NCBI GenBank assembly: GCA_027920525.1
Contig: CP115858.1
Span: 2,418,001 to 2,482,000 of the forward strand
Direction of reading: 5' to 3'
DNA: 64,000 nt
Source of the DNA: Chryseobacterium daecheongense
GTDB lineage: Bacteria > Bacteroidota > Bacteroidia > Flavobacteriales > Weeksellaceae
Shown here one piece after another: positions 1-64,000 of this stretch (within the stretch, counting starts at the first letter, position 1; each line of letters opens with the position of its first letter). A model generated the notes under the pieces. That model made no database searches and had not been told where the DNA came from. It was given only the letters and a program-made list of their open reading frames with translations. A program made the position numbers and the translations under genes.

Positions 1-437
1 ATTATACAAATCTTAATAGATTGAATAAAAAAAAATCTTTTATTCTGGTTTCTGTCTTTGTCGAAGAATAAAAGAGCGCTCTTGTTAAGTTTACTTGAAA
101 GTGAAATTTTTACCACTACTGCCGATGTTATGTAAGGGTAATCAATTTGCCTTTCAACTTTACTAAATATCCCAAAAAGTGAATCATCATATTAAATTTC
201 GAATTCTGGATCAGTTTCTTTTCAAAAAGTCAAATAATTTTTGTTTGTAGCCTTTCCACATATTTTCGGCTTGATGCTAAGGTTTTGCACTTTGCGAAGG
301 CGGATTTACTAAACTTGTCAGATCCACAAAGTTCAACATTTCACTGTATTAGAGGCTCACACTTTCAGAAATGACTTTGGTATTCTCCTTTTTATTAGGT
401 CATTCTATTTCGCTTTTGATAATAAAGTTCGCAAATG
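1..437. other. Non-coding left edge of the window, inside the mobile element
   Basis: I see no convincing gene in this stretch. It lies downstream of the three-gene operon that ends at 438. Two small structures are visible: a perfect 12-base palindrome AAGAGCGCTCTT at 72-83, and an inverted pair ACTTTG (289-294) / CAAAGT (327-332) flanking a 32-base spacer. Neither is followed by a clear T-run for the minus-strand operon, so a terminator is not assigned. Confidence 0.4.
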
Positions 438-1175
438 CTATTGGTTAATTAAAATCAATAATTTTTCTGCCTTCCTTATATCTTCGTTTTGGTCCGGATT
501 TGATTTCTGTTCAATAGAAGCTAAATAAACTGTATCATCAATCTCGTTAAAGTAAACCCTAAGAGCTACTGGTTGATATACTCTTAATTCATAAACAGTA
601 CACTTTTTTGAAACACTTACATCCTTTACTATTTTTGTATCGGGATAAAATCTCGTTGCGAGATTTCTATTGGATGCTTTCTCAAACTCATATTTGATGG
701 ATTCTTGCGCATCAGCAGAAAGAGAAGCATAACTTTTTTCAAAATTCTTAGTGATTACCGAATTGCCAAGAAATGCTATCAAGTGTTCCAAATTTGTTTG
801 ATAAAATTGAATCCAGTTTAAGTATGAGTCTGGACCTATAACTTTTTTGTGGTCTGTTATTGCTTGATTATTAAAATCAATCCCAAGAAAGCCATTAATA
901 TTTCTTTTACAATAATTGTTTGCAGTGATTTCGTCTTGAACTTCAGCATCACAAGGACTTAACTTTGCAAAAAAATTGTATAGATTAAAAATGTCAATGT
1001 CGTGCATATTAGAAAAAATGCTATTAGTAAAATGATGAATTTGATAGCAACTATCATTTCTGAAAAAAATATGCTCTTGCTTTTTTTCAATACTCATTAA
1101 CTGAATAACACCACTTTTGAATATTTCAAAATCATCAGTATTTAACGATTGATTGTTTAAAAAGAAGTCGCTCAT
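438..1175 (-). CDS. Third gene of DUF262/DUF3696 operon; RelE/HigB-like C-terminal domain
   Basis: This is a 245-residue protein that I do not recognise as a whole. Residues 1 to about 150 match nothing I know. From about 190 the pattern (YELRVY, then ALRVYF, then ASIEQKSN, then a final helix rich in K, E and A) resembles the RelE/HigB (Gp49-like) toxin core, in which conserved arginines and a lysine lie on a small beta sheet before a last helix. The start codon overlaps the stop of the upstream ATPase gene by 4 bases, so translation is probably coupled. By context it is the effector or a regulator of the ATPase/DUF262 pair. The RelE-like call is pattern recognition only; the ribonuclease active site cannot be confirmed. 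Confidence 0.6.
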   Translation of the reverse strand: MSDFFLNNQSLNTDDFEIFKSGVIQLMSIEKKQEHIFFRNDSCYQIHHFTNSIFSNMHDIDIFNLYNFFAKLSPCDAEVQDEITANNYCKRNINGFLGIDFNNQAITDHKKVIGPDSYLNWIQFYQTNLEHLIAFLGNSVITKNFEKSYASLSADAQESIKYEFEKASNRNLATRFYPDTKIVKDVSVSKKCTVYELRVYQPVALRVYFNEIDDTVYLASIEQKSNPDQNEDIRKAEKLLILINQ

Positions 1176-2371
1176 TTCTTTTTCAAGTTTAGAAGTTCCA
1201 CATAATCAATCTGTGTTTGGTCAAAAAAGCCTTTAGGCCACTCCAATAATTCACCTTTCTCATTGATATGAATTGGTTTTAGATTTGGTTGTTGTTTAAT
1301 TCCAAGGATTTTATCTTCTTGAAGTTCTTGTTTAGACTTATCTTCTTTGAAAAAATAATTTATAATAACATTCTTATAATTAATTGCTTTTCTGGCAACA
1401 GCTATTTGAATTCCGTTTATAATATGGTCGCTATGTGTTTCGACAATAATTTTAAGTCCAGAATTTGCCATTACTCCCAAAAATTCTCCCATTTTTGATT
1501 GAGCAGATGGGTGAAGATGTGCTTCTGGGTTTTCAATGATCAAGATGCTGTCCTTTTTTGCCAACAAGCAAGAAACAATTATTGGCAAAGAATAACTAAT
1601 ACCGAATCCAGTATTTGTCGGAAAAATACCTTTCCCATTTGAGTATAAATTATCTACTGATATTCTTGCAGTATGTGTTTCGCTATCCTTAACAGGAACA
1701 ATTGTCACTCCGTCAATTATTTTACTCAACCAAGCATTAACGTGATGTTGAAACTTACTCCCCTTTAAAAATTCAGGGTCGTTAAGAATTCTGTTAGGGT
1801 CTATTTTGAATTTACTTTCAATTTCAAGAGAATCCAAATCAGCAATTATTTGAGCAGTAAATTCTCCCTTAAACCCAACATTTGGGTAGTCATAAAACCT
1901 TATTCCTTGATTAATTCGCGGACCTATCCTCTCAGCATTGAGATAATAGAACTCGTGAAACATCAAGGGATTTTGAGGGAATTTAAAATCTTTTTTTAAA
2001 AGTTCGTTTGGTGTAATCCATAACTCATTTAAGTTGTTTGTTGTATATTTTATAACAATACCTTTTTCTGCTTCACTTAAACCAAGTTCAATTTCAGTTT
2101 CTTTGAATTCAGATGGCAAAACATTCAAACTATTACCTAAACCCAAGCAATAAACTTCATTTAGTTCCACATTTAACTTGTTTGTTACATTATATTCAAA
2201 GTGGTCGCCTTTCCATTCGCTACAATGTTCAATTGTTCTTCTTAGCAACAATAAAGCCTGAATAGCTGTGCTTTTGCCATTGCCATTGCCTCCAGCAAAA
2301 ATTGTTAAGTCACTTATTGGAACATCAATATCGTAAAAGCATTTAAAATTTTTTATAGTAAGTGTAATCAT
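1172..2371 (-). CDS. AAA/OLD-like ATPase, DUF3696 family
   Basis: The protein has 399 residues and an SMC/ABC-type ATPase head. It starts with the usual ITIKNFKCF-like beta strand and has a Walker A GGNGNGKST at 27-35. Near 277 lies a Walker B with the ENPEAHLHP signature typical of OLD and RecF-like ATPases, and near 312 the VETHSDHI switch-histidine segment. The C-terminus (GELLEWPKGFFD) is characteristic of DUF3696. Such ATPases often act as sensors or motors in phage-defence operons. Here it sits between a DUF262 gene upstream and a RelE-like gene downstream, overlapping each by 4 bases. No TOPRIM nuclease domain is visible, so any nuclease activity would have to come from a partner. Confidence 0.85.
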   Translation of the reverse strand: MITLTIKNFKCFYDIDVPISDLTIFAGGNGNGKSTAIQALLLLRRTIEHCSEWKGDHFEYNVTNKLNVELNEVYCLGLGNSLNVLPSEFKETEIELGLSEAEKGIVIKYTTNNLNELWITPNELLKKDFKFPQNPLMFHEFYYLNAERIGPRINQGIRFYDYPNVGFKGEFTAQIIADLDSLEIESKFKIDPNRILNDPEFLKGSKFQHHVNAWLSKIIDGVTIVPVKDSETHTARISVDNLYSNGKGIFPTNTGFGISYSLPIIVSCLLAKKDSILIIENPEAHLHPSAQSKMGEFLGVMANSGLKIIVETHSDHIINGIQIAVARKAINYKNVIINYFFKEDKSKQELQEDKILGIKQQPNLKPIHINEKGELLEWPKGFFDQTQIDYVELLNLKKK

Positions 2372-3741
2372 TGTTGATATACTATGTTGTTTTTAAATAA
2401 TTCGTTTAGAACGCCAAAGGTGTAAAGTAAATTGGCTTTACCATTTGTTCCGTATGATAAATAGTAAATTAATTGTTTGTCGTTTTCAATCTTGTCTGCA
2501 AGTAAATTTGTTAATGAATTTGCATTGTTATTATTAGCAATTATATCATTATCATAGTCAGCCAACAAAATGGAACAACATACAAAAAGAGCTTTGTTAA
2601 TTAATTGTTTATGGGAATTTGGTTGAATATCTTTATTCTGAATTTTTCTAAATGCATACTTACTGCCAATAAGATGTTCAGCATTCTTCATTGCATTTGT
2701 AAACTTCTGAATATATCTTTCTAAATGTTGCTGCAAAGTCTTAACATGTTTGTCGGTATATTCATCAAGAACTATATCCATATATCCGCTATAGTCGTCA
2801 ATGTTTTTATTTGGTTCATACAATTGATAAAAGTATAAGAATCTAAGAGCAATTTCTTGGTCTTCCATCCGTGTGCTTTTTATACTGTAATCTGTAGCAG
2901 ATTTAAAATCTTCCAAAGAAGCCATAGTTTTTAAAGATTCTCTTAACCCTTTACCCATCAAGCAGTTCCTTATTTCTTGATTATTGAGAGGTCTTCCACC
3001 TGTATTAATTCTTCTAAAAATATCATACTTAACTTTTGGTGGAGAAGATGGGTCAATTATGTTTGCTGAGATTGAAGTCAAATCAAACCATTTCAGATAT
3101 TTGGTATCAAGTCCAACCTTATTACCTCTCGATTCATAATACCTTCCTTCGCAAGTGTCGTTCAGGTATTGCAGATTTTTCAAAGGGAATTTGTTATCCA
3201 TAAACTCCTTGATAGTTGAAATACGCTGCAAGCCATCAACTACTGAAAGATTGCCTTCATCATCCTCTGCAAAGTAGAACATTGGTAAAGGAATTCTTAA
3301 AAGTATGGATTCAATTAATCTTGATTTTTGGAAATTATTCCAAACTAGATTTCTTTGGAAATCTGGATTAAGGTCTATGCTCTGGTTGTCTATCATTTTA
3401 CTCAAAATGGAAACAGCAATTTTATCAGATCTAACCTTTATCTTATCTGGGTCATAAGGATTAATGTCTGTTGTTTCTGATTCACTGAAGGTATCCGCAC
3501 CAGATTTCTCAACTTCAATTATTTCATAAAGAACTTTGTCAAGTATCTTTTCAATAGTTTCATTATTATCTACAATTCTAACATCTTTCAATAAAACTAA
3601 AAGATTTTGGCCAACCAACTCTATCTCCATCCAAACGAATTTATCATCATCAACTAGTTGATACCTATTTTCGGTATCTTCTTTTTTGATTACCGACAAA
3701 CTAATTATTTCATCGTTTCCTATATTGAATTCTACTATCAT
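2368..3741 (-). CDS. DUF262 (GmrS/ParB-like fold) protein
   Basis: This is a 457-residue protein, first gene of the operon. It carries DUF262 hallmarks: a PDFQRNLVW segment at 126-134, RIPLP at 149-153 and the VDGLQRIST motif at 168-176, a variant of the DGQQR motif of GmrSD-type enzymes. DUF262 has a ParB/Srx-like fold that binds or hydrolyses nucleotides in type IV restriction enzymes such as GmrSD. The DUF1524 HNH nuclease that normally follows is not visible. An extra N-terminal segment of about 100 residues precedes the domain. A -7-like box lies 19 bases upstream. I infer a defence or nucleotide-sensing role together with the downstream ATPase. Confidence 0.85.
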   Translation of the reverse strand: MIVEFNIGNDEIISLSVIKKEDTENRYQLVDDDKFVWMEIELVGQNLLVLLKDVRIVDNNETIEKILDKVLYEIIEVEKSGADTFSESETTDINPYDPDKIKVRSDKIAVSILSKMIDNQSIDLNPDFQRNLVWNNFQKSRLIESILLRIPLPMFYFAEDDEGNLSVVDGLQRISTIKEFMDNKFPLKNLQYLNDTCEGRYYESRGNKVGLDTKYLKWFDLTSISANIIDPSSPPKVKYDIFRRINTGGRPLNNQEIRNCLMGKGLRESLKTMASLEDFKSATDYSIKSTRMEDQEIALRFLYFYQLYEPNKNIDDYSGYMDIVLDEYTDKHVKTLQQHLERYIQKFTNAMKNAEHLIGSKYAFRKIQNKDIQPNSHKQLINKALFVCCSILLADYDNDIIANNNNANSLTNLLADKIENDKQLIYYLSYGTNGKANLLYTFGVLNELFKNNIVYQQ

Positions 3742-3759
3742 ATTGATTATTTGATTTTA

Positions 3760-3767
3760 CAAATTTA
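3760..3767 (-). promoter_or_regulatory. Putative -7 box of the DUF262 operon
   Basis: Read on the minus strand the sequence is TAAATTTG, an exact match to the Bacteroidetes -7 consensus TAnnTTTG, 19 bases before the ATG of the DUF262 gene. No good -33 TTTG was found at the right distance, so this is a moderate call. Confidence 0.4.
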
Positions 3768-3835
3768 TAATTAATTATCGATTGTATAATATTTGGAGAG
3801 ATTTCATAGTGGGACAGCTAAAAAAGTAAATCATA

Positions 3836-4996
3836 TTAATACCTCTTTCCACGTTTTTTCTTTTGAATTGGAGTTTCCTCATTATTATAATTTAGATTTT
3901 CATTTCCAAACCGTAATAGAGATAAAATTCTAACACTATTTTCTGAATCTTTAAAGATCTCATTAAATGCTGAAAAAGGAATATTATTTTCTTTACATAC
4001 TTTTTCTGCAATCTTGCCCATTTCAGAAATTAGAGTTTCTCTATCAGATCTATCAACTGCGGGAAATCTATACCGGCTAAATTTGATTTCCTTTTCAAGC
4101 ACATTCATAACAGCGTCAAGATATTTTTTCTTTTCAGAAGCAAAAATATTTGGCTCAGTTAATAGCGTAGAATATTTATTTTTGAATAATTGAATCTCTT
4201 TATTTAAGCTATTAACCTTTGTACTGAGTTCGCTAATCTGCTTGGACTTAGATTCTAATTCTGTTTTATTTTTTTGAATTATACTTCTGTAACTTCGGAA
4301 TGCTTTTTCATAATTCGCAATTGTTTTGTCAGTCTTAATCTTTTGAAAACCCAAGAAATCATTTTCCTTCACAATCAGCTCCTCTGATTTTGTTGAACTC
4401 ATTTCAGATTTCATTATGTCATACCTTTCTTCCAAAACTTTCAGATCTTCTTGTTTCTGCTGAATTTTAAACTCAATTGCTTCTAATCTTACTCTGGAAC
4501 CTGAAATTCCTCTCTCCATATTCAGGCATTCTGCTGTCAGATCCTGCATCTTTGAATAATGGAAAGATTGGTGTTTTAGTGTTTTACCAGTTTCCAAATC
4601 TTGCCAGTCTGCCACCAAATGAGCGTGATAATTTGGTTTCCATTCTTTCGTGTCTTTATCGGTATGACCTTCGTCTTTATGAATAGCAATTTGAAAAACA
4701 CGAATCTTTAATTCTTCTTCCAGTCTCTTGGCTAAATTTTGAAGTTCCAACATCGTTGTATTTTCTTTGATAACAACAACTGCTTCCCGAACTGACATTG
4801 CATTTTTCTGCAATTTCCTTCCGGACTTTTCTTTACAATACGCTTCGATCTTTTGGATTCGGTCAGCTATTTTCTGCTCCATCCAATATTCATTCTTTGG
4901 TGTCAGATCTTTACGGATGTAATCAAAAGTTTTCTTCCTGAAATTATGAGTTTCAGAATCCGATTTGACAGCTTTAAAATTAATTGAAGTCTTCAT
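3836..4996 (-). CDS. MobV-type relaxase / mobilization protein
   Basis: The protein has 386 residues. The N-terminal half resembles MobV (Mob_Pre) relaxases, which nick one strand at oriT and pilot the DNA during mobilization by a helper conjugation system. Visible landmarks are HKDEGH at 106-111 and the metal-binding NYHAHLVADW at 122-131. The FHYSKMQDL segment that follows is typical of the Bacteroidetes members. Residues from about 165 to 275 form a long charged coiled coil, and the C-terminus is strongly basic. The upstream non-coding region (4997-5275) is the expected place for oriT. No type IV secretion genes are visible, so the element is probably mobilizable, not self-transmissible. 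Confidence 0.85.
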   Translation of the reverse strand: MKTSINFKAVKSDSETHNFRKKTFDYIRKDLTPKNEYWMEQKIADRIQKIEAYCKEKSGRKLQKNAMSVREAVVVIKENTTMLELQNLAKRLEEELKIRVFQIAIHKDEGHTDKDTKEWKPNYHAHLVADWQDLETGKTLKHQSFHYSKMQDLTAECLNMERGISGSRVRLEAIEFKIQQKQEDLKVLEERYDIMKSEMSSTKSEELIVKENDFLGFQKIKTDKTIANYEKAFRSYRSIIQKNKTELESKSKQISELSTKVNSLNKEIQLFKNKYSTLLTEPNIFASEKKKYLDAVMNVLEKEIKFSRYRFPAVDRSDRETLISEMGKIAEKVCKENNIPFSAFNEIFKDSENSVRILSLLRFGNENLNYNNEETPIQKKKRGKRY

Positions 4997-5275
4997 TATT
5001 TTTCATCTTTAAAGTTTGTGATATATGTTTCCAATCAAAACTGTTGTATAAAAATTATACAGCAATTAATTTTACCTGTGCATTTTTTACGCACCTTCGT
5101 TAATAGACCTGCGTATTTTTTTAACAGGTTATTACCAGTCAACCTAAGTCTATGTTACTCAAGATAGAAGCCTCGCAGAGCGTATTTGAAACTTTGTTGG
5201 GAGGAACGACCTTCAAAGTTGCGAATGCGCTCCTAACTTCTGCGGGTTAGTTGGTAAAAAATACAGCGCGCATTA
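4997..5275. other. Candidate oriT region (hairpin-rich intergenic)
   Basis: This 279-base gap sits between the relaxase start and the primase stop, where oriT lies in related elements. It appears richer in G and C than its surroundings and contains several inverted repeats: TGTATA/TATACA at 5045-5061, AACTTTG (5190-5196) / CAAAGTT (5214-5220), and CTAAC (5233-5237) / GTTAG (5246-5250). A nic site cannot be assigned by eye. Some hairpins could instead be terminators of the primase gene. Confidence 0.45.
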
Positions 5276-6259
5276 TCAACGTTTCATTTTAAAACCATTT
5301 GAGTTTTTAATTTCAAGTTTCTGATTTTTCTGTTCGAGTTTATCAGCTTCAGGAAATTTTTCAGAATGCTTTCCTGATTTAATATCGACATCATTATTTA
5401 TTTGATGTATCAAAAATTCGTTGAGATCTTTATGGTTGGAATAAACTCCGGAATGATCTTTTGATCCCTGAAAAGATTTTATGATCTGAGATTTACACTT
5501 TATTCCCGCAGTATCATTGTCGAGAAACAGATTGATATCAGAGTAGTTTTTCAAATGTTCTATCGACTTATTTAAAAGAGCAATGGAATTCATAACGAGA
5601 ATATCTCCAACGAAAGATTTCTGCATTTCGATAAAAGACAAGGCATCCATAAAGCCTTCAAAAACTGCTACACTTTTGATATTTTCGTCTTGAAAATTTG
5701 ATGTATCCTGTATATTACTATTGAGATTAAGTATTGAAATATCCTTTTTCAACAATGACCCTTTATAAAAAGAATTACGAAGCTCAAAGCCTCCGGATAA
5801 ATTTTCAAAGCCAATTGCATAGAGTTTCTTTTCTCCAACTGTAAATCGCACCTCCTTTATGTAATCATAGATTTTAGGACTTAATCCACGTTCCAGCAAA
5901 TAATTTTTCAGGTTGGGATTTTGGATGTCCATTATTTCATCAATTGCATAATTTGGTTCCGACTTTTTAATGTGTTGTTGCTGATGAAAAGAAGAAAAAT
6001 TCTGCTTTGCTGCCCATTCCAAAACTTCAGAAACCGAAGTATTCAGGTACTTCCTCATAAAGTCGGTGTTATTCCCACCTACACCTTCTGAATGGAGATA
6101 CCAGGCATTAATTCTTTTATCCAATTTGAAAGAGGCTTGGGATTCCGTGGCAAAGGGGTTGAGATACCAAGCTTCTTTTTCATTTTGTTTCGCTGGAAGG
6201 TGTCCGAGAGAAAGGAGGACTTCTTCCAACGATATGCTGTTGAATTTTTTGCAGTTCAT
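5276..6259 (-). CDS. Toprim-domain primase of mobilizable element
   Basis: This is a DnaG-like primase for element replication. I place the start at the ATG encoding MNCKKF, near 6259, giving about 327 residues. A GTG further upstream (6388) is in frame but adds 43 residues that do not look like the family. The N-terminal part has the NPF-x(5)-ASFKLD pattern with a GVGGNNTDF loop, seen in Bacteroidetes primases that resemble CHC2 domains but lack the zinc cysteines. The Toprim core is visible as VAVFEGFMDAL (catalytic Glu) and FLDNDTAG (Asp-x-Asp). It lies between the primase-helicase and the oriT-like region, as in many mobilizable elements of this phylum. Confidence 0.8.
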   Translation of the reverse strand: MNCKKFNSISLEEVLLSLGHLPAKQNEKEAWYLNPFATESQASFKLDKRINAWYLHSEGVGGNNTDFMRKYLNTSVSEVLEWAAKQNFSSFHQQQHIKKSEPNYAIDEIMDIQNPNLKNYLLERGLSPKIYDYIKEVRFTVGEKKLYAIGFENLSGGFELRNSFYKGSLLKKDISILNLNSNIQDTSNFQDENIKSVAVFEGFMDALSFIEMQKSFVGDILVMNSIALLNKSIEHLKNYSDINLFLDNDTAGIKCKSQIIKSFQGSKDHSGVYSNHKDLNEFLIHQINNDVDIKSGKHSEKFPEADKLEQKNQKLEIKNSNGFKMKR

Positions 6260-6527
6260 TTTTGTGATTTTTAATGTTTTTTTAGCAGTAAATAGTATGT
6301 GTTCTGTCAGTTCAGGCGGAAGAGTTTGTTTTTTAATAATTTTTGATGAATTGATGAGAAAGCCATATAAAAAACTGAATAACAACACCTTAAAATATCA
6401 TCAAAGTCTCATCAACTCATCAAAGTGGAAATATTCTTCTCATCATTTTCTTATCAAAAACCAATGTTAAAAAGTTTGATGAGGCTTTTGATGAGATATA
6501 ACTAATTGATTTTATTTTCATTATCAA

Positions 6528-7766
6528 TCAATTCATCATTTCATCAAATTTTTGAAGAATAAAATTCCTTTCTATTGTAAAATACCGTCCTGTTTTATTC
6601 TGTTGGAAAAAACTTAAACCATAATCGAGGTCGTATTTTACATATGCCAAAGAATTACTTTGAGGTTCGAGTTTCCAGTTTTCTTTCAATATTTTCCGTA
6701 CATCATTAACTGTCCAATATTGCTTACTGAACATCTTACTAAGCATATTGAAAATATCCTGAGGAATACAATGGATCTTGCTGTCTTCTGTACTTTCAAA
6801 AAACTCATATAAAAGCTCGATGATTTTCGATTCAAGTTTGTTATTATTTTTCCAAACCAGTTTCTGAAGAGCTTTTGTTCTGATCTGGGATTCTGTGAAC
6901 CACATCCTTGTCTGCTTATGACTGTGGAAAGGTCTTTGAATTAAGTATCGAAGAAAATAAGGGATTTCCTTGTTGAGATTTTTTAGAAATTCGGTGTTTT
7001 CGCTTTTGATTGATTTTACTTTGATAATCCAGAATCTGATCTCATTTTCATCGATCTGAATGAAGTTATCTTCATTATTGGAACAGAGAATGAATTTGCC
7101 AAAGAATTCAACTTCTTCACGGTCTTTTCCCTTTGCTTCCTTTTTGTCTTTGTCAGTAGTAGAAAGATACTTTAAGCGTTCAGTGATTTCTTTTTTATCA
7201 AAGAATACCTCATCAATTGCAACAATCAGCATTGAAGTCCAATCTGAATTGAACTGACTGCTGAATGAGTCTCCTTTGATGTAGGTCATATTTAATCCAA
7301 AAATGGATTTCAGCCATTTGATAAAAGTAGATTTTCCAGTAGATCTTTCTTTACTTACAAGACAAAGAATCGGAAGTATCTGTGTTGGATGTTCAAGCAA
7401 TATCTTTATGTAATCTAAACCTAATTCCAGTTGCTCTCCGAAAATATGTTCCATAAATTTTAGTGAGAAAGGAATTTTACTTTCTAAAGCTTCAGAACTT
7501 ATATTTTCATCAATTGGATGATAAGGAATCTCATTATACATATTGTAGAATCCGTCTATTATCTGCTTATAGTCCAGATGAGAAGGAATACAGCAGAAGC
7601 CATCGTACTTTGAAACTTTTGAAACGTAGATTTTTCCGTGGTCGCTAATAATAGTTTCACGATTCCAACGCACTAAAATTGAAATCTTGTCTCCGGAGAT
7701 TAATGGTTTTTCAATGGTCTTATAATAGGTTGTGCCTACTCTGAGGTATGGAATTTTTTCGCTCAT
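6528..7766 (-). CDS. Primase-helicase family protein (superfamily 3-like ATPase)
   Basis: The protein has 412 residues. It resembles the viral and plasmid D5/DUF5906-type helicases used to open and replicate small mobile elements. A Walker A SKERSTGKS lies at 138-146 and a Walker B IVAIDEVFF follows at 181-189. A later segment, FILCSNNED, fits the sensor motif C of superfamily 3 helicases. The C-terminal 100 residues look like a winged-helix DNA-binding region. It is probably expressed after the small HTH gene upstream (gap of 72 bases) and works with the Toprim primase downstream. Confidence 0.8.
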   Translation of the reverse strand: MSEKIPYLRVGTTYYKTIEKPLISGDKISILVRWNRETIISDHGKIYVSKVSKYDGFCCIPSHLDYKQIIDGFYNMYNEIPYHPIDENISSEALESKIPFSLKFMEHIFGEQLELGLDYIKILLEHPTQILPILCLVSKERSTGKSTFIKWLKSIFGLNMTYIKGDSFSSQFNSDWTSMLIVAIDEVFFDKKEITERLKYLSTTDKDKKEAKGKDREEVEFFGKFILCSNNEDNFIQIDENEIRFWIIKVKSIKSENTEFLKNLNKEIPYFLRYLIQRPFHSHKQTRMWFTESQIRTKALQKLVWKNNNKLESKIIELLYEFFESTEDSKIHCIPQDIFNMLSKMFSKQYWTVNDVRKILKENWKLEPQSNSLAYVKYDLDYGLSFFQQNKTGRYFTIERNFILQKFDEMMN

Positions 7767-7838
7767 ATTTGTAAGGTTTGATTCTGTACAGGAAATACAG
7801 AAGTGTGAATTAGAATGTTGGATAAATAAAATCTTTAT

Positions 7839-8117
7839 CTATCTTCTGTACTTAAGCGATTTGACTTCGTTTAAAGCATCCATCAGATCAAAATGGTTGA
7901 CCCTGTAGAATCTTCCAATTTGTTCTGCTTTAATATTACCTTTCAAAATATGTGAGCGTACTGTCTGGTAATCAAGTTTAAGAATTTCTGAACACTCTTT
8001 AATAGAATACAGTTTCTTTTTCAACTCAATTTCAGGTTCTTTTTTGAGAGAATAGAGTAAGTCTTTTACTTCTCCTAATTCGTCGAGAATGGTTTGGAAT
8101 GGATTTGTTGTCTGCAT
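7839..8117 (-). CDS. Small helix-turn-helix protein, excisionase-like
   Basis: The 92-residue product has a C-terminal MerR/HTH_17-type domain from about residue 35 (LYSIKECSEILKLDYQTVR followed by a short wing, QIGRFYRV). Proteins of this size beside a primase-helicase in Bacteroidetes elements act as excisionases or as regulators of replication and mobilization genes; which applies here is inference. A perfect inverted repeat lies about 50 bases upstream and could be its operator. Confidence 0.8.
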   Translation of the reverse strand: MQTTNPFQTILDELGEVKDLLYSLKKEPEIELKKKLYSIKECSEILKLDYQTVRSHILKGNIKAEQIGRFYRVNHFDLMDALNEVKSLKYRR

Positions 8118-8168
8118 AATATGTGATATTTATTTGCAGACAAAATTGTATGATTGAAATAACTAATG

Positions 8169-8190
8169 ATGCAATTCTACTCAATTGCAT
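8169..8190. promoter_or_regulatory. Perfect inverted repeat upstream of the HTH gene (candidate operator)
   Basis: ATGCAATT at 8169-8176 is repeated inverted as AATTGCAT at 8183-8190, with a 6-base spacer. It lies 52 bases upstream of the HTH gene start, a good place for autoregulation or for an excisionase site. Confidence 0.4.
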
Positions 8191-8358
8191 GAAGTTTAAT
8201 AGTTGATAATTAATCGTTTGTATGTAATATCAATATAATTAAATTGTTTCATCACTACTCTAAAGAAGAGGAATGATTTTTCAAATTTTATATAATTATA
8301 ATGTTGTGTCTATACTAGTTTTTGTAAATATTCACTTATCAATTGTAAAAGTGGAATA

Positions 8359-10842
8359 TTAATTAATATCTGAACCCGCCATTTTGCCAAACTGATGTTG
8401 TGCATTCGTTGTTTTTTTGTTAATGTATTTTGTCAGTTTGTTATATATCATTTTCTTGATGTAATTTTCCATATAGTCAAAGTCAGGTTGTCCTTTTTTG
8501 TTTATAGGCAATACTATTTTTTCACGTCTTATTCTTGGGTCATTTATCTCACGATTGAAACTATATTTTTCACTTAATCGCTTGGTTACACTTGCGATAA
8601 AAAGGTAAATAAATTCATTGAAATTATCGTTTTGAAGTTTTGTCACGTGGTCGCTGGCAACAAAAGAAAAGGGCTGATAAAATGTTGCTCCTACACTTCC
8701 ACTGTTTGCGATAGAAAGACAATTGCTGAAAATTCTAACTTTTTCAGTGTTACTTACAAAACCGTCAATTCCATTGTTTAAAGCTGATGAAGACACATAG
8801 GGAATTGTACCTTTAATATGGTCGTCTTTTTTAAGTCGTTTACCTCTTTGAATTTCTGTAAAAATGTCCTTTAAATAAAATTCACTCCATTCTTTTAGTT
8901 CAAGCTGCTCAACTTCTTTAAATTCGTGGATTATTTCTGTTTTTATGGCTTCAAATAAGTATTCTCTGCCTTGCAAAATCATATTAAATTCAAAAGTGAA
9001 GTAGTCAGCAACAGTTTTTTCAAACTCTTCTTCAATTGGCGTTTCATCATTGAAATAGTAAAATGAATGCAACCATTCGTCTTCTGCTTCAATAGTTGAT
9101 TTAACACAAAAACTTGTTTCTGCTTCTAAGCGGTCAAACCATACATCAAGTAAATGTTGCTTTTTATCTCTTGCTTCAATAGTTTCTATAAGTCCACGAT
9201 GTTTTTGCACTTCAAAACCATCATTTTCAAAATTGATAAATTTTACCTTTTTATCTTTGTAATGTGGAACTCCAGCCGTAAATACTGCAATACAAGGATT
9301 AGTTCCAACGCCATAAAATGAATTTTTGTTAAGTGTGATGACACCTTCCAAAGTATGAAATTTTAATATATTATCTTTAATAGCTTGTTCTTCTTTGGTT
9401 TTACCATTCATCGATGATTGTGGTACAATAACAACCACTTTTGCATCTTGAACAACAGAATTAAGTAAATGTTCAGTAAAGTTAATTTCGTATAGACTTG
9501 GATTACTTTTACTACCCATAGAATAGGGTGGATTCATCATACCAACTGTACATCCTTTTTCTTGTAATAATGCCGGATTAAATTTTAAAAAGTCTTCTTG
9601 TTCCAAATTGCTTTTACCATCTCCACGCAAAATCATATTTGTTGTTGCAATGGTAAACATATAAGGTTGCAATTCTAAACCGTGCAATTGATTTTTTCTA
9701 ATGTTTCTTTGTGTTTCGGGATTGTCAGTTTTTTGCAGCATATCGTGCATAGCAGCAATTAAAAATCCTGCTGTTCCACAGCAAGGGTCTAAGACAGAAT
9801 CAGTAGGTTTTAATTCTACCAAATCACAAAATAATTCGGTAACGTGTTTTGGTGTTAAAACAATTCCTAATGATTGTCCGTCACCACCAGAATAGGACAT
9901 AAATTCTCCATAAAATCTTCCTAAGTAATCTTCGGCAGAATATATGTATTTTATGTTTTTATAAATATTTTCATAAAGAAACTCTGTAAAATGTTTTAAG
10001 GGTGTTTTTTTTAAAAACTCATTTACTTCATTTATTGCTTTTGTGTCTTTAATGACCAAAAATTGGCTTAATAATTTGTCTTTTTTTACTTGTGGAGAAA
10101 CATTTGCTCTACGCAAGTTTTTTTCAATTGCTTCATAAATTTTTTCACCATCTGTATTTGTTTCATCGCCAATTAAACTGTCAATACTGAAACCTTTATG
10201 TTCCATTTCACGCAAAGCCAACAAAATTCCAGAAACAATTAGCGGTTTGTCTTTGTCTTGAATACTTCCGTAATTTCTTAAATCTTCGTGAAGATTTTTT
10301 GCATCCTTGAGGATTTCTTCTGTTGTTTTGTCTTCGGGTGTTTCCTCTTTTAGAATATTCTTTGTGTAGTATTCTTCAATATTTTTTTCGTTGAAAAGTG
10401 TAAACGTTTCAACATCTTCAAGTTCTTTATAGCCTCCTCTTTCATCAATAAAAATTGGTGTTATTTTGTGTCGCTTTTCGTTGCCTGATACACCAAAAAC
10501 AATGAACTTTTTATAGTTTGTATTTTTAGCTAAATGTTTACCATAAAATAAAGCACCATTAACAGCATAATTTTTTACACTTGTTATTTCGCTACATATT
10601 AAATCTTTATCATTTCTTTTTATGTGAAGTGAAACATCTGCTTTGTTTTCAATAATCAAAACGAAGTCTTTAACAATTCCGCTATATTCAGGAAAGCCTA
10701 CTTTGCCTGTTCCAGCTTTTGATGCTGATTTTAAAGCGTTGTCAATGTCTTTTATGTTGCTTCCTTGTGGATGTAAATCAACATTTGCTTCTTTTAGCAA
10801 TTCGTAAACCCACAAATCTGTCAATATTTCTTTCTTCGCCAT
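8359..10842 (-). CDS. Single-chain type IIG-like restriction-modification enzyme
   Basis: This 827-residue protein joins three functions. Residues 1 to about 170 look like a PD-(D/E)xK nuclease domain, with D59 and the IIENKAD motif giving E65 and K67. The middle is a gamma-class N6-adenine methyltransferase with the SAM-binding DPCCGTAGF near 348 and the catalytic NPPY near 434. From about 650 the EWSEFYLKDIF, IPYVSSSAL and SGSVG patterns match one target recognition domain of type I HsdS kind. This arrangement fits BcgI-like or other type IIG enzymes that cut and methylate with one chain. No separate HsdS or HsdR gene lies beside it. The specificity cannot be read from sequence. Confidence 0.85.
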   Translation of the reverse strand: MAKKEILTDLWVYELLKEANVDLHPQGSNIKDIDNALKSASKAGTGKVGFPEYSGIVKDFVLIIENKADVSLHIKRNDKDLICSEITSVKNYAVNGALFYGKHLAKNTNYKKFIVFGVSGNEKRHKITPIFIDERGGYKELEDVETFTLFNEKNIEEYYTKNILKEETPEDKTTEEILKDAKNLHEDLRNYGSIQDKDKPLIVSGILLALREMEHKGFSIDSLIGDETNTDGEKIYEAIEKNLRRANVSPQVKKDKLLSQFLVIKDTKAINEVNEFLKKTPLKHFTEFLYENIYKNIKYIYSAEDYLGRFYGEFMSYSGGDGQSLGIVLTPKHVTELFCDLVELKPTDSVLDPCCGTAGFLIAAMHDMLQKTDNPETQRNIRKNQLHGLELQPYMFTIATTNMILRGDGKSNLEQEDFLKFNPALLQEKGCTVGMMNPPYSMGSKSNPSLYEINFTEHLLNSVVQDAKVVVIVPQSSMNGKTKEEQAIKDNILKFHTLEGVITLNKNSFYGVGTNPCIAVFTAGVPHYKDKKVKFINFENDGFEVQKHRGLIETIEARDKKQHLLDVWFDRLEAETSFCVKSTIEAEDEWLHSFYYFNDETPIEEEFEKTVADYFTFEFNMILQGREYLFEAIKTEIIHEFKEVEQLELKEWSEFYLKDIFTEIQRGKRLKKDDHIKGTIPYVSSSALNNGIDGFVSNTEKVRIFSNCLSIANSGSVGATFYQPFSFVASDHVTKLQNDNFNEFIYLFIASVTKRLSEKYSFNREINDPRIRREKIVLPINKKGQPDFDYMENYIKKMIYNKLTKYINKKTTNAQHQFGKMAGSDIN

Positions 10843-10867
10843 TTATTTTGTTAATTCTTTAATGTCG

Positions 10868-10875
10868 CAAATCTA
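10868..10875 (-). promoter_or_regulatory. Putative -7 box of the restriction-modification gene
   Basis: On the minus strand the sequence is TAGATTTG, matching TAnnTTTG, 26 bases before the start codon of the restriction-modification gene. No convincing -33 element was found. Confidence 0.4.
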
Positions 10876-11008
10876 TGATTTTATTTTTGTTGTTTGTGTT
10901 TTTGTCTATTGTTAATGCGGTCTTCTTTGTTTAATCTCAGCTTGTGAGTACGCTCAATATATCTATAATTTAAAGCTGACACAATTCTATATTCTATAAA
11001 TAATATTA

Positions 11009-11737
11009 TTATACATTAAGCAACTTGGATAATTCTTGGAAGATATTTTCTTCAAAATCATTTGGCTTAACAATTATTGCTCTTGAAAATGTTCCTTTGT
11101 CAAAATTGGTATTATATTCATTTTCCATAGCCTCGATTATTGTAGTATCCTGAAAATCTGGATTGATTATGTGGTTGTCTTTTAGAAAACGGTGAATTCT
11201 TATAAAGGAAGATTTCTGATCTACCAGCAGGTTGTGATTTTCATCAATGAATTTTTTATCTTTTAAAAAGTTGAGAAAAATTTTTGAACTGTTATTACCG
11301 ATCATAATATCTGATAAACGAATTTCCCTATCTGTTTTGCTGTCTAAAGCAAAATATAGAAATAGTGTAGTTTCGGCACCATTTAAAAAATTGCTCTGCA
11401 ATTTCATCAGATTGCTTGAAGTTAGCAGGCTGTTTGATTCTTTTTTATATTGGTCCAAACAGTATTGGATCTTTTCTTCAAAATTGTGATTTCTTGATTC
11501 ATTAATATCTTTGAAATGAAAACTGAAGAAATTGTCTAACTTTTCATATCTAATCAAAAATTCATTTCTCAACTTTTCATCGAGAACGATTCTAGAGGAT
11601 TTCTGCTTGGCTTTTTCAATTCTACTTTGCAAACGTTCTTGAATTTTTTGCCTTCTAATCAGGAAATAAATCATCATTGGATAGCCTATAAATTCTTCCC
11701 AAAAATTCCAACGTCCGTAAAGTTTTTTTTGATCCAT
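11009..11737 (-). CDS. Hypothetical protein next to integrase
   Basis: I do not recognise this 242-residue protein. Residues 15-28 form a short hydrophobic patch (FIGYPMMIYFLIRR) followed by a highly charged helix; whether it spans the membrane is unclear. The rest is predicted to be mostly helical with many Lys, Asp and Glu residues and no catalytic motif I can name. It starts 15 bases after the integrase stop on the same strand, so it is probably co-transcribed with the integrase and belongs to the recombination or maintenance functions of the element. Confidence 0.65.
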   Translation of the reverse strand: MDQKKLYGRWNFWEEFIGYPMMIYFLIRRQKIQERLQSRIEKAKQKSSRIVLDEKLRNEFLIRYEKLDNFFSFHFKDINESRNHNFEEKIQYCLDQYKKESNSLLTSSNLMKLQSNFLNGAETTLFLYFALDSKTDREIRLSDIMIGNNSSKIFLNFLKDKKFIDENHNLLVDQKSSFIRIHRFLKDNHIINPDFQDTTIIEAMENEYNTNFDKGTFSRAIIVKPNDFEENIFQELSKLLNV

Positions 11738-11752
11738 AGTGTAAAGTTGTGA

Positions 11753-12994
11753 TTATTTAAAAACTTCATTCATATAATTGATCTTATCATCCTCACTTGG
11801 TCTGTAGTAAGCATTAAAGACTTCTAAGCTAGTGTGACCAGTGTAACTCATAATTACTTTATCCGGAACTCGTTTGTTTTTCATTATGGTGATGAAACTT
11901 CTTCTAGCAGTATGTGAGGAAATTCTTGTCCAAAACTCAGCTTTTTGATCTACCAACTCATCACCATACTTCATAGTCTTCTTTATTTCATCAGTAAATT
12001 CCAGTTTTTTAAAAACCTCTTTGATATATTCATTCATCTTCTGATTTGTAATACTAGGCAGGTTATAATCATACTTTTCGAGTATTGATTTAGAAATACT
12101 GTTTAAAGGAATTGCTAAGTTTTTAGATTTACTTTTTAAATCGATAACTCTTATGAAATTACCATCAAGATCACTTTTTGAAATCGTGCTGTAATTGCCA
12201 AACCTCATCCCTGTAGTACATCCAAAAACAAAAAGGTCACGTACCCTCTCCAATCTTTTGTTATCACTGAAGTCATAATTGTAAATAAATTCGACTTGTT
12301 CGTAATTTAAAGCTATTTCATCAGTTGTAAATTTCGCAGGTTTTTTGAATGTAATAAAATTGTTATTGTATGTATATTTTTTATTGAGAGCCCAAAGAAG
12401 AAAAGTTTTGAGCAGACCGGCATTTCTATGTAATGTATTTGCAGAATGCTTTTTTTCTTCAATACAATACTTTAAAAACCTATTGTAAAGTTTATCATCA
12501 AATTTTCCCAGACTGATCTTAACTTTACAATTGCTCTCAAAATCTTCGAGTAGATTCTTATTGCATTTGTAACGCTTTAGCGTTGAGTTTGAAATCGAAT
12601 TACCAGTATAGTCATTTTCCTTCTCATCTAAAAACTCCTGGTAAATTCTAAAGAAATCGCTTTTAACAGTAATTTTTTTGAACTTTTCATCGAATCTTTG
12701 TTTAAGAATATCGACTGTAAGTTCTTCATTGATGTTCTTATATCGATTAACAATCTCTGTAAAGAAACTGCTGTAGCGATCTAATTGCATCTTGACGCTT
12801 CGATGAATTTCTGCCCTTTTACTCCTTCCGTTTAGGTCATTTGGTTGTCTGCCTTCAAAATCCCACTCGCTTGGTTTTATTTTCTCACCCGTAGAATAGA
12901 TGAAATTCTTATTTTCGTTGTTGAAAAAAGAACGGAAATAAATTAGAGATTCCTTTGTCCCATTGGGTTGCTTAAGTTTAAAAGTGTAATTCAT
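11753..12994 (-). CDS. Tyrosine recombinase / integrase of the mobile element
   Basis: The protein has 413 residues and the Bacteroidetes integrase layout: an arm-binding N-terminus (SEWDFEGRQP), a SAM-like core-binding domain from about 140, and a catalytic domain from about 215. Catalytic residues are visible: Arg in CTTGMRFGN, Lys in the KSKSKNLAIPL hairpin, HTARRS, then GHTSLEVFNAYY with His387 and Tyr396 or Tyr397. It catalyses integration and excision through the attachment site. The gene lies at the element's right end and is read away from the att remnant. Its promoter is recognisable at 13060-13092. Confidence 0.9.
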   Translation of the reverse strand: MNYTFKLKQPNGTKESLIYFRSFFNNENKNFIYSTGEKIKPSEWDFEGRQPNDLNGRSKRAEIHRSVKMQLDRYSSFFTEIVNRYKNINEELTVDILKQRFDEKFKKITVKSDFFRIYQEFLDEKENDYTGNSISNSTLKRYKCNKNLLEDFESNCKVKISLGKFDDKLYNRFLKYCIEEKKHSANTLHRNAGLLKTFLLWALNKKYTYNNNFITFKKPAKFTTDEIALNYEQVEFIYNYDFSDNKRLERVRDLFVFGCTTGMRFGNYSTISKSDLDGNFIRVIDLKSKSKNLAIPLNSISKSILEKYDYNLPSITNQKMNEYIKEVFKKLEFTDEIKKTMKYGDELVDQKAEFWTRISSHTARRSFITIMKNKRVPDKVIMSYTGHTSLEVFNAYYRPSEDDKINYMNEVFK

Positions 12995-13059
12995 CAGGTG
13001 CCAGTTTAGGTGCTACTTCTTCTATATTTAGACATAAAAACTAAGTATATTAGCTTATA

Positions 13060-13092
13060 CAAATATAGTTAAAATACTGATAAATAGACAAA
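13060..13092 (-). promoter_or_regulatory. Integrase promoter (Bacteroidetes type)
   Basis: On the minus strand a TTTG (13089-13092) is followed after 21 bases by TATATTTG (13060-13067). This is a complete match to the Bacteroidetes -33/-7 pattern, whose usual spacing is about 17-23 bases. The start codon lies 65 bases downstream. Confidence 0.55.
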
Positions 13093-13120
13093 TTACATAT
13101 TTTGAGTTATGTTAAAATAT

Positions 13121-13150
13121 AACAGGTTCGAAAACCTCCAACTCCACTTA
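13121..13150 (+). other. Attachment-site remnant resembling the 3' end of a tRNA or tmRNA
   Basis: The segment contains GGTTCGAAA, a T-loop-like sequence, then CCTCCAACTCCA, which looks like the 3' half of an acceptor stem with its discriminator base. No 5' half of a tRNA precedes it, so it is not a complete gene. It sits between the integrase promoter and a terminator hairpin, as expected of the att copy left when an element inserts into a tRNA or ssrA gene. The CAACTCC stem would pair with GGAGTTG, which is compatible with ssrA, but the T-stem does not pair properly with the local upstream sequence. The intact gene should lie beyond the left edge. Confidence 0.45.
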
Positions 13151-13154
13151 AAAT

Positions 13155-13187
13155 AAACTCCTCATAGTTATTAATTATGGGGAGTTT
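13155..13187 (+). terminator. Terminator hairpin after the att remnant
   Basis: AAACTCCTCAT (13155-13165) pairs with ATGGGGAGTTT (13177-13187) with one G-T wobble and an 11-base loop. Such a hairpin is typical directly downstream of a tRNA or tmRNA gene, supporting the view that the element used that gene as target. Confidence 0.55.
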
Positions 13188-13478
13188 CTATTTTCTCACA
13201 TTGATAAACTATAAAAACGTCATTTAACATTCAGATTAATATTCTCACTATATCCCATATTTATTGAGAATTCTATCTCAAATTACTTAAAATACAATTT
13301 TTACAACAACAAAAAACACCTCACATTGTATTTTCCTTATAATTATTCCAAATATTTAATTAATTTTATAGTTATTTGTATTTTGAATTATTAAAATTAA
13401 TTAAAAAAAGATTTTCATTTTTTTTTATTTCCACAAAGCTAATAAAACCGAAATATCATAAAATTAAACATATAAATT
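13188..13478. other. AT-rich leader of metalloprotease gene
   Basis: This stretch of about 290 bases is extremely AT-rich and holds no gene I can see. It must contain the promoter of the metalloprotease, but I find no exact TAnnTTTG box near the start. Confidence 0.3.
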
Positions 13479-15710
13479 ATGAAAATTAAACAATTATTTT
13501 ATCTGGGAATCTTTATGCTTTCCATTACCCTGGGGAAGGCACAGGATTTTTTCACTACTATTAGTGAAAGATCCATTAAAGCAGATCCTAAAAGCAGAAC
13601 GGTACAACCTGAAAAGTTCCTCACGTACAGCCTGGATGTTAATGCTATAAAGAGCTATTTCAGTGCTGTTCCTGAACTAAAAGACAATGACCCTAAAGAC
13701 AAAGCACCTATCATTGTCCTTCCAATGCCAGATGGTACAAAAGCAAAATTTAAAATCTGGAAATCTTCAGTGATGGCTCCCGAACTTGCTCAGAAGTTTC
13801 CACAGTTGGTTACCTTTACAGGGCAAGGAGTTGACGATCAATACGCTACTATAAAGCTGGATTTTACAGAGCTTGGATTTCATGCTCAGATAAAATCGAT
13901 TGTAAATGGAGATACTTACATTGATCCTTACGCAAAAAACAACATCAACAATTATATCATTTATAAAAAAAGTGATCTGATTGACAGAAAACCAAGAACT
14001 TGTGCAACCAAAGACGAAGATATTGTTCCTGAAAAAAAAAGCGTACAAAAAAGCGTTACTCCAAGCGTAGGTACTCAAATTAGAATTTTCAGATTTGCAG
14101 TAGCCTGTACCGGTGAGTATGCCCAAGCTGCAACAGGATTAACATCTCCCACGGTTGCTCAAACTCTTTCAGCTATTGTTACCTCAGTAAACAGGGTAAA
14201 CGGAGTATACGAACAAGAGGTTGCGGTAAGGCTCATATTAATTCCCAATGAAACTAATATCATCTTTACAAATCCAACAACAGATCCTTTTACAGGTAAT
14301 GATGACGCATATACTTTGATTGATGAAAGCCAGGCTCAGATTGATGCATTAATAGGCAATGCCAATTATGATATAGGACATACTTTCAGTACCGGAGGTG
14401 GTGGACTTGCCGGATTAGGAGTAATATGCAGTACAGGAAATAAAGGAAGCGGAATTACCGGATCTTCTAATCCTGTAGGAGATCCGTATGATATAGACTA
14501 TGTTGCTCACGAAGTAGGACATCAGTTTGGAGGGCCACATACATTCAATGCAACAACAGGAAGTTGCGCGGGTAATCGAAGCGCTTCCAATGCTGTTGAA
14601 CCAGGAAGTGGTGTTACCATCATGGCTTATGCCGGTATTTGTGGGGCAACCAATAATCTGGCACCCAATAGTATTCCTACTTTTCATACCAAATCATTTC
14701 AATCAATCACTACAAAAGTTCAATCGACAAGCTGTCAGGTAACAACTCCGGTTACCAACACAGCACCTGTGGTGAATGCAGGAAACGATTACACAATTCC
14801 TAAAGGAACTCCGTTTAAATTAACAGGTTCTGCTACAGATGCGCAGAATAATGCGCTTACTTATTCATGGGAACAAAATGATGTAGGACCGGCAGGAAAC
14901 TGGAATGCACCAACAGGTAATGCTGCTATATTCAGATCATTTTTACCGGTAACAGTTCCATACAGATACTTTCCAAAACTTACAGACGTAATCAACAACG
15001 TTACCACCAAAGGGGAAATCCTGCCTTCGTATGGAAGAACTATGGAATTCAGATTAACAGTAAGGGATAATAACGCAGGCTGTGCCGGAGTTGCTAATGA
15101 TGACGCCATTATAACAGTAGATGGAAATTCTGGTCCGTTCACTGTTACAGCACCTATGACAGCCGTAAACTGGACAGGTAACTCCACCCAGACCATTACC
15201 TGGAACGTAGCAAACACGACCGCTGCTCCCGTGAGCTGCGCTAATGTAAGTATTTTACTTTCAACAGACGGAGGTCTTACATACCCAACGACGATCGTTG
15301 CTTCTACCGCTAACGATGGTACAGAAACAATTACTATTCCTAATGTAAATACAACACAAGCGAGAATTATGGTTGCGGGCCAAGGTAATGTATTTTATAA
15401 TATCAATCCCGTAAACTTTACCATTACTCAGAATCTGGCTGTCAATGAAGTAAATGGAACCAAAGATGCATTTGTAGTGTATCCTAATCCAAGTAAAGGA
15501 ATTCTAAATATCAGGTTTACCAACTCTAATGAAAATTATGACATCATGATATATGATACGAGTGGAAGACTGGCATTCAGTCAATTGAACAATACATTAA
15601 ATGCTGGTAAAATCGGCACTTTCAATTTAACTCACCTGATGACAGGAGATTATCTTATTAAGATTAAAACCAAAAACATAGAGAAAACCTTGAAATGGGT
15701 TAAAGAATAA
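13479..15710 (+). CDS. Secreted reprolysin-like zinc metalloprotease with T9SS sorting domain
   Basis: The protein has 743 residues. A signal peptide (about 1-21, ending GKAQ) and a propeptide precede the catalytic domain, which begins around FRFAVACTGEYAQ. The zinc motif HEVGHQFGGPHTFN near residue 343 and the later EPGSGVTIMAYAG segment with the Met-turn place it with metzincin (M12-like) proteases of Bacteroidetes. A beta-rich domain follows from about 430 (AGNDYTIPKGTPF). The last 80 residues (VYPNPSKGILN to the basic end) are a type A T9SS C-terminal domain, so the enzyme is probably exported through the outer membrane. It is a shorter relative of the three proteases at 34758-47682 and lacks their FN3 and GEVED modules. 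Confidence 0.9.
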   Translation: MKIKQLFYLGIFMLSITLGKAQDFFTTISERSIKADPKSRTVQPEKFLTYSLDVNAIKSYFSAVPELKDNDPKDKAPIIVLPMPDGTKAKFKIWKSSVMAPELAQKFPQLVTFTGQGVDDQYATIKLDFTELGFHAQIKSIVNGDTYIDPYAKNNINNYIIYKKSDLIDRKPRTCATKDEDIVPEKKSVQKSVTPSVGTQIRIFRFAVACTGEYAQAATGLTSPTVAQTLSAIVTSVNRVNGVYEQEVAVRLILIPNETNIIFTNPTTDPFTGNDDAYTLIDESQAQIDALIGNANYDIGHTFSTGGGGLAGLGVICSTGNKGSGITGSSNPVGDPYDIDYVAHEVGHQFGGPHTFNATTGSCAGNRSASNAVEPGSGVTIMAYAGICGATNNLAPNSIPTFHTKSFQSITTKVQSTSCQVTTPVTNTAPVVNAGNDYTIPKGTPFKLTGSATDAQNNALTYSWEQNDVGPAGNWNAPTGNAAIFRSFLPVTVPYRYFPKLTDVINNVTTKGEILPSYGRTMEFRLTVRDNNAGCAGVANDDAIITVDGNSGPFTVTAPMTAVNWTGNSTQTITWNVANTTAAPVSCANVSILLSTDGGLTYPTTIVASTANDGTETITIPNVNTTQARIMVAGQGNVFYNINPVNFTITQNLAVNEVNGTKDAFVVYPNPSKGILNIRFTNSNENYDIMIYDTSGRLAFSQLNNTLNAGKIGTFNLTHLMTGDYLIKIKTKNIEKTLKWVKE

Positions 15711-15735
15711 AAAGATCTTACTCTGAGCTTAGTAT

Positions 15736-15767
15736 AAAAGGTTGTTTTCATTGTAAAACAACCTTTT
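15736..15767 (+). terminator. Rho-independent terminator of the metalloprotease gene
   Basis: A perfect 13-base stem (AAAAGGTTGTTTT at 15736-15748 with its complement at 15755-15767) lies 26 bases after the stop codon. Confidence 0.75.
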
Positions 15768-15812
15768 GCATTAAAAAAATAACTGGTATTTAATTCCGGT
15801 GATTACTAACTA

Positions 15813-15843
15813 AAAAGGCCTGAGTCAATTAGATTCAGGCTTT
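15813..15843 (-). terminator. Terminator of the AraC-type regulator gene
   Basis: An inverted repeat with the arms AAAGGCCTGA and TCAGGCTTT lies just downstream of the minus-strand AraC stop at 15849. Confidence 0.55.
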
Positions 15844-15848
15844 CTATC

Positions 15849-16658
15849 TTAAAATCCGCCAATTTTACTCGGCGATAATCCATACTGTTTTTTAAATGCA
15901 AATGAGAAGTGAGAAAGATCTTCAAAACCGAGATCCATATAGATATCCGAAGCCATTCTTCCTTTTTCAGCAAGAAGGTAATGTGCCTCCTGAAGTCTTT
16001 TTTGCAAGAGCCATTTTCCAGGAGTTTTTCCAAATATCTTTTCAAAATCCCGTTTAAAGGTAGCCAGGCTTCGTCCTGTGAGATAAGCAAAGCGGTCGAG
16101 ATTTACATTAAAATGATAATTTTTACTCATGAACGCTTCAATATCTATTTTTCCAGGCTCATTAAAATCAAATAGAACATCTTTTAATTCTGGATTTGCC
16201 TGAAGTAACAGAAGAATTGCTTCTTTAATTTTGAGTTCGACCATGCGCGGATCTGAAAGCTGACCGGACTTCTGGTACATCATCAGAGCATCCATATATG
16301 TTTTCAGTTGAGGGCTGGAGTCAAACACAACTAAAGAGTTCGTAGAACATTTTTTTTCAGAAGCCACATCATAAGCAAGACTGAAATCCTGCAAGGTCTG
16401 CTGGTCCAGATGAATGGATAATGATTGGAATTCACCACCGGGAGGGGGTTGTTTCGTAAACTTTAAAAGTTGATTGCGCTTCAGAAAACGTATAGAACCT
16501 TTTTCAGACCGGTAGTCATGGACCCCATCACTTAAAATTAAATCTCCGGCAACCTGATAGCTGATTACATGATCGGATACAAAATGCTCTCCCTGCCTGC
16601 TCAACTGAACATAACAGGAATACACAATATTTCCGTAATCTTGTCTTGTGGTTTTCAT
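15849..16658 (-). CDS. AraC family transcriptional regulator
   Basis: The 269-residue protein has a C-terminal double helix-turn-helix AraC domain from about 170 (LDRFAYLTGRSLATFKRDF, then MASDIYMDLGFEDLSHFSFAFK and the closing YGLSPSKI). The N-terminal 150 residues look like a cupin-type sensing domain. Its target is unknown. It lies downstream of a short-chain dehydrogenase on the same strand, but a strong terminator separates them, so it probably has its own promoter. By context it may control the neighbouring dehydrogenase pair. Confidence 0.88.
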   Translation of the reverse strand: MKTTRQDYGNIVYSCYVQLSRQGEHFVSDHVISYQVAGDLILSDGVHDYRSEKGSIRFLKRNQLLKFTKQPPPGGEFQSLSIHLDQQTLQDFSLAYDVASEKKCSTNSLVVFDSSPQLKTYMDALMMYQKSGQLSDPRMVELKIKEAILLLLQANPELKDVLFDFNEPGKIDIEAFMSKNYHFNVNLDRFAYLTGRSLATFKRDFEKIFGKTPGKWLLQKRLQEAHYLLAEKGRMASDIYMDLGFEDLSHFSFAFKKQYGLSPSKIGGF

Positions 16659-16700
16659 TCCATTACAAATATAATAAAGGATCTTCAGAATAAATTAATA

Positions 16701-16731
16701 AATAAGTGCAAGTATTTCTCTTGCACTTATT
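16701..16731 (-). terminator. Terminator between the minus-strand dehydrogenase and AraC gene
   Basis: AATAAGTGCAAG (16701-16712) and CTTGCACTTATT (16720-16731) form a perfect 12-base stem with a 7-base loop. An outer pair ATCTTCA (16681-16687) / TGAAGAT (16731-16737) could extend it. It lies 14 bases past the dehydrogenase stop. Confidence 0.7.
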
Positions 16732-16744
16732 GAAGATTTGGACA

Positions 16745-17641
16745 TTAATCCAAACGAATTCCTTTTTTAGCTAAAAACTGTTTCCCTTCTTCCGAATGCA
16801 ACACATTTACCGCTTCATCATGATCGGTTGAAATACTTACATCGCGCCATTGTTCAAATTCTTTCTTCCTGTTTTGATCTGCACTTTGAAGGATAGCTGC
16901 AGCTTCACTTCCTAAAACCAAATGCATGGGTGGTGAAGGATGATCAACCAGGTCAACCATTACTTTTGCAGCCTTTGCCGGATCACCCATCGGAAGAAAT
17001 TTTCCGGAAGTTAAATATTCTTTGATGCTGCCTACTGTTTCTTCATAACCCTCCACATCTTTAGCAAAACTCATAGAAGCTCCGGCCCAATCAGTTCTGA
17101 ATCCTCCGGGCTCAATAGAAGTCACTTTAATTCCTAAAGGCAAAACTTCCTTGCTTAGAGACTCTGAAAAACCAGCGAGACCAAATTTTGCCGCCTGGTA
17201 AATAGACAAGCCAGCATTCCCTACTCTTCCTCCTACTGAGCTTATTTGCAAAATATGTCCGGATCGTTGCTTACGCATATAAGGCAATACTGCTCTTGTC
17301 ACCTCAATAGGTGCAAATAAGTTAACTTCCAGCTGGCTTCTCACCTGCTCATCGGTAAACGCTTCTGCAGCTCCTGTAATTCCAAAACCAGCATTATTCA
17401 CTAAAATATCAATTCTTCCAAAATGATCAACCGCTTCCTTAACCGCTGAATAAATCTGCTCCTTTACCTGAACATCAAGTTTTACTAATAATAATTGTGA
17501 AGAGTATTCCTCTAATAAACCTTTTAATATTTCGGGGTTTCTGGCTGTAGCCACCACGTAATCTCCATGTAATAATACTGCTTCCAAAAGACTTTTTCCA
17601 AGACCTTTTGAACTTCCTGTTATAAACCAAACTTTTTTCAT
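16745..17641 (-). CDS. Short-chain dehydrogenase/reductase (SDR)
   Basis: The 298-residue protein is a classical SDR that should use NAD(P)H to interconvert a carbonyl and an alcohol. The cofactor loop TGSSKGLGKS lies at 8-17. NNAGFG follows near 87, the catalytic Ser in ISSVGG, and Tyr and Lys in YQAAKF near 157-162. The substrate cannot be read from sequence. It is clearly paralogous to the divergent SDR starting at 17852, sharing NNAGFG, LPxMRKQxSGHI and TDWAGAS. A 210-base region between the two starts probably holds both promoters. Confidence 0.9.
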   Translation of the reverse strand: MKKVWFITGSSKGLGKSLLEAVLLHGDYVVATARNPEILKGLLEEYSSQLLLVKLDVQVKEQIYSAVKEAVDHFGRIDILVNNAGFGITGAAEAFTDEQVRSQLEVNLFAPIEVTRAVLPYMRKQRSGHILQISSVGGRVGNAGLSIYQAAKFGLAGFSESLSKEVLPLGIKVTSIEPGGFRTDWAGASMSFAKDVEGYEETVGSIKEYLTSGKFLPMGDPAKAAKVMVDLVDHPSPPMHLVLGSEAAAILQSADQNRKKEFEQWRDVSISTDHDEAVNVLHSEEGKQFLAKKGIRLD

Positions 17642-17698
17642 TGTCTTTTATTTTAAATTTTATTGAGACAAAGTTCCGCCAAACCGGATAACATTCGT

Positions 17699-17731
17699 TT
17701 TGTTAAAAAGCTCAAATGCACTTTGTTAAAA
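17699..17731. promoter_or_regulatory. Direct repeats between divergent SDR genes (candidate operator)
   Basis: TTTGTTAAAA occurs at 17699-17708 and again at 17722-17731, a 23-base period that places both copies on nearly the same face of the helix. AraC-family proteins bind such direct half sites, and two AraC genes flank the SDR pair. The first copy lies about 58 bases upstream of the minus-strand SDR start. Confidence 0.4.
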
Positions 17732-17815
17732 CAATCATTTATTCCCATTCCCATTGCATGTATTTTTGTGCTATTATTCAGCTGAAATGAACTAGTTATC
17801 TACACCTCCCCTCAA

Positions 17816-17823
17816 TAAATTTG
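17816..17823 (+). promoter_or_regulatory. Putative -7 box of the plus-strand SDR gene
   Basis: TAAATTTG matches TAnnTTTG exactly and lies 28 bases before the ATG at 17852. No -33 TTTG was found, which would fit an activator-dependent promoter. Confidence 0.45.
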
Positions 17824-17851
17824 TATCATTAAATAATGTAAATACAAAATC

Positions 17852-18676
17852 ATGAGTAAAACAATTTTTATTACAGGAGCATCCAAAGGGTTTGGAAAAT
17901 TATGGGCAGAAGCACTTTTAGAACGCGGAGATAATGTGGCAGCCACTGCCAGGAATATTTCTGCCTTGGATGATCTTAAAAAAAAATATGGAGATCAGAT
18001 TCTCCCATTAAAACTGGACGTAAACAACCGTCAGGATGTTTTTGATACTGTAAATACTATAGAAAAACACTTCGGAAGTATTGACGTTCTGATCAACAAT
18101 GCCGGCTTTGGATTATTTGGGACAGTAGAAGAAACTACAGAACAACAAGCCAGAGAACAAATGGAGACTAATTTCTTCGGTTCACTATGGGTAACCCAGG
18201 CTGTATTACCAGTAATGAGAAAACAGAAAAGTGGTCACATCATTCAGATTTCCAGCTTCCTAGGCTTGACTACATTACCTTTACTGGGTCTCTACAATGC
18301 TTCTAAATTCGCAATTGAAGGATTAACGGAAACTATAGGAACGGAAACAGCCCATCTGGGAATCAAAACGACATTAATAGAGCCCAACGGATATGCTACA
18401 GACTGGGCAGGAGCTTCGGCGGTACAAACTCCATCTGATATTTTCGATTACAACCCTGTAAGAGAAGAATTCGCCAAATCCGGAGATAATCCTGACATCT
18501 GGGGAAAACCAGAAGCTACAATACAACCTATAGTAGATATTATTGATTCTGTAAACCCACCAAAACGTTTACTGCTTGGCAAAATAGCATACCACACAAT
18601 GAATCAGGTATACAGAGACCGCCTTGAAGATATTGAAAACTGGAAAGAAGTGAGCGTTAGGGCACATGGCTACTAA
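17852..18676 (+). CDS. Short-chain dehydrogenase/reductase (SDR)
   Basis: The 274-residue protein has the SDR cofactor loop TGASKGFGK at 8-16, NNAGFG near 87, the catalytic Ser in ISSFLG, and YNASKF with the catalytic Tyr and Lys near 155. It is a diverged copy of the SDR on the other strand and about 24 residues shorter at the C-terminus. The reaction is an NAD(P)-dependent oxidoreduction of unknown substrate. It is followed on the same strand by an AraC gene, with a strong terminator between. Confidence 0.9.
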   Translation: MSKTIFITGASKGFGKLWAEALLERGDNVAATARNISALDDLKKKYGDQILPLKLDVNNRQDVFDTVNTIEKHFGSIDVLINNAGFGLFGTVEETTEQQAREQMETNFFGSLWVTQAVLPVMRKQKSGHIIQISSFLGLTTLPLLGLYNASKFAIEGLTETIGTETAHLGIKTTLIEPNGYATDWAGASAVQTPSDIFDYNPVREEFAKSGDNPDIWGKPEATIQPIVDIIDSVNPPKRLLLGKIAYHTMNQVYRDRLEDIENWKEVSVRAHGY

Positions 18677-18706
18677 TAATATATTGTATCTCTTAATTGA
18701 CAAATT

Positions 18707-18743
18707 CAATAATCTGCAGATAGATCCTGTCTGCAGATTATTG
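18707..18743 (+). terminator. Perfect hairpin terminator after the SDR gene
   Basis: A perfect 14-base stem (CAATAATCTGCAGA at 18707-18720 and its complement at 18730-18743) is followed shortly by a T-run (18752-18757). It separates the SDR from the AraC gene that starts 22 bases later, so read-through or a promoter inside this short region must serve the regulator. Confidence 0.75.
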
Positions 18744-18765
18744 TAAATTAGTTTTTTGAAATCTG

Positions 18766-19659
18766 ATGAAACATTATAAGACCCTTACCGAACTTCATTC
18801 AGAAAGCAACTGGGAAGCTCCACAGCACCCTCTTTTGGGCATCGTGGGATGCTTATCCGGATGCACGATGGGAAACCGGGAGTTCACCACAGACTGTTAC
18901 ATGGTCGCCTTCAAGAAAATCAAATCCGGAATTTTTATGTACGGACGTACACCTTATGATCATGACAATGGCTGTCTTTTTTTTACAAAACCAAGGCAGG
19001 TCATTGAGATGAGAGACCTGGAGTTCGAGGAACAAGGATTCATGTTGCTCATCCATGAAGACTATCTTAAAGGACATGAGCTGCATAAAGCTATTGAACA
19101 ATACAGCTACTTTGATTACGAAGTTACTGAAGCCCTTCACCTTTCTCCAAAGGAAGAGCAAAATATCATTGAACTTCATGATAAGATTAATAATGAATAT
19201 AGAAATAACCCTGATGAATACAGCAGGGAAATTATATTAAGCCACCTTTCAACAATTCTGAAATACGCACAACGGTATTATAAAAGACAGTTTATAGAAC
19301 GGGAACAGATCACCGGAAAAATGGCATCAAGATTTAATGATGCTCTAAAAAATTATATCCATAATGGCCATTTAAAAAAGGATAGCGGACTACCCAATGT
19401 CACCCAATTGGCCAGCCAGCTTTCTGTTTCCCCCAGATACCTGAGTGATCTTCTAAAACAGGAAACAGGTAAAACAGCCATGGAACTAATCCACATCTTT
19501 TTGATTTCAGAAGCTAAAAACCTTTTAAGACTGGGTGAAAAAGGCGTTTCAGAAATTGCCTATGAATTAGGATTTGAAAATGCATCTTATTTTACCCGCC
19601 TTTTTAAAAAGCAAACCGGAATGAAGCCTTTAGAATTTAAAAAACTGCAGATTAATTAA
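18766..19659 (+). CDS. AraC family transcriptional regulator
   Basis: The 297-residue protein has a C-terminal AraC-type DNA-binding domain from about 205 (VTQLASQLSVSPRYLSDLL, then VSEIAYELGFENASYFTRLFK and GMKPLEF). The N-terminal 170 residues form a ligand-sensing domain of the kind seen in regulators next to SDR or aldo-keto reductase genes in Bacteroidetes. Control of the upstream SDR is the natural guess, but the ligand is unknown. Confidence 0.88.
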   Translation: MKHYKTLTELHSESNWEAPQHPLLGIVGCLSGCTMGNREFTTDCYMVAFKKIKSGIFMYGRTPYDHDNGCLFFTKPRQVIEMRDLEFEEQGFMLLIHEDYLKGHELHKAIEQYSYFDYEVTEALHLSPKEEQNIIELHDKINNEYRNNPDEYSREIILSHLSTILKYAQRYYKRQFIEREQITGKMASRFNDALKNYIHNGHLKKDSGLPNVTQLASQLSVSPRYLSDLLKQETGKTAMELIHIFLISEAKNLLRLGEKGVSEIAYELGFENASYFTRLFKKQTGMKPLEFKKLQIN

Positions 19660-19919
19660 TCTCAACTATTCTATAAAACTTCAGTCTCTCAGAATAACAA
19701 TAAAAGCTGAATATACAGCAGCAAAAGAACGGAATTCCATACCTGGATAAATGCATAAGTTTCAAAACCATGTTGTTCACTCTATGATTAATTTCATCTT
19801 CTGCTGAGCATACTAATTATAAACACCTGAAAACGAAAACACTATATCCCATCCTGATAAAATACGGATAGTCTATCCACAAAAAAGACTAAAAAAATGT
19901 TTTATCGTAAAGAATTTTA
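19660..19919. other. Intergenic region upstream of acpP
   Basis: About 260 bases hold no gene and no strong hairpin. The only recognisable signal is the acpP promoter at its right end. Confidence 0.35.
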
Positions 19920-19927
19920 TATATTTG
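19920..19927 (+). promoter_or_regulatory. Putative -7 box of the acpP operon
   Basis: TATATTTG matches TAnnTTTG and lies 31 bases before the acpP start. It probably drives the whole acpP-fabF-rnc-pyk run. Confidence 0.5.
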
Positions 19928-19958
19928 CACCATCTAACAATTAAAAAAATAATTTACT

Positions 19959-20198
19959 ATGTCAGACATTGCATCAAGAGTAAAAGCTATCATCGCTGAT
20001 AAGCTTGACGTTGAAGAAACAGAGGTAACTCCTGAAGCTAGCTTCACTAACGATTTAGGAGCTGATTCACTGGATACAGTTGAACTTATCATGGAATTTG
20101 AAAAAGAATTCAATATTCAAATCCCTGATGATCAAGCTGAAAAAATTACTACTGTAGGGCACGCTATCGCTTATATCGAAGAAGTAGTAAATAAATAA
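19959..20198 (+). CDS. acpP: Acyl carrier protein
   Basis: The 79-residue acidic protein carries growing acyl chains in type II fatty acid synthesis. The attachment site for phosphopantetheine is Ser37 in the [10 protein letters not shown] motif, and length and helix pattern match the family. It is followed after 32 bases by fabF, the usual order in Bacteroidetes and many other bacteria. Confidence 0.97.
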
Positions 20199-20230
20199 TA
20201 TTCTTCAACAAAGGAAAATTTAAAAAGTTT

Positions 20231-21475
20231 ATGGAATTAAAAAGAGTAGTTGTAACCGGTTTTGGAGCAATAACACCGATTGGAAATAATGCGAAGGAAT
20301 ACTGGGGAAATCTTGTTAAAGGTGAGAGCGGTGCAGCTCCGATTACTCTTTTTGATGCCACAAACTTCAAGACAAAATTCGCTTGCGAAGTCAAGAATTT
20401 CGATCCGTTGCAACATTTCGATAAGAAAGAAGCAAAAAAAATGGACCGAAATACCCAGCTTGGGCTTGTAGCTGCAAGAGAAGCTGTAGAACATTCCAGA
20501 ATTATCGAAGATTCTGTTGATAAAAACAGAGTTGGTGTAATCTGGGGCTCCGGGATCGGTGGTTTGGAAACTTTTGAAACAGAAGTTTTAGGATGGGCGA
20601 ATACGGATATTCCAAGATTCAACCCCTTCTTTATTCCAAAGATGATCGCGGATATTACGCCTGGACACATCTCTATTGAGTATGGTTTCCACGGACCTAA
20701 TTATACTACTGTATCTGCGTGTGCTTCTTCTGCAAATGCACTAATCGACGCTAAAATGCTAATCCAATTAGGAAAAGCAGATGTTATTGTATGTGGTGGC
20801 TCTGAAGCCGCTGTTACAGCGAGTGGTGTGGGCGGATTTAATGCTATGATGGCACTTTCAACAAGAAATGATGATCCGAAAACAGCTTCAAGACCTTTTG
20901 ATAAAGACAGAGATGGCTTTGTATTGGGTGAAGGAGCAGGATGTATTATTCTTGAAGAATATGAACATGCAGTAAAAAGGGGCGCAACAATTTATGCAGA
21001 ATTAAAAGGAGGCGGTCTGAGTGCAGATGCACATCACATGACAGCACCTCATCCTGAAGGTTTAGGAGCTTATCTGGTAATGAAAAGTTGCCTGGAAGAT
21101 GCAGGGTTAACTGCTGATGAAGTAGACCATATCAATATGCATGGTACGTCTACTCCATTAGGAGACATTGCAGAATCCAACGCAATTTCAAGATTACTTG
21201 GAGAGCATGCTTACGACATTCAGATTAATTCTACAAAATCAATGACAGGACACCTTTTAGGGGCTGCCGGTGTAATTGAGGCTATTGCTGCTTTAGGAAC
21301 TATTATTCATGGTATTGTTCCTCCTACCATTAATCATTTTACTGATGATGAAAATATCGACAGCAGACTTAATTTTACATTTAATGAAGCTGTGAAAAAA
21401 GATGTAAAAGTAGCCATGAGCAATACTTTTGGATTTGGTGGGCACAATGCCTGCGTTCTGTTTATGAAAATCTAA
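20231..21475 (+). CDS. fabF: 3-oxoacyl-[acyl-carrier-protein] synthase II
   Basis: The 414-residue condensing enzyme elongates acyl-ACP with malonyl-ACP. The active-site Cys is C164 in VSACASSANAL, with the two histidines in HGTSTPLGD (about 304) and TGHLLGAAG (about 340). The Gly-rich NTFGFGGHN near the C-terminus completes the thiolase fold. It lies 32 bases after acpP and 9 bases before rnc in one operon. Confidence 0.97.
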   Translation: MELKRVVVTGFGAITPIGNNAKEYWGNLVKGESGAAPITLFDATNFKTKFACEVKNFDPLQHFDKKEAKKMDRNTQLGLVAAREAVEHSRIIEDSVDKNRVGVIWGSGIGGLETFETEVLGWANTDIPRFNPFFIPKMIADITPGHISIEYGFHGPNYTTVSACASSANALIDAKMLIQLGKADVIVCGGSEAAVTASGVGGFNAMMALSTRNDDPKTASRPFDKDRDGFVLGEGAGCIILEEYEHAVKRGATIYAELKGGGLSADAHHMTAPHPEGLGAYLVMKSCLEDAGLTADEVDHINMHGTSTPLGDIAESNAISRLLGEHAYDIQINSTKSMTGHLLGAAGVIEAIAALGTIIHGIVPPTINHFTDDENIDSRLNFTFNEAVKKDVKVAMSNTFGFGGHNACVLFMKI

Positions 21476-21484
21476 ATTTACTGA

Positions 21485-22246
21485 ATGGAGTTACAGAAAT
21501 ACTTTTCTAAATTCCTTCTCAAACAAAGAAAAAGAAAATTATCGGAGAGAGACTATTTCCTTAGTACCGAGCTAAATAAACTGCTGGGTTCTGAGATACA
21601 AAATGTTGCGCTTTACCGGGAAGCTTTTTCTTTGAAAAATTCTTCTAAAAATCAAGACAGCAATTACGAAAGACTTGAATTCTTAGGAGATTCCGTTTTG
21701 GGTACAATTATTTCTTGTCATTTGTTCCAGACTTATCCTCAAGCGAATGAAGGATATCTTACACAAATGAAATCTAAGATTGTTAATAGGAAAAATCTTA
21801 ATAAATTAGGGGAAGATTTAAAGCTTACAGACCTTTTAATTAAACAAAATTCTGTAGCTTTAGGTGAAAATATCTCCGGAAATTTATTTGAGGCATTAAT
21901 CGGTGCTGTTTATTTAGACTTCCAATATGACACCTGTAAAAAGATCATTTTGGAACGTTTGCTGACGCCATCTGAAATTAATAAGCTCGAAAATAAAATT
22001 GTGAGCTATAAAGGCCTTCTTCTGGAATGGAGCCAGAAGAAAAAAGTAAATATAAAATATGAAACCTGTGAAGAAACTCAGGGGAATAAATCAATCGTTT
22101 TTCGTTGCCACGTCTGGCTCGGAGAAGAGAAGATAGCCAATGCCACTGAAACTTCAAAAAAGAAAGCCGAAGAAAAAGCAGCACAACGAGCATTTTATAT
22201 TTTAAACAAAAAAGAGAACATACTTGGAAATTCAAAAACTTTATGA
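21485..22246 (+). CDS. rnc: Ribonuclease III
   Basis: The 253-residue enzyme cuts double-stranded RNA in rRNA and mRNA processing. The RNase III signature ERLEFLGDSVLG lies near 61-72, with the second acidic cluster in NLFEALIGAVYLD near 140. A double-stranded-RNA-binding domain follows from about 175 to 245, ending in the KKKAEEKAAQRA helix. The gene sits 9 bases after fabF, and its end overlaps the next gene by 23 bases. Confidence 0.95.
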   Translation: MELQKYFSKFLLKQRKRKLSERDYFLSTELNKLLGSEIQNVALYREAFSLKNSSKNQDSNYERLEFLGDSVLGTIISCHLFQTYPQANEGYLTQMKSKIVNRKNLNKLGEDLKLTDLLIKQNSVALGENISGNLFEALIGAVYLDFQYDTCKKIILERLLTPSEINKLENKIVSYKGLLLEWSQKKKVNIKYETCEETQGNKSIVFRCHVWLGEEKIANATETSKKKAEEKAAQRAFYILNKKENILGNSKTL

Positions 22247-22697
22247 TCACGACGATATAGAATTTGAAGATATTGCCATCGGATTGGTAAGATTAGCAAA
22301 AAATGTATTCGATCATGAATTTTTTTTCAAAATAAATCAAAATAGCGATCTTAAATTTTCAAGGATAGACGACCTCGTCTTTCACGGATCATATTATGAC
22401 TATTATTTCTCAAGATTCGAGGGTTATCACAAGTTTTCAAAGACTTACTTTACTTTCATTTCCAACAAATCCTGTGAAAGTAGACAAAAAAAAATACAAA
22501 CTGAGCTCTTCGCAGAAGAAGAAAATATTAAATTTTTATTAAATAATCAGGTAGATGTAGAATATATTCTGCATAGTTCGGAACAATTTCCTGATTTTTC
22601 CGTAATTTTGCTCCCTGAAAATCTTGTGTTTCCAATTCAAGATTACACATTGAGTTCTGAAGAGGAACTATATCAAATTATCCAGTATTATGAATAA
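22224..22697 (+). CDS. IPExxxVDY-like conserved protein
   Basis: The 157-residue protein resembles a Bacteroidetes family named for a C-terminal IPE...VDY motif; here the matching segment is LLPENLVFPIQDY near 130-142. Its function is unknown. No ATG is available near the N-terminus: the only suitable start is TTG at 22224, inside the end of rnc, giving MEIQKLYDHDD. The stop overlaps pyk by 8 bases. The rnc-this gene-pyk order is typical of the phylum, and the double overlap points to tight co-expression. Confidence 0.75.
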   Translation: MEIQKLYDHDDIEFEDIAIGLVRLAKNVFDHEFFFKINQNSDLKFSRIDDLVFHGSYYDYYFSRFEGYHKFSKTYFTFISNKSCESRQKKIQTELFAEEENIKFLLNNQVDVEYILHSSEQFPDFSVILLPENLVFPIQDYTLSSEEELYQIIQYYE

Positions 22698-24135
22698 GTA
22701 TTTAAAGAAGACAAAAATTATTGCAACGCTTGGCCCTGCATCATCATCTAAAGAAGTCATGTTAGGACTTATGAAAGCAGGAGTAGACGTTTTTAGAATA
22801 AATTTTTCACATGCAGATTACGACTTAGTTCGAACTAATATTGATATCATTAGAGAACTTAATAAGGAACATGGCTACTCTGTAAGTATTTTAGGAGACT
22901 TACAAGGTCCTAAATTGAGAGTGGGAGTCGTAAAGGAGGGATCATATCTTAATCCTGGAGATATTTTAACGTTTACGAATGAAAAAATTGAAGGGGATTC
23001 TACAAAAGTTTATATGACTTATCAACAGTTTCCTCAGGACGTAAAAGTGGGGGAAAGAATCCTTATCGATGACGGAAAGCTTGTTCTAGAGGTTATTGAA
23101 ACCAACGAAAAGGACACTGTAAAGGCCAAAACCATACAAGGGGGACCTCTGAGTTCTAAAAAAGGGGTAAACCTTCCTAATACGAATGTATCTCTTCCTG
23201 CATTAACGGAGAAGGATATCCAGGATGCTAACTTTATGCTGGACATGGAGGTAGATTGGATTGCTTTATCTTTTGTACGTCATGCACAGGACATCATCGA
23301 TCTTAAGGACCTTATTGCCAAGCATCCGAACGGTAAATTTAAAACACCGATCATAGCTAAAATCGAAAAACCTGAAGGGGTAAAAAATATTGATGAGATC
23401 TTATTGGAATGTGATGGATTAATGGTTGCACGTGGTGACCTGGGAGTAGAAGTTCCTATGGAAGAAGTTCCCGCGATCCAGAAAAACCTGGTTGAAAAAG
23501 CAAGATTCTATTCCAAACCGGTTATCATTGCCACTCAGATGATGGAAACCATGATCAATAGCTTAACACCAACAAGAGCTGAAGTAAATGACGTTGCCAA
23601 CTCCGTATTGGATGGTGCTGACGCTGTAATGCTTTCAGGAGAAACTTCGGTGGGAAGATATCCTATCCAGGTAGTTGAGAACATGGCTAAAATCGTTCAG
23701 AATATAGAAAAAACAAATTTCTATCAGCACAAAAATGAGCCTATCGAAAAAGATTATAATTGTATTGACGAAAGGTTTATTACCAACAGGGTATGCCTTG
23801 CCGCAGTTAGAATTGCTAAAACAACAAATGTTACTGCAATTGTTACTTTAACACACTCCGGTTATACGGCATTCCAGCTTTCAGCCCACAGACCTAACTC
23901 TCATATTATTGTGTACAGTGGTAATAAAAGAGTAATTACGATGCTTAACCTTCTTTGGGGTGTTCATGCTTATTATTATGATATGAACAAATCAACGGAT
24001 GAAACAATTATCCAGGTTAATATGCTTACACATAATTACGGATATATTGAAAGCGGGGATTTTGTAATCAACATCAATGCAACTCCGTCATATGAAGGAG
24101 GAAAAACAAATACGCTGAGATTAACGACAGTATAA
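22690..24135 (+). CDS. pyk: Pyruvate kinase
   Basis: The 481-residue glycolytic enzyme makes pyruvate and ATP from phosphoenolpyruvate and ADP. The N-terminus (TKIIATLGPASSSKEV) and the catalytic-loop motif IIAKIEKPEGVKNIDEI near 220 are diagnostic. VARGDLGVE and the MLSGETSVGRYP segment also fit. The C-terminal domain (from about 360) has the usual allosteric-domain fold. It is the last gene of the acpP cluster. Confidence 0.97.
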   Translation: MNKYLKKTKIIATLGPASSSKEVMLGLMKAGVDVFRINFSHADYDLVRTNIDIIRELNKEHGYSVSILGDLQGPKLRVGVVKEGSYLNPGDILTFTNEKIEGDSTKVYMTYQQFPQDVKVGERILIDDGKLVLEVIETNEKDTVKAKTIQGGPLSSKKGVNLPNTNVSLPALTEKDIQDANFMLDMEVDWIALSFVRHAQDIIDLKDLIAKHPNGKFKTPIIAKIEKPEGVKNIDEILLECDGLMVARGDLGVEVPMEEVPAIQKNLVEKARFYSKPVIIATQMMETMINSLTPTRAEVNDVANSVLDGADAVMLSGETSVGRYPIQVVENMAKIVQNIEKTNFYQHKNEPIEKDYNCIDERFITNRVCLAAVRIAKTTNVTAIVTLTHSGYTAFQLSAHRPNSHIIVYSGNKRVITMLNLLWGVHAYYYDMNKSTDETIIQVNMLTHNYGYIESGDFVININATPSYEGGKTNTLRLTTV

Positions 24136-24187
24136 TAAAGTAAAGGCGAAATCGCAAAAATGGCGAAACAGCTTTTCAAATTGATAT

Positions 24188-24223
24188 AAAAAAGAGCTCC
24201 TGAAATGTTCAGGAGCTCTTTTT
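24188..24223. terminator. Bidirectional terminator between pyk and aldehyde dehydrogenase
   Basis: AAAAAGAGCTCCTGAA and TTCAGGAGCTCTTTTT form a perfect stem with a 3-base loop between two convergent genes. A-runs and T-runs on both sides allow it to serve either strand. Confidence 0.85.
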
Positions 24224-24272
24224 ATAATTATAATTTAGTATTAAAATCTTTAATACATCTACTGTTCAAAAA

Positions 24273-25565
24273 TCAATTTCCCACAATTGTCTTCGGAGTA
24301 ACAAACTCTTTTAATGCAATTAAAGAAAGTTCAGTACCGTATCCTGATGCTTTTGTTCCTCCAAAAGGAAAACGGGGATCAGAGCTGGTCATTCTATTGA
24401 TGTTGACAGTCCCGGATTCCAAATTTTCAATAAAAAACATCTGACGGTCTGCATTTTGTGTCCAAACCGAATTGGAAAGTCCGAAAGGAATATTATTTGC
24501 CATTTGTAAAGCCTCATCATCATTCTTAGCAATCATCACCATACCTAATGGTCCAAACAACTCCTCCTGTAAAATAGGATTACCTTCCTGTACTCTTATT
24601 AGTCCAGGATTGAATTCATGATCGGAAATCCTTTCAAGAGGGATAATAATTTCTGCTCCGTTTTCTAAAGCTTTATTAAATTGTTTTTCAAGATCATCAG
24701 CCAGATCAGGTCTTGCCATACCGCTGATCTTTGTTTCCTTATTCATCGGATCAGCCGGAACAAACTTTTTGTACTCCTCTATGAATTTTGGTAAAAACTC
24801 ATCCTCAACTTTTTCATCAATAATGAACCTTTTAGCAGCAACACAGGTCTGTCCGCAATTTTGAAGTCTTGCTTGAGCTCCTACTTTTGCTGCTTTATCA
24901 AGATCAGCATCATCCAGAATAATAAAAGCATCACTACCTCCCAATTCAAGCAAAGATTTCTTAATATTCAATCCTGCAATAGAGGCTACCTCCCCTCCTG
25001 CTCTTCCACTTCCGGTTAAGCTTACTCCTTTCACGGCATCGTGTTCCAGGATTTCTTTCACTTCCTTATGTCCCACTTCTAAATTCTGGAAAACTCCTTG
25101 TGGAAAACCAGCTTCCAAAAATACCTGCTCTATGGCATTACCACTTCCAAAGCAGATGGAAGCATGCTTCAACACAACAGTGTTCCCGGATAAAATAGCC
25201 GGTGTTGCAAATCTCAAAACCTGCCAGAAAGGAAAATTCCATGGCATCACACCAAGAATCACTCCCTTCGGAATATAATGGACTTCAGAAAACTTATATT
25301 CAGATTCTATTTTTTCCGGTTTTAAAATATTTTCAGCCTCCGCATAATAATTCATCATTAATGCAGATTTCTCTACCTCAGCAATTGATTGTGAAATGGG
25401 CTTATTCATTTCCCTTGTAATGATCTCTCCGAATTTTTCTGAATTCGCTTTTAGCACCTCCGCAGCTTTTGCAATTAATTTTTGCCTTTCTTCAAAGGGC
25501 ACTTTTTTCCATTCTGAAAAAGCCTTATCTGCAATAATAAGTTTATTTTCAATTGATTGTTCCAT
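24273..25565 (-). CDS. Aldehyde dehydrogenase, succinate-semialdehyde dehydrogenase type
   Basis: The 430-residue enzyme oxidises an aldehyde with NAD(P)+. The LLELGGSDAF glutamate segment lies near 205 and the catalytic Cys in QNCGQTCVAAKR near 237. The FGPLGMVM and PFGGTKASGYG segments match the Bacteroidetes succinate-semialdehyde dehydrogenases. The protein begins at about the ADKAFSEWKK helix and lacks the 20 or so N-terminal residues (a strand with an NP motif) seen in most relatives. It is the last member of a minus-strand run with hutG but has a 135-base gap before it. Confidence 0.85.
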   Translation of the reverse strand: MEQSIENKLIIADKAFSEWKKVPFEERQKLIAKAAEVLKANSEKFGEIITREMNKPISQSIAEVEKSALMMNYYAEAENILKPEKIESEYKFSEVHYIPKGVILGVMPWNFPFWQVLRFATPAILSGNTVVLKHASICFGSGNAIEQVFLEAGFPQGVFQNLEVGHKEVKEILEHDAVKGVSLTGSGRAGGEVASIAGLNIKKSLLELGGSDAFIILDDADLDKAAKVGAQARLQNCGQTCVAAKRFIIDEKVEDEFLPKFIEEYKKFVPADPMNKETKISGMARPDLADDLEKQFNKALENGAEIIIPLERISDHEFNPGLIRVQEGNPILQEELFGPLGMVMIAKNDDEALQMANNIPFGLSNSVWTQNADRQMFFIENLESGTVNINRMTSSDPRFPFGGTKASGYGTELSLIALKEFVTPKTIVGN

Positions 25566-25605
25566 AATGTAATTTTTGTTTCAAATTCAAAATAAATGAA
25601 TTAGA

Positions 25606-25624
25606 ATGCTTTACCGTAAAGCAT
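25606..25624. promoter_or_regulatory. Perfect palindrome upstream of aldehyde dehydrogenase
   Basis: ATGCTTTACCGTAAAGCAT has an 8-base perfect stem with a 3-base centre and lies 40 bases upstream of the aldehyde dehydrogenase start. It could be an operator or a weak terminator for hutG; there is no T-run next to it. Confidence 0.3.
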
Positions 25625-25700
25625 GGATGAAAGCAACAAATTTTGTTCCTTTAAGCAAAATAAAATAATGATTTTCTCTATTAAAAGAATATATTTTTTG

Positions 25701-26615
25701 TTATACCATAAACCATTCGTTGATCAGGCTAGCCGCAAGTCTTGCTGTTCTCTCCTGAATATCGTAAGAAGGGTTAACTTCTGCCACATCGAGTGCGACC
25801 AGTTTTTCATTTTTCAAAATATGCCTGTAAAAATGCATAAATGTGCTATCTGCAAAAATACCGTTATAGGCGGAAGCTGAAACTCCGGGCGCTACAGATG
25901 CATTAAAAACATCCATACAAATGGTAAGGTAAGCAACATCCACCTCATCCAACAAATCATTAATACGTTGATAGATGGACGGCAGATTCTCAAAGAATAG
26001 TTCGTCTGCCAAAATATATTTCATTCCGTATTGATGGGCCGTATCGAATAATTTCAGTGTATTGGAATTTCTTTGGATCCCGATATGCAGAGAATGAATA
26101 TCACCTTCCTGGGCAATTTGCCAGAATCCGGTTCCGGAACTTGCTCCTACCCCTTCTTCCGGTTGGCGGTTGTCGAAGTGAGCATCAATATTTATAATCC
26201 CGATCTTCTGTTCGGGAAATGCCGTTTTTACACCCAGATAATGGGCATATGTAAGTTCATGTCCACCACCGACAACGAGAGATTTACCTCCTTTTAATAA
26301 AACCTTTGATACGTTTTTAGCAAGACTCTGCTGTGCTTTTTCAAGATGGGTATCCTCGCAGGTAATATTTCCAAAATCCCACAACGAGAAATCGGGAAGG
26401 ATTACAGGAAAATTAGACATGTTCTTTCTTATAATATCCGGAGCATCTTTCGCTCCCAATCTTCCTTTATTCCTTTTTACTCCTTCTTCTACAGCAAAAC
26501 CATGCAAAACGAAATCATTAGTAGAAATAACATCGTAATCATTTTCAATTTTTACTCTTTGAAAAATTCTGTGATAAAGTAATTCTTCACCATCCAATCT
26601 TCCTTGCCAAATCAT
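25701..26615 (-). CDS. hutG: Formimidoylglutamase, arginase family
   Basis: The 304-residue protein belongs to the arginase/agmatinase/formiminoglutamase superfamily of Mn2+ ureohydrolases. The metal ligands are visible in GGGHELTYAH, NIDAHFDNR and CMDVFNASVAP. The SSGTGFWQI segment is typical of the formiminoglutamase branch that hydrolyses N-formimidoylglutamate to glutamate and formamide. The presence of hutI (30039-31268) on the same strand supports a role in histidine degradation. hutH and hutU are not in the window. Confidence 0.85.
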   Translation of the reverse strand: MIWQGRLDGEELLYHRIFQRVKIENDYDVISTNDFVLHGFAVEEGVKRNKGRLGAKDAPDIIRKNMSNFPVILPDFSLWDFGNITCEDTHLEKAQQSLAKNVSKVLLKGGKSLVVGGGHELTYAHYLGVKTAFPEQKIGIINIDAHFDNRQPEEGVGASSGTGFWQIAQEGDIHSLHIGIQRNSNTLKLFDTAHQYGMKYILADELFFENLPSIYQRINDLLDEVDVAYLTICMDVFNASVAPGVSASAYNGIFADSTFMHFYRHILKNEKLVALDVAEVNPSYDIQERTARLAASLINEWFMV

Positions 26616-26636
26616 GATTTTATTTAATTTTTTAAT

Positions 26637-27722
26637 TTATATAGTGTAACGTTCAAAACTCTGCCAGTATTTGTCTTTATAAATTTCAAGAGAAATTTCG
26701 TATTCAGGATGCTCAACGATTATTTTCGGAATAACCCTGGAAGGATCGCGGAAATCTTTACTTGCAAAATAGCATTCTCTGAGATTATCTGCACTCTCGT
26801 GTCCTATATACAAATGTCCTTCTTCTACTTTTAATTTATTTATAATTTTTTCTTCAATCTCATTCAGCCTTTCATGATCATCATTTTCAGGAAGTCCGTT
26901 ATTGCTTCTTCCTTCATATTGCATTCTTATCACTGAAATCCATGGATAGGAAGCTTTGGCATCATAGGTCAACAGTGATGTGTTCACTGTAGCAATAAGT
27001 GGCAACCCGTTTTGCAAACTTGCTTCCAACACCGAAAACTGTTCTTCATCATCAATGTTCTTTACATTTTTATATTTTTCTGTAAACTCTCTCTCCCTCC
27101 ATGCAAGGAAATCTTTTAATTTAATGACTGGAATCAGTTCTTTTTTCGCTTCTTCCTTACTTATAATATTAAATGTGTCAATCTGTGTCGCAAAATTCAA
27201 TTCGCCTAAAAAATTATCCAGAAAAACACAGATCCCTTTTACAACAGATTCTTTATTCCCTGGGGTTAAACCTTCATACACAAAGGTAATGTCTATTTCA
27301 TCAGGATATCCCTCGCTTTCATTCGGATAAAATAAAATGTTTTCACCGGTAAACTCTAGGCCGTCCATTTGAATTCCGTGAGCAGCATCCATCTCAGGTT
27401 TTAAAGCGGTAAATTTCCAACGCTCCAAAACAGGAGAAGCTTCAACAATTTCTTCTGCAAAAACAATATTTTTAATTTCGCCATCTACGGTAATAATGAG
27501 TTCTACAGTAGAATCATCGTACATACCAACGAGAAAGTAATATCCTTGATTAATCTGTTTAAGTTTGGGAGAAATAATATCGAAAAAACCACTTTCAATA
27601 TGATCATGATTTTTTATAATTTCATAAAAATCCTTTTCCTTAGTCAGAAACCAATCCCAAAAATCATTGTAATTCCTGGTCGCATTACCTATATTTCTTA
27701 TTTCCTTACCGAAGAATCCCAT
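26637..27722 (-). CDS. DUF695 domain-containing protein
   Basis: The 361-residue cytoplasmic protein starts with a pattern typical of DUF695 (FWDWFLTKEKDFYEIIKN, then YYFLVGMYDDSTVELIITV). The C-terminal third (ISVIRMQYEGRSNNGLPE and DFRDPSRV) is a further conserved region of unknown function. There is no signal peptide. It ends 21 bases before the hutG start and is probably co-transcribed with hutG, though no link to histidine breakdown is known to me. Confidence 0.8.
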   Translation of the reverse strand: MGFFGKEIRNIGNATRNYNDFWDWFLTKEKDFYEIIKNHDHIESGFFDIISPKLKQINQGYYFLVGMYDDSTVELIITVDGEIKNIVFAEEIVEASPVLERWKFTALKPEMDAAHGIQMDGLEFTGENILFYPNESEGYPDEIDITFVYEGLTPGNKESVVKGICVFLDNFLGELNFATQIDTFNIISKEEAKKELIPVIKLKDFLAWREREFTEKYKNVKNIDDEEQFSVLEASLQNGLPLIATVNTSLLTYDAKASYPWISVIRMQYEGRSNNGLPENDDHERLNEIEEKIINKLKVEEGHLYIGHESADNLRECYFASKDFRDPSRVIPKIIVEHPEYEISLEIYKDKYWQSFERYTI

Positions 27723-27824
27723 ACTGTTTTATTTTATTTTCATCAATAGAGTTTTGTCCGGTAAAACTATATAATATTGTGCATATACTCAAACTCCTTT
27801 TAATCAATTACACGATGTTCCTTT

Positions 27825-29840
27825 TTATACTTTATTCTGATTGGCATTGCTGCTGATAAACATTTCATTCTTTTCTTCCGATACAATCTCCAGAAACCTC
27901 TCATAATGTTTCAGAACGTCGGAGATCAATTCATTTTTAGTAAAATATTGTACATCATAACCTTCTCTTGCATCACCAAAATATGATTTCGGATAATGGG
28001 TGGTATTATGTTCCAGGTCCGGAAGATTTTCCTCATGGATAATATATTCTGATACCGTCTTTTCCTGGTTTTTAATTCCATAAATAAAGTTATTTACAAC
28101 TCCATGATGAATTTCTATTTCTATTTTTGTAGGATTATCGCCGTAATTCATCTTCACTTCAATCCCATTATCTGCAAATTCTTTCTGCAGCTCCAGAAAC
28201 CCTTCTTTCACTGTGGTATGGATAAAGCTATCCACGGATGAGTTGTCCTTAAAGGAAACAATACGCTTCAAACGTTCTTTCCAGAATTCACCGGACCATG
28301 GAACTGCAGAAGCCGAAAAGTTCCTGTCATAATATTTCTGATCGATGATCAGCGCCTTCATTAAGCTTACAATGAATAAAAGTACAATAATTGAAAATGG
28401 AAGAGCAGTGATTAATGTCATACTCTGGAGTGCTTTCAGGCCTCCTACATTAAGCAATAATAGTGACAGTACAGCTAGCAAAAGCCCCCAGAATATTAAT
28501 TGCCATTTTGGAGATTTCTGCGCATTTTTGGTTGCGATACTATTCATTACAAATATTCCTGAATCTGCTGAAGTCACAAAAAAGATTATAATGATAACGA
28601 TGACGAAGAAGCTTGTAATGGTAGATAAAGGCATGTATTCGAGAAAACGAAACATTAAAGCATCAGGATCAGATGCAAATTGGCTCAACTTACCATGCGC
28701 GATATTGAAATCAAACCAAATGGCACTGTTCCCGAAAACGGACATCCATATAAAATTAAATAATGTAGGCAGTATTAAAACAGCCAGAATAAATTCTTTA
28801 ATGGTTCTTCCTTTTGAGATTCTCGCAATAAACAATCCTACATAAGGGGACCATGAAATCCACCATGCCCAATATAAAATCGTCCAGTCATAAAACCATG
28901 GCAGTGTATCTTTTTCGTAAACATGGGTACTAAAGGTAAGATCGAAAAAATTATTGATATAATTTCCCAAACCTTCGGTAAAGCTTCCGATCAAGTAAAC
29001 GGTTGGTCCTAATATCAGTACAAACAACAGAAGAACAATTACACTGATGACATTGATATTACTCAATATCTTAACACCTTTGTTTACCCCGCTGATCGCC
29101 GAAAAGACCGCCAGAGAAATGAGAATGAAAACAATAATGATCTGGTATATGAATTTATTTTCCGGGATTGCTCCCAATATGTGTAAGCCGGAATTGATCT
29201 GAACGACCCCAAAACCTAATGTAGTGGTAATTCCAAAGAAGGTACAGCAAAGGGCAAAAATATCAATAACATTTCCCCATTTTCCATTGATTCTATCTTT
29301 AAGCAAAGGATAAAAACAACTTCTCAGGGAAAGTGGCAACCGGTATCGATAAGCAAAATAAGAAAGTGATAATCCTACAATCCCATAAATGGCCCAGGCG
29401 TGGATTCCCCAATGAAAAAAGGTATAAAGCTGTGCCTGTTTCGCCCTGTTTACATAATGGTTATTACCAAAAACTTCAGAGGAGTAATGCTGCATAGGTT
29501 CCGCTACACTAAAATATATTAAACCAATCCCCATCCCTGCAGCAAACAGCATCGAAATCCATGAAAACAGAGAATACTCCGGCTTGCTGTCATTGGCTCC
29601 CAGTTTTATATTAGCATATTTACTAAACATAAGGTACACGAGAAAAATCACAAAGATGGTGACTGCCCAAACGTAAACCCAATTCAGGTTAACAAAAATG
29701 AATTCCTTAATTCCATTTAAGATACTTTCTGTAGATTTCGGGTAAAGAGCTGACAGAAAACAAGTTCCTATAATAAAAATAAGACTTGGAATTGTTACTC
29801 CTTTATTAAATGTTGATCGCATACTTCGAAATTTCATCAT
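27825..29840 (-). CDS. BCCT family transporter
   Basis: The 671-residue inner-membrane protein has about twelve hydrophobic helices between 20 and 510. The BCCT signature runs across LYWAWWISWSPYVGLFIARI near 310-330. The Trp-rich segment is where betaine, choline or carnitine bind in the family. A cytoplasmic tail of about 150 residues follows (from about 520), as in BetT-type carriers where it senses osmolarity. The substrate cannot be fixed. Its position between hutG/DUF695 and hutI is unusual. Confidence 0.9.
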   Translation of the reverse strand: MMKFRSMRSTFNKGVTIPSLIFIIGTCFLSALYPKSTESILNGIKEFIFVNLNWVYVWAVTIFVIFLVYLMFSKYANIKLGANDSKPEYSLFSWISMLFAAGMGIGLIYFSVAEPMQHYSSEVFGNNHYVNRAKQAQLYTFFHWGIHAWAIYGIVGLSLSYFAYRYRLPLSLRSCFYPLLKDRINGKWGNVIDIFALCCTFFGITTTLGFGVVQINSGLHILGAIPENKFIYQIIIVFILISLAVFSAISGVNKGVKILSNINVISVIVLLLFVLILGPTVYLIGSFTEGLGNYINNFFDLTFSTHVYEKDTLPWFYDWTILYWAWWISWSPYVGLFIARISKGRTIKEFILAVLILPTLFNFIWMSVFGNSAIWFDFNIAHGKLSQFASDPDALMFRFLEYMPLSTITSFFVIVIIIIFFVTSADSGIFVMNSIATKNAQKSPKWQLIFWGLLLAVLSLLLLNVGGLKALQSMTLITALPFSIIVLLFIVSLMKALIIDQKYYDRNFSASAVPWSGEFWKERLKRIVSFKDNSSVDSFIHTTVKEGFLELQKEFADNGIEVKMNYGDNPTKIEIEIHHGVVNNFIYGIKNQEKTVSEYIIHEENLPDLEHNTTHYPKSYFGDAREGYDVQYFTKNELISDVLKHYERFLEIVSEEKNEMFISSNANQNKV

Positions 29841-30038
29841 ATCTATTTTTCAAATTAAATTATTGATACATTATTCAGGCATAGCCGCAACAAAAGCATT
29901 CAAAAAGTAAGAAAAATAATATGATCTTTCTTTATCAGTACACTTAGGAACTACAGAATTACTTTTCACCCATGGAAAAATAACAGGAGCATATTAAGAA
30001 ACTTATAATAAGATAAACGGGAGAAAAGGTACTTTATA

Positions 30039-31268
30039 TTACACTTTCCACTTTTCCCCATTGATATAAATATTTTCAGCGGTTAAACTTCCCTGATTAT
30101 ATAATACGTTTTGAAAATTATCGGTTTTAAAAGTTACAAAATCCGCTTTTAATCCTTTTTCTAACCTTCCCCTGTCTTCTAATCCCAGAGCATATGCTGA
30201 ACGAAATGTAATACCTGCTAAAACTTCAGCGGTCGTTAACTTTTCGTATGTTGCTAAAATGGAAGCCTGGGTAATCAAGTTACCCATTGGTGCGGAACCC
30301 GGGTTCCAGTCACTGGCTATTGCAAGAATAGCTCCTGCATCCAACAACTTTCGTGCCGGAGTGAACTTCTCCCCCAGTCCTAAACTCGCTCCGGGCAGTG
30401 CTGTGGCCACTGTATTAGAATGAGCAAGAAACATGATATCGTCATCAATTGTTGCCTCTAAATGGTCCGCAGACTGTGCTCCTACTTCTACTGCAATCCT
30501 TGAACTTCCGGGAGTAAATTGATCTGCATGAACAGTTATTTCAAAACCGAGCTCTTTAGTTTTTAATAAAAAATCCTTACTTTCTTCCGGTTGGAATGCT
30601 GACTTTTCAATAAAAATATCAACTCTTTTAGCAAGTCCTTCTTCTTTTACTTTAGGCAAAATTTCTGTGATAATAAAATCTAAATAAGCTTTATTGTCTC
30701 CCTCAAAATCTTTCGGCTTCAAATGTGCGGAAAGACAGGTAGGAATTAATGTGGCTTTGGTTAATGTTTGTGCTTTTTTTATTATTCTCAGCATCTTGAG
30801 CTCATTTTCCACATCCAGACCATAGCCGCTTTTCACTTCAATGGTTGTAATTCCCAATGAAATAAGAAAATTGATCCTTTCTGATAAAGTTTTAAGCAAC
30901 TCTTCTTCTGACGCATTTCTTGTATGTTGTACAGAACTCCAGATGCCTCCTCCGCTTTCAGCAATTTCAAGATAAGTTTTTCCTGCATTTCTCATAGCAA
31001 AATCATTTGCTCTGTTTCCTCCAAAGCAGATGTGAGTATGGGAATCTATGAAAGCAGGAAGCACAATCTGTTCACCTTCAACCTCTTCAATTGTTACATT
31101 GGGATATTTAGATCTTAATTCTTCGAAATTTCCAACTTTCTGAATGGTTTCACCTTCAATCAAAATGCCTCCGTCAATTATAATTTCAAGTTGTTGATCA
31201 GATAATTTTCCTCTCAGTGAAAGATTAGCGAGTGTAATGATTTGCTTAAATGGTCCTATTAATTTCAT
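30039..31268 (-). CDS. hutI: Imidazolonepropionase
   Basis: The 409-residue amidohydrolase opens 4-imidazolone-5-propanoate to N-formimidoylglutamate, the step before HutG. The metal-binding HTH lies in DSHTHICFGGNRANDF near 71-86. Further ligands lie in the HADQF segment and in ASDWNPGSAPMGNL near 318. Length and motifs agree with HutI of Bacteroidetes. A 198-base gap separates it from the BCCT gene downstream. Confidence 0.93.
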   Translation of the reverse strand: MKLIGPFKQIITLANLSLRGKLSDQQLEIIIDGGILIEGETIQKVGNFEELRSKYPNVTIEEVEGEQIVLPAFIDSHTHICFGGNRANDFAMRNAGKTYLEIAESGGGIWSSVQHTRNASEEELLKTLSERINFLISLGITTIEVKSGYGLDVENELKMLRIIKKAQTLTKATLIPTCLSAHLKPKDFEGDNKAYLDFIITEILPKVKEEGLAKRVDIFIEKSAFQPEESKDFLLKTKELGFEITVHADQFTPGSSRIAVEVGAQSADHLEATIDDDIMFLAHSNTVATALPGASLGLGEKFTPARKLLDAGAILAIASDWNPGSAPMGNLITQASILATYEKLTTAEVLAGITFRSAYALGLEDRGRLEKGLKADFVTFKTDNFQNVLYNQGSLTAENIYINGEKWKV

Positions 31269-31389
31269 AAGTAAATGGTCAGAAAATATTGTATTGGGAT
31301 TTAAATTTCCATTCCAAAAATACTTAAAAAATATCTTTTAACCTTGATTTTTTAGCATAACCTTTTCCCCAACCTAAGTCTAAAATTCC

Positions 31390-31397
31390 TATCTTTG
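31390..31397 (+). promoter_or_regulatory. Putative -7 box of ruvB
   Basis: TATCTTTG matches TAnnTTTG and lies 19 bases before the ruvB start. Its -33 partner is not clear. Confidence 0.45.
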
Positions 31398-31416
31398 AGG
31401 TAAATGAAATGAATTA

Positions 31417-32439
31417 ATGCCTGATTTTTTACATCCAGATAAGGAAAACTTTTCTCATGAAGAGCTCATGCAGGAAGAACAGATTCGTCCCCAGAGTTTT
31501 AAGGATTTTGCGGGACAGAGAAAGACGTTGGAAAATCTTGAAGTATTTGTAACTGCGGCTAAAAAGCGAGGCGGAGCCCTCGACCATGTTCTTCTTCACG
31601 GGCCTCCGGGACTTGGAAAAACAACATTAGCGAACATCATTGCGAATGAATTGGGTGTGAATTGTAAAATAACATCAGGTCCAGTTCTTGATAAACCGGG
31701 AAGTCTGGCCGGCCTTTTAACCAATCTGGAAGAAAATGACGTTCTCTTTATTGATGAGATCCACCGTCTATCACCTGTTGTGGAAGAATATCTTTATTCT
31801 GCGATGGAAGATTATAAGATTGATATTATGCTGGAAACAGGTCCTAATGCAAGGAGTGTACAGATCGGACTCAATCCTTTTACACTGGTTGGAGCAACTA
31901 CAAGAAGCGGAATGCTTACCAAGCCCATGTTGGCGAGATTCGGTATCCAAAGCAGGCTTGAATATTATACCATAGAACTTTTATCCATGATCATCATAAG
32001 AAGTTCCAGAGTTCTTGGAGTAAAAATTTACGAGGATGCAGCCATTGAAATTGCGAGAAGAAGCCGCGGAACTCCAAGAATCGCCAATGCTTTATTGCGA
32101 AGGGTACGAGATTTTGCAGAAATAAAAGGTAATGGAGAAATAGAGATCAATATCACAAAATATGCGCTCAATTCTCTGAATGTTGATGAATTTGGGTTGG
32201 ATGAAATGGATAACAAGATCATGCGTGTCATGATTGAAAATTTTAAAGGAAAACCTGTAGGTATTTCAGCACTGGCAACCTCTATCGCTGAAAACCCGGA
32301 GACATTGGAAGAGGTTTATGAGCCTTTCTTAATTCAGGAAGGATTTATTATCCGTACCCCAAGGGGAAGAGAGGTGACAGAAAAAGCCTATAAACACTTG
32401 CAGATTCCGATACCTAAAAATCCGGGGGAGCTTTTTTAG
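31417..32439 (+). CDS. ruvB: Holliday junction branch migration helicase RuvB
   Basis: The 340-residue hexameric AAA+ motor drives Holliday junction migration with RuvA. Walker A is [10 protein letters not shown] near 62-71 and Walker [10 protein letters not shown] near 110. The [11 protein letters not shown] sensor-1 region and the arginine-rich [17 protein letters not shown] follow. The C-terminal winged helix ends in [14 protein letters not shown]. It lies alone from ruvA, as is common in the phylum, and starts a plus-strand run. Confidence 0.97.
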
Positions 32440-32522
32440 GCTTGTTATTTAAAATATAATCGAGCTGATAAAGGTGTTGATCTTTTAGCCTTATGATAAG
32501 AAATATAAAGAGTTATTAATTA

Positions 32523-33134
32523 ATGTTTATACCGAAGCTATACAGAAGTGAGGATTATAATGTAATGCGTGAAATCATTAGAGACAATGCTTTCGCTTTA
32601 CTTATCTCTTCAGTCGACAAGATACGGGCCACTCATTCCATGATGATGCTTAATGAGGATGATCCGGATCACATTTATATTGAAACTCATATTTCCAAAG
32701 CCAATCCACAGGCAAAAACACTGAAAAAAGGAGATGAGGTATTATGTGACTTTTTAGGAGCACACACTTATATTTCCAGTAGCTGGTATGATCATATCAA
32801 TGTTTCAACATGGAATTATGAAGCTGTACAAATTCATGGTAAAGTAGAACTTATGAATAATGAAGAACTTTACGCGCATCTGGAAAAGTTAACCAATAAG
32901 TATGAAAAGTTTCAAAAATGCCCTGTACTGGTAAAGGATATGGGTAAAGATTTTGTAGAAAAAGAAATGAAAGGAGCATTTGGAATAAAAGTAATACCAA
33001 CGGAGATCTTTATTAAACAAAAACTTTCCCAAAACAGGAAAGAAAAAGATTATCAAAATATTATTTCCCATCTTGAAAATTCGGATGAGCAGGGAAAAAA
33101 GATTGCTGAAAAAATGAAACTTAACAAAAATTAA
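32523..33134 (+). CDS. PaiB-like FMN-binding protein
   Basis: The 203-residue protein matches the PaiB family (FMN-binding split-barrel, described in Bacillus as a negative regulator of sporulation and protease genes). The N-terminal MFIPKLYRSEDYNVMREII and the central HTYISSSWYDHINVSTWNYE segment are typical. It probably binds a flavin; an actual regulatory role in this organism is not established. It lies 22 bases before the MBL-fold gene and is likely part of the same operon. Confidence 0.88.
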   Translation: MFIPKLYRSEDYNVMREIIRDNAFALLISSVDKIRATHSMMMLNEDDPDHIYIETHISKANPQAKTLKKGDEVLCDFLGAHTYISSSWYDHINVSTWNYEAVQIHGKVELMNNEELYAHLEKLTNKYEKFQKCPVLVKDMGKDFVEKEMKGAFGIKVIPTEIFIKQKLSQNRKEKDYQNIISHLENSDEQGKKIAEKMKLNKN

Positions 33135-33155
33135 ATACATAAAACATAATATTAT

Positions 33156-34022
33156 ATGAAGCTATATCCAATACAATGTGGAAAATTTAAGCTGGACGGC
33201 GGCGCTATGTTCGGAGTCGTCCCAAAGAGTCTGTGGGAAAAAACCAATCCTGCAGACGAAAGAAACCTGATAGAACTGGGAACTCGATCTTTGCTTATTG
33301 AAGATGGTAAGAAACTGATTTTAGTGGATTGCGGTCTGGGAAATAAACAGGATGAGAAATTTTTCGGACATTATTCTCTTTGGGGAGATGATAATTTAGA
33401 TAAAAACCTTAAAAAATATGGCTTTGTAAAGGAAGACATTACTGATGTTTTTCTTACCCATCTTCATTTTGACCACTGTGGAGGAGCCATCGAATGGAAT
33501 AACGATAAAACGGGGTACAGACCGGCTTTTAAAAATGCTCATTTCTGGACCAATGAAAACCACTGGCAATGGGCTACTGAGCCTAATCCGCGAGAAAAAG
33601 CAAGTTTTTTAAAAGAAAATATCATTCCTATGCAGGAAAGTGGTCAACTGAATTTTTTACCACTACCAACGACAGGAAACTATGGTTTCGCCCCGGACTT
33701 GAAAATGGATGTTATTTTTGTTGACGGACATACCGAAAAGCAAATGCTTCCTGTAATTCAATATCAGGAAAAAACAATCGTTTTTGCTGCAGACCTTATC
33801 CCTACAGCCGGACATATCAACCAGGTTTATGTGATGGGATATGATACAAGACCTCTCTTGACAATGGAGGAAAAAGGAAAATTTTTAAAGCAATGTGTCG
33901 ATAACGAATATTTATTGTTTTTCGAGCATGACGCACATAATGAGCTGGCCAGTCTGAAAATGACAGATAAAGGAGTAAGGCTTGATGAAGTTCACAGTTT
34001 TAATGACGTTTTCGGATATTAA
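33156..34022 (+). CDS. MBL-fold metallo-hydrolase
   Basis: The 288-residue protein has the metallo-beta-lactamase zinc motif THLHFDHCGG near 99-108, an upstream LVDCGLGNK strand and later histidines in VDGHTEKQ and FEHDAH. The family includes lactonases and other esterases; the N-terminal YPIQCGKFKLDGGAMFGVVP is typical of a Bacteroidetes subgroup with no assigned substrate. There is no signal peptide. It is followed after 7 bases by coaE. Confidence 0.88.
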   Translation: MKLYPIQCGKFKLDGGAMFGVVPKSLWEKTNPADERNLIELGTRSLLIEDGKKLILVDCGLGNKQDEKFFGHYSLWGDDNLDKNLKKYGFVKEDITDVFLTHLHFDHCGGAIEWNNDKTGYRPAFKNAHFWTNENHWQWATEPNPREKASFLKENIIPMQESGQLNFLPLPTTGNYGFAPDLKMDVIFVDGHTEKQMLPVIQYQEKTIVFAADLIPTAGHINQVYVMGYDTRPLLTMEEKGKFLKQCVDNEYLLFFEHDAHNELASLKMTDKGVRLDEVHSFNDVFGY

Positions 34023-34029
34023 TTGAAGT

Positions 34030-34659
34030 ATGGAAGAATTGAATTCAGAAACACAAAAAGCAGAACCGGAACCAGCACCCAAGATCATTGGCCTTACTGG
34101 TGGAATAGGTTCAGGAAAAACAACGGTAGCCCATTTTATTGAAGAATGCGGATTTCCGGTTTATTACTCTGACGACAGAGCAAAAACCATTGTCAATGAC
34201 AATGATACCCTAAAAGAAAAGATTAAAGAGCTCTTAGGAGCACAGTCTTATGATAATACCGGCCTTTATGACCGGAAATATGTTGCAGACAAAGTTTTTA
34301 ATAATTCGGATCTACTGCAAAAATTAAATGAAATCATACACCCCGCTGTACGAATTGATTTTGAACAATGGGTAAAAGAACAGTCAAAATATTTAGTTTT
34401 TAAGGAAACTGCCTTATTATTTGAATTAAAGCTTAATCTGCAGTGCTACAAATCACTTTTAGTAACTGCACAAGACAACATAAGAATAAAAAGGGTAATG
34501 GACAGGGACAACAAAACCTATCGCGAAGTACAGGCTATTATGGAGCGGCAAATGCCCGAAAAAGAGAAAATAAGGCTTGCTGATTATATCATCTATAATG
34601 ACACTAATTTAGAAGATTTAAAAGAGCGGACAGAACGCACCATCTTCGAAATAGAATAA
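34030..34659 (+). CDS. coaE: Dephospho-CoA kinase
   Basis: The 209-residue enzyme adds the final 3'-phosphate to make coenzyme A. The P-loop is GLTGGIGSGKTT near 21-32, preceded by an unusual 18-residue acidic and proline-rich N-terminal extension. The ATP-site YYSDDRAK and the lid RVMDRDNKT also match the family. It is the last gene of the ruvB run, just before a double terminator. Confidence 0.92.
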   Translation: MEELNSETQKAEPEPAPKIIGLTGGIGSGKTTVAHFIEECGFPVYYSDDRAKTIVNDNDTLKEKIKELLGAQSYDNTGLYDRKYVADKVFNNSDLLQKLNEIIHPAVRIDFEQWVKEQSKYLVFKETALLFELKLNLQCYKSLLVTAQDNIRIKRVMDRDNKTYREVQAIMERQMPEKEKIRLADYIIYNDTNLEDLKERTERTIFEIE

Positions 34660-34668
34660 AAAAAAGAG

Positions 34669-34699
34669 CTCGTTAGAAAATAATTCTAACGAGTTTTTT
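34669..34699 (+). terminator. Terminator of coaE
   Basis: CTCGTTAGAA (34669-34678) pairs with TTCTAACGAG (34684-34693), followed by a T-run. Confidence 0.75.
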
Positions 34700-34712
34700 A
34701 TGTAAAAAAATA

Positions 34713-34740
34713 AGCTCTCATTTCTGAGAGCTCATTTTTT
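34713..34740. terminator. Second terminator hairpin, before the protease island
   Basis: AGCTCTCA and TGAGAGCT (34713-34732) form a stem with a T-run on the plus strand and an A-run on the other side. It probably terminates the 2151-residue protease gene on the minus strand and backs up the coaE terminator. Confidence 0.65.
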
Positions 34741-34757
34741 AATAGTAAATAATTTAA

Positions 34758-37700
34758 TTATTCTTTGATAAACTTCTTCTGAGCTGTGCCCTGAACATCA
34801 TCGATATCGATAACATATACTCCATTTATCAATCCGCTTACATCAATCTTATTATTGAGGATAATTCCTCCGGAAACAAGCTGACCTGCTGCGTTGTATA
34901 GCTTATAATTAGCTTTCTTGCTAATATTTTTCACATACAATATACTGCTTACCGGATTAGGATAGATCAGAATTTCAGTCTGGTTAACAGGATTAGGTAC
35001 TGCCTGCTTAGAAATTCTTACGGTATAATCTTCAACTTCTCCGTTTGCAAAACTTATACAATTCACAGGAATCGCATCTTTCTGCATGGCAACTCTCATC
35101 ACAACATATTTAAAATCCGTCATGCTGATGAATGCATCCGCAGGTACACTGAACGTTCCTTTAACAGGGGTTGTTGAGTTAGGCGAAGACACAAGGATTC
35201 TTTCATTAGGATCAAATGTTCCACTTCTGTCGAAATCTATCCATACGGCAATACCTTCATTATTCGTTGTTCCTGTCCATGATTTAGCAATTGAAATCTC
35301 ATTACCCGTAGATCCCTGAATCAATTCAATAAACTTGGTAGGATCTCCGGTAAAGTCTGAATAATTCTGAGCATTTGAATCATTTGACATTTGCGGTTTA
35401 CCAGTAGGTTTTACCGTAACGTTTGAAATGTATTCACTCACTGAACTTCCAGACGACATCTGACAATAAATAACGGTAGGTGTTGTAAAGAAGTATGGCT
35501 GTGTATACGTACCAGGAGTACCGCTACAAATATTAGCAACCTGTAATTCGTATTTCGTCAGCTCTGTTAATCCCGTAAGAGTAAGTGTATTGGTAGCCAC
35601 CGGAACCGTTGTCCAACTCGGAATACCTACTTTTCTGTATCTTAAGATATAAGTAGCTCCCGGGAATGGATCCCAAACGACAACAGCTGTTGTAGGAGTC
35701 AGGTTAGTAATGGTTAAGCCCGGAGGTGGTAATTCACATGTCCTTTCCGTAGTAAATACTTTAGGATTTGAATATGGATTGATTGTAGTCTCACCCACAC
35801 ACTTGTTAGCCACCTGAACCTCATAAGTAGTGTAAGGGCTTAATCCTGTCAACTGATAAGAGTTCCCTGGTGTTACCGGTACAGTTACATCTACCCACGT
35901 GGTTGTTCCCACGACTCTGTATCTTAATACATACGTTGAACTTGGCGCAATTGGTGCCCATGTTACTAATGCAGAGTTTGTTGTTACGTTACTGATTGTT
36001 ACAGTAGGAGGCGTAGGATCACATCTGGTAGAGAACGTTTTAATCGCAGTAAATGTACCTGGTGTTGTACCACAGCTTGCAGCAACCTGCACCTCATAAG
36101 TAGTAGCAGGAGTTAAACCTGTTAACTGAATTGGAGGGTTACCAAGAAGAGTAGAAACGTTAATACTCGTCCACGCAGTAGATCCTAAAGGTCTGTACTG
36201 TAAAATATAGGTAAGCCCATTGGTTACACCAGTCCAGTTTACTATTGCTGAAGTATGGGTAATCGTATTAAACGCAAGATTTGTAGGTGTACCTGTTGCA
36301 CATGGTCTTATTCTCACTGCATAATCTTCCACTTCACCATTCACAGCTACCTGACACATTACAGGAGAACTGGAACGTTTTAGCACCACTCTCATTGTTG
36401 TTGTAAGAGGTCCGCTGTATGCAGTAGACGGAACATTGAACAATGCATTAACAGTACTTGTTGAATTGGAAGCTACTGCCATGATTTGTTCATTTGTCTC
36501 GAATACCCCATTTCGGTTAAAGTCGATCCAGGCACTTACAGCATCACTGTTGGTTGCTCCTGCCCATCCTTTAGTTACGGCGATTTTATTTCCCGTTGAG
36601 CCAAGCTCAAGGTTAATCAACGTAGCTGGTGTAGTATAACTGATATAGTTTGTCTGTAATGAGGTATTACTCATTGGAGCAATTCCCGGATTTACAGAAG
36701 TCACTGTTACATTAGCTATATAATCATTGGTTCCTGTTCCTGTCATGTTACAATAACTGATAGCAGTCGTTGTAAATGGAATTGAAGCAGAGAAGGCACC
36801 TAATGTACCACTACATTTTGTGGCAACCTGTACCTGATATCCGGTTAATTCGGTAAGACCAGTAATCGTGTAGCTATTTCCAGGTGCAAGTACAGGATCA
36901 ATTGTTGTCCATGCTCCTGTAGCCCCTAATCTCCATCTTAATACATAAGTAGCCCCCGTAGATGCTAACCAGGAAACATTAGCAGTAGTCGCAGTAATGT
37001 TGGACACTGTAATATTGCTTGGAGGAGCTGTCGTACATGGTTGAATGTCTACAAATTTAACTGCATAATCTTCTACTTCACCATTACTTGTTAAGTTCTG
37101 ACATGCATTATCAATTGTATTATAGTATACGATAACACGCATTTTGACAATGTTCGTTCCTGTATATGCATTAGCAGGAACCGTGAAAGTAGCAGTCACA
37201 GGAGTAGTACTGGAATATCCAAGATTCATTACTCTCTCCGTACCATTATCAAACACGCCGTCTCCGTTATAATCAATCCATACTGATGTAGCATAAGTAC
37301 TTGATAAGATCACTCTACCAATAGAAATATTATTTCCGGTAGAACCGCGAACAAATGTGATAAGTTTAGTAGGGTCAGTAGAATAATCTGTATACGTCGT
37401 TGCTCCAGAATTATTGATCATCATAATCGAATTCGTTGGAGTAACAGTTACATTATTTATATATCCGTCACCTACAGTCGCAGTACCGGAGTTACAGTAA
37501 CTAACGGCCAGTGTGGTGAAATTCACAGATGTAGACCAAGGTCCCTGATTTCCTCCACAGATGGTTGCCACCTGTACTTCATAAGCAGTGGTTGCATTTA
37601 AGTTAAGGATCGTATAGGTATTTCCAGGCGCCGGAACAGGATTAACGGTTGTCCAGGCTGCTGCTGCTGTAGCCTTATATCTTAATACATAAGTAGCACC

Positions 37701-40700
37701 TGTAGAGTTTAACCAGGAAACCGTCGCAGTAGATGCACTAACACCTGTTACAGAAATTGGTGAAGGTGCAGCGGTAGAACATGGTTGTAGGTCTACAATT
37801 TTAACTGCATAATCTTCTACTTCACCATTAGTAACATTGACACATGGATCATTGATATTTGATGAAGAAATGATGACTCTCATTCTAAGGGTAAGCGGAC
37901 CATTATACGATGTATTTGGAACCGTATATGTTGCCGTAATCGGAGTTGTAGTACTTGTTGTACTGTTGATTACCCTTTCATTGTTTTCAAAAATTCCGTT
38001 TCTGTTAAAATCGATCCATGCTCCGACAGCCAGAGACGGAGGGAATGTACTCGGTGTGATCCATGATTTGCTCACAGAAATTGCATTATTTGCAGATCCA
38101 CGTACTAACGTAATCAATTTAGTTGGATCAACGGAATAATCAGTATAAGAGTTTGCTCCGGAATCATTATTCATAATATATGAATTGGTCGGAGTCATCT
38201 TAACATTTGAAATATATCCGTTAGTACTGTTACCTGTTACTGTACAGTAGTTAACCGCCGGAGTACTGAACTGAACAGGAGCTGTAAACGTTCCAGTAGT
38301 CCCGGAACAAATATATGCCACACGAACTTCGTACTGTGAAGATTCTGTTAAACCTGTAATCGTATAAGCACTGGTTGTTAATGGAACAGGTATCCATGCG
38401 GTTGCGCCAACAGCTCTGTATTCAAGTATATAGGTTGCTCCTACAGCAGGGTCCCACATTACGTAAGCTGATGTAGCCGTAATATTTGTTACGCTTAAAT
38501 TCAATGGAGCATTACTTGTACAAGGTATAGGCTGAATTAATTTCACAGCATAATCTTCTACTTCTCCATAAGTAAAGTTCTGACACATCACAGAAGGAGA
38601 GCTAAAGCTTAGAGCCACTCTCATTCTTGTTGTAGAAGGTCCATTATATGCATTGGCAGGAACTGGGAATGTAGCTGTAACCGGTGTAGTTGTACTTGCC
38701 GGAGAAGTCATTACCTGTTCATTTGTTTCAAAAATTCCGTTTCGGTTAAAGTCAATCCATACATTCACAGCTTCACTATATGTACTACCCGTCCACCCTT
38801 TCGAAACAGAAATTGTATTGTTAGCAGACCCGATCACAAGATTTATCAAAGCACTTGGTGTCGTCGTGTAATCAGTATAGGTAGTTCCTAAAGAAGTATT
38901 ACTCATTACGGCAGCCCCCGTAGGTGTTACTGTAACATTAGCAATATACTCATCATTAGAATTGCTTGACTGCATCTGACAGTAGTTTAGTCCCGGTGTT
39001 GTAAAGTTAACAGAGGCAGAGAAAGTACCCTGCGTTCCTGAACATACATTAGCAACCTGAACTTCGTATTGAATTCCATCCGTAAGACCTGTTAATACTG
39101 TAGTATTGGTCGTTGCATTTACTGTAATCCATGTTGTGCTTCCAACAGGACGATACTGAACAACGTAAGTTGCTCCGGCAGAAGCTGCCCAGGAAACAGT
39201 AGCCTGAGTCTGAGTAACTGCAGAAACTGTAATACCAGTCGGCGCAGCTCCAGTACATGCAGCTAAACTCGCTACTGTAGCACTGCCAATGGCATAAAAT
39301 ACATTTCCGATCGCACTTACTCTGATTTTCACGGTAGACCCTAATGTTAAAGCTCCAAAAGTTAAGCTTTCACTTCCATCATTAGGAGTAGATGGCGCCA
39401 AAACATTCCAGGTAACTCCATTGTCCGTAGTGTAATCTATTTTAACATTAGCAACACTATAAGGAGCAGCTGTGGTATTTACCACATCCCAGGTTACAGT
39501 GCTTGGTCCGTTATTATAAGCTGTTGCTGTTGTAACCTTAAAAGGTCCTGCACTACCTACGATAATTGTTTGTTCAGCAAACTGTGTCTGCTGTTGATTC
39601 GCAATGGGACTATTATCTCTTACTGTTACAGAGAATTTGGTTGTTCTCGCAACATTAGAAACAGATTCCCATCCATTATTCGAATTGTTAAGAACTCCGG
39701 CAAGCACAGAAGATAATTTAGGAAAATATCTTGTTGGACTTGTCGTTGGCAATACAGATCTAAAGGTTGCACCTGAAGTTGTTGTTCCTAAATTATTCTT
39801 GTTAATAGTAACGCTTGCATTATCCACTTCTTCCCAGGTATAGGTCATTGGATCATTTTCCGCATCGGTGGCAGAAGCTGTTAATACGAATGCTGTTCCT
39901 TTAGGAATATTATAAGTTGGTAATGCAGAAATCACAGGAGGATTGTTGGCAACTGTAGTTTCAACATCACAGGTTTTAGAAATTAGGTTAGCCTGTACCT
40001 GCTTGATACTGGCGATATGAAAATAATCATCTGAGTGAGGCTGAACATCGGTATTAGCTCCGGTAATTCCTGCATACCCCATAATTGTGGATCCAGAACC
40101 GGGTTCCATATTCACCCCTGTTCCTTCAAGACCGTGAGAAAATGTATGGTTTGCTCCTAACTGATGACCCATTTCATGGGCAACATAATCAATATCAAAA
40201 TTATCTCCTTGTGGAATCCCATCTGCTGGCGATGTATATCCAGATCCTTTTCCTTTCGGAACTCCTGTAGTTGGATCTACGCAAACGCATCCGATACATC
40301 CTGCATTACCTCCACCTCCGGAAGCACCAAATAAATGCCCTATATCGTAATTGGCATTACCTACATTAGCCGTTAAAGTATTTTGCAATTCTAGATTCCA
40401 TGCACCTCCAGCTCCTGCAGCAGCCGGAGAATAGGGGTCGGTTGCCGGGTTGGTATAAATTACACCCGGAAAGTTCTGTAAATTTAAGTGTAATGCAAAA
40501 TCTTTTTCAAATACACCATTTACCCGGGTAAGCGTTGCATTAATAGCCGCCATCGCCCCAGGAACTGTTCCTCCATGAAACTGGGTATACTCTCCTGTTA
40601 CAGACATTACCAATCTCATCGTTCTGTACTTCTTATCTGAAGACTTCGCAAAATTAGTGGTCTGATTGCTAAATGCAGATCCCTTCTGATAAAGTTTATT

Positions 40701-41213
40701 GATCTCTTCCTTATCCAAAAGACTTTCATTCATGGAGCATAGAAAACCTTCTTTGCTCTTATCAGTTTTCGGATGCACACCGTAAACTGTCTTTTCTCTA
40801 TTTAGAGGTTCTACAAATTCAGCGATCCCGTTTTTGATGATCATAGACTGAAAATCATTCGGCGCTAAACTGAACCTCAGATACTTACCCGGATCATCGA
40901 TTCCGACTCCGACATAAGATCCAAGTTGATACTCGTCTGCCAGTTCTTTTACAACAACCGGAAAGCTGTAAACGGCAAACCTTTCAATTTTCCCATCCAT
41001 GGTTGGCAATGAAATTGTTACAGGTCGGGCATTCTTGCCCGTCTCCTGTGCATTGGCCAGTTGGGATTTTAATAAGGGAATGTCTAGAGAGTAATAGTTC
41101 TTAATTTCAGAACTTCCTCTGATTTTATCTCCTCTGAAAGATGTCGGGCTCCATTGTGCACTGGTGACCACAAACAGACAGAGAAGAAAGAAAGAAGTAA
41201 AAATTTTCTTCAT
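34758..41213 (-). CDS. Giant secreted reprolysin-like zinc protease with FN3/GEVED repeats and T9SS domain
   Basis: The protein has 2151 residues. A signal peptide (about 1-19, ending VTSA) and a propeptide come first. The zinc site HEMGHQLGANHTF lies near 345, with the EPGSGSTIMGYAG Met-turn. A cadherin-like domain (IPKGTAFVLTASATDAEND) and a beta sandwich follow to about 650. The rest is modular: four FN3-GEVED pairs, three FN3 in a row, then a fifth GEVED, each GEVED ending in NGEVEDYAV or a close variant. The last 75 residues (IYPNPVSSILY to FIKE) are a T9SS sorting domain. It is probably a cell-surface or secreted protease; the repeats likely extend the enzyme or bind polymers. Related to the two genes upstream. 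Confidence 0.93.
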   Translation of the reverse strand: MKKIFTSFFLLCLFVVTSAQWSPTSFRGDKIRGSSEIKNYYSLDIPLLKSQLANAQETGKNARPVTISLPTMDGKIERFAVYSFPVVVKELADEYQLGSYVGVGIDDPGKYLRFSLAPNDFQSMIIKNGIAEFVEPLNREKTVYGVHPKTDKSKEGFLCSMNESLLDKEEINKLYQKGSAFSNQTTNFAKSSDKKYRTMRLVMSVTGEYTQFHGGTVPGAMAAINATLTRVNGVFEKDFALHLNLQNFPGVIYTNPATDPYSPAAAGAGGAWNLELQNTLTANVGNANYDIGHLFGASGGGGNAGCIGCVCVDPTTGVPKGKGSGYTSPADGIPQGDNFDIDYVAHEMGHQLGANHTFSHGLEGTGVNMEPGSGSTIMGYAGITGANTDVQPHSDDYFHIASIKQVQANLISKTCDVETTVANNPPVISALPTYNIPKGTAFVLTASATDAENDPMTYTWEEVDNASVTINKNNLGTTTSGATFRSVLPTTSPTRYFPKLSSVLAGVLNNSNNGWESVSNVARTTKFSVTVRDNSPIANQQQTQFAEQTIIVGSAGPFKVTTATAYNNGPSTVTWDVVNTTAAPYSVANVKIDYTTDNGVTWNVLAPSTPNDGSESLTFGALTLGSTVKIRVSAIGNVFYAIGSATVASLAACTGAAPTGITVSAVTQTQATVSWAASAGATYVVQYRPVGSTTWITVNATTNTTVLTGLTDGIQYEVQVANVCSGTQGTFSASVNFTTPGLNYCQMQSSNSNDEYIANVTVTPTGAAVMSNTSLGTTYTDYTTTPSALINLVIGSANNTISVSKGWTGSTYSEAVNVWIDFNRNGIFETNEQVMTSPASTTTPVTATFPVPANAYNGPSTTRMRVALSFSSPSVMCQNFTYGEVEDYAVKLIQPIPCTSNAPLNLSVTNITATSAYVMWDPAVGATYILEYRAVGATAWIPVPLTTSAYTITGLTESSQYEVRVAYICSGTTGTFTAPVQFSTPAVNYCTVTGNSTNGYISNVKMTPTNSYIMNNDSGANSYTDYSVDPTKLITLVRGSANNAISVSKSWITPSTFPPSLAVGAWIDFNRNGIFENNERVINSTTSTTTPITATYTVPNTSYNGPLTLRMRVIISSSNINDPCVNVTNGEVEDYAVKIVDLQPCSTAAPSPISVTGVSASTATVSWLNSTGATYVLRYKATAAAAWTTVNPVPAPGNTYTILNLNATTAYEVQVATICGGNQGPWSTSVNFTTLAVSYCNSGTATVGDGYINNVTVTPTNSIMMINNSGATTYTDYSTDPTKLITFVRGSTGNNISIGRVILSSTYATSVWIDYNGDGVFDNGTERVMNLGYSSTTPVTATFTVPANAYTGTNIVKMRVIVYYNTIDNACQNLTSNGEVEDYAVKFVDIQPCTTAPPSNITVSNITATTANVSWLASTGATYVLRWRLGATGAWTTIDPVLAPGNSYTITGLTELTGYQVQVATKCSGTLGAFSASIPFTTTAISYCNMTGTGTNDYIANVTVTSVNPGIAPMSNTSLQTNYISYTTPATLINLELGSTGNKIAVTKGWAGATNSDAVSAWIDFNRNGVFETNEQIMAVASNSTSTVNALFNVPSTAYSGPLTTTMRVVLKRSSSPVMCQVAVNGEVEDYAVRIRPCATGTPTNLAFNTITHTSAIVNWTGVTNGLTYILQYRPLGSTAWTSINVSTLLGNPPIQLTGLTPATTYEVQVAASCGTTPGTFTAIKTFSTRCDPTPPTVTISNVTTNSALVTWAPIAPSSTYVLRYRVVGTTTWVDVTVPVTPGNSYQLTGLSPYTTYEVQVANKCVGETTINPYSNPKVFTTERTCELPPPGLTITNLTPTTAVVVWDPFPGATYILRYRKVGIPSWTTVPVATNTLTLTGLTELTKYELQVANICSGTPGTYTQPYFFTTPTVIYCQMSSGSSVSEYISNVTVKPTGKPQMSNDSNAQNYSDFTGDPTKFIELIQGSTGNEISIAKSWTGTTNNEGIAVWIDFDRSGTFDPNERILVSSPNSTTPVKGTFSVPADAFISMTDFKYVVMRVAMQKDAIPVNCISFANGEVEDYTVRISKQAVPNPVNQTEILIYPNPVSSILYVKNISKKANYKLYNAAGQLVSGGIILNNKIDVSGLINGVYVIDIDDVQGTAQKKFIKE

Positions 41214-41242
41214 AAGCTTCTCAATATATTATATTAATTACA

Positions 41243-41250
41243 CAAATCTA
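41243..41250 (-). promoter_or_regulatory. Putative -7 box of the giant protease gene
   Basis: On the minus strand the sequence is TAGATTTG, a match to TAnnTTTG, 30 bases before the start codon. Confidence 0.4.
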
Positions 41251-41332
41251 ATCATTTTTCATTATTAATTTGTGGCTACAATCATTTTTTTTATACAAAT
41301 TTCACAATAATATATTTTATAAGTTCAAAATA

Positions 41333-41365
41333 AAAAAATCCCCAGGATTACCTGAGGATTTTTTA
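41333..41365 (-). terminator. Terminator of the 1006-residue protease gene
   Basis: A stem with the arms AAAAAATCC and GGATTTTTT and inner pairing CAGG/CCTG lies 18 bases past the stop codon at 41383, with a T-run on the minus strand. Confidence 0.6.
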
Positions 41366-41382
41366 TTGATAAAAATAATATC

Positions 41383-44300
41383 TTACTTTTTAATGAATTT
41401 GGAAGTAAATACATCTTTTCCTTTGTCATCAATTGTAATTACATAGCCACCTTTGATCAAAGCAGAAACATTAATTTTTCCACCATTGATATTCCCGCTG
41501 TCTACCAACTGACCCGCAGCACTATAAATTTTATATGCAGCTTTATCAGAAACTTTAGTAATGTTTAATACATCACTTGCCGGATTAGGATATATCTGGA
41601 TACCATCATTTTTAATAGCAGTATCAGAAGTTCCTAAATTAGAAGCAATGATCACATTATAATCCTCAACTTCTCCGTTCGGGAAACCTCCACATGCAAA
41701 AGAATCTGGAATAGTAGCGCCTATACCTGCAGGATTTATCAGAACAGTAACAACTCTCATTCTTAAAGGAGTATTAGTCATAGCACTTGCAGGCACCGTA
41801 AAGTTTCCTGTCTTAACTGTAGCTCCAACCGGTAATGCTACCACAGGCATATTTAAAACTCTTTCATTAGCTTCAAAAACCCCATTCTTATTATAATCAA
41901 TCCATGCAGCCATACCATTAACTGAAGCACCACTGATTGTTGTAGTAACGGAAACACTTATTGAATTCGTACTATTAGGCAACAAAGTAGGTTGTAATGC
42001 AGCATTAGTGGTAAAGTTTGAGTATGAACTTCCTACAGTAGTATTATTTACTGTTCCCAACGTTACATTGGAAATATAATTAACTTGTCCACTTGTACTT
42101 GATGAAGTACAGTAAGTTACAGCTGAAGTGGTAAAGTTTGTCGAAGCTGAATATGCACCTGGAGTTCCAGAACAAACTGCAGATATCTGCACTTCGTAAG
42201 CTGTTCCATCTGTTAATCCTGTTAATGTTACTATTGGAGAAGTAGAAGTTGTTTGTTGCCAAACAGCCTGCCCTACTTTTCTATAACGGATATTATATGT
42301 TGCATTAGCTACCGGAGTCCAGCTGATCGTTGCTCCGTTAATTGTAATATTACTTGTAGTAATTCCGGTAGGAGCCGTACCATCACAAGGAGCAAAAGCT
42401 TCAACAGTAATAGGCTTCACAGCATAGAAAATATTTCCGATAGCAGAAATTCTCAATTTAATCACCTGCCCGTTCAATGAAGTCGGGAACGTATAAGATT
42501 CTGATCCGTCATTAGGTGTTGAGGCAGAAAGCACAGTCCATGTTGTCCCGTTATTTGTTGTATAATCAATTTTAACGTTTGCTACACTGTAAGGAGCTGC
42601 TGTAGTACCTGCAACATCCCACTCTATTGGTGTAGGAGTATTGACGTTGGCATATTGTGTATTAACCTTAAATGGACCATTGTTTCCAACAACAACTGTT
42701 TGAATATTATAATCTGATTGTTGTTGAGCAGGATTAGCATTATTATCTCTTACAGTTACTGCAAAATTAGTAGTTCTGGCAACTTGTGAAACTGATTCCC
42801 AGGTATTATTGCTATTATCTAAATATCCATTTAATACAGATTCTAATTTAGGAAAATAACGGGTTGGGCTTGTCGTTGGATTCACAGATCTGAAAGTGGC
42901 ACCACTACTTGTTGTCCCAAGGTTATCTTTATCTATCTCAACGGAGGCATTATCAATTTCTTCCCATGCATACGTCATAGGATCATTTTCTGCATCCGTA
43001 GCAGAAGCCGTTAATACAAATGCAGTTCCTTTAGGGATATTATAATCCGGCATATCTGCAATCACAGGAGGATTATTGGTAATTGTAGTTTCTACATCAC
43101 AAGTTTTATCAATCAGGTTTTCATTAATCTGGTCAATACTTACAATATGGAAATATGGATCAGAATGCGGCTGAACATCAGTAGTAGCTCCGGTGATACC
43201 AGCATATCCCATAATGGTAGACCCTGACCCTGGCTCCATATTTGTTCCTGCACTCTCTAAAGAATGAGCAAAGGTATGAGTTGCCCCTAATTGATGTCCC
43301 ATTTCGTGAGCAACAAAATCTATATCAAACGTATCCCCTGATGGCGGAGCTGCTGCACTAGGATTTACACTCCCTGTTAAAGGAGAAGTAATACCAGACC
43401 CCTTCCCATAACCCGCTACAGGATCATAAGTAGTCCCTACAGGGTTAAGGCAAACGCAACCAATACAACCAGCATTTCCTCCTCCTCCGGAAGCACCAAA
43501 TAAATGTCCTATATCATAATTAGCCTGTCCAACATTAGTTGCCAGTATATCTCTAAGAGACGTATTCCATGAAGATGGAGGTTGATTGGCATTTGTAACA
43601 GTAGCATATGGATCCGACGTAGGATCGGCATAAATAAGCGCCGGATAATTTAATACATTTAAATGCAAAGCAAAATCTTTTTCAAAAACAAAGTTTACTC
43701 TTGTTATCGTAGCATTAATTTGCGCAAGAGCCTGAGGTACTCCTCCAAAATACTGGGTATACTCTCCTGTAACAGACATTGCTAATCTTAGTGTTCTATA
43801 CTTCTTATCATAACTTTTATTAGTAAAGCCTAACTGACTTGATGCAGATTTGCCTTTTTTAAGCAATTCATCGATTTGCTTTACGGAAGATGGAGCTTCT
43901 GCTGTACTACATACAAATGCTTTATCTCCTGTTTTTGCTGTTTTAGGATGCACATAGTATAATCCTGTTGATTTGTCTACAGGTTCTACAAATTCATAAC
44001 TCCCATTATTGAATAACATCGATTGGAAATCATTTGGAGCAACAGAAAATCGGATACTTTGTAAAGGATCATCAACTGCTGTTCCTACATATGAGCCTAA
44101 TTCATATTGATCAGCAAGCTCTTTCACCACAACAGGAAAACTATAAACATTAAAGTTTTTAATCTTACCATCCAGTGTCGGAATAGAAACAACAACCGGT
44201 TTAGCATTACGCCCAGCTTCCTGCGCGTTTTTCAATTGAGATCTTAATTGGTTCAAATCCAATTTGAAATAAGATGCAACAGCCACAGCCTTTACATCAC

Positions 44301-44403
44301 CACCTCTTTTTTTGTTATCTAGTTTAGCAGCAGCTGGCGTCCATTGTGCAACGGCAGAACCACCGACTAAACTACAAAACAAAATAGTAAGTAATTTCTT
44401 CAT
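41383..44403 (-). CDS. Secreted reprolysin-like zinc protease with FN3, GEVED and T9SS domains
   Basis: The protein has 1006 residues and is a paralogue of its neighbours. The signal peptide ends near SAVAQ. After the propeptide comes the zinc motif HEMGHQLGATHTF near 365, with a longer loop before it (about 20 extra residues around GSVNPSAAAPPSG) than in the other two. Then follow the IPKGTAFVLTASATDAEND domain, one FN3 module (from about 675), one GEVED module ending NGEVEDYNVII, and a T9SS sorting domain (IYPNPASDVLN to FIKK). It probably degrades extracellular protein; the cognate substrate is unknown. Confidence 0.93.
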   Translation of the reverse strand: MKKLLTILFCSLVGGSAVAQWTPAAAKLDNKKRGGDVKAVAVASYFKLDLNQLRSQLKNAQEAGRNAKPVVVSIPTLDGKIKNFNVYSFPVVVKELADQYELGSYVGTAVDDPLQSIRFSVAPNDFQSMLFNNGSYEFVEPVDKSTGLYYVHPKTAKTGDKAFVCSTAEAPSSVKQIDELLKKGKSASSQLGFTNKSYDKKYRTLRLAMSVTGEYTQYFGGVPQALAQINATITRVNFVFEKDFALHLNVLNYPALIYADPTSDPYATVTNANQPPSSWNTSLRDILATNVGQANYDIGHLFGASGGGGNAGCIGCVCLNPVGTTYDPVAGYGKGSGITSPLTGSVNPSAAAPPSGDTFDIDFVAHEMGHQLGATHTFAHSLESAGTNMEPGSGSTIMGYAGITGATTDVQPHSDPYFHIVSIDQINENLIDKTCDVETTITNNPPVIADMPDYNIPKGTAFVLTASATDAENDPMTYAWEEIDNASVEIDKDNLGTTSSGATFRSVNPTTSPTRYFPKLESVLNGYLDNSNNTWESVSQVARTTNFAVTVRDNNANPAQQQSDYNIQTVVVGNNGPFKVNTQYANVNTPTPIEWDVAGTTAAPYSVANVKIDYTTNNGTTWTVLSASTPNDGSESYTFPTSLNGQVIKLRISAIGNIFYAVKPITVEAFAPCDGTAPTGITTSNITINGATISWTPVANATYNIRYRKVGQAVWQQTTSTSPIVTLTGLTDGTAYEVQISAVCSGTPGAYSASTNFTTSAVTYCTSSSTSGQVNYISNVTLGTVNNTTVGSSYSNFTTNAALQPTLLPNSTNSISVSVTTTISGASVNGMAAWIDYNKNGVFEANERVLNMPVVALPVGATVKTGNFTVPASAMTNTPLRMRVVTVLINPAGIGATIPDSFACGGFPNGEVEDYNVIIASNLGTSDTAIKNDGIQIYPNPASDVLNITKVSDKAAYKIYSAAGQLVDSGNINGGKINVSALIKGGYVITIDDKGKDVFTSKFIKK

Positions 44404-44433
44404 AAATTAATATATTTTTAAATTCACATTTAA

Positions 44434-44441
44434 CAAAAATA
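44434..44441 (-). promoter_or_regulatory. Putative -7 box of the 1006-residue protease gene
   Basis: TATTTTTG on the minus strand matches TAnnTTTG, 31 bases before the start. The same sequence at the same distance precedes the 972-residue protease. Confidence 0.45.
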
Positions 44442-44654
44442 TAAAATATAGAAGAGATATTTTACATAAAACACAATAAATATACAGATAAACTCAATAC
44501 AACTAAAAGACTAACTAATTAGTTAAAAAATAACACATTTTTTTAAGATAAAAAATCATATTAAAAAAAAAACAAAACACATCACTTTAACAACAATTAA
44601 CACAAAAAACTTTTATATCACCAGGTAATCATAAAAAACCAACATCCATACAAA

Positions 44655-44682
44655 AACCCCTATACTGTAAAATATAGGGGTT
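44655..44682 (-). terminator. Terminator of the 972-residue protease gene
   Basis: AACCCCTATA (44655-44664) and TATAGGGGTT (44673-44682) form a perfect 10-base stem. It lies about 80 bases past the stop codon. Confidence 0.65.
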
Positions 44683-44763
44683 AAATATTTTAATATAAAA
44701 TTAATTAAACAAATTCAGTGATTATTATTAATAATATTCAAAATAAAAATCACCTTTCATTAT

Positions 44764-47682
44764 TTATTTTTTTATAAACTTGAGACTTTCTGAAATAGTA
44801 TTATCTTTTATTGAAATGATATAAGCTCCTTTCAACAATTCAGCTACCCTTACCTGGTTATTGGTAATTACACCGCTTTTCACAAGCTGTCCAACCGCAT
44901 TATGAATCTCAAAACTTGCCTTGTTGGAAACCTTAGTAATATTCAACACATCATTCGCCGGATTAGGATAGATCTGGATCCCTTCATTTTTGACGTAAGA
45001 TTCTGAAGTTCCGAGATTAGATGTTACCATCACATTGTAATCTTCAACTTCTCCATAAGAAAAAGTTCCGCAGGTATTAGCCGCCCCCAATGAAGCCCCG
45101 GCACTTGTTGAATAACGAAGGATAACCCTCATTCTTAAAGCCTGGCCTGTTACCGCAGACTGTGGAACTGTAAATGATCCGGTAACAGGAGCAGATATAG
45201 CAGCTACTGGGAAATTAAGAACCTTTTCAGAGTCTTCAAACGCTCCATTTCTGTTATAATCTATCCATGCTGCAACTGCATCAGTATCAGGATCACCTAT
45301 AGTTACAGAAATCGGATAAGTACTGCCTTTAACCAAATTGATCTGTAAAGCAGGGTTAGTTGTATAGTTGGTATAAGAACTTGCCAGAGACGAATTGTTT
45401 ATATTAGCAACCGTTACATTAGAAATATACTCATATGTAGAATCATTTGCAGAAGAAGTACAATATGCTAAATTTTGTGTTGTGAAGTTTGTGGATGCTG
45501 AATAAGTTCCTGTTGTACCACTACAAACAGTAGCCACCTGTACTTCATAAGCTGTACCATCTATCAAACCATTCAATGTAGTATAAGGAGTAGTTACATC
45601 CACCGATGTCCATACTGTTTCAGACACCTTCTTGTAACGAAGCTTATATGTAGCTCCAACAACTGGCTGCCACGCAACATCCGCAGAATTTGCTGTAATA
45701 TTAGAAACAACAATATTAATTGGTGCCGCACTCGTACAAGGAACAAGAGTAGTAACCATGATTGATTTAACGGCATAGAAAACATTTCCTATTGCTGAAA
45801 TTCTTAATTTAATAGTTTGCCCGTTCAGAGCAGAAGGTAAAGTAACGTTTTCTGAACCGTCATTTGGTGTAGTGGCAGCAAGCACTGTCCATGTAGCCCC
45901 GTTATCAGTTGTATAATCGATCTTCACATTGGCAACACTATAAGGAGCCGCAGTCGTATTGGCAGCATCCCATTCTAAAGATGAAGCTCCGCCACCATTA
46001 AGATACAAAGTATTAACCTTAAACGGACCGGTATTACCCACGATAATCGTTTGATCGGCGTATTGCGTCTGCTGCTGATTAGCCGCAGGGTTATTATCTC
46101 TTACCGTTACTGTAAATTTCGTTGTTCTTGGCACCATGGAAACAGATTCCCATTGGTTATTTGAGTTATTAAGAACCCCTGATAATACCGAGGATAATTT
46201 AGGGAAATATCTTGTAGGACTTGTCGTAGGAACTACAGATCTGAATGAAGCTCCGGTAGTAGTAGTCCCCAGATTATTCTTATTAATGGTAACACTTGCA
46301 TTATCCATTTCTTCCCAGGTATATGTTAAGGGATCATTTTCAGCATCTGTAGCAGAAGCTGTTAAAACGAATGCTGTCCCTTTAGGAATATTATATGTAG
46401 GTAAAGCTGCAATTACTGGAGGGTTGTTAGCAACCGTAGTTTCCACATCACAGGTTTTAGCTATTAAATTAGCCTGCACCTGTTTGATTGTGGCAATATG
46501 AAAATATGCATCAGAATGAGGCTGAACATCAGTATTCGGACCTGTAATCCCGGCATACCCCATAATAGTAGTCCCTGAACCTGGTTCTACATTGACACCC
46601 GTTCCTTCAAGACCGTGCGAGAATGTATGATTTCCACCTAACTGATGACCCATTTCGTGAGCAACATAATCAATATCAAAAGAATCTCCCTGCGGAACAT
46701 TATTAGCAGGTGAAGTAATTCCGGAACCTTTACCTTCCGGTTCTGCCGTTGTAGGATCTATACAAACACATCCTATACATCCTGCATTTCCTCCTCCTCC
46801 GGAAGCACCAAATAAGTGTCCGATATCATAATTAGCATTTCCTACCACCGAAGTCAGTGTATTTTGAAGCTGTAAATTCCAGTTCCCCATCTGAGCTGCA
46901 GGAGAATATGGGTCTGTTGCAGGATCTGCATAGATAAGAACAGGATAACTTAATACATTTAAATGCAAAGCAAAATCTTTTTCAAAAACACCATTTACCC
47001 TTGTCATTGTTGCATTAATCTGGGCAAGCGCCTGAGGAACCCCTCCGAAATACTGAGTATATTCTCCGGTCACAGACATAGCCAATCTCATCGTTCTGTA
47101 TTTCTTATCAGAAGATTTAGAGAATGAAGTAGGCTGATGGGCAAAGGATTTCCCTTCCTTCAACAATTCTTTAATCTGTTGCTGAGAAACAGCACTTTCT
47201 TTTGTTGAACAAACAAAAGCTCCCTCTTTTTTTGTTTTCGGATGTACACCATATACTGTTTTATCAGCATTTACAGCATCAATGAATTCATATTGCCCAT
47301 CCTGTATAATCATCGCCTGAAAATCATTAGGAGCCACAGAAAATCTTAAATATTTACCCGGATCATCCATGCTTACCCCAACATAAGACCCCAGCTGGTA
47401 TTGCTCTGCAAATTCTTTTGTCATTACAGGGAAACTATACACCGCAAATCTTTCGATCTTTCCTTTCAAAGTAGGCAGTAAAATCTCTACCGGTTTAGAA
47501 TTAGCACCCATTTCCTGAGCACCTCTAAGTTGTGTTTTAATTTTCTCGAGATCCAGCTTATAGTAATTTCTCACATTAGTGGATTCAAGTTTGTCACTTC
47601 TTTCAAATTTAGTTGGAGTCCATTGCGCAAAAGCTGAAACCCCAATTAAACTACAAAATAAAGTAGAAAATAGTTTTTTCAT
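44764..47682 (-). CDS. Secreted reprolysin-like zinc protease with FN3, GEVED and T9SS domains
   Basis: The protein has 972 residues and the same architecture as the 1006-residue paralogue: a signal peptide ending SAFAQ, a propeptide, the zinc motif HEMGHQLGGNHTF near 342, the IPKGTAFVLTASATDAEND domain, one FN3, one GEVED ending YGEVEDYNVMV, and a T9SS sorting domain. The catalytic part is close to that of the giant protease (shared VEPGSG or MEPGSG and GLEGTGVN segments). The last 83 residues are almost identical to the sorting domain of the unrelated M43 protease next door. Confidence 0.93.
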   Translation of the reverse strand: MKKLFSTLFCSLIGVSAFAQWTPTKFERSDKLESTNVRNYYKLDLEKIKTQLRGAQEMGANSKPVEILLPTLKGKIERFAVYSFPVMTKEFAEQYQLGSYVGVSMDDPGKYLRFSVAPNDFQAMIIQDGQYEFIDAVNADKTVYGVHPKTKKEGAFVCSTKESAVSQQQIKELLKEGKSFAHQPTSFSKSSDKKYRTMRLAMSVTGEYTQYFGGVPQALAQINATMTRVNGVFEKDFALHLNVLSYPVLIYADPATDPYSPAAQMGNWNLQLQNTLTSVVGNANYDIGHLFGASGGGGNAGCIGCVCIDPTTAEPEGKGSGITSPANNVPQGDSFDIDYVAHEMGHQLGGNHTFSHGLEGTGVNVEPGSGTTIMGYAGITGPNTDVQPHSDAYFHIATIKQVQANLIAKTCDVETTVANNPPVIAALPTYNIPKGTAFVLTASATDAENDPLTYTWEEMDNASVTINKNNLGTTTTGASFRSVVPTTSPTRYFPKLSSVLSGVLNNSNNQWESVSMVPRTTKFTVTVRDNNPAANQQQTQYADQTIIVGNTGPFKVNTLYLNGGGASSLEWDAANTTAAPYSVANVKIDYTTDNGATWTVLAATTPNDGSENVTLPSALNGQTIKLRISAIGNVFYAVKSIMVTTLVPCTSAAPINIVVSNITANSADVAWQPVVGATYKLRYKKVSETVWTSVDVTTPYTTLNGLIDGTAYEVQVATVCSGTTGTYSASTNFTTQNLAYCTSSANDSTYEYISNVTVANINNSSLASSYTNYTTNPALQINLVKGSTYPISVTIGDPDTDAVAAWIDYNRNGAFEDSEKVLNFPVAAISAPVTGSFTVPQSAVTGQALRMRVILRYSTSAGASLGAANTCGTFSYGEVEDYNVMVTSNLGTSESYVKNEGIQIYPNPANDVLNITKVSNKASFEIHNAVGQLVKSGVITNNQVRVAELLKGAYIISIKDNTISESLKFIKK

Positions 47683-47713
47683 AAATTAATATCTTTTTAA
47701 AAATTTGGTTAAA

Positions 47714-47721
47714 CAAAAATA
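47714..47721 (-). promoter_or_regulatory. Putative -7 box of the 972-residue protease gene
   Basis: TATTTTTG on the minus strand matches TAnnTTTG, 32 bases before the start codon. Confidence 0.45.
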
Positions 47722-47913
47722 TGAAACCAATACATATTTATACTACAAAACATCAATAAAATCAAAAAAATTATTTATACTTATAAACTATTAAATGAAA
47801 ATATCAGGATATTATTGAATTTTTAATAAACCATTCAACCCATAATAAAATCAGTCCTATAAAGCAATTGGAAATCATAATTCACAAAAGCAATTGTTAA
47901 ATTATAAGTAAAA

Positions 47914-47941
47914 AAAATACCTCAGTAAACTGAGGTATTTT
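47914..47941 (-). terminator. Terminator of the M43 protease gene
   Basis: AAAATACCTCAG (47914-47925) and CTGAGGTATTTT (47930-47941) form a perfect 12-base stem with a 4-base loop, 18 bases past the stop, with a T-run on the minus strand. Confidence 0.85.
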
Positions 47942-47958
47942 CTATTGTTCTATTGAAT

Positions 47959-49977
47959 CTATTTTTTAATAAACTTAATGCTTTCTGAAATAGCATTATC
48001 TTTTATTGAAATGACATACGCCCCTTTCACCAATTCAGCTACTCTTATCTGATTGTTGGTTATAGTACCACTCTTTACAAGTTGCCCAACAGCATTATGA
48101 ATTTCAAAATTGGCCTTATTGGAAACTTTAGTAATGTTCAATACATCATTTACCGGATTAGGATACACTTGAATTCCACTGTTTTTAATGTTAGATTCTG
48201 ATGTTCCCAGTACCTGTACTTTTAAAGATCTGCTTTGCGTTGAAGCAAAATGAGATCCGGAAAGAAGGGTTGTTCCTGATAAAGACTTAATATTGTAATA
48301 TCCTCCATACGGATAGAATCCATCACCAAATTCATCATTAACTGTTAATGTATAACACTCATCAGGACTTAAGGTCCAGTTAAATGTCTTCAGGGCAGGA
48401 AGAGCTCCCGTTGATGAATCAGTATAAGGACCTCCACTCTCCACAGTAGCCCCTGAGCTATTCTTTAAAGTCCAGCTTGTTTCAGAACCATATTGATCCA
48501 ACTGAAGATTAAATACAACATTAGCGTCAGCTCTCACTACAGCTCCCAGATAATTTACTGTGATATTACTGTTAGATGCTCTTTGATCCGTAGTACCATT
48601 TACTGATGTTACATTGATATTCATTTGACCACCTAATACATTAGCATCCATTGGTAGTGTAATTATCTGGTATTTATCCTGAGCAAGATTTCCCGACCAG
48701 TTGTATGTTTTCGAATTACCATTTACAGAGTAAGTAATTACCGCAGATGTTAATGGGCTTGTTCCTCTATTATATAAAGATATTTTTGGATTTTGAGCTG
48801 CTGTAGTAGCACAGGTTGCTGTAGCACATTCTCTTTCAAGCTTTACTTCTGCATCATTTGGAAATAAAGGAATTGGCTGATCTGCAATTGAAGTCTTCAG
48901 CTCCATTCTTCTTGGAGAATTATTCATTACGGCAGTAATTCTATCTTTTTGATTGATTGTAAAGATATTCATACAGGTATCATTCGTATAATCCATATAG
49001 TTCTGAACCATTTCGAATACAGAAGGATTGGTACAACTTGCGATTGCAGGATTACAAGTATAATTGGATGTATGAGCTGTAGGAGTATCTGCACAGAAAT
49101 CATCACCACAATTTGCATCCCCCCAGATATGTCTTAGACCTAAGAAATGCCCTACTTCATGTGTCATCGTTCTCCCTTTATCATAAGGAGCCCCAAGAAG
49201 GAATGTATTATTTACATTATAATCGCTGCTTCCAAATGTTGCATAATTAGCCACAACACCATCTGAATAAGCTTCACCTCCCTGTACATTCAAGCCAGGT
49301 AGTCCTGACGAAGAAGGGAACTGCGCATATCCTAACAAGGTATTATCACTAAATTTCACACTCCACATATTCATGTATTTGGTAGGATCCCAAATAGTTG
49401 CAGGCTTTACAAAAGTTTCGATATCAGCTCTTGCCCATGAAGCCTGACATAAGTTAATTCTATCAATACCATTCGTAGGATTTCCATTTGGATCTACCTT
49501 AGCCAAAGCAAACTGGATTTGCACGTCTGCCCCCACTGCATTATTATTAAAACCAGGAGTTCCCGCAAGTCTACGGTAATCGTTATTCATTACGGTAATT
49601 TGAGAAATAACCTGCTCATCAACTATATTAGGAGCAACTCCCAGATTCTGACCATTATGGATAACATGCACCACAACAGGAATTGTAATGATATTACCAT
49701 TTTGGGATTTATTAGCTTTAGCATTTTGAACCAATGGAGCCAACCATGCTTCAAATTGGTCAGCATTCATTCTGCCAGGGAATTTTGCCTGCAAATAGTT
49801 CTCATACTCTACTGTAGAGCATCTTTCAAAACCATGCGATTGTGTAAGTTCTTCAGAAGATTTGCTTACAAAGTCTGCTTTCTTTTTAACAGCTCCATTT
49901 TTGCTCTGAGCGCTTAAAGCAACCGTAGCAAATAGAGGTAATAAAAAAAGAAATTTCAAAGTAGTAGATTTTTTCAT
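47959..49977 (-). CDS. Secreted M43 (pappalysin/cytophagalysin-like) zinc protease with T9SS domain
   Basis: The protein has 672 residues. A signal peptide ends near VALSAQ. The catalytic domain follows a propeptide with SHGFERCSTVEYE. The zinc motif is THEVGHFLGLRHIWG near 272, followed by the cysteine-rich DDFCADTPT and MNYMDYTND-like Met-turn, the pattern of M43B proteases. A beta-rich region with TVNDEFGDGFYPYGGYY from about 540 resembles domains before sorting signals. The last 83 residues are a T9SS sorting domain that is 71/83 identical to that of the 972-residue protease. It closes the four-gene protease island. Confidence 0.92.
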   Translation of the reverse strand: MKKSTTLKFLFLLPLFATVALSAQSKNGAVKKKADFVSKSSEELTQSHGFERCSTVEYENYLQAKFPGRMNADQFEAWLAPLVQNAKANKSQNGNIITIPVVVHVIHNGQNLGVAPNIVDEQVISQITVMNNDYRRLAGTPGFNNNAVGADVQIQFALAKVDPNGNPTNGIDRINLCQASWARADIETFVKPATIWDPTKYMNMWSVKFSDNTLLGYAQFPSSSGLPGLNVQGGEAYSDGVVANYATFGSSDYNVNNTFLLGAPYDKGRTMTHEVGHFLGLRHIWGDANCGDDFCADTPTAHTSNYTCNPAIASCTNPSVFEMVQNYMDYTNDTCMNIFTINQKDRITAVMNNSPRRMELKTSIADQPIPLFPNDAEVKLERECATATCATTAAQNPKISLYNRGTSPLTSAVITYSVNGNSKTYNWSGNLAQDKYQIITLPMDANVLGGQMNINVTSVNGTTDQRASNSNITVNYLGAVVRADANVVFNLQLDQYGSETSWTLKNSSGATVESGGPYTDSSTGALPALKTFNWTLSPDECYTLTVNDEFGDGFYPYGGYYNIKSLSGTTLLSGSHFASTQSRSLKVQVLGTSESNIKNSGIQVYPNPVNDVLNITKVSNKANFEIHNAVGQLVKSGTITNNQIRVAELVKGAYVISIKDNAISESIKFIKK

Positions 49978-50000
49978 TCTATAAATTTCTATAAGATTCG

Positions 50001-50008
50001 CAAATATA
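50001..50008 (-). promoter_or_regulatory. Putative -7 box of the M43 protease gene
   Basis: TATATTTG on the minus strand matches TAnnTTTG, 24 bases before the start codon. Confidence 0.45.
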
Positions 50009-50065
50009 TCAGTTTAGATTAATATATTTAACTATATTTAAATAAATAAAACAAAAAAATACAAA

Positions 50066-50509
50066 ATGAAAAACATTATCATATTATTGTTCTCAATAAC
50101 AACAACTATTTTTGGAAGTTGTCACTCTCAAAAAAGCACAGAAAACAAGCATGTTATAAAGAATAATCAGAAAAATGATCTGGAAAAAATTGAATTAACA
50201 GAGCAAACCCGAGGTACCGATAGAAAAATAACTTTTACCTCAGATTCTATAGTAACATATCTGAATGGAGAATCAAAGATCACAAAATCAAATGATACTC
50301 AATGGACAAGTATTGTAAAACAAACCAGTTCATTGAATCTGGATAAACTATCTTCCTATACCGCTCCAACAACAGGTCGCTTTTCGGATAGTGCTTTATC
50401 TTCAGTAATCATTATTACCTATAAGGGGAAAATATATCAATCTTCCGGATTCGATGCCGGAGCACCTCCAAAAGAACTGGAAACTCTTTACCTGCTGCTA
50501 AAAAAATAA
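50066..50509 (+). CDS. Small putative lipoprotein
   Basis: The 147-residue protein begins with a short hydrophobic signal followed by the lipobox FGSC at about 17-20, so Cys20 is probably lipidated. The mature part is charged and carries no family I know. The C-terminal half (SDSALSSVIIITYKGKIYQSSGFDAGAPP) looks like a small beta-sheet domain. It is monocistronic and converges with the DUF6048 gene, sharing a hairpin with it. Confidence 0.7.
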   Translation: MKNIIILLFSITTTIFGSCHSQKSTENKHVIKNNQKNDLEKIELTEQTRGTDRKITFTSDSIVTYLNGESKITKSNDTQWTSIVKQTSSLNLDKLSSYTAPTTGRFSDSALSSVIIITYKGKIYQSSGFDAGAPPKELETLYLLLKK

Positions 50510-50530
50510 ACCTGAAGAAAACTTCAGGTT
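50509..50530. terminator. Shared terminator between lipoprotein and DUF6048 genes
   Basis: AACCTGAAG (50509-50517) and CTTCAGGTT (50522-50530) form a perfect 9-base stem that begins at the stop codon of the lipoprotein gene. It lies between two convergent genes. Confidence 0.6.
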
Positions 50531-50539
50531 CAGATATTT

Positions 50540-51199
50540 TTAAAATTTATAGGCTATATTCCAGGAGAATCCCATATTGAATTTGGAAGAACTCCTTCCA
50601 AATCCAGGGACAATCATGGGCTGTATATCGTCCTGTTTGGTTGTAAATACCATATATTTAGGCTGGAGGTTGACATCAATATAAAAATTGGATTCAAATA
50701 ACTGTACTCTTCCTCCTATCACTCCTTCAAGCCAATAAGAAGATTGGGTAGAAGACGGAAAAGCTACAGAAGAATTACTACCTCCAAACCCCCGCACAGG
50801 CACAGCCATATACTCCTGAGTATAAAATGATCCTGCTGCCTTTCCTCCGGCATAAAAACCATTAAATTCATTCTCCGGATCCTGGGCTAACATGTAAAAA
50901 GCTCCCAGCTTAACAAATGGCCCATTCACTTTAGCGTCATATCCGTTTTTCTGGTATACATTTTTTTCAAAACCAGCTTCTGCAATTGCATGTACATTTC
51001 CGTTTATTTTGGAAGATATAAAACCTTGGTAGAGTTTTCTATCCGAAAAAAAGGCACTCCCAGTATTGAGAAGATCCAAACCAACCATAAAATTTGGTTC
51101 ATATTTCCATTTTTCTTTTTTTTCCACAGGCTTTTTTTGCTGAGCAAATCCAAGCAGGCTTATGCTAAAAAAGAAGGTAAAGATTAGTTTTGTCTTCAT
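50540..51199 (-). CDS. DUF6048 family protein, probable outer-membrane beta barrel
   Basis: The 219-residue protein has a signal peptide (about 1-19, ending GFAQ) and alternating hydrophobic strands with an aromatic C-terminal residue (NIAYKF), which suggests an outer-membrane barrel. Sequence and position next to DUF6452 and rlmD match the DUF6048 family. Its start overlaps the end of the DUF6452 gene by 35 bases, so the two are translated together. Function is unknown. Confidence 0.75.
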   Translation of the reverse strand: MKTKLIFTFFFSISLLGFAQQKKPVEKKEKWKYEPNFMVGLDLLNTGSAFFSDRKLYQGFISSKINGNVHAIAEAGFEKNVYQKNGYDAKVNGPFVKLGAFYMLAQDPENEFNGFYAGGKAAGSFYTQEYMAVPVRGFGGSNSSVAFPSSTQSSYWLEGVIGGRVQLFESNFYIDVNLQPKYMVFTTKQDDIQPMIVPGFGRSSSKFNMGFSWNIAYKF

Positions 51200-51644
51200 T
51201 CTCTATATTATTTTGTCCTATTTCAACTTTCTTTACCGGATTGCTCGGTGTTGGTGAATCAGAGTTCAGGTTTTCATATGTTTTTTTCAATCCACATCCG
51301 GGAGATACATATGTAGATTTAGTGGTATAACTTATCCTTACCTTTGACTCAGTCCCTTTGTCCGCTAACCGGAAATATACGTCTGTATAAGGGGAGTCGT
51401 CAACCCTTAATGGAATGAGTCTTGAACTTATTTTTTGCTGTTTTCCCAACTGCACTTTTCCGTTTCCATAATCTACGGCTACGTAAAGAGAGTCTAATGT
51501 TATGATTTTGTCATTATCTGCATTTTTAAAAGCAATTTTAATTCGTGGCGTACCTTCACCACTCTCACAGATATCATCATCTCCGCCACAGGAGCAAAGC
51601 ATTCCCAACATCAGGGTTAATAAGAGAAATTTAAAATATTTCAT
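51165..51644 (-). CDS. DUF6452 family lipoprotein
   Basis: I start this at the ATG giving MKYFKFLLLT, 6 codons after the first possible Met, because a clean lipoprotein signal follows (LGMLCSCGGDDD, with a lipobox Cys near 17-19). The product is about 159 residues, with conserved cysteines (ICESGE and SPGCGLKKTY). It is the middle gene of the rlmD-DUF6452-DUF6048 run seen in many Flavobacteriia. Function is unknown; the pair is probably an envelope module. Confidence 0.75.
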   Translation of the reverse strand: MKYFKFLLLTLMLGMLCSCGGDDDICESGEGTPRIKIAFKNADNDKIITLDSLYVAVDYGNGKVQLGKQQKISSRLIPLRVDDSPYTDVYFRLADKGTESKVRISYTTKSTYVSPGCGLKKTYENLNSDSPTPSNPVKKVEIGQNNIENEDKTNLYLLF

Positions 51645-51673
51645 AATAATATTTAAACTCAAATTTAGGTAAA

Positions 51674-53080
51674 TTATTTCTTTATCAGCAATGCAATATT
51701 CTCCACATGGTGGGTTTGCGGAAACATATCCACAGGTAATATCTTAACAACCTGATATTGATCTTTCATCAACGCAAGATCTCTTGCCTGGGTAGCTGAA
51801 TTACAGCTTACATAAACCACTTTTTCAGGGGAAAGCTTTAATATTTGTTCTACCACTTTCTGATGCATTCCGTCTCTCGGAGGATCAGTAATCAACACAT
51901 CCGCCTTTGGATGATTTTCGAGAAATTCATCATTAAAGACATTCTTCATATCCCCACAATAGAATGTACAATTCGTAAGACCATTGAGTTCAGCATGTTC
52001 AATAGCTGCATCAATAGCCTCCTGAACAGATTCTATACCTATCACCTGCTTCGCCTTTCTGGCCACATACTGTGCAATAGTACCTGTTCCCGTATAGAGA
52101 TCATAAACTACTTCATCTCCTTTCAGATCTGCAAATTCCAATGTCTTTCTATATAACTCTAATGCCTGCTTATAGTTGGTTTGAAAAAAAGATTTAGGCC
52201 CGATTTTAAATTTCAGTCCATCCATCTCTTCCATTAAAAATCCTTCCCCGGAGTAAACATTAATATCCAAATCGTAAATCGAATCATTTTGTTTTGGATT
52301 AATTGCATACACCAATGTTTTGATCTGTGGAAACTGACCCAATAAAAATTCAAAAAGCTTCTCTCTGTTTTCAGTTTCTTCCCTGTATAACTGAAACAAG
52401 ACCATCCATTCTCCCTGGGAATTCTGCCTCATCATCAGAGTTCTTAAAAAACCTTCCTGATTTTTTACATCAAAAAAGTCCAAACCATTTTCAACAGCAT
52501 AATTTTTTACGGCTAAACGAATTGCATTGGACGGGTCTTCTTGAAGAAAACATTCTTTCAGGTCTAAAATCTTGCTCCACATTCCCGGAATATGAAATCC
52601 TAAAGCATCTTTATTTCCAAAATTTTCTTCGGAACTGATTTCGTACTGAGTAAGCCATCTTGCATTGGAAAAAGAAAACTCCATTTTATTTCTATAATAA
52701 TATTGCTCTTCAGCACCCAGAATTGGCAACGTTTCAAAGTTCTCAATTCCTCCTATTCTCTTAATATTATTATATACCTCTTCCTGTTTAAAATCCAGTT
52801 GCTTTTCATAGCTCATATTTTGCCACTTGCATCCTCCACAAGTACCAAAATGAATACACTTTGGATCTACTCTGTACGGAGAACTTTCCACAACTTCTAC
52901 AGCCTCTGCTTCGTAATACTTAGACTTCGATTTCTTCACCCTTGCATTTACCACATCTCCCGGAATAGCTCCTGAAACCAATACCGTTTTGCCTTCCTCC
53001 GTTCTACCTATGGCAACTCCTTTTGCTCCGGCTGCTATTAATCTTATATTTTCAAGAATAATATTCTTCTTCTTTTTCAT
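51674..53080 (-). CDS. rlmD: 23S rRNA (uracil(1939)-C(5))-methyltransferase
   Basis: The 468-residue enzyme methylates U1939 of 23S rRNA using S-adenosylmethionine. A TRAM domain covers about residues 1-65. The iron-sulfur cysteines appear in CIHFGTCGGCKWQ near 77-89, the SAM site in YDLYTGTGTIAQ near 325, and the catalytic Cys in VYVSCNSAT near 424. Length and motifs fit the RlmD/RumA class. It leads the operon with DUF6452 and DUF6048. Confidence 0.93.
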   Translation of the reverse strand: MKKKKNIILENIRLIAAGAKGVAIGRTEEGKTVLVSGAIPGDVVNARVKKSKSKYYEAEAVEVVESSPYRVDPKCIHFGTCGGCKWQNMSYEKQLDFKQEEVYNNIKRIGGIENFETLPILGAEEQYYYRNKMEFSFSNARWLTQYEISSEENFGNKDALGFHIPGMWSKILDLKECFLQEDPSNAIRLAVKNYAVENGLDFFDVKNQEGFLRTLMMRQNSQGEWMVLFQLYREETENREKLFEFLLGQFPQIKTLVYAINPKQNDSIYDLDINVYSGEGFLMEEMDGLKFKIGPKSFFQTNYKQALELYRKTLEFADLKGDEVVYDLYTGTGTIAQYVARKAKQVIGIESVQEAIDAAIEHAELNGLTNCTFYCGDMKNVFNDEFLENHPKADVLITDPPRDGMHQKVVEQILKLSPEKVVYVSCNSATQARDLALMKDQYQVVKILPVDMFPQTHHVENIALLIKK

Positions 53081-53134
53081 CCGTAATTTCTATTTTTTCT
53101 ATCTGTTCTAATGTAACCTTACGGTTTCATTTTG

Positions 53135-53142
53135 CAAAAATA
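53135..53142 (-). promoter_or_regulatory. Putative -7 box of the rlmD operon
   Basis: TATTTTTG on the minus strand matches TAnnTTTG, 55 bases before the rlmD start. Confidence 0.4.
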
Positions 53143-53150
53143 CAATAAAA

Positions 53151-53176
53151 AAAACCTTATCCTAGGACAAGGTTTT
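53151..53176 (-). terminator. Terminator of the thioredoxin-fold lipoprotein gene
   Basis: AAAACCTT and AAGGTTTT flank an inner CCTAGG palindrome, giving a stem-loop 20 bases past the stop at 53196. Confidence 0.65.
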
Positions 53177-53195
53177 TCATGTATGTTAAAGTTTA

Positions 53196-54737
53196 CTATT
53201 TTGTTGGAGCCGGTTGAGGATTCGCAGGTTGCGGATTTACTTGCTGAGCAGAAGGATCAGCTCCCAAACCAGGTTGTAATTGTACATTCGGATTAACTTT
53301 TGGCGCAGAAAGTCCGGTTAATTTATCCAGTATCGTTACCAATTCAGGCTCTCCAAGATTTACAAAAGATCTGCTGGCAATTTTACCGTCTTTATCAATA
53401 ATTACAAAACAAGGTAACTTGAATCCATAAACACCGTATTTTTTAGCAATATCAGAGTTCAGTCCCCCATCACCATAAACATTCGTTCCCGGAATTCCTT
53501 TCAATAAAGAATTGCTTGTTTTTACAAACTGATCTTTTGTATCGTCAACATTTACAAATACAAAATTCATTTTTGATTTATAGAAATTAACAACTTCTTT
53601 TAGTACCGGTACAGCAGCCTCACTGATGTATGGATTCCATGAAGCATAGAAAAACAGCATATAAGGTTTTCCTTTATTTTCAGAAAGCTTATAGGATTTT
53701 CCATCTTGCTTTATTAAAGTAGCATCTGGCGCTACTTCTCCGATTTTAACCCCATTTACAGCTATCTGAATCTTATTAAGGTCGTTTTTAATGGTTGCGT
53801 CTTTGATATCCTCATCAATAATCTTCTTGATTTTATCCGTCACCTTTGCCGGTGATCCAGGATGGATATCAGACTGAGCCATAACAAATGCTAATAGATA
53901 GTCTTTCGTGGTTTGAGAAATATCCTTTTTTGTTTTTAAATACTGGGCAAATAATTCAGAAGTAGTGATGTCTGTTTTATTTTTGCTGTTGGCTTCAGCA
54001 TATTTTTGAAAATCAGGACTCATTTTAGCCAATAAGTATTGTCTGTAGTAAGGATTCTCCTTTATCATAACATCCTTATTTTCCTGAAGTTTATTTTCAT
54101 AATCAGTGAAAGTCTTACTGGCTTTAAAAGATGGATTTCCAGGCGTTTGACCTTGTCTCATTTCATACTGATTGATGATGGACAACAAAGTGCTAGAAAG
54201 ATCATTCTTTTTCCAATTCACTACCTCGCTGTCAGGACTGAATTTTTTAACGTTTTCTTCAATATTATTATTGATATCCTTTTCAACTTTCTGAATTCCC
54301 TGAAGAAACCCCTTTTCATCTTTCATCATCAGCTCATTCATATTAACTGTTTGAGCGTAATTGGTAAGATATTTTTGAGTTGCCGTGAAGAAATCATTAT
54401 TCTTTTTTGCATCACCTGTAATTACATAATCATTCGGAAAATTCATTCCGCTACCTGAAATGTTAAGTGTTTGCCCTCCTTTTAGATATACCAGATTTTG
54501 TTTTCCGGCGTAGGAAATAAGATACATCCCGTTTTTTGGAGCCTCAAAACTCCCTGAGAATGTTCCGTCATTTTTCACTCCAATGTTTGCCAACGGTAAT
54601 GTAGCAACTCCTGAAGCTTCAATGAACTCTATTCTCTCCAATGGAGATCCACCTGTGATTTTTCCTTTTACTTCAACTTTTTTAGAGCAAGACATTACAA
54701 ATATTGCAATGATAAACAATAAAAGATATTTTTTCAT
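53196..54737 (-). CDS. TlpA-like thioredoxin-fold lipoprotein lacking CxxC
   Basis: The 513-residue protein has a lipobox (FVMSCSKK, Cys17) and an N-terminal DUF4369-type domain (KGKITGGSPLERIEF). A helical middle follows, then from about 335 a TlpA/AhpC-like thioredoxin fold (GEVAPDATLIKQDGKSYKL). The usual WCxxC is replaced by ASWNPYISEA near 366-375, so no redox pair is present. The cis-proline-like LPCFVIIDKDGKIA region is retained. The C-terminus is a Pro/Gln/Asn-rich tail of about 30 residues (NPQPANPQPAPTK). It probably sits in the periplasm and has lost disulfide chemistry. Confidence 0.85.
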   Translation of the reverse strand: MKKYLLLFIIAIFVMSCSKKVEVKGKITGGSPLERIEFIEASGVATLPLANIGVKNDGTFSGSFEAPKNGMYLISYAGKQNLVYLKGGQTLNISGSGMNFPNDYVITGDAKKNNDFFTATQKYLTNYAQTVNMNELMMKDEKGFLQGIQKVEKDINNNIEENVKKFSPDSEVVNWKKNDLSSTLLSIINQYEMRQGQTPGNPSFKASKTFTDYENKLQENKDVMIKENPYYRQYLLAKMSPDFQKYAEANSKNKTDITTSELFAQYLKTKKDISQTTKDYLLAFVMAQSDIHPGSPAKVTDKIKKIIDEDIKDATIKNDLNKIQIAVNGVKIGEVAPDATLIKQDGKSYKLSENKGKPYMLFFYASWNPYISEAAVPVLKEVVNFYKSKMNFVFVNVDDTKDQFVKTSNSLLKGIPGTNVYGDGGLNSDIAKKYGVYGFKLPCFVIIDKDGKIASRSFVNLGEPELVTILDKLTGLSAPKVNPNVQLQPGLGADPSAQQVNPQPANPQPAPTK

Positions 54738-54756
54738 TTTGATTTTTATAATTAAA

Positions 54757-54764
54757 CAAAAATA
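54757..54764 (-). promoter_or_regulatory. Putative -7 box of the thioredoxin-fold gene
   Basis: TATTTTTG on the minus strand matches TAnnTTTG, 20 bases before the start codon. Confidence 0.4.
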
Positions 54765-54820
54765 GGTTTTTCAGTATTACTAAATACAATTTAATAGTAC
54801 TTTTTATGAAAGATTTAACT

Positions 54821-54855
54821 AAAAAAATCGCCATCCTATAAGGAGACGATTTTTT
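54821..54855 (-). terminator. Terminator of the sdh operon
   Basis: AAAAAATCG and CGATTTTTT flank an inner TCCT/AGGA pair, a stem-loop 20 bases after the sdhB stop with a T-run on the minus strand. Confidence 0.65.
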
Positions 54856-54874
54856 CTATTTACTTTAGCTGGTG

Positions 54875-55642
54875 TTATCCTTTATCTACCAGTGCTGCCA
54901 TATATTCTCTGTTCATTCTTGCAATGTTTTCCAGAGAAATTCCTTTAGGACATTCTACTTCACAAGCACCTGTATTTGAACAGTTACCAAATCCTTCTTC
55001 ATCCATAGCCTGCACCATGTTAAGAACTCTTCTTTTCGCCTCAACTCTACCCTGAGGAAGTAAGGCAAACTGAGAAACTTTAGCTCCAACAAATAACATC
55101 GCAGAACCATTTTTACATGTAGCAACACAAGCTCCGCAACCAATACATGCTGCAGCATCCATTGCTTTGTCAGCATCATCCTTAGGAACAAGGATTGCAT
55201 TAGCATCCAATGTGTTTCCTGAAGTATTCACAGAAATGAATCCACCTGCAGCCATTACTCTGTCAAATGCACTTCTGTCTACCATTAAGTCTTTAATTAC
55301 CGGGAAAGCGGCACTTCTCCATGGCTCAATAACGATTGTTTCACCGTCTTTGAACATTCTCATGTGAAGCTGGCAAGTTGTGATACCTGTATCAGGTCCA
55401 TGCGCTCTACCATTGATATAAAGAGAACACATTCCGCAGATTCCTTCACGGCAATCGTGATCGAATGCGATCGGTTCTTTTCCTTCGTTAATTAAATTTT
55501 CATTAAGGATATCCAACATTTCTAAGAATGAAGAATCTGTTGATACATCCGATATTTTATAGGTCTCAAACTGACCTTTGGTTTTATTATTTTTTTGTCT
55601 CCAAATTTTCAGCGTAAGATGTAAGCCTTTTTTTGCACTCAT
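54875..55642 (-). CDS. sdhB: Succinate dehydrogenase / fumarate reductase iron-sulfur subunit
   Basis: The 255-residue electron-transfer subunit has the [2Fe-2S] cysteines in [12 protein letters not shown] near 63-74. Two later cysteine groups ([13 protein letters not shown] near 170 and [11 protein letters not shown] near 228) serve the remaining clusters. It passes electrons between the FAD subunit and the membrane quinone site. It is the last gene of sdhCAB. Confidence 0.95.
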
Positions 55643-55666
55643 AATTTTATATTTATAGGTTGGAGA

Positions 55667-57679
55667 TTATTTGTAGCTTCTAGTTTTAACCTCAATGTTT
55701 TCATATATCAGGTCTTCTTTATGCAGAATTTCATTATTGATATCTGCTCCCTGATATTCCCAGGCTCCAACGTATTTGTAGTGTACGTCATCTCTTTCAG
55801 CCTCTCCATCCGGAGTTGAGTGATCTTCACGGAAATGTCCTCCACAAGATTCGTTTCTGTGTAATGCATCGATAGCCATTAACTGTCCAAGCTCTAAGAA
55901 ATCAGCTACTCTGAAAGCTTTTTCAAGCTCAGTATTCATTCCTTCTCCTTCTCCCGGAACTTTTACATTTTTCCAGAAATCGTTTCTTACTTCTTCAATT
56001 TCTTTTATCGCTTCTCTTAAACCTTCAGGAGTCCTTCCCATTCCTACTTTGTTCCACATAATGTTTCCAAGTTGCTTGTGGAAATGGTCTACAGAGTGGG
56101 TTCCTTTATTATTTAAGAAGAAATCTATTTTCTCTTTAATCCCTTTTTCAGCTTCTTCAAATGCTCCTGTATTCGTAGGAATAGCTCCTGTTCTGATATC
56201 AGCAGAAAGATAATCTGCAATGGTATAAGGAAGAACGAAATATCCGTCCGCAAGACCTTGCATTAATGCTGATGCTCCAAGTCTGTTTGCTCCGTGATCA
56301 GAGAAGTTAGCCTCACCAATTACGAAACATCCAGGAATTGTTGACTGAAGATTATAATCTACCCAGATTCCCCCCATTGTATAGTGTACCGCAGGATAAA
56401 TTTTCATCGGTGTCTTATAAGGATCATCTGCGGTAATTTTTTCGTACATAACGAATAGGTTACCGTATTTTTCCTCCACCCATTTTTTTCCTAAATCATA
56501 AAGCTGCTGATCTGTAGGATTATGAATATGCTTTTCAATTGCTGCTTCTCTACCTTTTTTCATGATCTCTGTAGAGAAATCAAGATAAACACCTTCTTTG
56601 GTATCATTATTTTCGATTCCATAACCAGCATCACATCTTTCTTTAGCAGCTCTAGAAGCAACGTCTCTAGGTACTAAGTTACCAAATGCAGGATATCTTC
56701 TTTCTAAATAATAATCTCTGTCTTCTTCTTTTATATTTTCAGGTCTTAATTTACCTTCTCTGATTGCAACAGAATCCTCTATCTTTTTAGGAACCCAGAT
56801 TCTTCCTGAGTTTCTCAAAGATTCGGACATCAAAGTTAATTTAGACTGTTGTGTTCCATGAACAGGAATACACGTCGGGTGAATCTGTACATAACAAGGA
56901 TTTGCGAAATACGCTCCTTTCTTATGAATTTTCCATGCTGCGGAAACGTTTGAACCCATTGCATTAGTGGAAAGGAAATAAACATTTCCGTATCCTCCAG
57001 ATGCAATAACCACTGCGTGAGCAGAATGTCTTTCAATTTCTCCGGTAACAAGGTTTCTGGCAATAATACCTCTGGCTTTTCCGTCTACAATAACAAGGTC
57101 CAGCATCTCATGACGGTTGTACATTTTGATTCTACCTTTACCGATCTGACGGCTCATTGCAGAATAAGCACCTAACAATAACTGTTGTCCCGTTTGCCCT
57201 TTTGCATAAAATGTTCTTTTTACCTGAACACCACCAAATGAGCGGTTATCTAACTGGCCACCGTAATCTCTCCCGAAAGGTACTCCTTGAGAAACACACT
57301 GGTCAATGATATTGGCAGATACTTCAGCCAATCTGTATACATTAGCCTCTCTTGCTCTGTAGTCACCACCTTTAATAGTGTCATAGAATAATCTATAGGT
57401 AGAGTCACCATCACCCTGGTAATTCTTAGCTGCGTTAATACCTCCCTGCGCTGCAATAGAGTGTGCTCTTCTTGGAGAATCCTGGTAGCAGAATGCCTTT
57501 ACATTATATCCCTGTTCTGCTAAAGTAGCAGCTGCAGAACCTCCGGCCAAACCAGTACCTACAACAATAATATCAATCTTATCTCTGTTGTTTGGTGCAA
57601 CAAGGTTCATATGGTCTTTATGATGCTTCCATTTATCCTTAAGAGGACCTGCTGGAATTTTTGAATCTAATTTACTCAT
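55667..57679 (-). CDS. sdhA: Succinate dehydrogenase / fumarate reductase flavoprotein subunit
   Basis: The 670-residue flavoprotein oxidises succinate to fumarate, or the reverse. The FAD-binding [15 protein letters not shown] lies near 39-53 and the flavin-attachment His in [11 protein letters not shown] near 72-82. The active-site [11 protein letters not shown] is near 463. Length and an internal insertion fit the type B (Wolinella-like) enzymes of Bacteroidetes. It lies between sdhC and sdhB with short spacers. Confidence 0.96.
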
Positions 57680-57694
57680 ACTAGTATAGTGATA

Positions 57695-58357
57695 TTATTG
57701 AGTTATAAAATGATAAATCGCGATGAAAATAAATCCAAAAGGAATAAGGATTGAATACCATGTTCCTATCGCTTTAATTACCGGAGTATATTTTGGATGT
57801 CTTGCTCCAATTGACTGAAAAGAAGATTGGAATCCGTGAGCAAGGTGTAGTCCCAATAAAACAAATGAGATTACATATAAAGCTACTCTCCAGATATCTG
57901 CAAATTTTTCATGCAATTCCGGCCAGAAACGCTCTGCATCAGGTGCAAGCACTTCTACGTACTTATAATTGATTTCGTGAATCCAGAAATCATAAAAGTG
58001 AAGCGCTAAAAAAGCTAATATAACAGCTCCGGAGATGATCATGTTTCTGGACATCCATGTAGAATTCGCAGAAGCATTGTTGGAATCATATTTAATCGGA
58101 CGCGCTTTATTATTCTTAACTTCCAAAACAAATCCCATAATAAAATGGAAAAGTACTGCGAAACCAAGAATAGGTTGCATTAAGAATTGAACAAAAGGAT
58201 TATACCCCATAAAATCGGACGCTGTATTGAATGCATCTCGATTTATAACAGATAATAAATTTGTTGTTAAATGCAGTATAAGAAAAATCAGCAAAAACAT
58301 AGCTGATAATGCCATAGCATATTTTCTACCTATTGTAGAACTCGTTAAACCTGCCAT
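57695..58357 (-). CDS. sdhC: Succinate dehydrogenase cytochrome b subunit
   Basis: The 220-residue membrane anchor has five hydrophobic helices (for example MALSAMFLLIFLILHLTTNL near the N-terminus, and one from about residue 110). Conserved histidines in the helices (LHLTT, LFHFIMG, LHFYDFW, LHLAHGF) are consistent with two b-hemes, as in type B enzymes that use menaquinone. It begins the operon; a -7-like box lies 25 bases upstream. Confidence 0.92.
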   Translation of the reverse strand: MAGLTSSTIGRKYAMALSAMFLLIFLILHLTTNLLSVINRDAFNTASDFMGYNPFVQFLMQPILGFAVLFHFIMGFVLEVKNNKARPIKYDSNNASANSTWMSRNMIISGAVILAFLALHFYDFWIHEINYKYVEVLAPDAERFWPELHEKFADIWRVALYVISFVLLGLHLAHGFQSSFQSIGARHPKYTPVIKAIGTWYSILIPFGFIFIAIYHFITQ

Positions 58358-58381
58358 ATTAAGTTTAAATTTGAATTTCTA

Positions 58382-58389
58382 CAAAATTA
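58382..58389 (-). promoter_or_regulatory. Putative -7 box of sdhCAB
   Basis: TAATTTTG on the minus strand matches TAnnTTTG, 25 bases before the sdhC start. Confidence 0.4.
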
Positions 58390-58503
58390 GGAAATGTTAA
58401 CAATACTGAAAAGTGAGAAATCTCACTATTAGCCAGTTTGTAATCTTTCTAAATAAGATTGTAAAAGCTTAATAAATAAGCGAAAATCAGAGAATGACAA
58501 GCA

Positions 58504-60273
58504 TCAATTTATCTCATAAATCTTACCCCTGTAAATAATCTTTTTCCTGGTTACGGCCAGACTTTTTAATTCAGCACTTTTTATTCTTCGTGAAGTACAA
58601 TAAGGATTAATAATATATTTAATAATTTTCTCCCTGTCAGTGGAGTCTGATATCCAAAACAAGGCTTTATTGCCATATTTAATTGAAAGCACTTTATTTT
58701 TTCCTGAATCGTGTATTAAAACCTCATCCTTTTGATTTTCTACAATCGTAAAGATAGCTCTTGCAATAAAAAACAAAAGAATAAAACAAATCAGTATCAT
58801 CCTGTTTTCAAAATTGAATTTCAGTATAACAAACCTCAACCAATAGACAGACACAGATAAAATAAAGACTTCAACAAGATTCATCGAAATATTTTCAAAA
58901 AAAAGAGTATTAAAATCAGCAAACCAACGGATACTTGTAAGCAGTCCGTTAATCATGATATCATATCCTTGGTTGATCAAATTAAAATCTATATTAAATG
59001 CAGCTAAAGCTGCAATAACAAAAGAGTATATAATAATAAGCTCTGAAAAGGGAATCACGATGAAATTAGCAACAATGGAAATAAATGAAAACTGATGAAA
59101 GTAGTATAAAACTAAAGGAATTGTTGCAAGCTGAGCAGAAACAGAAACAGATATCGTATTGAAAAGCAATTTTTTAAAATAGCTATCCTGCTTTGGAAAG
59201 CATTTTAACAATGGCTGATTCAACCAGAATATTCCTATGACAGCTATAAAGCTTAATTGAAATCCAATGGTAAATAACTGTTGGGAATCCATAAATAAAA
59301 TGATAAAAGCGGACAAAGCTACAGAATGCAGTACATCTGGTTTTCTCTGGAGTAAAACATAGATAAAATAAACAGTAAGCATAATACATGCCCGCAGAAC
59401 AGAATTTCCAAATCCAATAAACAAAGCAAACATCCATATAAATATTAAACTTAGTATTACTGTATATTTCCTGAATTTCAAAGGAAGGATCATTCTGAAA
59501 ATAAAATAGAACAGACCAAAAACCACCATTATATGCGTTCCCGAAATGGCAAGAAAATGCACCAATCCTGATTTGCTGAAATCCTGTATTACCGCTGAAT
59601 CCATTTCCGTTCGATCAGCAAGGATAATTCCCTTTAAAAACTCCCTGTTTTTAGGAGAGATATTTATTCCGTCAATTTTTTGCAAAACTTCAAGCCTTCT
59701 CTGCCGAATAGATTCCTTTAAACTCATATCGTTTCTGGCAACGGATAACAGTTCTCCCGATAGGTACATCTGGTACCTTATATTTTTGCGATTAAGGTAA
59801 CCGGAATAATTAAATTGAAAATCATATACAGGAGGTTTCAATTCCTGAATAAAAACCCAGCCTTTATAATAGTAATCAAAGTTAAGCTGATGAACATTCT
59901 TAGGAATAAATAAAATTGACTTGATGTTTTTTCCTTCTGCCTGAGCAATAACCTCATATTTCTTGTATTTTTCAGTTGAGTTTAGCTTTCTGACTATTTT
60001 AAATGTTACAAGTTCCCTTGATTTCATTACATCAGAATTCAAAGGAAACGTATTCAATGAATGTAAAATAATGCCAAGAAAAAAGAACATCAACGCTAAA
60101 AAAATTGGTCTGACCCTATGGGAAAGATAGGACCGGAGAAACAAAGCGAGCAAAAGAACTGAACATAGAATTGTTACAATTACAATAAATCTCTTATCAA
60201 GTGATACATAGTCCTGAAAAAAGATTCCAAGAATAAAACATATAACAAGAATAAAAAGTGGCTGCTTATTCAA
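58504..60273 (-). CDS. comEC: ComEC/Rec2-like DNA uptake channel protein
   Basis: The 589-residue polytopic membrane protein has a DUF4131-like N-terminus (hydrophobic segments at about 1-75, then an OB-like region with FNYSGYLNRKNIRY near 150). The diagnostic LVHFLAISGTHIMVVFG motif near 232-248 is followed by about eight more membrane helices (Competence domain) to about 510. The C-terminal metallo-beta-lactamase-like domain of longer ComEC proteins is not present; only about 70 residues follow the last helix. The start codon is TTG, preceded by an in-frame stop a few codons upstream. It probably moves single-stranded DNA into the cell. Confidence 0.85.
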   Translation of the reverse strand: MNKQPLFILVICFILGIFFQDYVSLDKRFIVIVTILCSVLLLALFLRSYLSHRVRPIFLALMFFFLGIILHSLNTFPLNSDVMKSRELVTFKIVRKLNSTEKYKKYEVIAQAEGKNIKSILFIPKNVHQLNFDYYYKGWVFIQELKPPVYDFQFNYSGYLNRKNIRYQMYLSGELLSVARNDMSLKESIRQRRLEVLQKIDGINISPKNREFLKGIILADRTEMDSAVIQDFSKSGLVHFLAISGTHIMVVFGLFYFIFRMILPLKFRKYTVILSLIFIWMFALFIGFGNSVLRACIMLTVYFIYVLLQRKPDVLHSVALSAFIILFMDSQQLFTIGFQLSFIAVIGIFWLNQPLLKCFPKQDSYFKKLLFNTISVSVSAQLATIPLVLYYFHQFSFISIVANFIVIPFSELIIIYSFVIAALAAFNIDFNLINQGYDIMINGLLTSIRWFADFNTLFFENISMNLVEVFILSVSVYWLRFVILKFNFENRMILICFILLFFIARAIFTIVENQKDEVLIHDSGKNKVLSIKYGNKALFWISDSTDREKIIKYIINPYCTSRRIKSAELKSLAVTRKKIIYRGKIYEIN

Positions 60274-60292
60274 TTCGAAAATTTGTGTTACT

Positions 60293-60300
60293 CAAAAATA
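60293..60300 (-). promoter_or_regulatory. Putative -7 box of comEC
   Basis: TATTTTTG on the minus strand matches TAnnTTTG, 20 bases before the TTG start. Confidence 0.4.
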
Positions 60301-60374
60301 TTTATTGAGACAAAAATTAGCACATCAAAATTTCAGAATCTTTAAAAGACTATTAAATTCGTTTTAAAAAATAA

Positions 60375-60401
60375 AAATCGCAGAAAAAAATTCTACGATT
60401 T
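60375..60401 (-). terminator. Terminator of lpxB
   Basis: AAATCGCAGAA and TTCTACGATTT form an 11-base stem with one mismatch, about 23 bases past the lpxB stop. Confidence 0.5.
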
Positions 60402-60423
60402 ATGTTATTTATTATTGAATATT

Positions 60424-61527
60424 TCAAACTTTCAAAATCACATCTGCAGCATGATCACTTGCCCCGCTTCCACCGAGCTTTTCTTTTAAAAGAACATAAT
60501 CATTCAATACTTGTGATCTTTTATTTCCATCCAGTATCTTTTTTAATTCCTCGATTAAATTTCCGGTGTTCAGATCATTTTGGATCAGCTCCTTTACAAC
60601 CTCCCGATCCATAATCAAGTTTACTAAAGAAATATATTTTATATTTTTAACCAATCTTTTAGCAATAGCATAAGAAATCTTACTTCCCCGGTAACAAACT
60701 ACTTCAGGAACATTCAGTAAAGCAGTTTCCAGTGTTGCTGTACCCGACGTTACCAAAGCGGCTTTTGAACATCTAAGTAAATCATAGGTTTTATTTGAAA
60801 CAAAATGCACATTATCATCTACATAAGATTCATAAAAATCTTTTGGTAAACTTGGAGCTCCGGCAATCACAAACTGATACTCTTTAAAAGATGATCTCAC
60901 AGAAAGCATCATTTCCAGCATTTTTTCAACTTCCTGCTTTCGCGAACCTGGTAATAAGGCAATAATTTCTTTGTCATTTAAGCCGTTTTCCTTCTTAAAA
61001 GCATCAATATCGATTTCCTGTAAGCTGGATATAGCATCTAACAGAGGATGCCCTACAAAATGGGAATGAACTCCATGTTTTTTATAAAAGTCTTCTTCGA
61101 ACGGAAGAATGACCATCATTTCGTCCACATATTTTTTTATGATCTCTACCCTGCCTTCTTTCCATGCCCAAAGCTGTGGTGAAATATAATACACTACTTT
61201 TATTCCAAGTTCTTTGGCAAATTTGGCTATTCTTAGATTAAATCCCGGATAATCAATTAAGATTAAAATATCAGGTTGATTATTTTTAATGTCCTCTTTA
61301 CAGAATTTAATATTATTTAATATCGTCCTGAGATTCATAGCAACTTCCAGAAATCCCATAAAAGCAAGATCACGGTAATGTTTTACAAGGGTTCCTCCCT
61401 GCTTAGCCATCAGATCACCTCCCCAGAATCTGAATTCAGCATCCGGATCTTTCTTTTTTAAAGACTTCATTAAATTACTCCCGTGTAAATCTCCTGAGGC
61501 TTCTCCGGCAATGATATAATATTTCAT
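60424..61527 (-). CDS. lpxB: Lipid-A-disaccharide synthase
   Basis: The glycosyltransferase joins UDP-2,3-diacylglucosamine and lipid X to form the lipid A disaccharide. I start at the ATG giving MKYYIIAGEASGDLHGS (367 residues); an upstream ATG adds 8 residues that do not fit. The GEASGDLHG N-terminal motif, IDYPGFNLRIAKFAK near 96, LLPGSRKQE near 200 and TSGTATLETALLNVP near 270 are all family marks. It acts at the inner face of the inner membrane. Confidence 0.95.
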   Translation of the reverse strand: MKYYIIAGEASGDLHGSNLMKSLKKKDPDAEFRFWGGDLMAKQGGTLVKHYRDLAFMGFLEVAMNLRTILNNIKFCKEDIKNNQPDILILIDYPGFNLRIAKFAKELGIKVVYYISPQLWAWKEGRVEIIKKYVDEMMVILPFEEDFYKKHGVHSHFVGHPLLDAISSLQEIDIDAFKKENGLNDKEIIALLPGSRKQEVEKMLEMMLSVRSSFKEYQFVIAGAPSLPKDFYESYVDDNVHFVSNKTYDLLRCSKAALVTSGTATLETALLNVPEVVCYRGSKISYAIAKRLVKNIKYISLVNLIMDREVVKELIQNDLNTGNLIEELKKILDGNKRSQVLNDYVLLKEKLGGSGASDHAADVILKV

Positions 61528-61578
61528 TTCTATAATAAGGATAGAGAACAAATTAAAACTTTGTTGGATCTTAATTTG

Positions 61579-61586
61579 TAAATTTG
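61579..61586 (+). promoter_or_regulatory. Putative -7 box of the DUF2480 gene
   Basis: TAAATTTG matches TAnnTTTG, 20 bases before the start. A TTTG at 61560-61563 gives a 15-base spacer, slightly short of the usual range. Confidence 0.45.
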
Positions 61587-61606
61587 TTCAAAGATAATGA
61601 TAAAAA

Positions 61607-62116
61607 ATGTCAGAAGAATTTGAAATCAGAAATAAAGTAAACGAAAGCGGTCTTGTAAATTTTGATCTTGCCACGCTTCTTCCAAAAGGCACAAGAAAAG
61701 GAATCGACCTGAAAGATTTTCTTTTTCAGGAAATGATTTTGAAAGAAAAAGAATTTCGTGCACAGGTGGCCGCTATCAATACTGATGAATATAGTGATGC
61801 TTACATATACATTTACAATTCGGCAGATGCTATTGTTCCATTGTGGGCTTATTTTGTCCTTACAGCCAAACTTACTGATGTTGCAAAGAAAATAGTCTTT
61901 GGTAACCGTGAAGATCTTGAAGTTATTTTAATGCACAATGCAATACAGACTTATGACTTTGATGATTTAAGAGATAAAAGGGTATTGGTGAAAGGATGTT
62001 CGGATAAGGAAATTCCTGAGAATGCGTATGTAGAATTGGTAGAACAATTGAAGCCGATCGTAAAATCTCTGATGTTTGGCGAAGCATGTTCCAATGTCCC
62101 TATTTTAAAAAACTAA
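61607..62116 (+). CDS. DUF2480 family protein
   Basis: The 169-residue cytoplasmic protein matches DUF2480, a conserved Bacteroidetes family of unknown function. Typical segments are GLVNFDLATLLP near 15-26, LWAYFVLTAKL near 84, and KRVLVKGCSDKEIPENAYVE near 124-143. The SEACS-like end here reads FGEACSNVP, and conserved cysteines in both segments suggest a possible metal or cluster site, which is inference. It is divergent from lpxB. Confidence 0.85.
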   Translation: MSEEFEIRNKVNESGLVNFDLATLLPKGTRKGIDLKDFLFQEMILKEKEFRAQVAAINTDEYSDAYIYIYNSADAIVPLWAYFVLTAKLTDVAKKIVFGNREDLEVILMHNAIQTYDFDDLRDKRVLVKGCSDKEIPENAYVELVEQLKPIVKSLMFGEACSNVPILKN

Positions 62117-62198
62117 ACTCGATACCAGCTGCTTAGAAAAAATAAAAAACTTTAACAGTAATTTTAGATTAAAAAAATTATTAGGGAATATTTTTTGA

Positions 62199-62206
62199 TA
62201 ACTTTG
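62199..62206 (+). promoter_or_regulatory. Putative -7 box of the DUF937 gene
   Basis: TAACTTTG matches TAnnTTTG, 28 bases before the start. Confidence 0.45.
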
Positions 62207-62234
62207 GTTTATTAACAATTTAAATAAACACAAC

Positions 62235-62885
62235 ATGAGTTTAATCGATTTGCTAACAGGAAACACAAGCAACCAGGTTGCGGTACAGGCAGAAAACAAA
62301 TTTGGAATCAGCAAAAACCAGATTATTGCTTTGTTAGCTGTAGCAGCACCCCTAATTATTTCGTACTTAAGAAATAAATCTCAGGATTCTAAAGAAGCTG
62401 AAGCATTAAACAATGCTCTGGATAAAGACCATAACGGAAGTATCCTGGATGATGCTTCACAAGTTGAAGCAAGACAGGCAGAAGGAGGCTCAATCCTTAG
62501 CCACATTTTCGGTAACGACAAACAAAATGTTGAAAATCAGTTATCACAAAATACGGGAATTTCCATTGATAAAATAGGTCCTGTTTTGGCAATGCTTGCT
62601 CCGGTTATTATGGGCTATATTGGCAAAGAAAAACAACAGAACAATGTTGGAGCAGGTGGATTGGGAGATCTATTGGGTGGAATTCTTGGAAATGCCTCTA
62701 ATCAGGCACAGGCTCAGCAATCAAGTCCGTTAAATGACATTCTTGGTAGTGTTCTTGGCGGTGGCGGGCAGGCTCAATCTTCAGGAAATCCATTAAATGA
62801 TATTTTAGGAAGCGTTCTTGGTGGAGGCCAAAAGCAACAACAAGGCGGACTAGGTGGTATCCTGGGAAGTATATTCGGAAAATAA
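62235..62885 (+). CDS. DUF937 domain-containing protein
   Basis: The 216-residue protein has two copies of the DUF937 pattern, one N-terminal (AENKFGISKNQIIALLAVAAP, about 18-38) and one near 100-130 (ISIDKIGPVLAMLAPVIMGY). The C-terminal 70 residues are rich in Gly and Gln with a repeated PLNDILGSVLGGG block (two copies, then a shorter GGILGSIFG). It is probably cytoplasmic and may self-associate. Function is unknown. A strong terminator follows. Confidence 0.85.
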   Translation: MSLIDLLTGNTSNQVAVQAENKFGISKNQIIALLAVAAPLIISYLRNKSQDSKEAEALNNALDKDHNGSILDDASQVEARQAEGGSILSHIFGNDKQNVENQLSQNTGISIDKIGPVLAMLAPVIMGYIGKEKQQNNVGAGGLGDLLGGILGNASNQAQAQQSSPLNDILGSVLGGGGQAQSSGNPLNDILGSVLGGGQKQQQGGLGGILGSIFGK

Positions 62886-62897
62886 TTTAATTTGTAT

Positions 62898-62933
62898 AAA
62901 AAAAAGACCGGGGATTTATTTCCGGTCTTTTTT
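62898..62933. terminator. Bidirectional terminator between DUF937 and bTHX genes
   Basis: AAAAAAGACCGG and CCGGTCTTTTTT form a 12-base perfect stem with a 10-base loop between two convergent genes. Confidence 0.85.
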
Positions 62934-62939
62934 ATTCTG

Positions 62940-63059
62940 TTACTTCTTTGATTTTTCCTCCGAAGTTTCTAATGATTTAGAGGCTTTTCTTGGTCTTCTT
63001 TTTCCATAGCTGCCATTATTAATTTTACCTCTTCTTGATTTTTTGTCTCCTTTTCCCAT
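62940..63059 (-). CDS. 30S ribosomal protein THX (bTHX)
   Basis: This 39-residue ORF reads MGKGDKKSRRGKINNGSYG at its N-terminus and continues with KRRPRKASK. It is highly basic and matches the small bTHX protein that binds the head of the 30S subunit in Bacteroidetes and Thermus. It ends in SEEKSKK. The ATG, the length and a complete reading frame to a TAA make it a confident call despite the size. It converges with the DUF937 gene. Confidence 0.9.
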   Translation of the reverse strand: MGKGDKKSRRGKINNGSYGKRRPRKASKSLETSEEKSKK

Positions 63060-63316
63060 AATAAATTATTTGTTGGTTACGTCTAATGTAAGAAAACTTG
63101 TAAAAAAGCACAAAATATTGCCGTTAAAATTTTTATAAAACCAGTATACAAAAGACTAAATTCTCACAAACAACCGGTTAAAAAAAGCAGAATTAAATTT
63201 TGTCATTATTAACAAATAGCATATATTTTATTTAATTTCAAAAATTGAAATCATAATCATAGTAAATTGTATCAAAAAAATAAATTAACTTTGTGTATTC
63301 TTAAAATAAAATTTTC
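63060..63316. other. Intergenic region between bTHX and ankyrin-repeat genes
   Basis: About 257 AT-rich bases must hold the bTHX promoter (minus strand) and the promoter of the ankyrin-repeat gene (plus strand). Only the latter is recognisable. Confidence 0.4.
63286..63293 (+). promoter_or_regulatory. Putative -7 box of the ankyrin-repeat gene
   Basis: TAACTTTG matches TAnnTTTG, 23 bases before the start; a TTG at 63267-63269 is a possible -33 core. Confidence 0.45.
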
Positions 63317-63754
63317 ATGAAAAAAATAATCTCTACTACATTGGTTTTCGCAATTTCTATTTTTGCTGGTTCATTATTCGCTCAGCAAATTTCAAGTGAA
63401 CAGAGAATAGCTTTTCAAACAGATAATATTGAAACATTTAAAAAAGCTTTTCCAAAAGAAGACTACGATAAATGTCTGGGAGAAAAAAATATCAGCTACA
63501 ATCTTTTGGCGTACAGTGTAAGATTCGACAAAAAAAATATTTTTAATTATTTACTTACAAATAATGTAGACGTCAATAAAATCTGCAGCAATCTAAGTCC
63601 GCTTATGGCCGCAGCTAAATTTGGAAGACCTGACCTGGCTAAAATATTATTAAAAAAAGGTGCTTCAAAAAATCTGAAGAATGAAAACGGAGAAACAGCC
63701 AAAGACATTTCAGTAAAATATAAACAGGCGGCTCTTACAGAAATTCTAAAATAA
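63317..63754 (+). CDS. Secreted ankyrin-repeat protein
   Basis: The 145-residue protein has a signal peptide (about 1-22, ending SLFAQ) and two to three ankyrin repeats, with NLLAYSVRFDKKNIFNYLL near 55, SPLMAAAKFGRPDLAKILLK near 94 and GETAKDIS near 128. Such small periplasmic ankyrin proteins mediate protein contacts; no partner is known. It is monocistronic and ends in a hairpin terminator. Confidence 0.85.
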   Translation: MKKIISTTLVFAISIFAGSLFAQQISSEQRIAFQTDNIETFKKAFPKEDYDKCLGEKNISYNLLAYSVRFDKKNIFNYLLTNNVDVNKICSNLSPLMAAAKFGRPDLAKILLKKGASKNLKNENGETAKDISVKYKQAALTEILK

Positions 63755-63775
63755 TTTTCTTAAAAAATATATTCA

Positions 63776-63800
63776 AAAACTTCCTTTGGGAAGTTTTTTT
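63776..63800 (+). terminator. Terminator of the ankyrin-repeat gene
   Basis: AAAAACTTCC and GGAAGTTTTT flank a short loop, followed by a long T-run. Confidence 0.75.
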
Positions 63801-63825
63801 TTATTTATAAGACTTTCAAAAATCT

Positions 63826-63833
63826 TATCTTTG
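63826..63833 (+). promoter_or_regulatory. Putative -7 box of aspS
   Basis: TATCTTTG matches TAnnTTTG, 65 bases before the aspS start. Confidence 0.45.
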
Positions 63834-63897
63834 CACTTTAAAATTCAGACCTTAATGAGTCTGGTATATAAAGTATAATATCTAACATCTAAAACTA

Positions 63898-64000
63898 ATG
63901 TTTCGATCGCACACAAACGGAGAATTATCTCTAAAAAATCTTAATGAAGAAGTTACACTTTCAGGATGGGTACAAACTATCCGTGATAAAGGATTTATGA
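63898..64000 (+). CDS. aspS: Aspartyl-tRNA synthetase, N-terminal fragment (runs off the window)
   Basis: The 34 visible codons read [14 protein letters not shown], then [18 protein letters not shown]. The R-[ST]-H-T-x-G-E-L start and the TLSGWVQ anticodon-binding-domain strand are characteristic of bacterial aspartyl-tRNA synthetase, which charges tRNA-Asp. The gene is cut by the window end, not truncated in the genome as far as can be seen. Confidence 0.85.

Follow-up and report, generated by a model that had tools for sequence, protein, structure and literature searches.

The operon studied here is almost certainly a Menshen anti-phage operon with the gene order nsnA-nsnB-nsnC. It lies in the window, the whole stretch of 64,000 nucleotides of Chryseobacterium daecheongense DNA that was analysed. 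It is quite probable that NsnC is held silent by NsnA and NsnB in this operon and is freed on infection to cut mRNA.

Identity of the operon

The operon comprises the following genes:

2368..3741, minus strand: nsnA, DUF262 (GmrSD_N, ParB-like NTPase) protein of 457 aa with a VDGLQR motif
1172..2371, minus strand: nsnB, OLD/SMC-type ABC ATPase with DUF3696, 399 aa
438..1175, minus strand: nsnC, probable effector of 245 aa with an N-terminal domain and a C-terminal domain of predicted RelE/HigB fold

In the list of open reading frames of the window, 4-base overlaps were seen at both junctions (nsnA/nsnB at 2368–2371, nsnB/nsnC at 1172–1175), as a preliminary description of this DNA had stated. 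The proteins were compared with PADLOC models used as single-protein models, without the system-calling rules. NsnA matched PDLC03877 (E = 2.8e-108) with residues 74–452, its first 73 residues lying outside the match, and NsnB matched PDLC03878 (E = 1.7e-100). NsnC matched PDLC03897 (E = 2.3e-46) with residues 17–240 on model positions 85–291 of 298; its first 16 residues were outside the match and the model was met from its position 85 on. The genes NsnA-NsnB-NsnC we take to be Menshen. This reading fits PMC10952713, in which Menshen is described as pairing a DUF262 gene and a predicted OLD nuclease and as protecting against phage. NsnA, NsnB, NsnC as the third gene and the order in one operon were all found, and the window operon thus has the same three proteins in the same order as Menshen; it differs in its carriage on an ssrA element and in the NsnA and NsnC N-termini outside the PADLOC matches. 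The preliminary description had called the locus a defence operon, which the Menshen identity bears out. It had also held that the operon fits no system that could be named; this was overturned, since all three proteins match models of an already named system, and an unnamed system was ruled out by the same matches.

The Pfam matches agree with the pair of a DUF262 protein and a DUF3696 ATPase proposed earlier. The sole Pfam match of NsnA was PF03235 GmrSD_N (DUF262, E = 1.5e-24), and NsnB matched AAA_15 (E = 9.4e-26), DUF3696 (E = 2.5e-09) and AAA_21 among others. NsnB contains the Walker A motif GGNGNGKST, the Walker B motif ILIIENPEAHLHP and ETHSDH. No Toprim match was detected in NsnB at E ≤ 1 and the label "OLD nuclease" therefore seems too strong for this protein, judged from its sequence. 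No DUF1524 was found in NsnA at E ≤ 1. GmrSD type IV restriction was rejected as NsnA has no match to this nuclease domain. A PDB sequence search with NsnA gave no match at E ≤ 1. NsnB also matched the AriA model of PADLOC (E = 3.5e-27), and PARIS (AriA-AriB) likewise pairs an ABC ATPase with a translation-stopping toxin. However, AriB is a Toprim nuclease, in place of which the window operon has a predicted RelE-like protein, with a DUF262 protein in addition. PARIS was rejected: no match to an AriB Toprim nuclease was found, and the third gene is without a Pfam match and matches NsnC alone in PADLOC.

The carrier element

The carrier of the operon is a mobile island that bears further defence genes. 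The following features of the carrier were found beside it:

3836..4996, minus strand: putative MobA/VirD2-type relaxase (PF03432, 18.9 bits, cut-off 24.6)
5276..6388, minus strand: Toprim primase of the carrier
6528..7766, minus strand: DUF5906/VapE-like helicase of the carrier, 90.5% identical in the relative element L051
7839..8117, minus strand: HTH_17 excisionase-like protein
8359..10842, minus strand: type IIG restriction enzyme/methyltransferase cargo with fused M and S (PDLC03602, 2.5e-161)
11753..12994, minus strand: tyrosine integrase of the carrier
13135..13147, plus strand: right attachment copy, a repeat of the final 13 bases of ssrA, the tmRNA gene

The restriction-modification (R-M) enzyme claimed earlier for this element is the type IIG gene. 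A relaxase neighbour had also been claimed, and the gene is present, but its relaxase match is weak and below the cut-off. A 242-aa gene beside the integrase (11009–11737) is 82% identical in a sister element and had no credible match in Pfam, PADLOC or NCBIfam.

The right attachment copy agrees with the ssrA end in 21 of 23 bases in a longer match. The ssrA end itself, the left copy, is at L050:3798–3810 in the own-genome flank left of the window, and the element between the two copies measures about 22.35 kb (G000:C1:2408797–2431147). The sister element, in genome G667, occupies a tRNA-Ser gene end, and its integrase is 79% identical to that of the window, which uses ssrA. An empty site was observed in 3 of 6 relatives, in which DNA matching the window from 15.9 or 19.8 kb on begins 0.26, 0.5 and 0.7 kb past ssrA, without an intervening element; the other three had no window match in the fetched stretch beyond ssrA. 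When the test was anchored on the right-flank gene the left flank was found at 0 of 10 loci, because this gene is not beside ssrA in the relatives.

Left of the window the same element carries a four-gene Lamassu system (L050:3936–9936) with LmuB (4.3e-238), LmuC (1e-30) and two LmuA-type effectors, one trypsin-like (7.4e-80) and one of metallo-beta-lactamase fold (9.3e-117). A sigma-70-like gene adjoining a Cas12f/TnpB-like gene (PADLOC Cas12f, 1.6e-51) occupies L050:10909–12962 (G000:C1:2415908–2417961), with some 40 bases between its end and the left edge of the window. The Cas12f-like gene weakly matches a TNB domain of 60 positions (E = 0.08) but stops at the first 20 of them, and because of this early end the protein seems to be without the last RuvC part. 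It was found in 9 of 59 relatives searched, its own genome included, all of one genus, and in all 9 copies retrieved from outside the sigma gene adjoins it. An RNA-like element of ~83 bases follows the gene in 10 of 10 copies including its own, with a double change in 1 of 27 predicted pairs; Rfam gave no match on L050:12600–13600. By sequence the pair resembles a nuclease-dead Cas12f that has a dedicated sigma factor and may serve RNA-guided transcription. Nuclease-dead Cas12f with a sigma factor and RNA-guided transcription have been the subject of recent work; no paper on the Cas12f-sigma type was among the literature matches listed.

Conservation of the operon and the two halves of NsnC

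Besides the window genome, 28 loci were read, of which 26 belong to genomes of the same phylum and 2 to named database records. They were made up of the 2 named records, 13 of 13 loci from a sample of 385, 11 of 14 from a sample of 395 and 2 of 3 from another search; three second or third copies and one match at 8.8e-4 were left out. NsnA adjoins NsnB in 27 loci (L046 is without NsnA). In 26 of the 28, the gene after NsnB on its strand is an intact third gene of 245–347 aa; L036 and L046 have short ORFs only in this position. The motif DG(L/R)QR was present in 28 of 28 NsnA proteins and Walker A in 29 of 29 NsnB proteins, counting the window copy. The check on gene order across genomes that had been proposed earlier was thus positive, and since the same genes recur in the same order in other genomes the set is beyond chance. 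The system is rare: of 295 genomes of the class 4 had the NsnC protein, and NsnB was found at 1e-30 in 14 of 385 in one sample and 12 of 395 in the other, own genome included each time. No relative was confirmed in the viral contigs scanned with NsnB and NsnC, and NsnC gave none at 1e-5 in plasmids and phages.

The predicted structure of NsnC has an N-terminal domain (about residues 1–133) and a C-terminal domain (about 134–245) for which a RelE/HigB-like fold is predicted; the query of the fold search was the C-terminal half of the model. The predicted structure of this half agrees with the RelE/HigB-like end claimed earlier, while the sequence match to the RelE/ParE model TIGR02683 is sub-threshold (E = 0.0053; the score is 17.1 bits, the cut-off 62.85). 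NsnC had no Pfam match at E ≤ 1, and a PDB sequence search with its profile gave one match (E = 0.16), which was not a RelE chain. Invariant R/K/E residues were seen in the C-terminal domain.

In an all-against-all comparison of 26 third proteins from the relatives with the window NsnC, the third proteins consist of two exchangeable halves. The window C-terminal half occurs with the same N-terminal type in L002, L003, L035 and L037, and with another N-terminal type in L048 and L049. Among the protein database matches, 27 of 111 (P0085–P0111) align solely from NsnC residue 91–144 onward. YoeB forms the C-terminal half in L039 and L073; a colicin-type "Cytotoxic" match in L040 was weak (0.032, below cut-off), and several other C-terminal halves had no credible Pfam match. 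All 10 third proteins scanned matched PADLOC NsnC models, 25 different ones in total, and the exchangeable halves of Menshen NsnC are thus covered by at least 25 separate models. Exchangeable halves are, at the level of sequence, the pattern of a toxin-bearing effector. They may be the subject of Li et al. 2025, judging from its title.

The Menshen reading has its computed base in the three-protein membership, the gene order, the NTPase motifs of NsnA and NsnB, the NsnC fold and the C-terminal exchange between loci. The third protein had been described earlier as the toxic effector, which the predicted RelE/HigB-type half supports as likely, and we find it reasonably likely that RelE-type NsnC is a translation-blocking effector held by NsnB/NsnA. 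The scheme in which the DUF262 protein and the ATPase sense and the third protein kills is inferred. NsnB, an ABC ATPase, would keep NsnC silent within an NsnA/NsnB complex. Infection would be sensed by NsnA (DUF262, binding NTP and possibly DNA) or by the complex, and next NsnC would be released or switched on. Its RelE-like domain would then cut mRNA on ribosomes, and translation and infection would be stopped. Cami1 (CARF-RelE) is similarly a RelE nuclease fused to a regulatory domain that serves as an immune effector, but it is triggered by cyclic oligoadenylate via CARF, and the window operon had no CARF match in the families searched. The least probable of the alternatives weighed here is that NsnA and NsnB themselves form the nuclease effector, in the manner of GmrSD or OLD enzymes, with NsnC as an accessory; the lack of DUF1524 and Toprim matches at E ≤ 1 speaks against it, as does the location of the variable toxin-like part in the third gene.

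NsnC appears to have its C-terminal fold in common with HigB/RelE toxins, but is fused to an N-terminal domain of ~133 residues and no HigA/RelB-type antitoxin was seen alongside. The predicted toxin domain and the location on an integrative element would suit an operon that is mainly a toxin-antitoxin-like stabiliser of the element, with NsnA/NsnB as the antitoxin. We consider this highly unlikely, given that no HigA/RelB-type partner was seen (the downstream 86-aa ORF had no Pfam match), the position of the nearest relatives read in R-M operons, and the phage protection by published Menshen (PMC10952713).

Nesting in restriction-modification operons

In L002 and L003, whose DNA is 85% (over 445–3744) and 80% (over 403–3779) identical to that of the window, the operon is placed inside a type I system, with hsdS on one side and hsdR on the other. 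The same position was found in L035, L037, L041 and L067, some with extra small genes between; in L037 hsdM and hsdR are each split into two ORFs. Part of the Hsd genes were named by BLAST to Pfam-scanned Hsd genes. Such nesting was thus seen in 6 of 28 loci, and in 5 of the 7 with NsnB at least 43% identical, the exceptions being L066 and L036, whose contig breaks off about 1 kb past NsnB. In four further loci the gene directly upstream of nsnA, on the same strand, is an R-M gene: L068 and L075 have one of Eco57I type, L074 has a C5 methylase and L049 has LlaJI. The other 18 of the 28 loci showed no R-M neighbour, 8 by Pfam scan of the nearby upstream gene and 10 by BLAST with 12 type I queries.

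Among plasmid copies an R-M gene was annotated alongside the DUF262-ATPase-third gene triad in 0 of 9, a count from incompletely annotated plasmids with triads defined by annotation and third genes not matched to NsnC (12 of 70 matching records opened; 2 without the triad, 1 without annotation). From these counts we concluded that the nesting marks the branch nearest the window copy rather than the whole system. No published account of the nesting was among the Menshen literature matches listed; RelE-type NsnC and the nesting may already be described in Li et al. 2025. On the Klebsiella plasmid NZ_LR890179.1 (L126) the triad is near an annotated ABC-three-component system, a pairing that resembles Menshen and Lamassu on the window's element. 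On the Acinetobacter plasmid NZ_CP048661.1 (L121) it is, by annotation alone, near BREX genes and a lipid A phosphoethanolamine transferase.

The nested loci and the four with an upstream R-M gene are what would be expected if this branch guards type I R-M, staying silent while the enzyme works and freeing NsnC once a phage anti-restriction protein disables it. Such a guard would liken the branch to PARIS and to PrrC, a tRNase that a type I R-M enzyme linked to it keeps silent and a phage anti-restriction factor switches on (PMC2610378). With PrrC the near relatives of the window copy share the linkage of a toxin module to a type I R-M operon. The window copy itself, however, is outside any type I operon, most loci (18 of 28) and all nine plasmid triads showed no R-M neighbour, and hsd operons also gather ordinary cargo, as in L035, which holds GIY-YIG and DUF6998 genes there too. 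We therefore regard the guard as unlikely. Equally doubtful is that the window copy is a type I R-M guard, with a RelE-like mRNase to release, whose three genes were transferred to a mobile defence island as one exact cassette.

The Menshen identity settles the nature of the window operon. For one NsnC type, the structural reading as a RelE/HigB fold predicts translation arrest via ribosome-dependent mRNA cleavage, and the type I R-M nesting suggests phage anti-restriction proteins as the place to seek the trigger.
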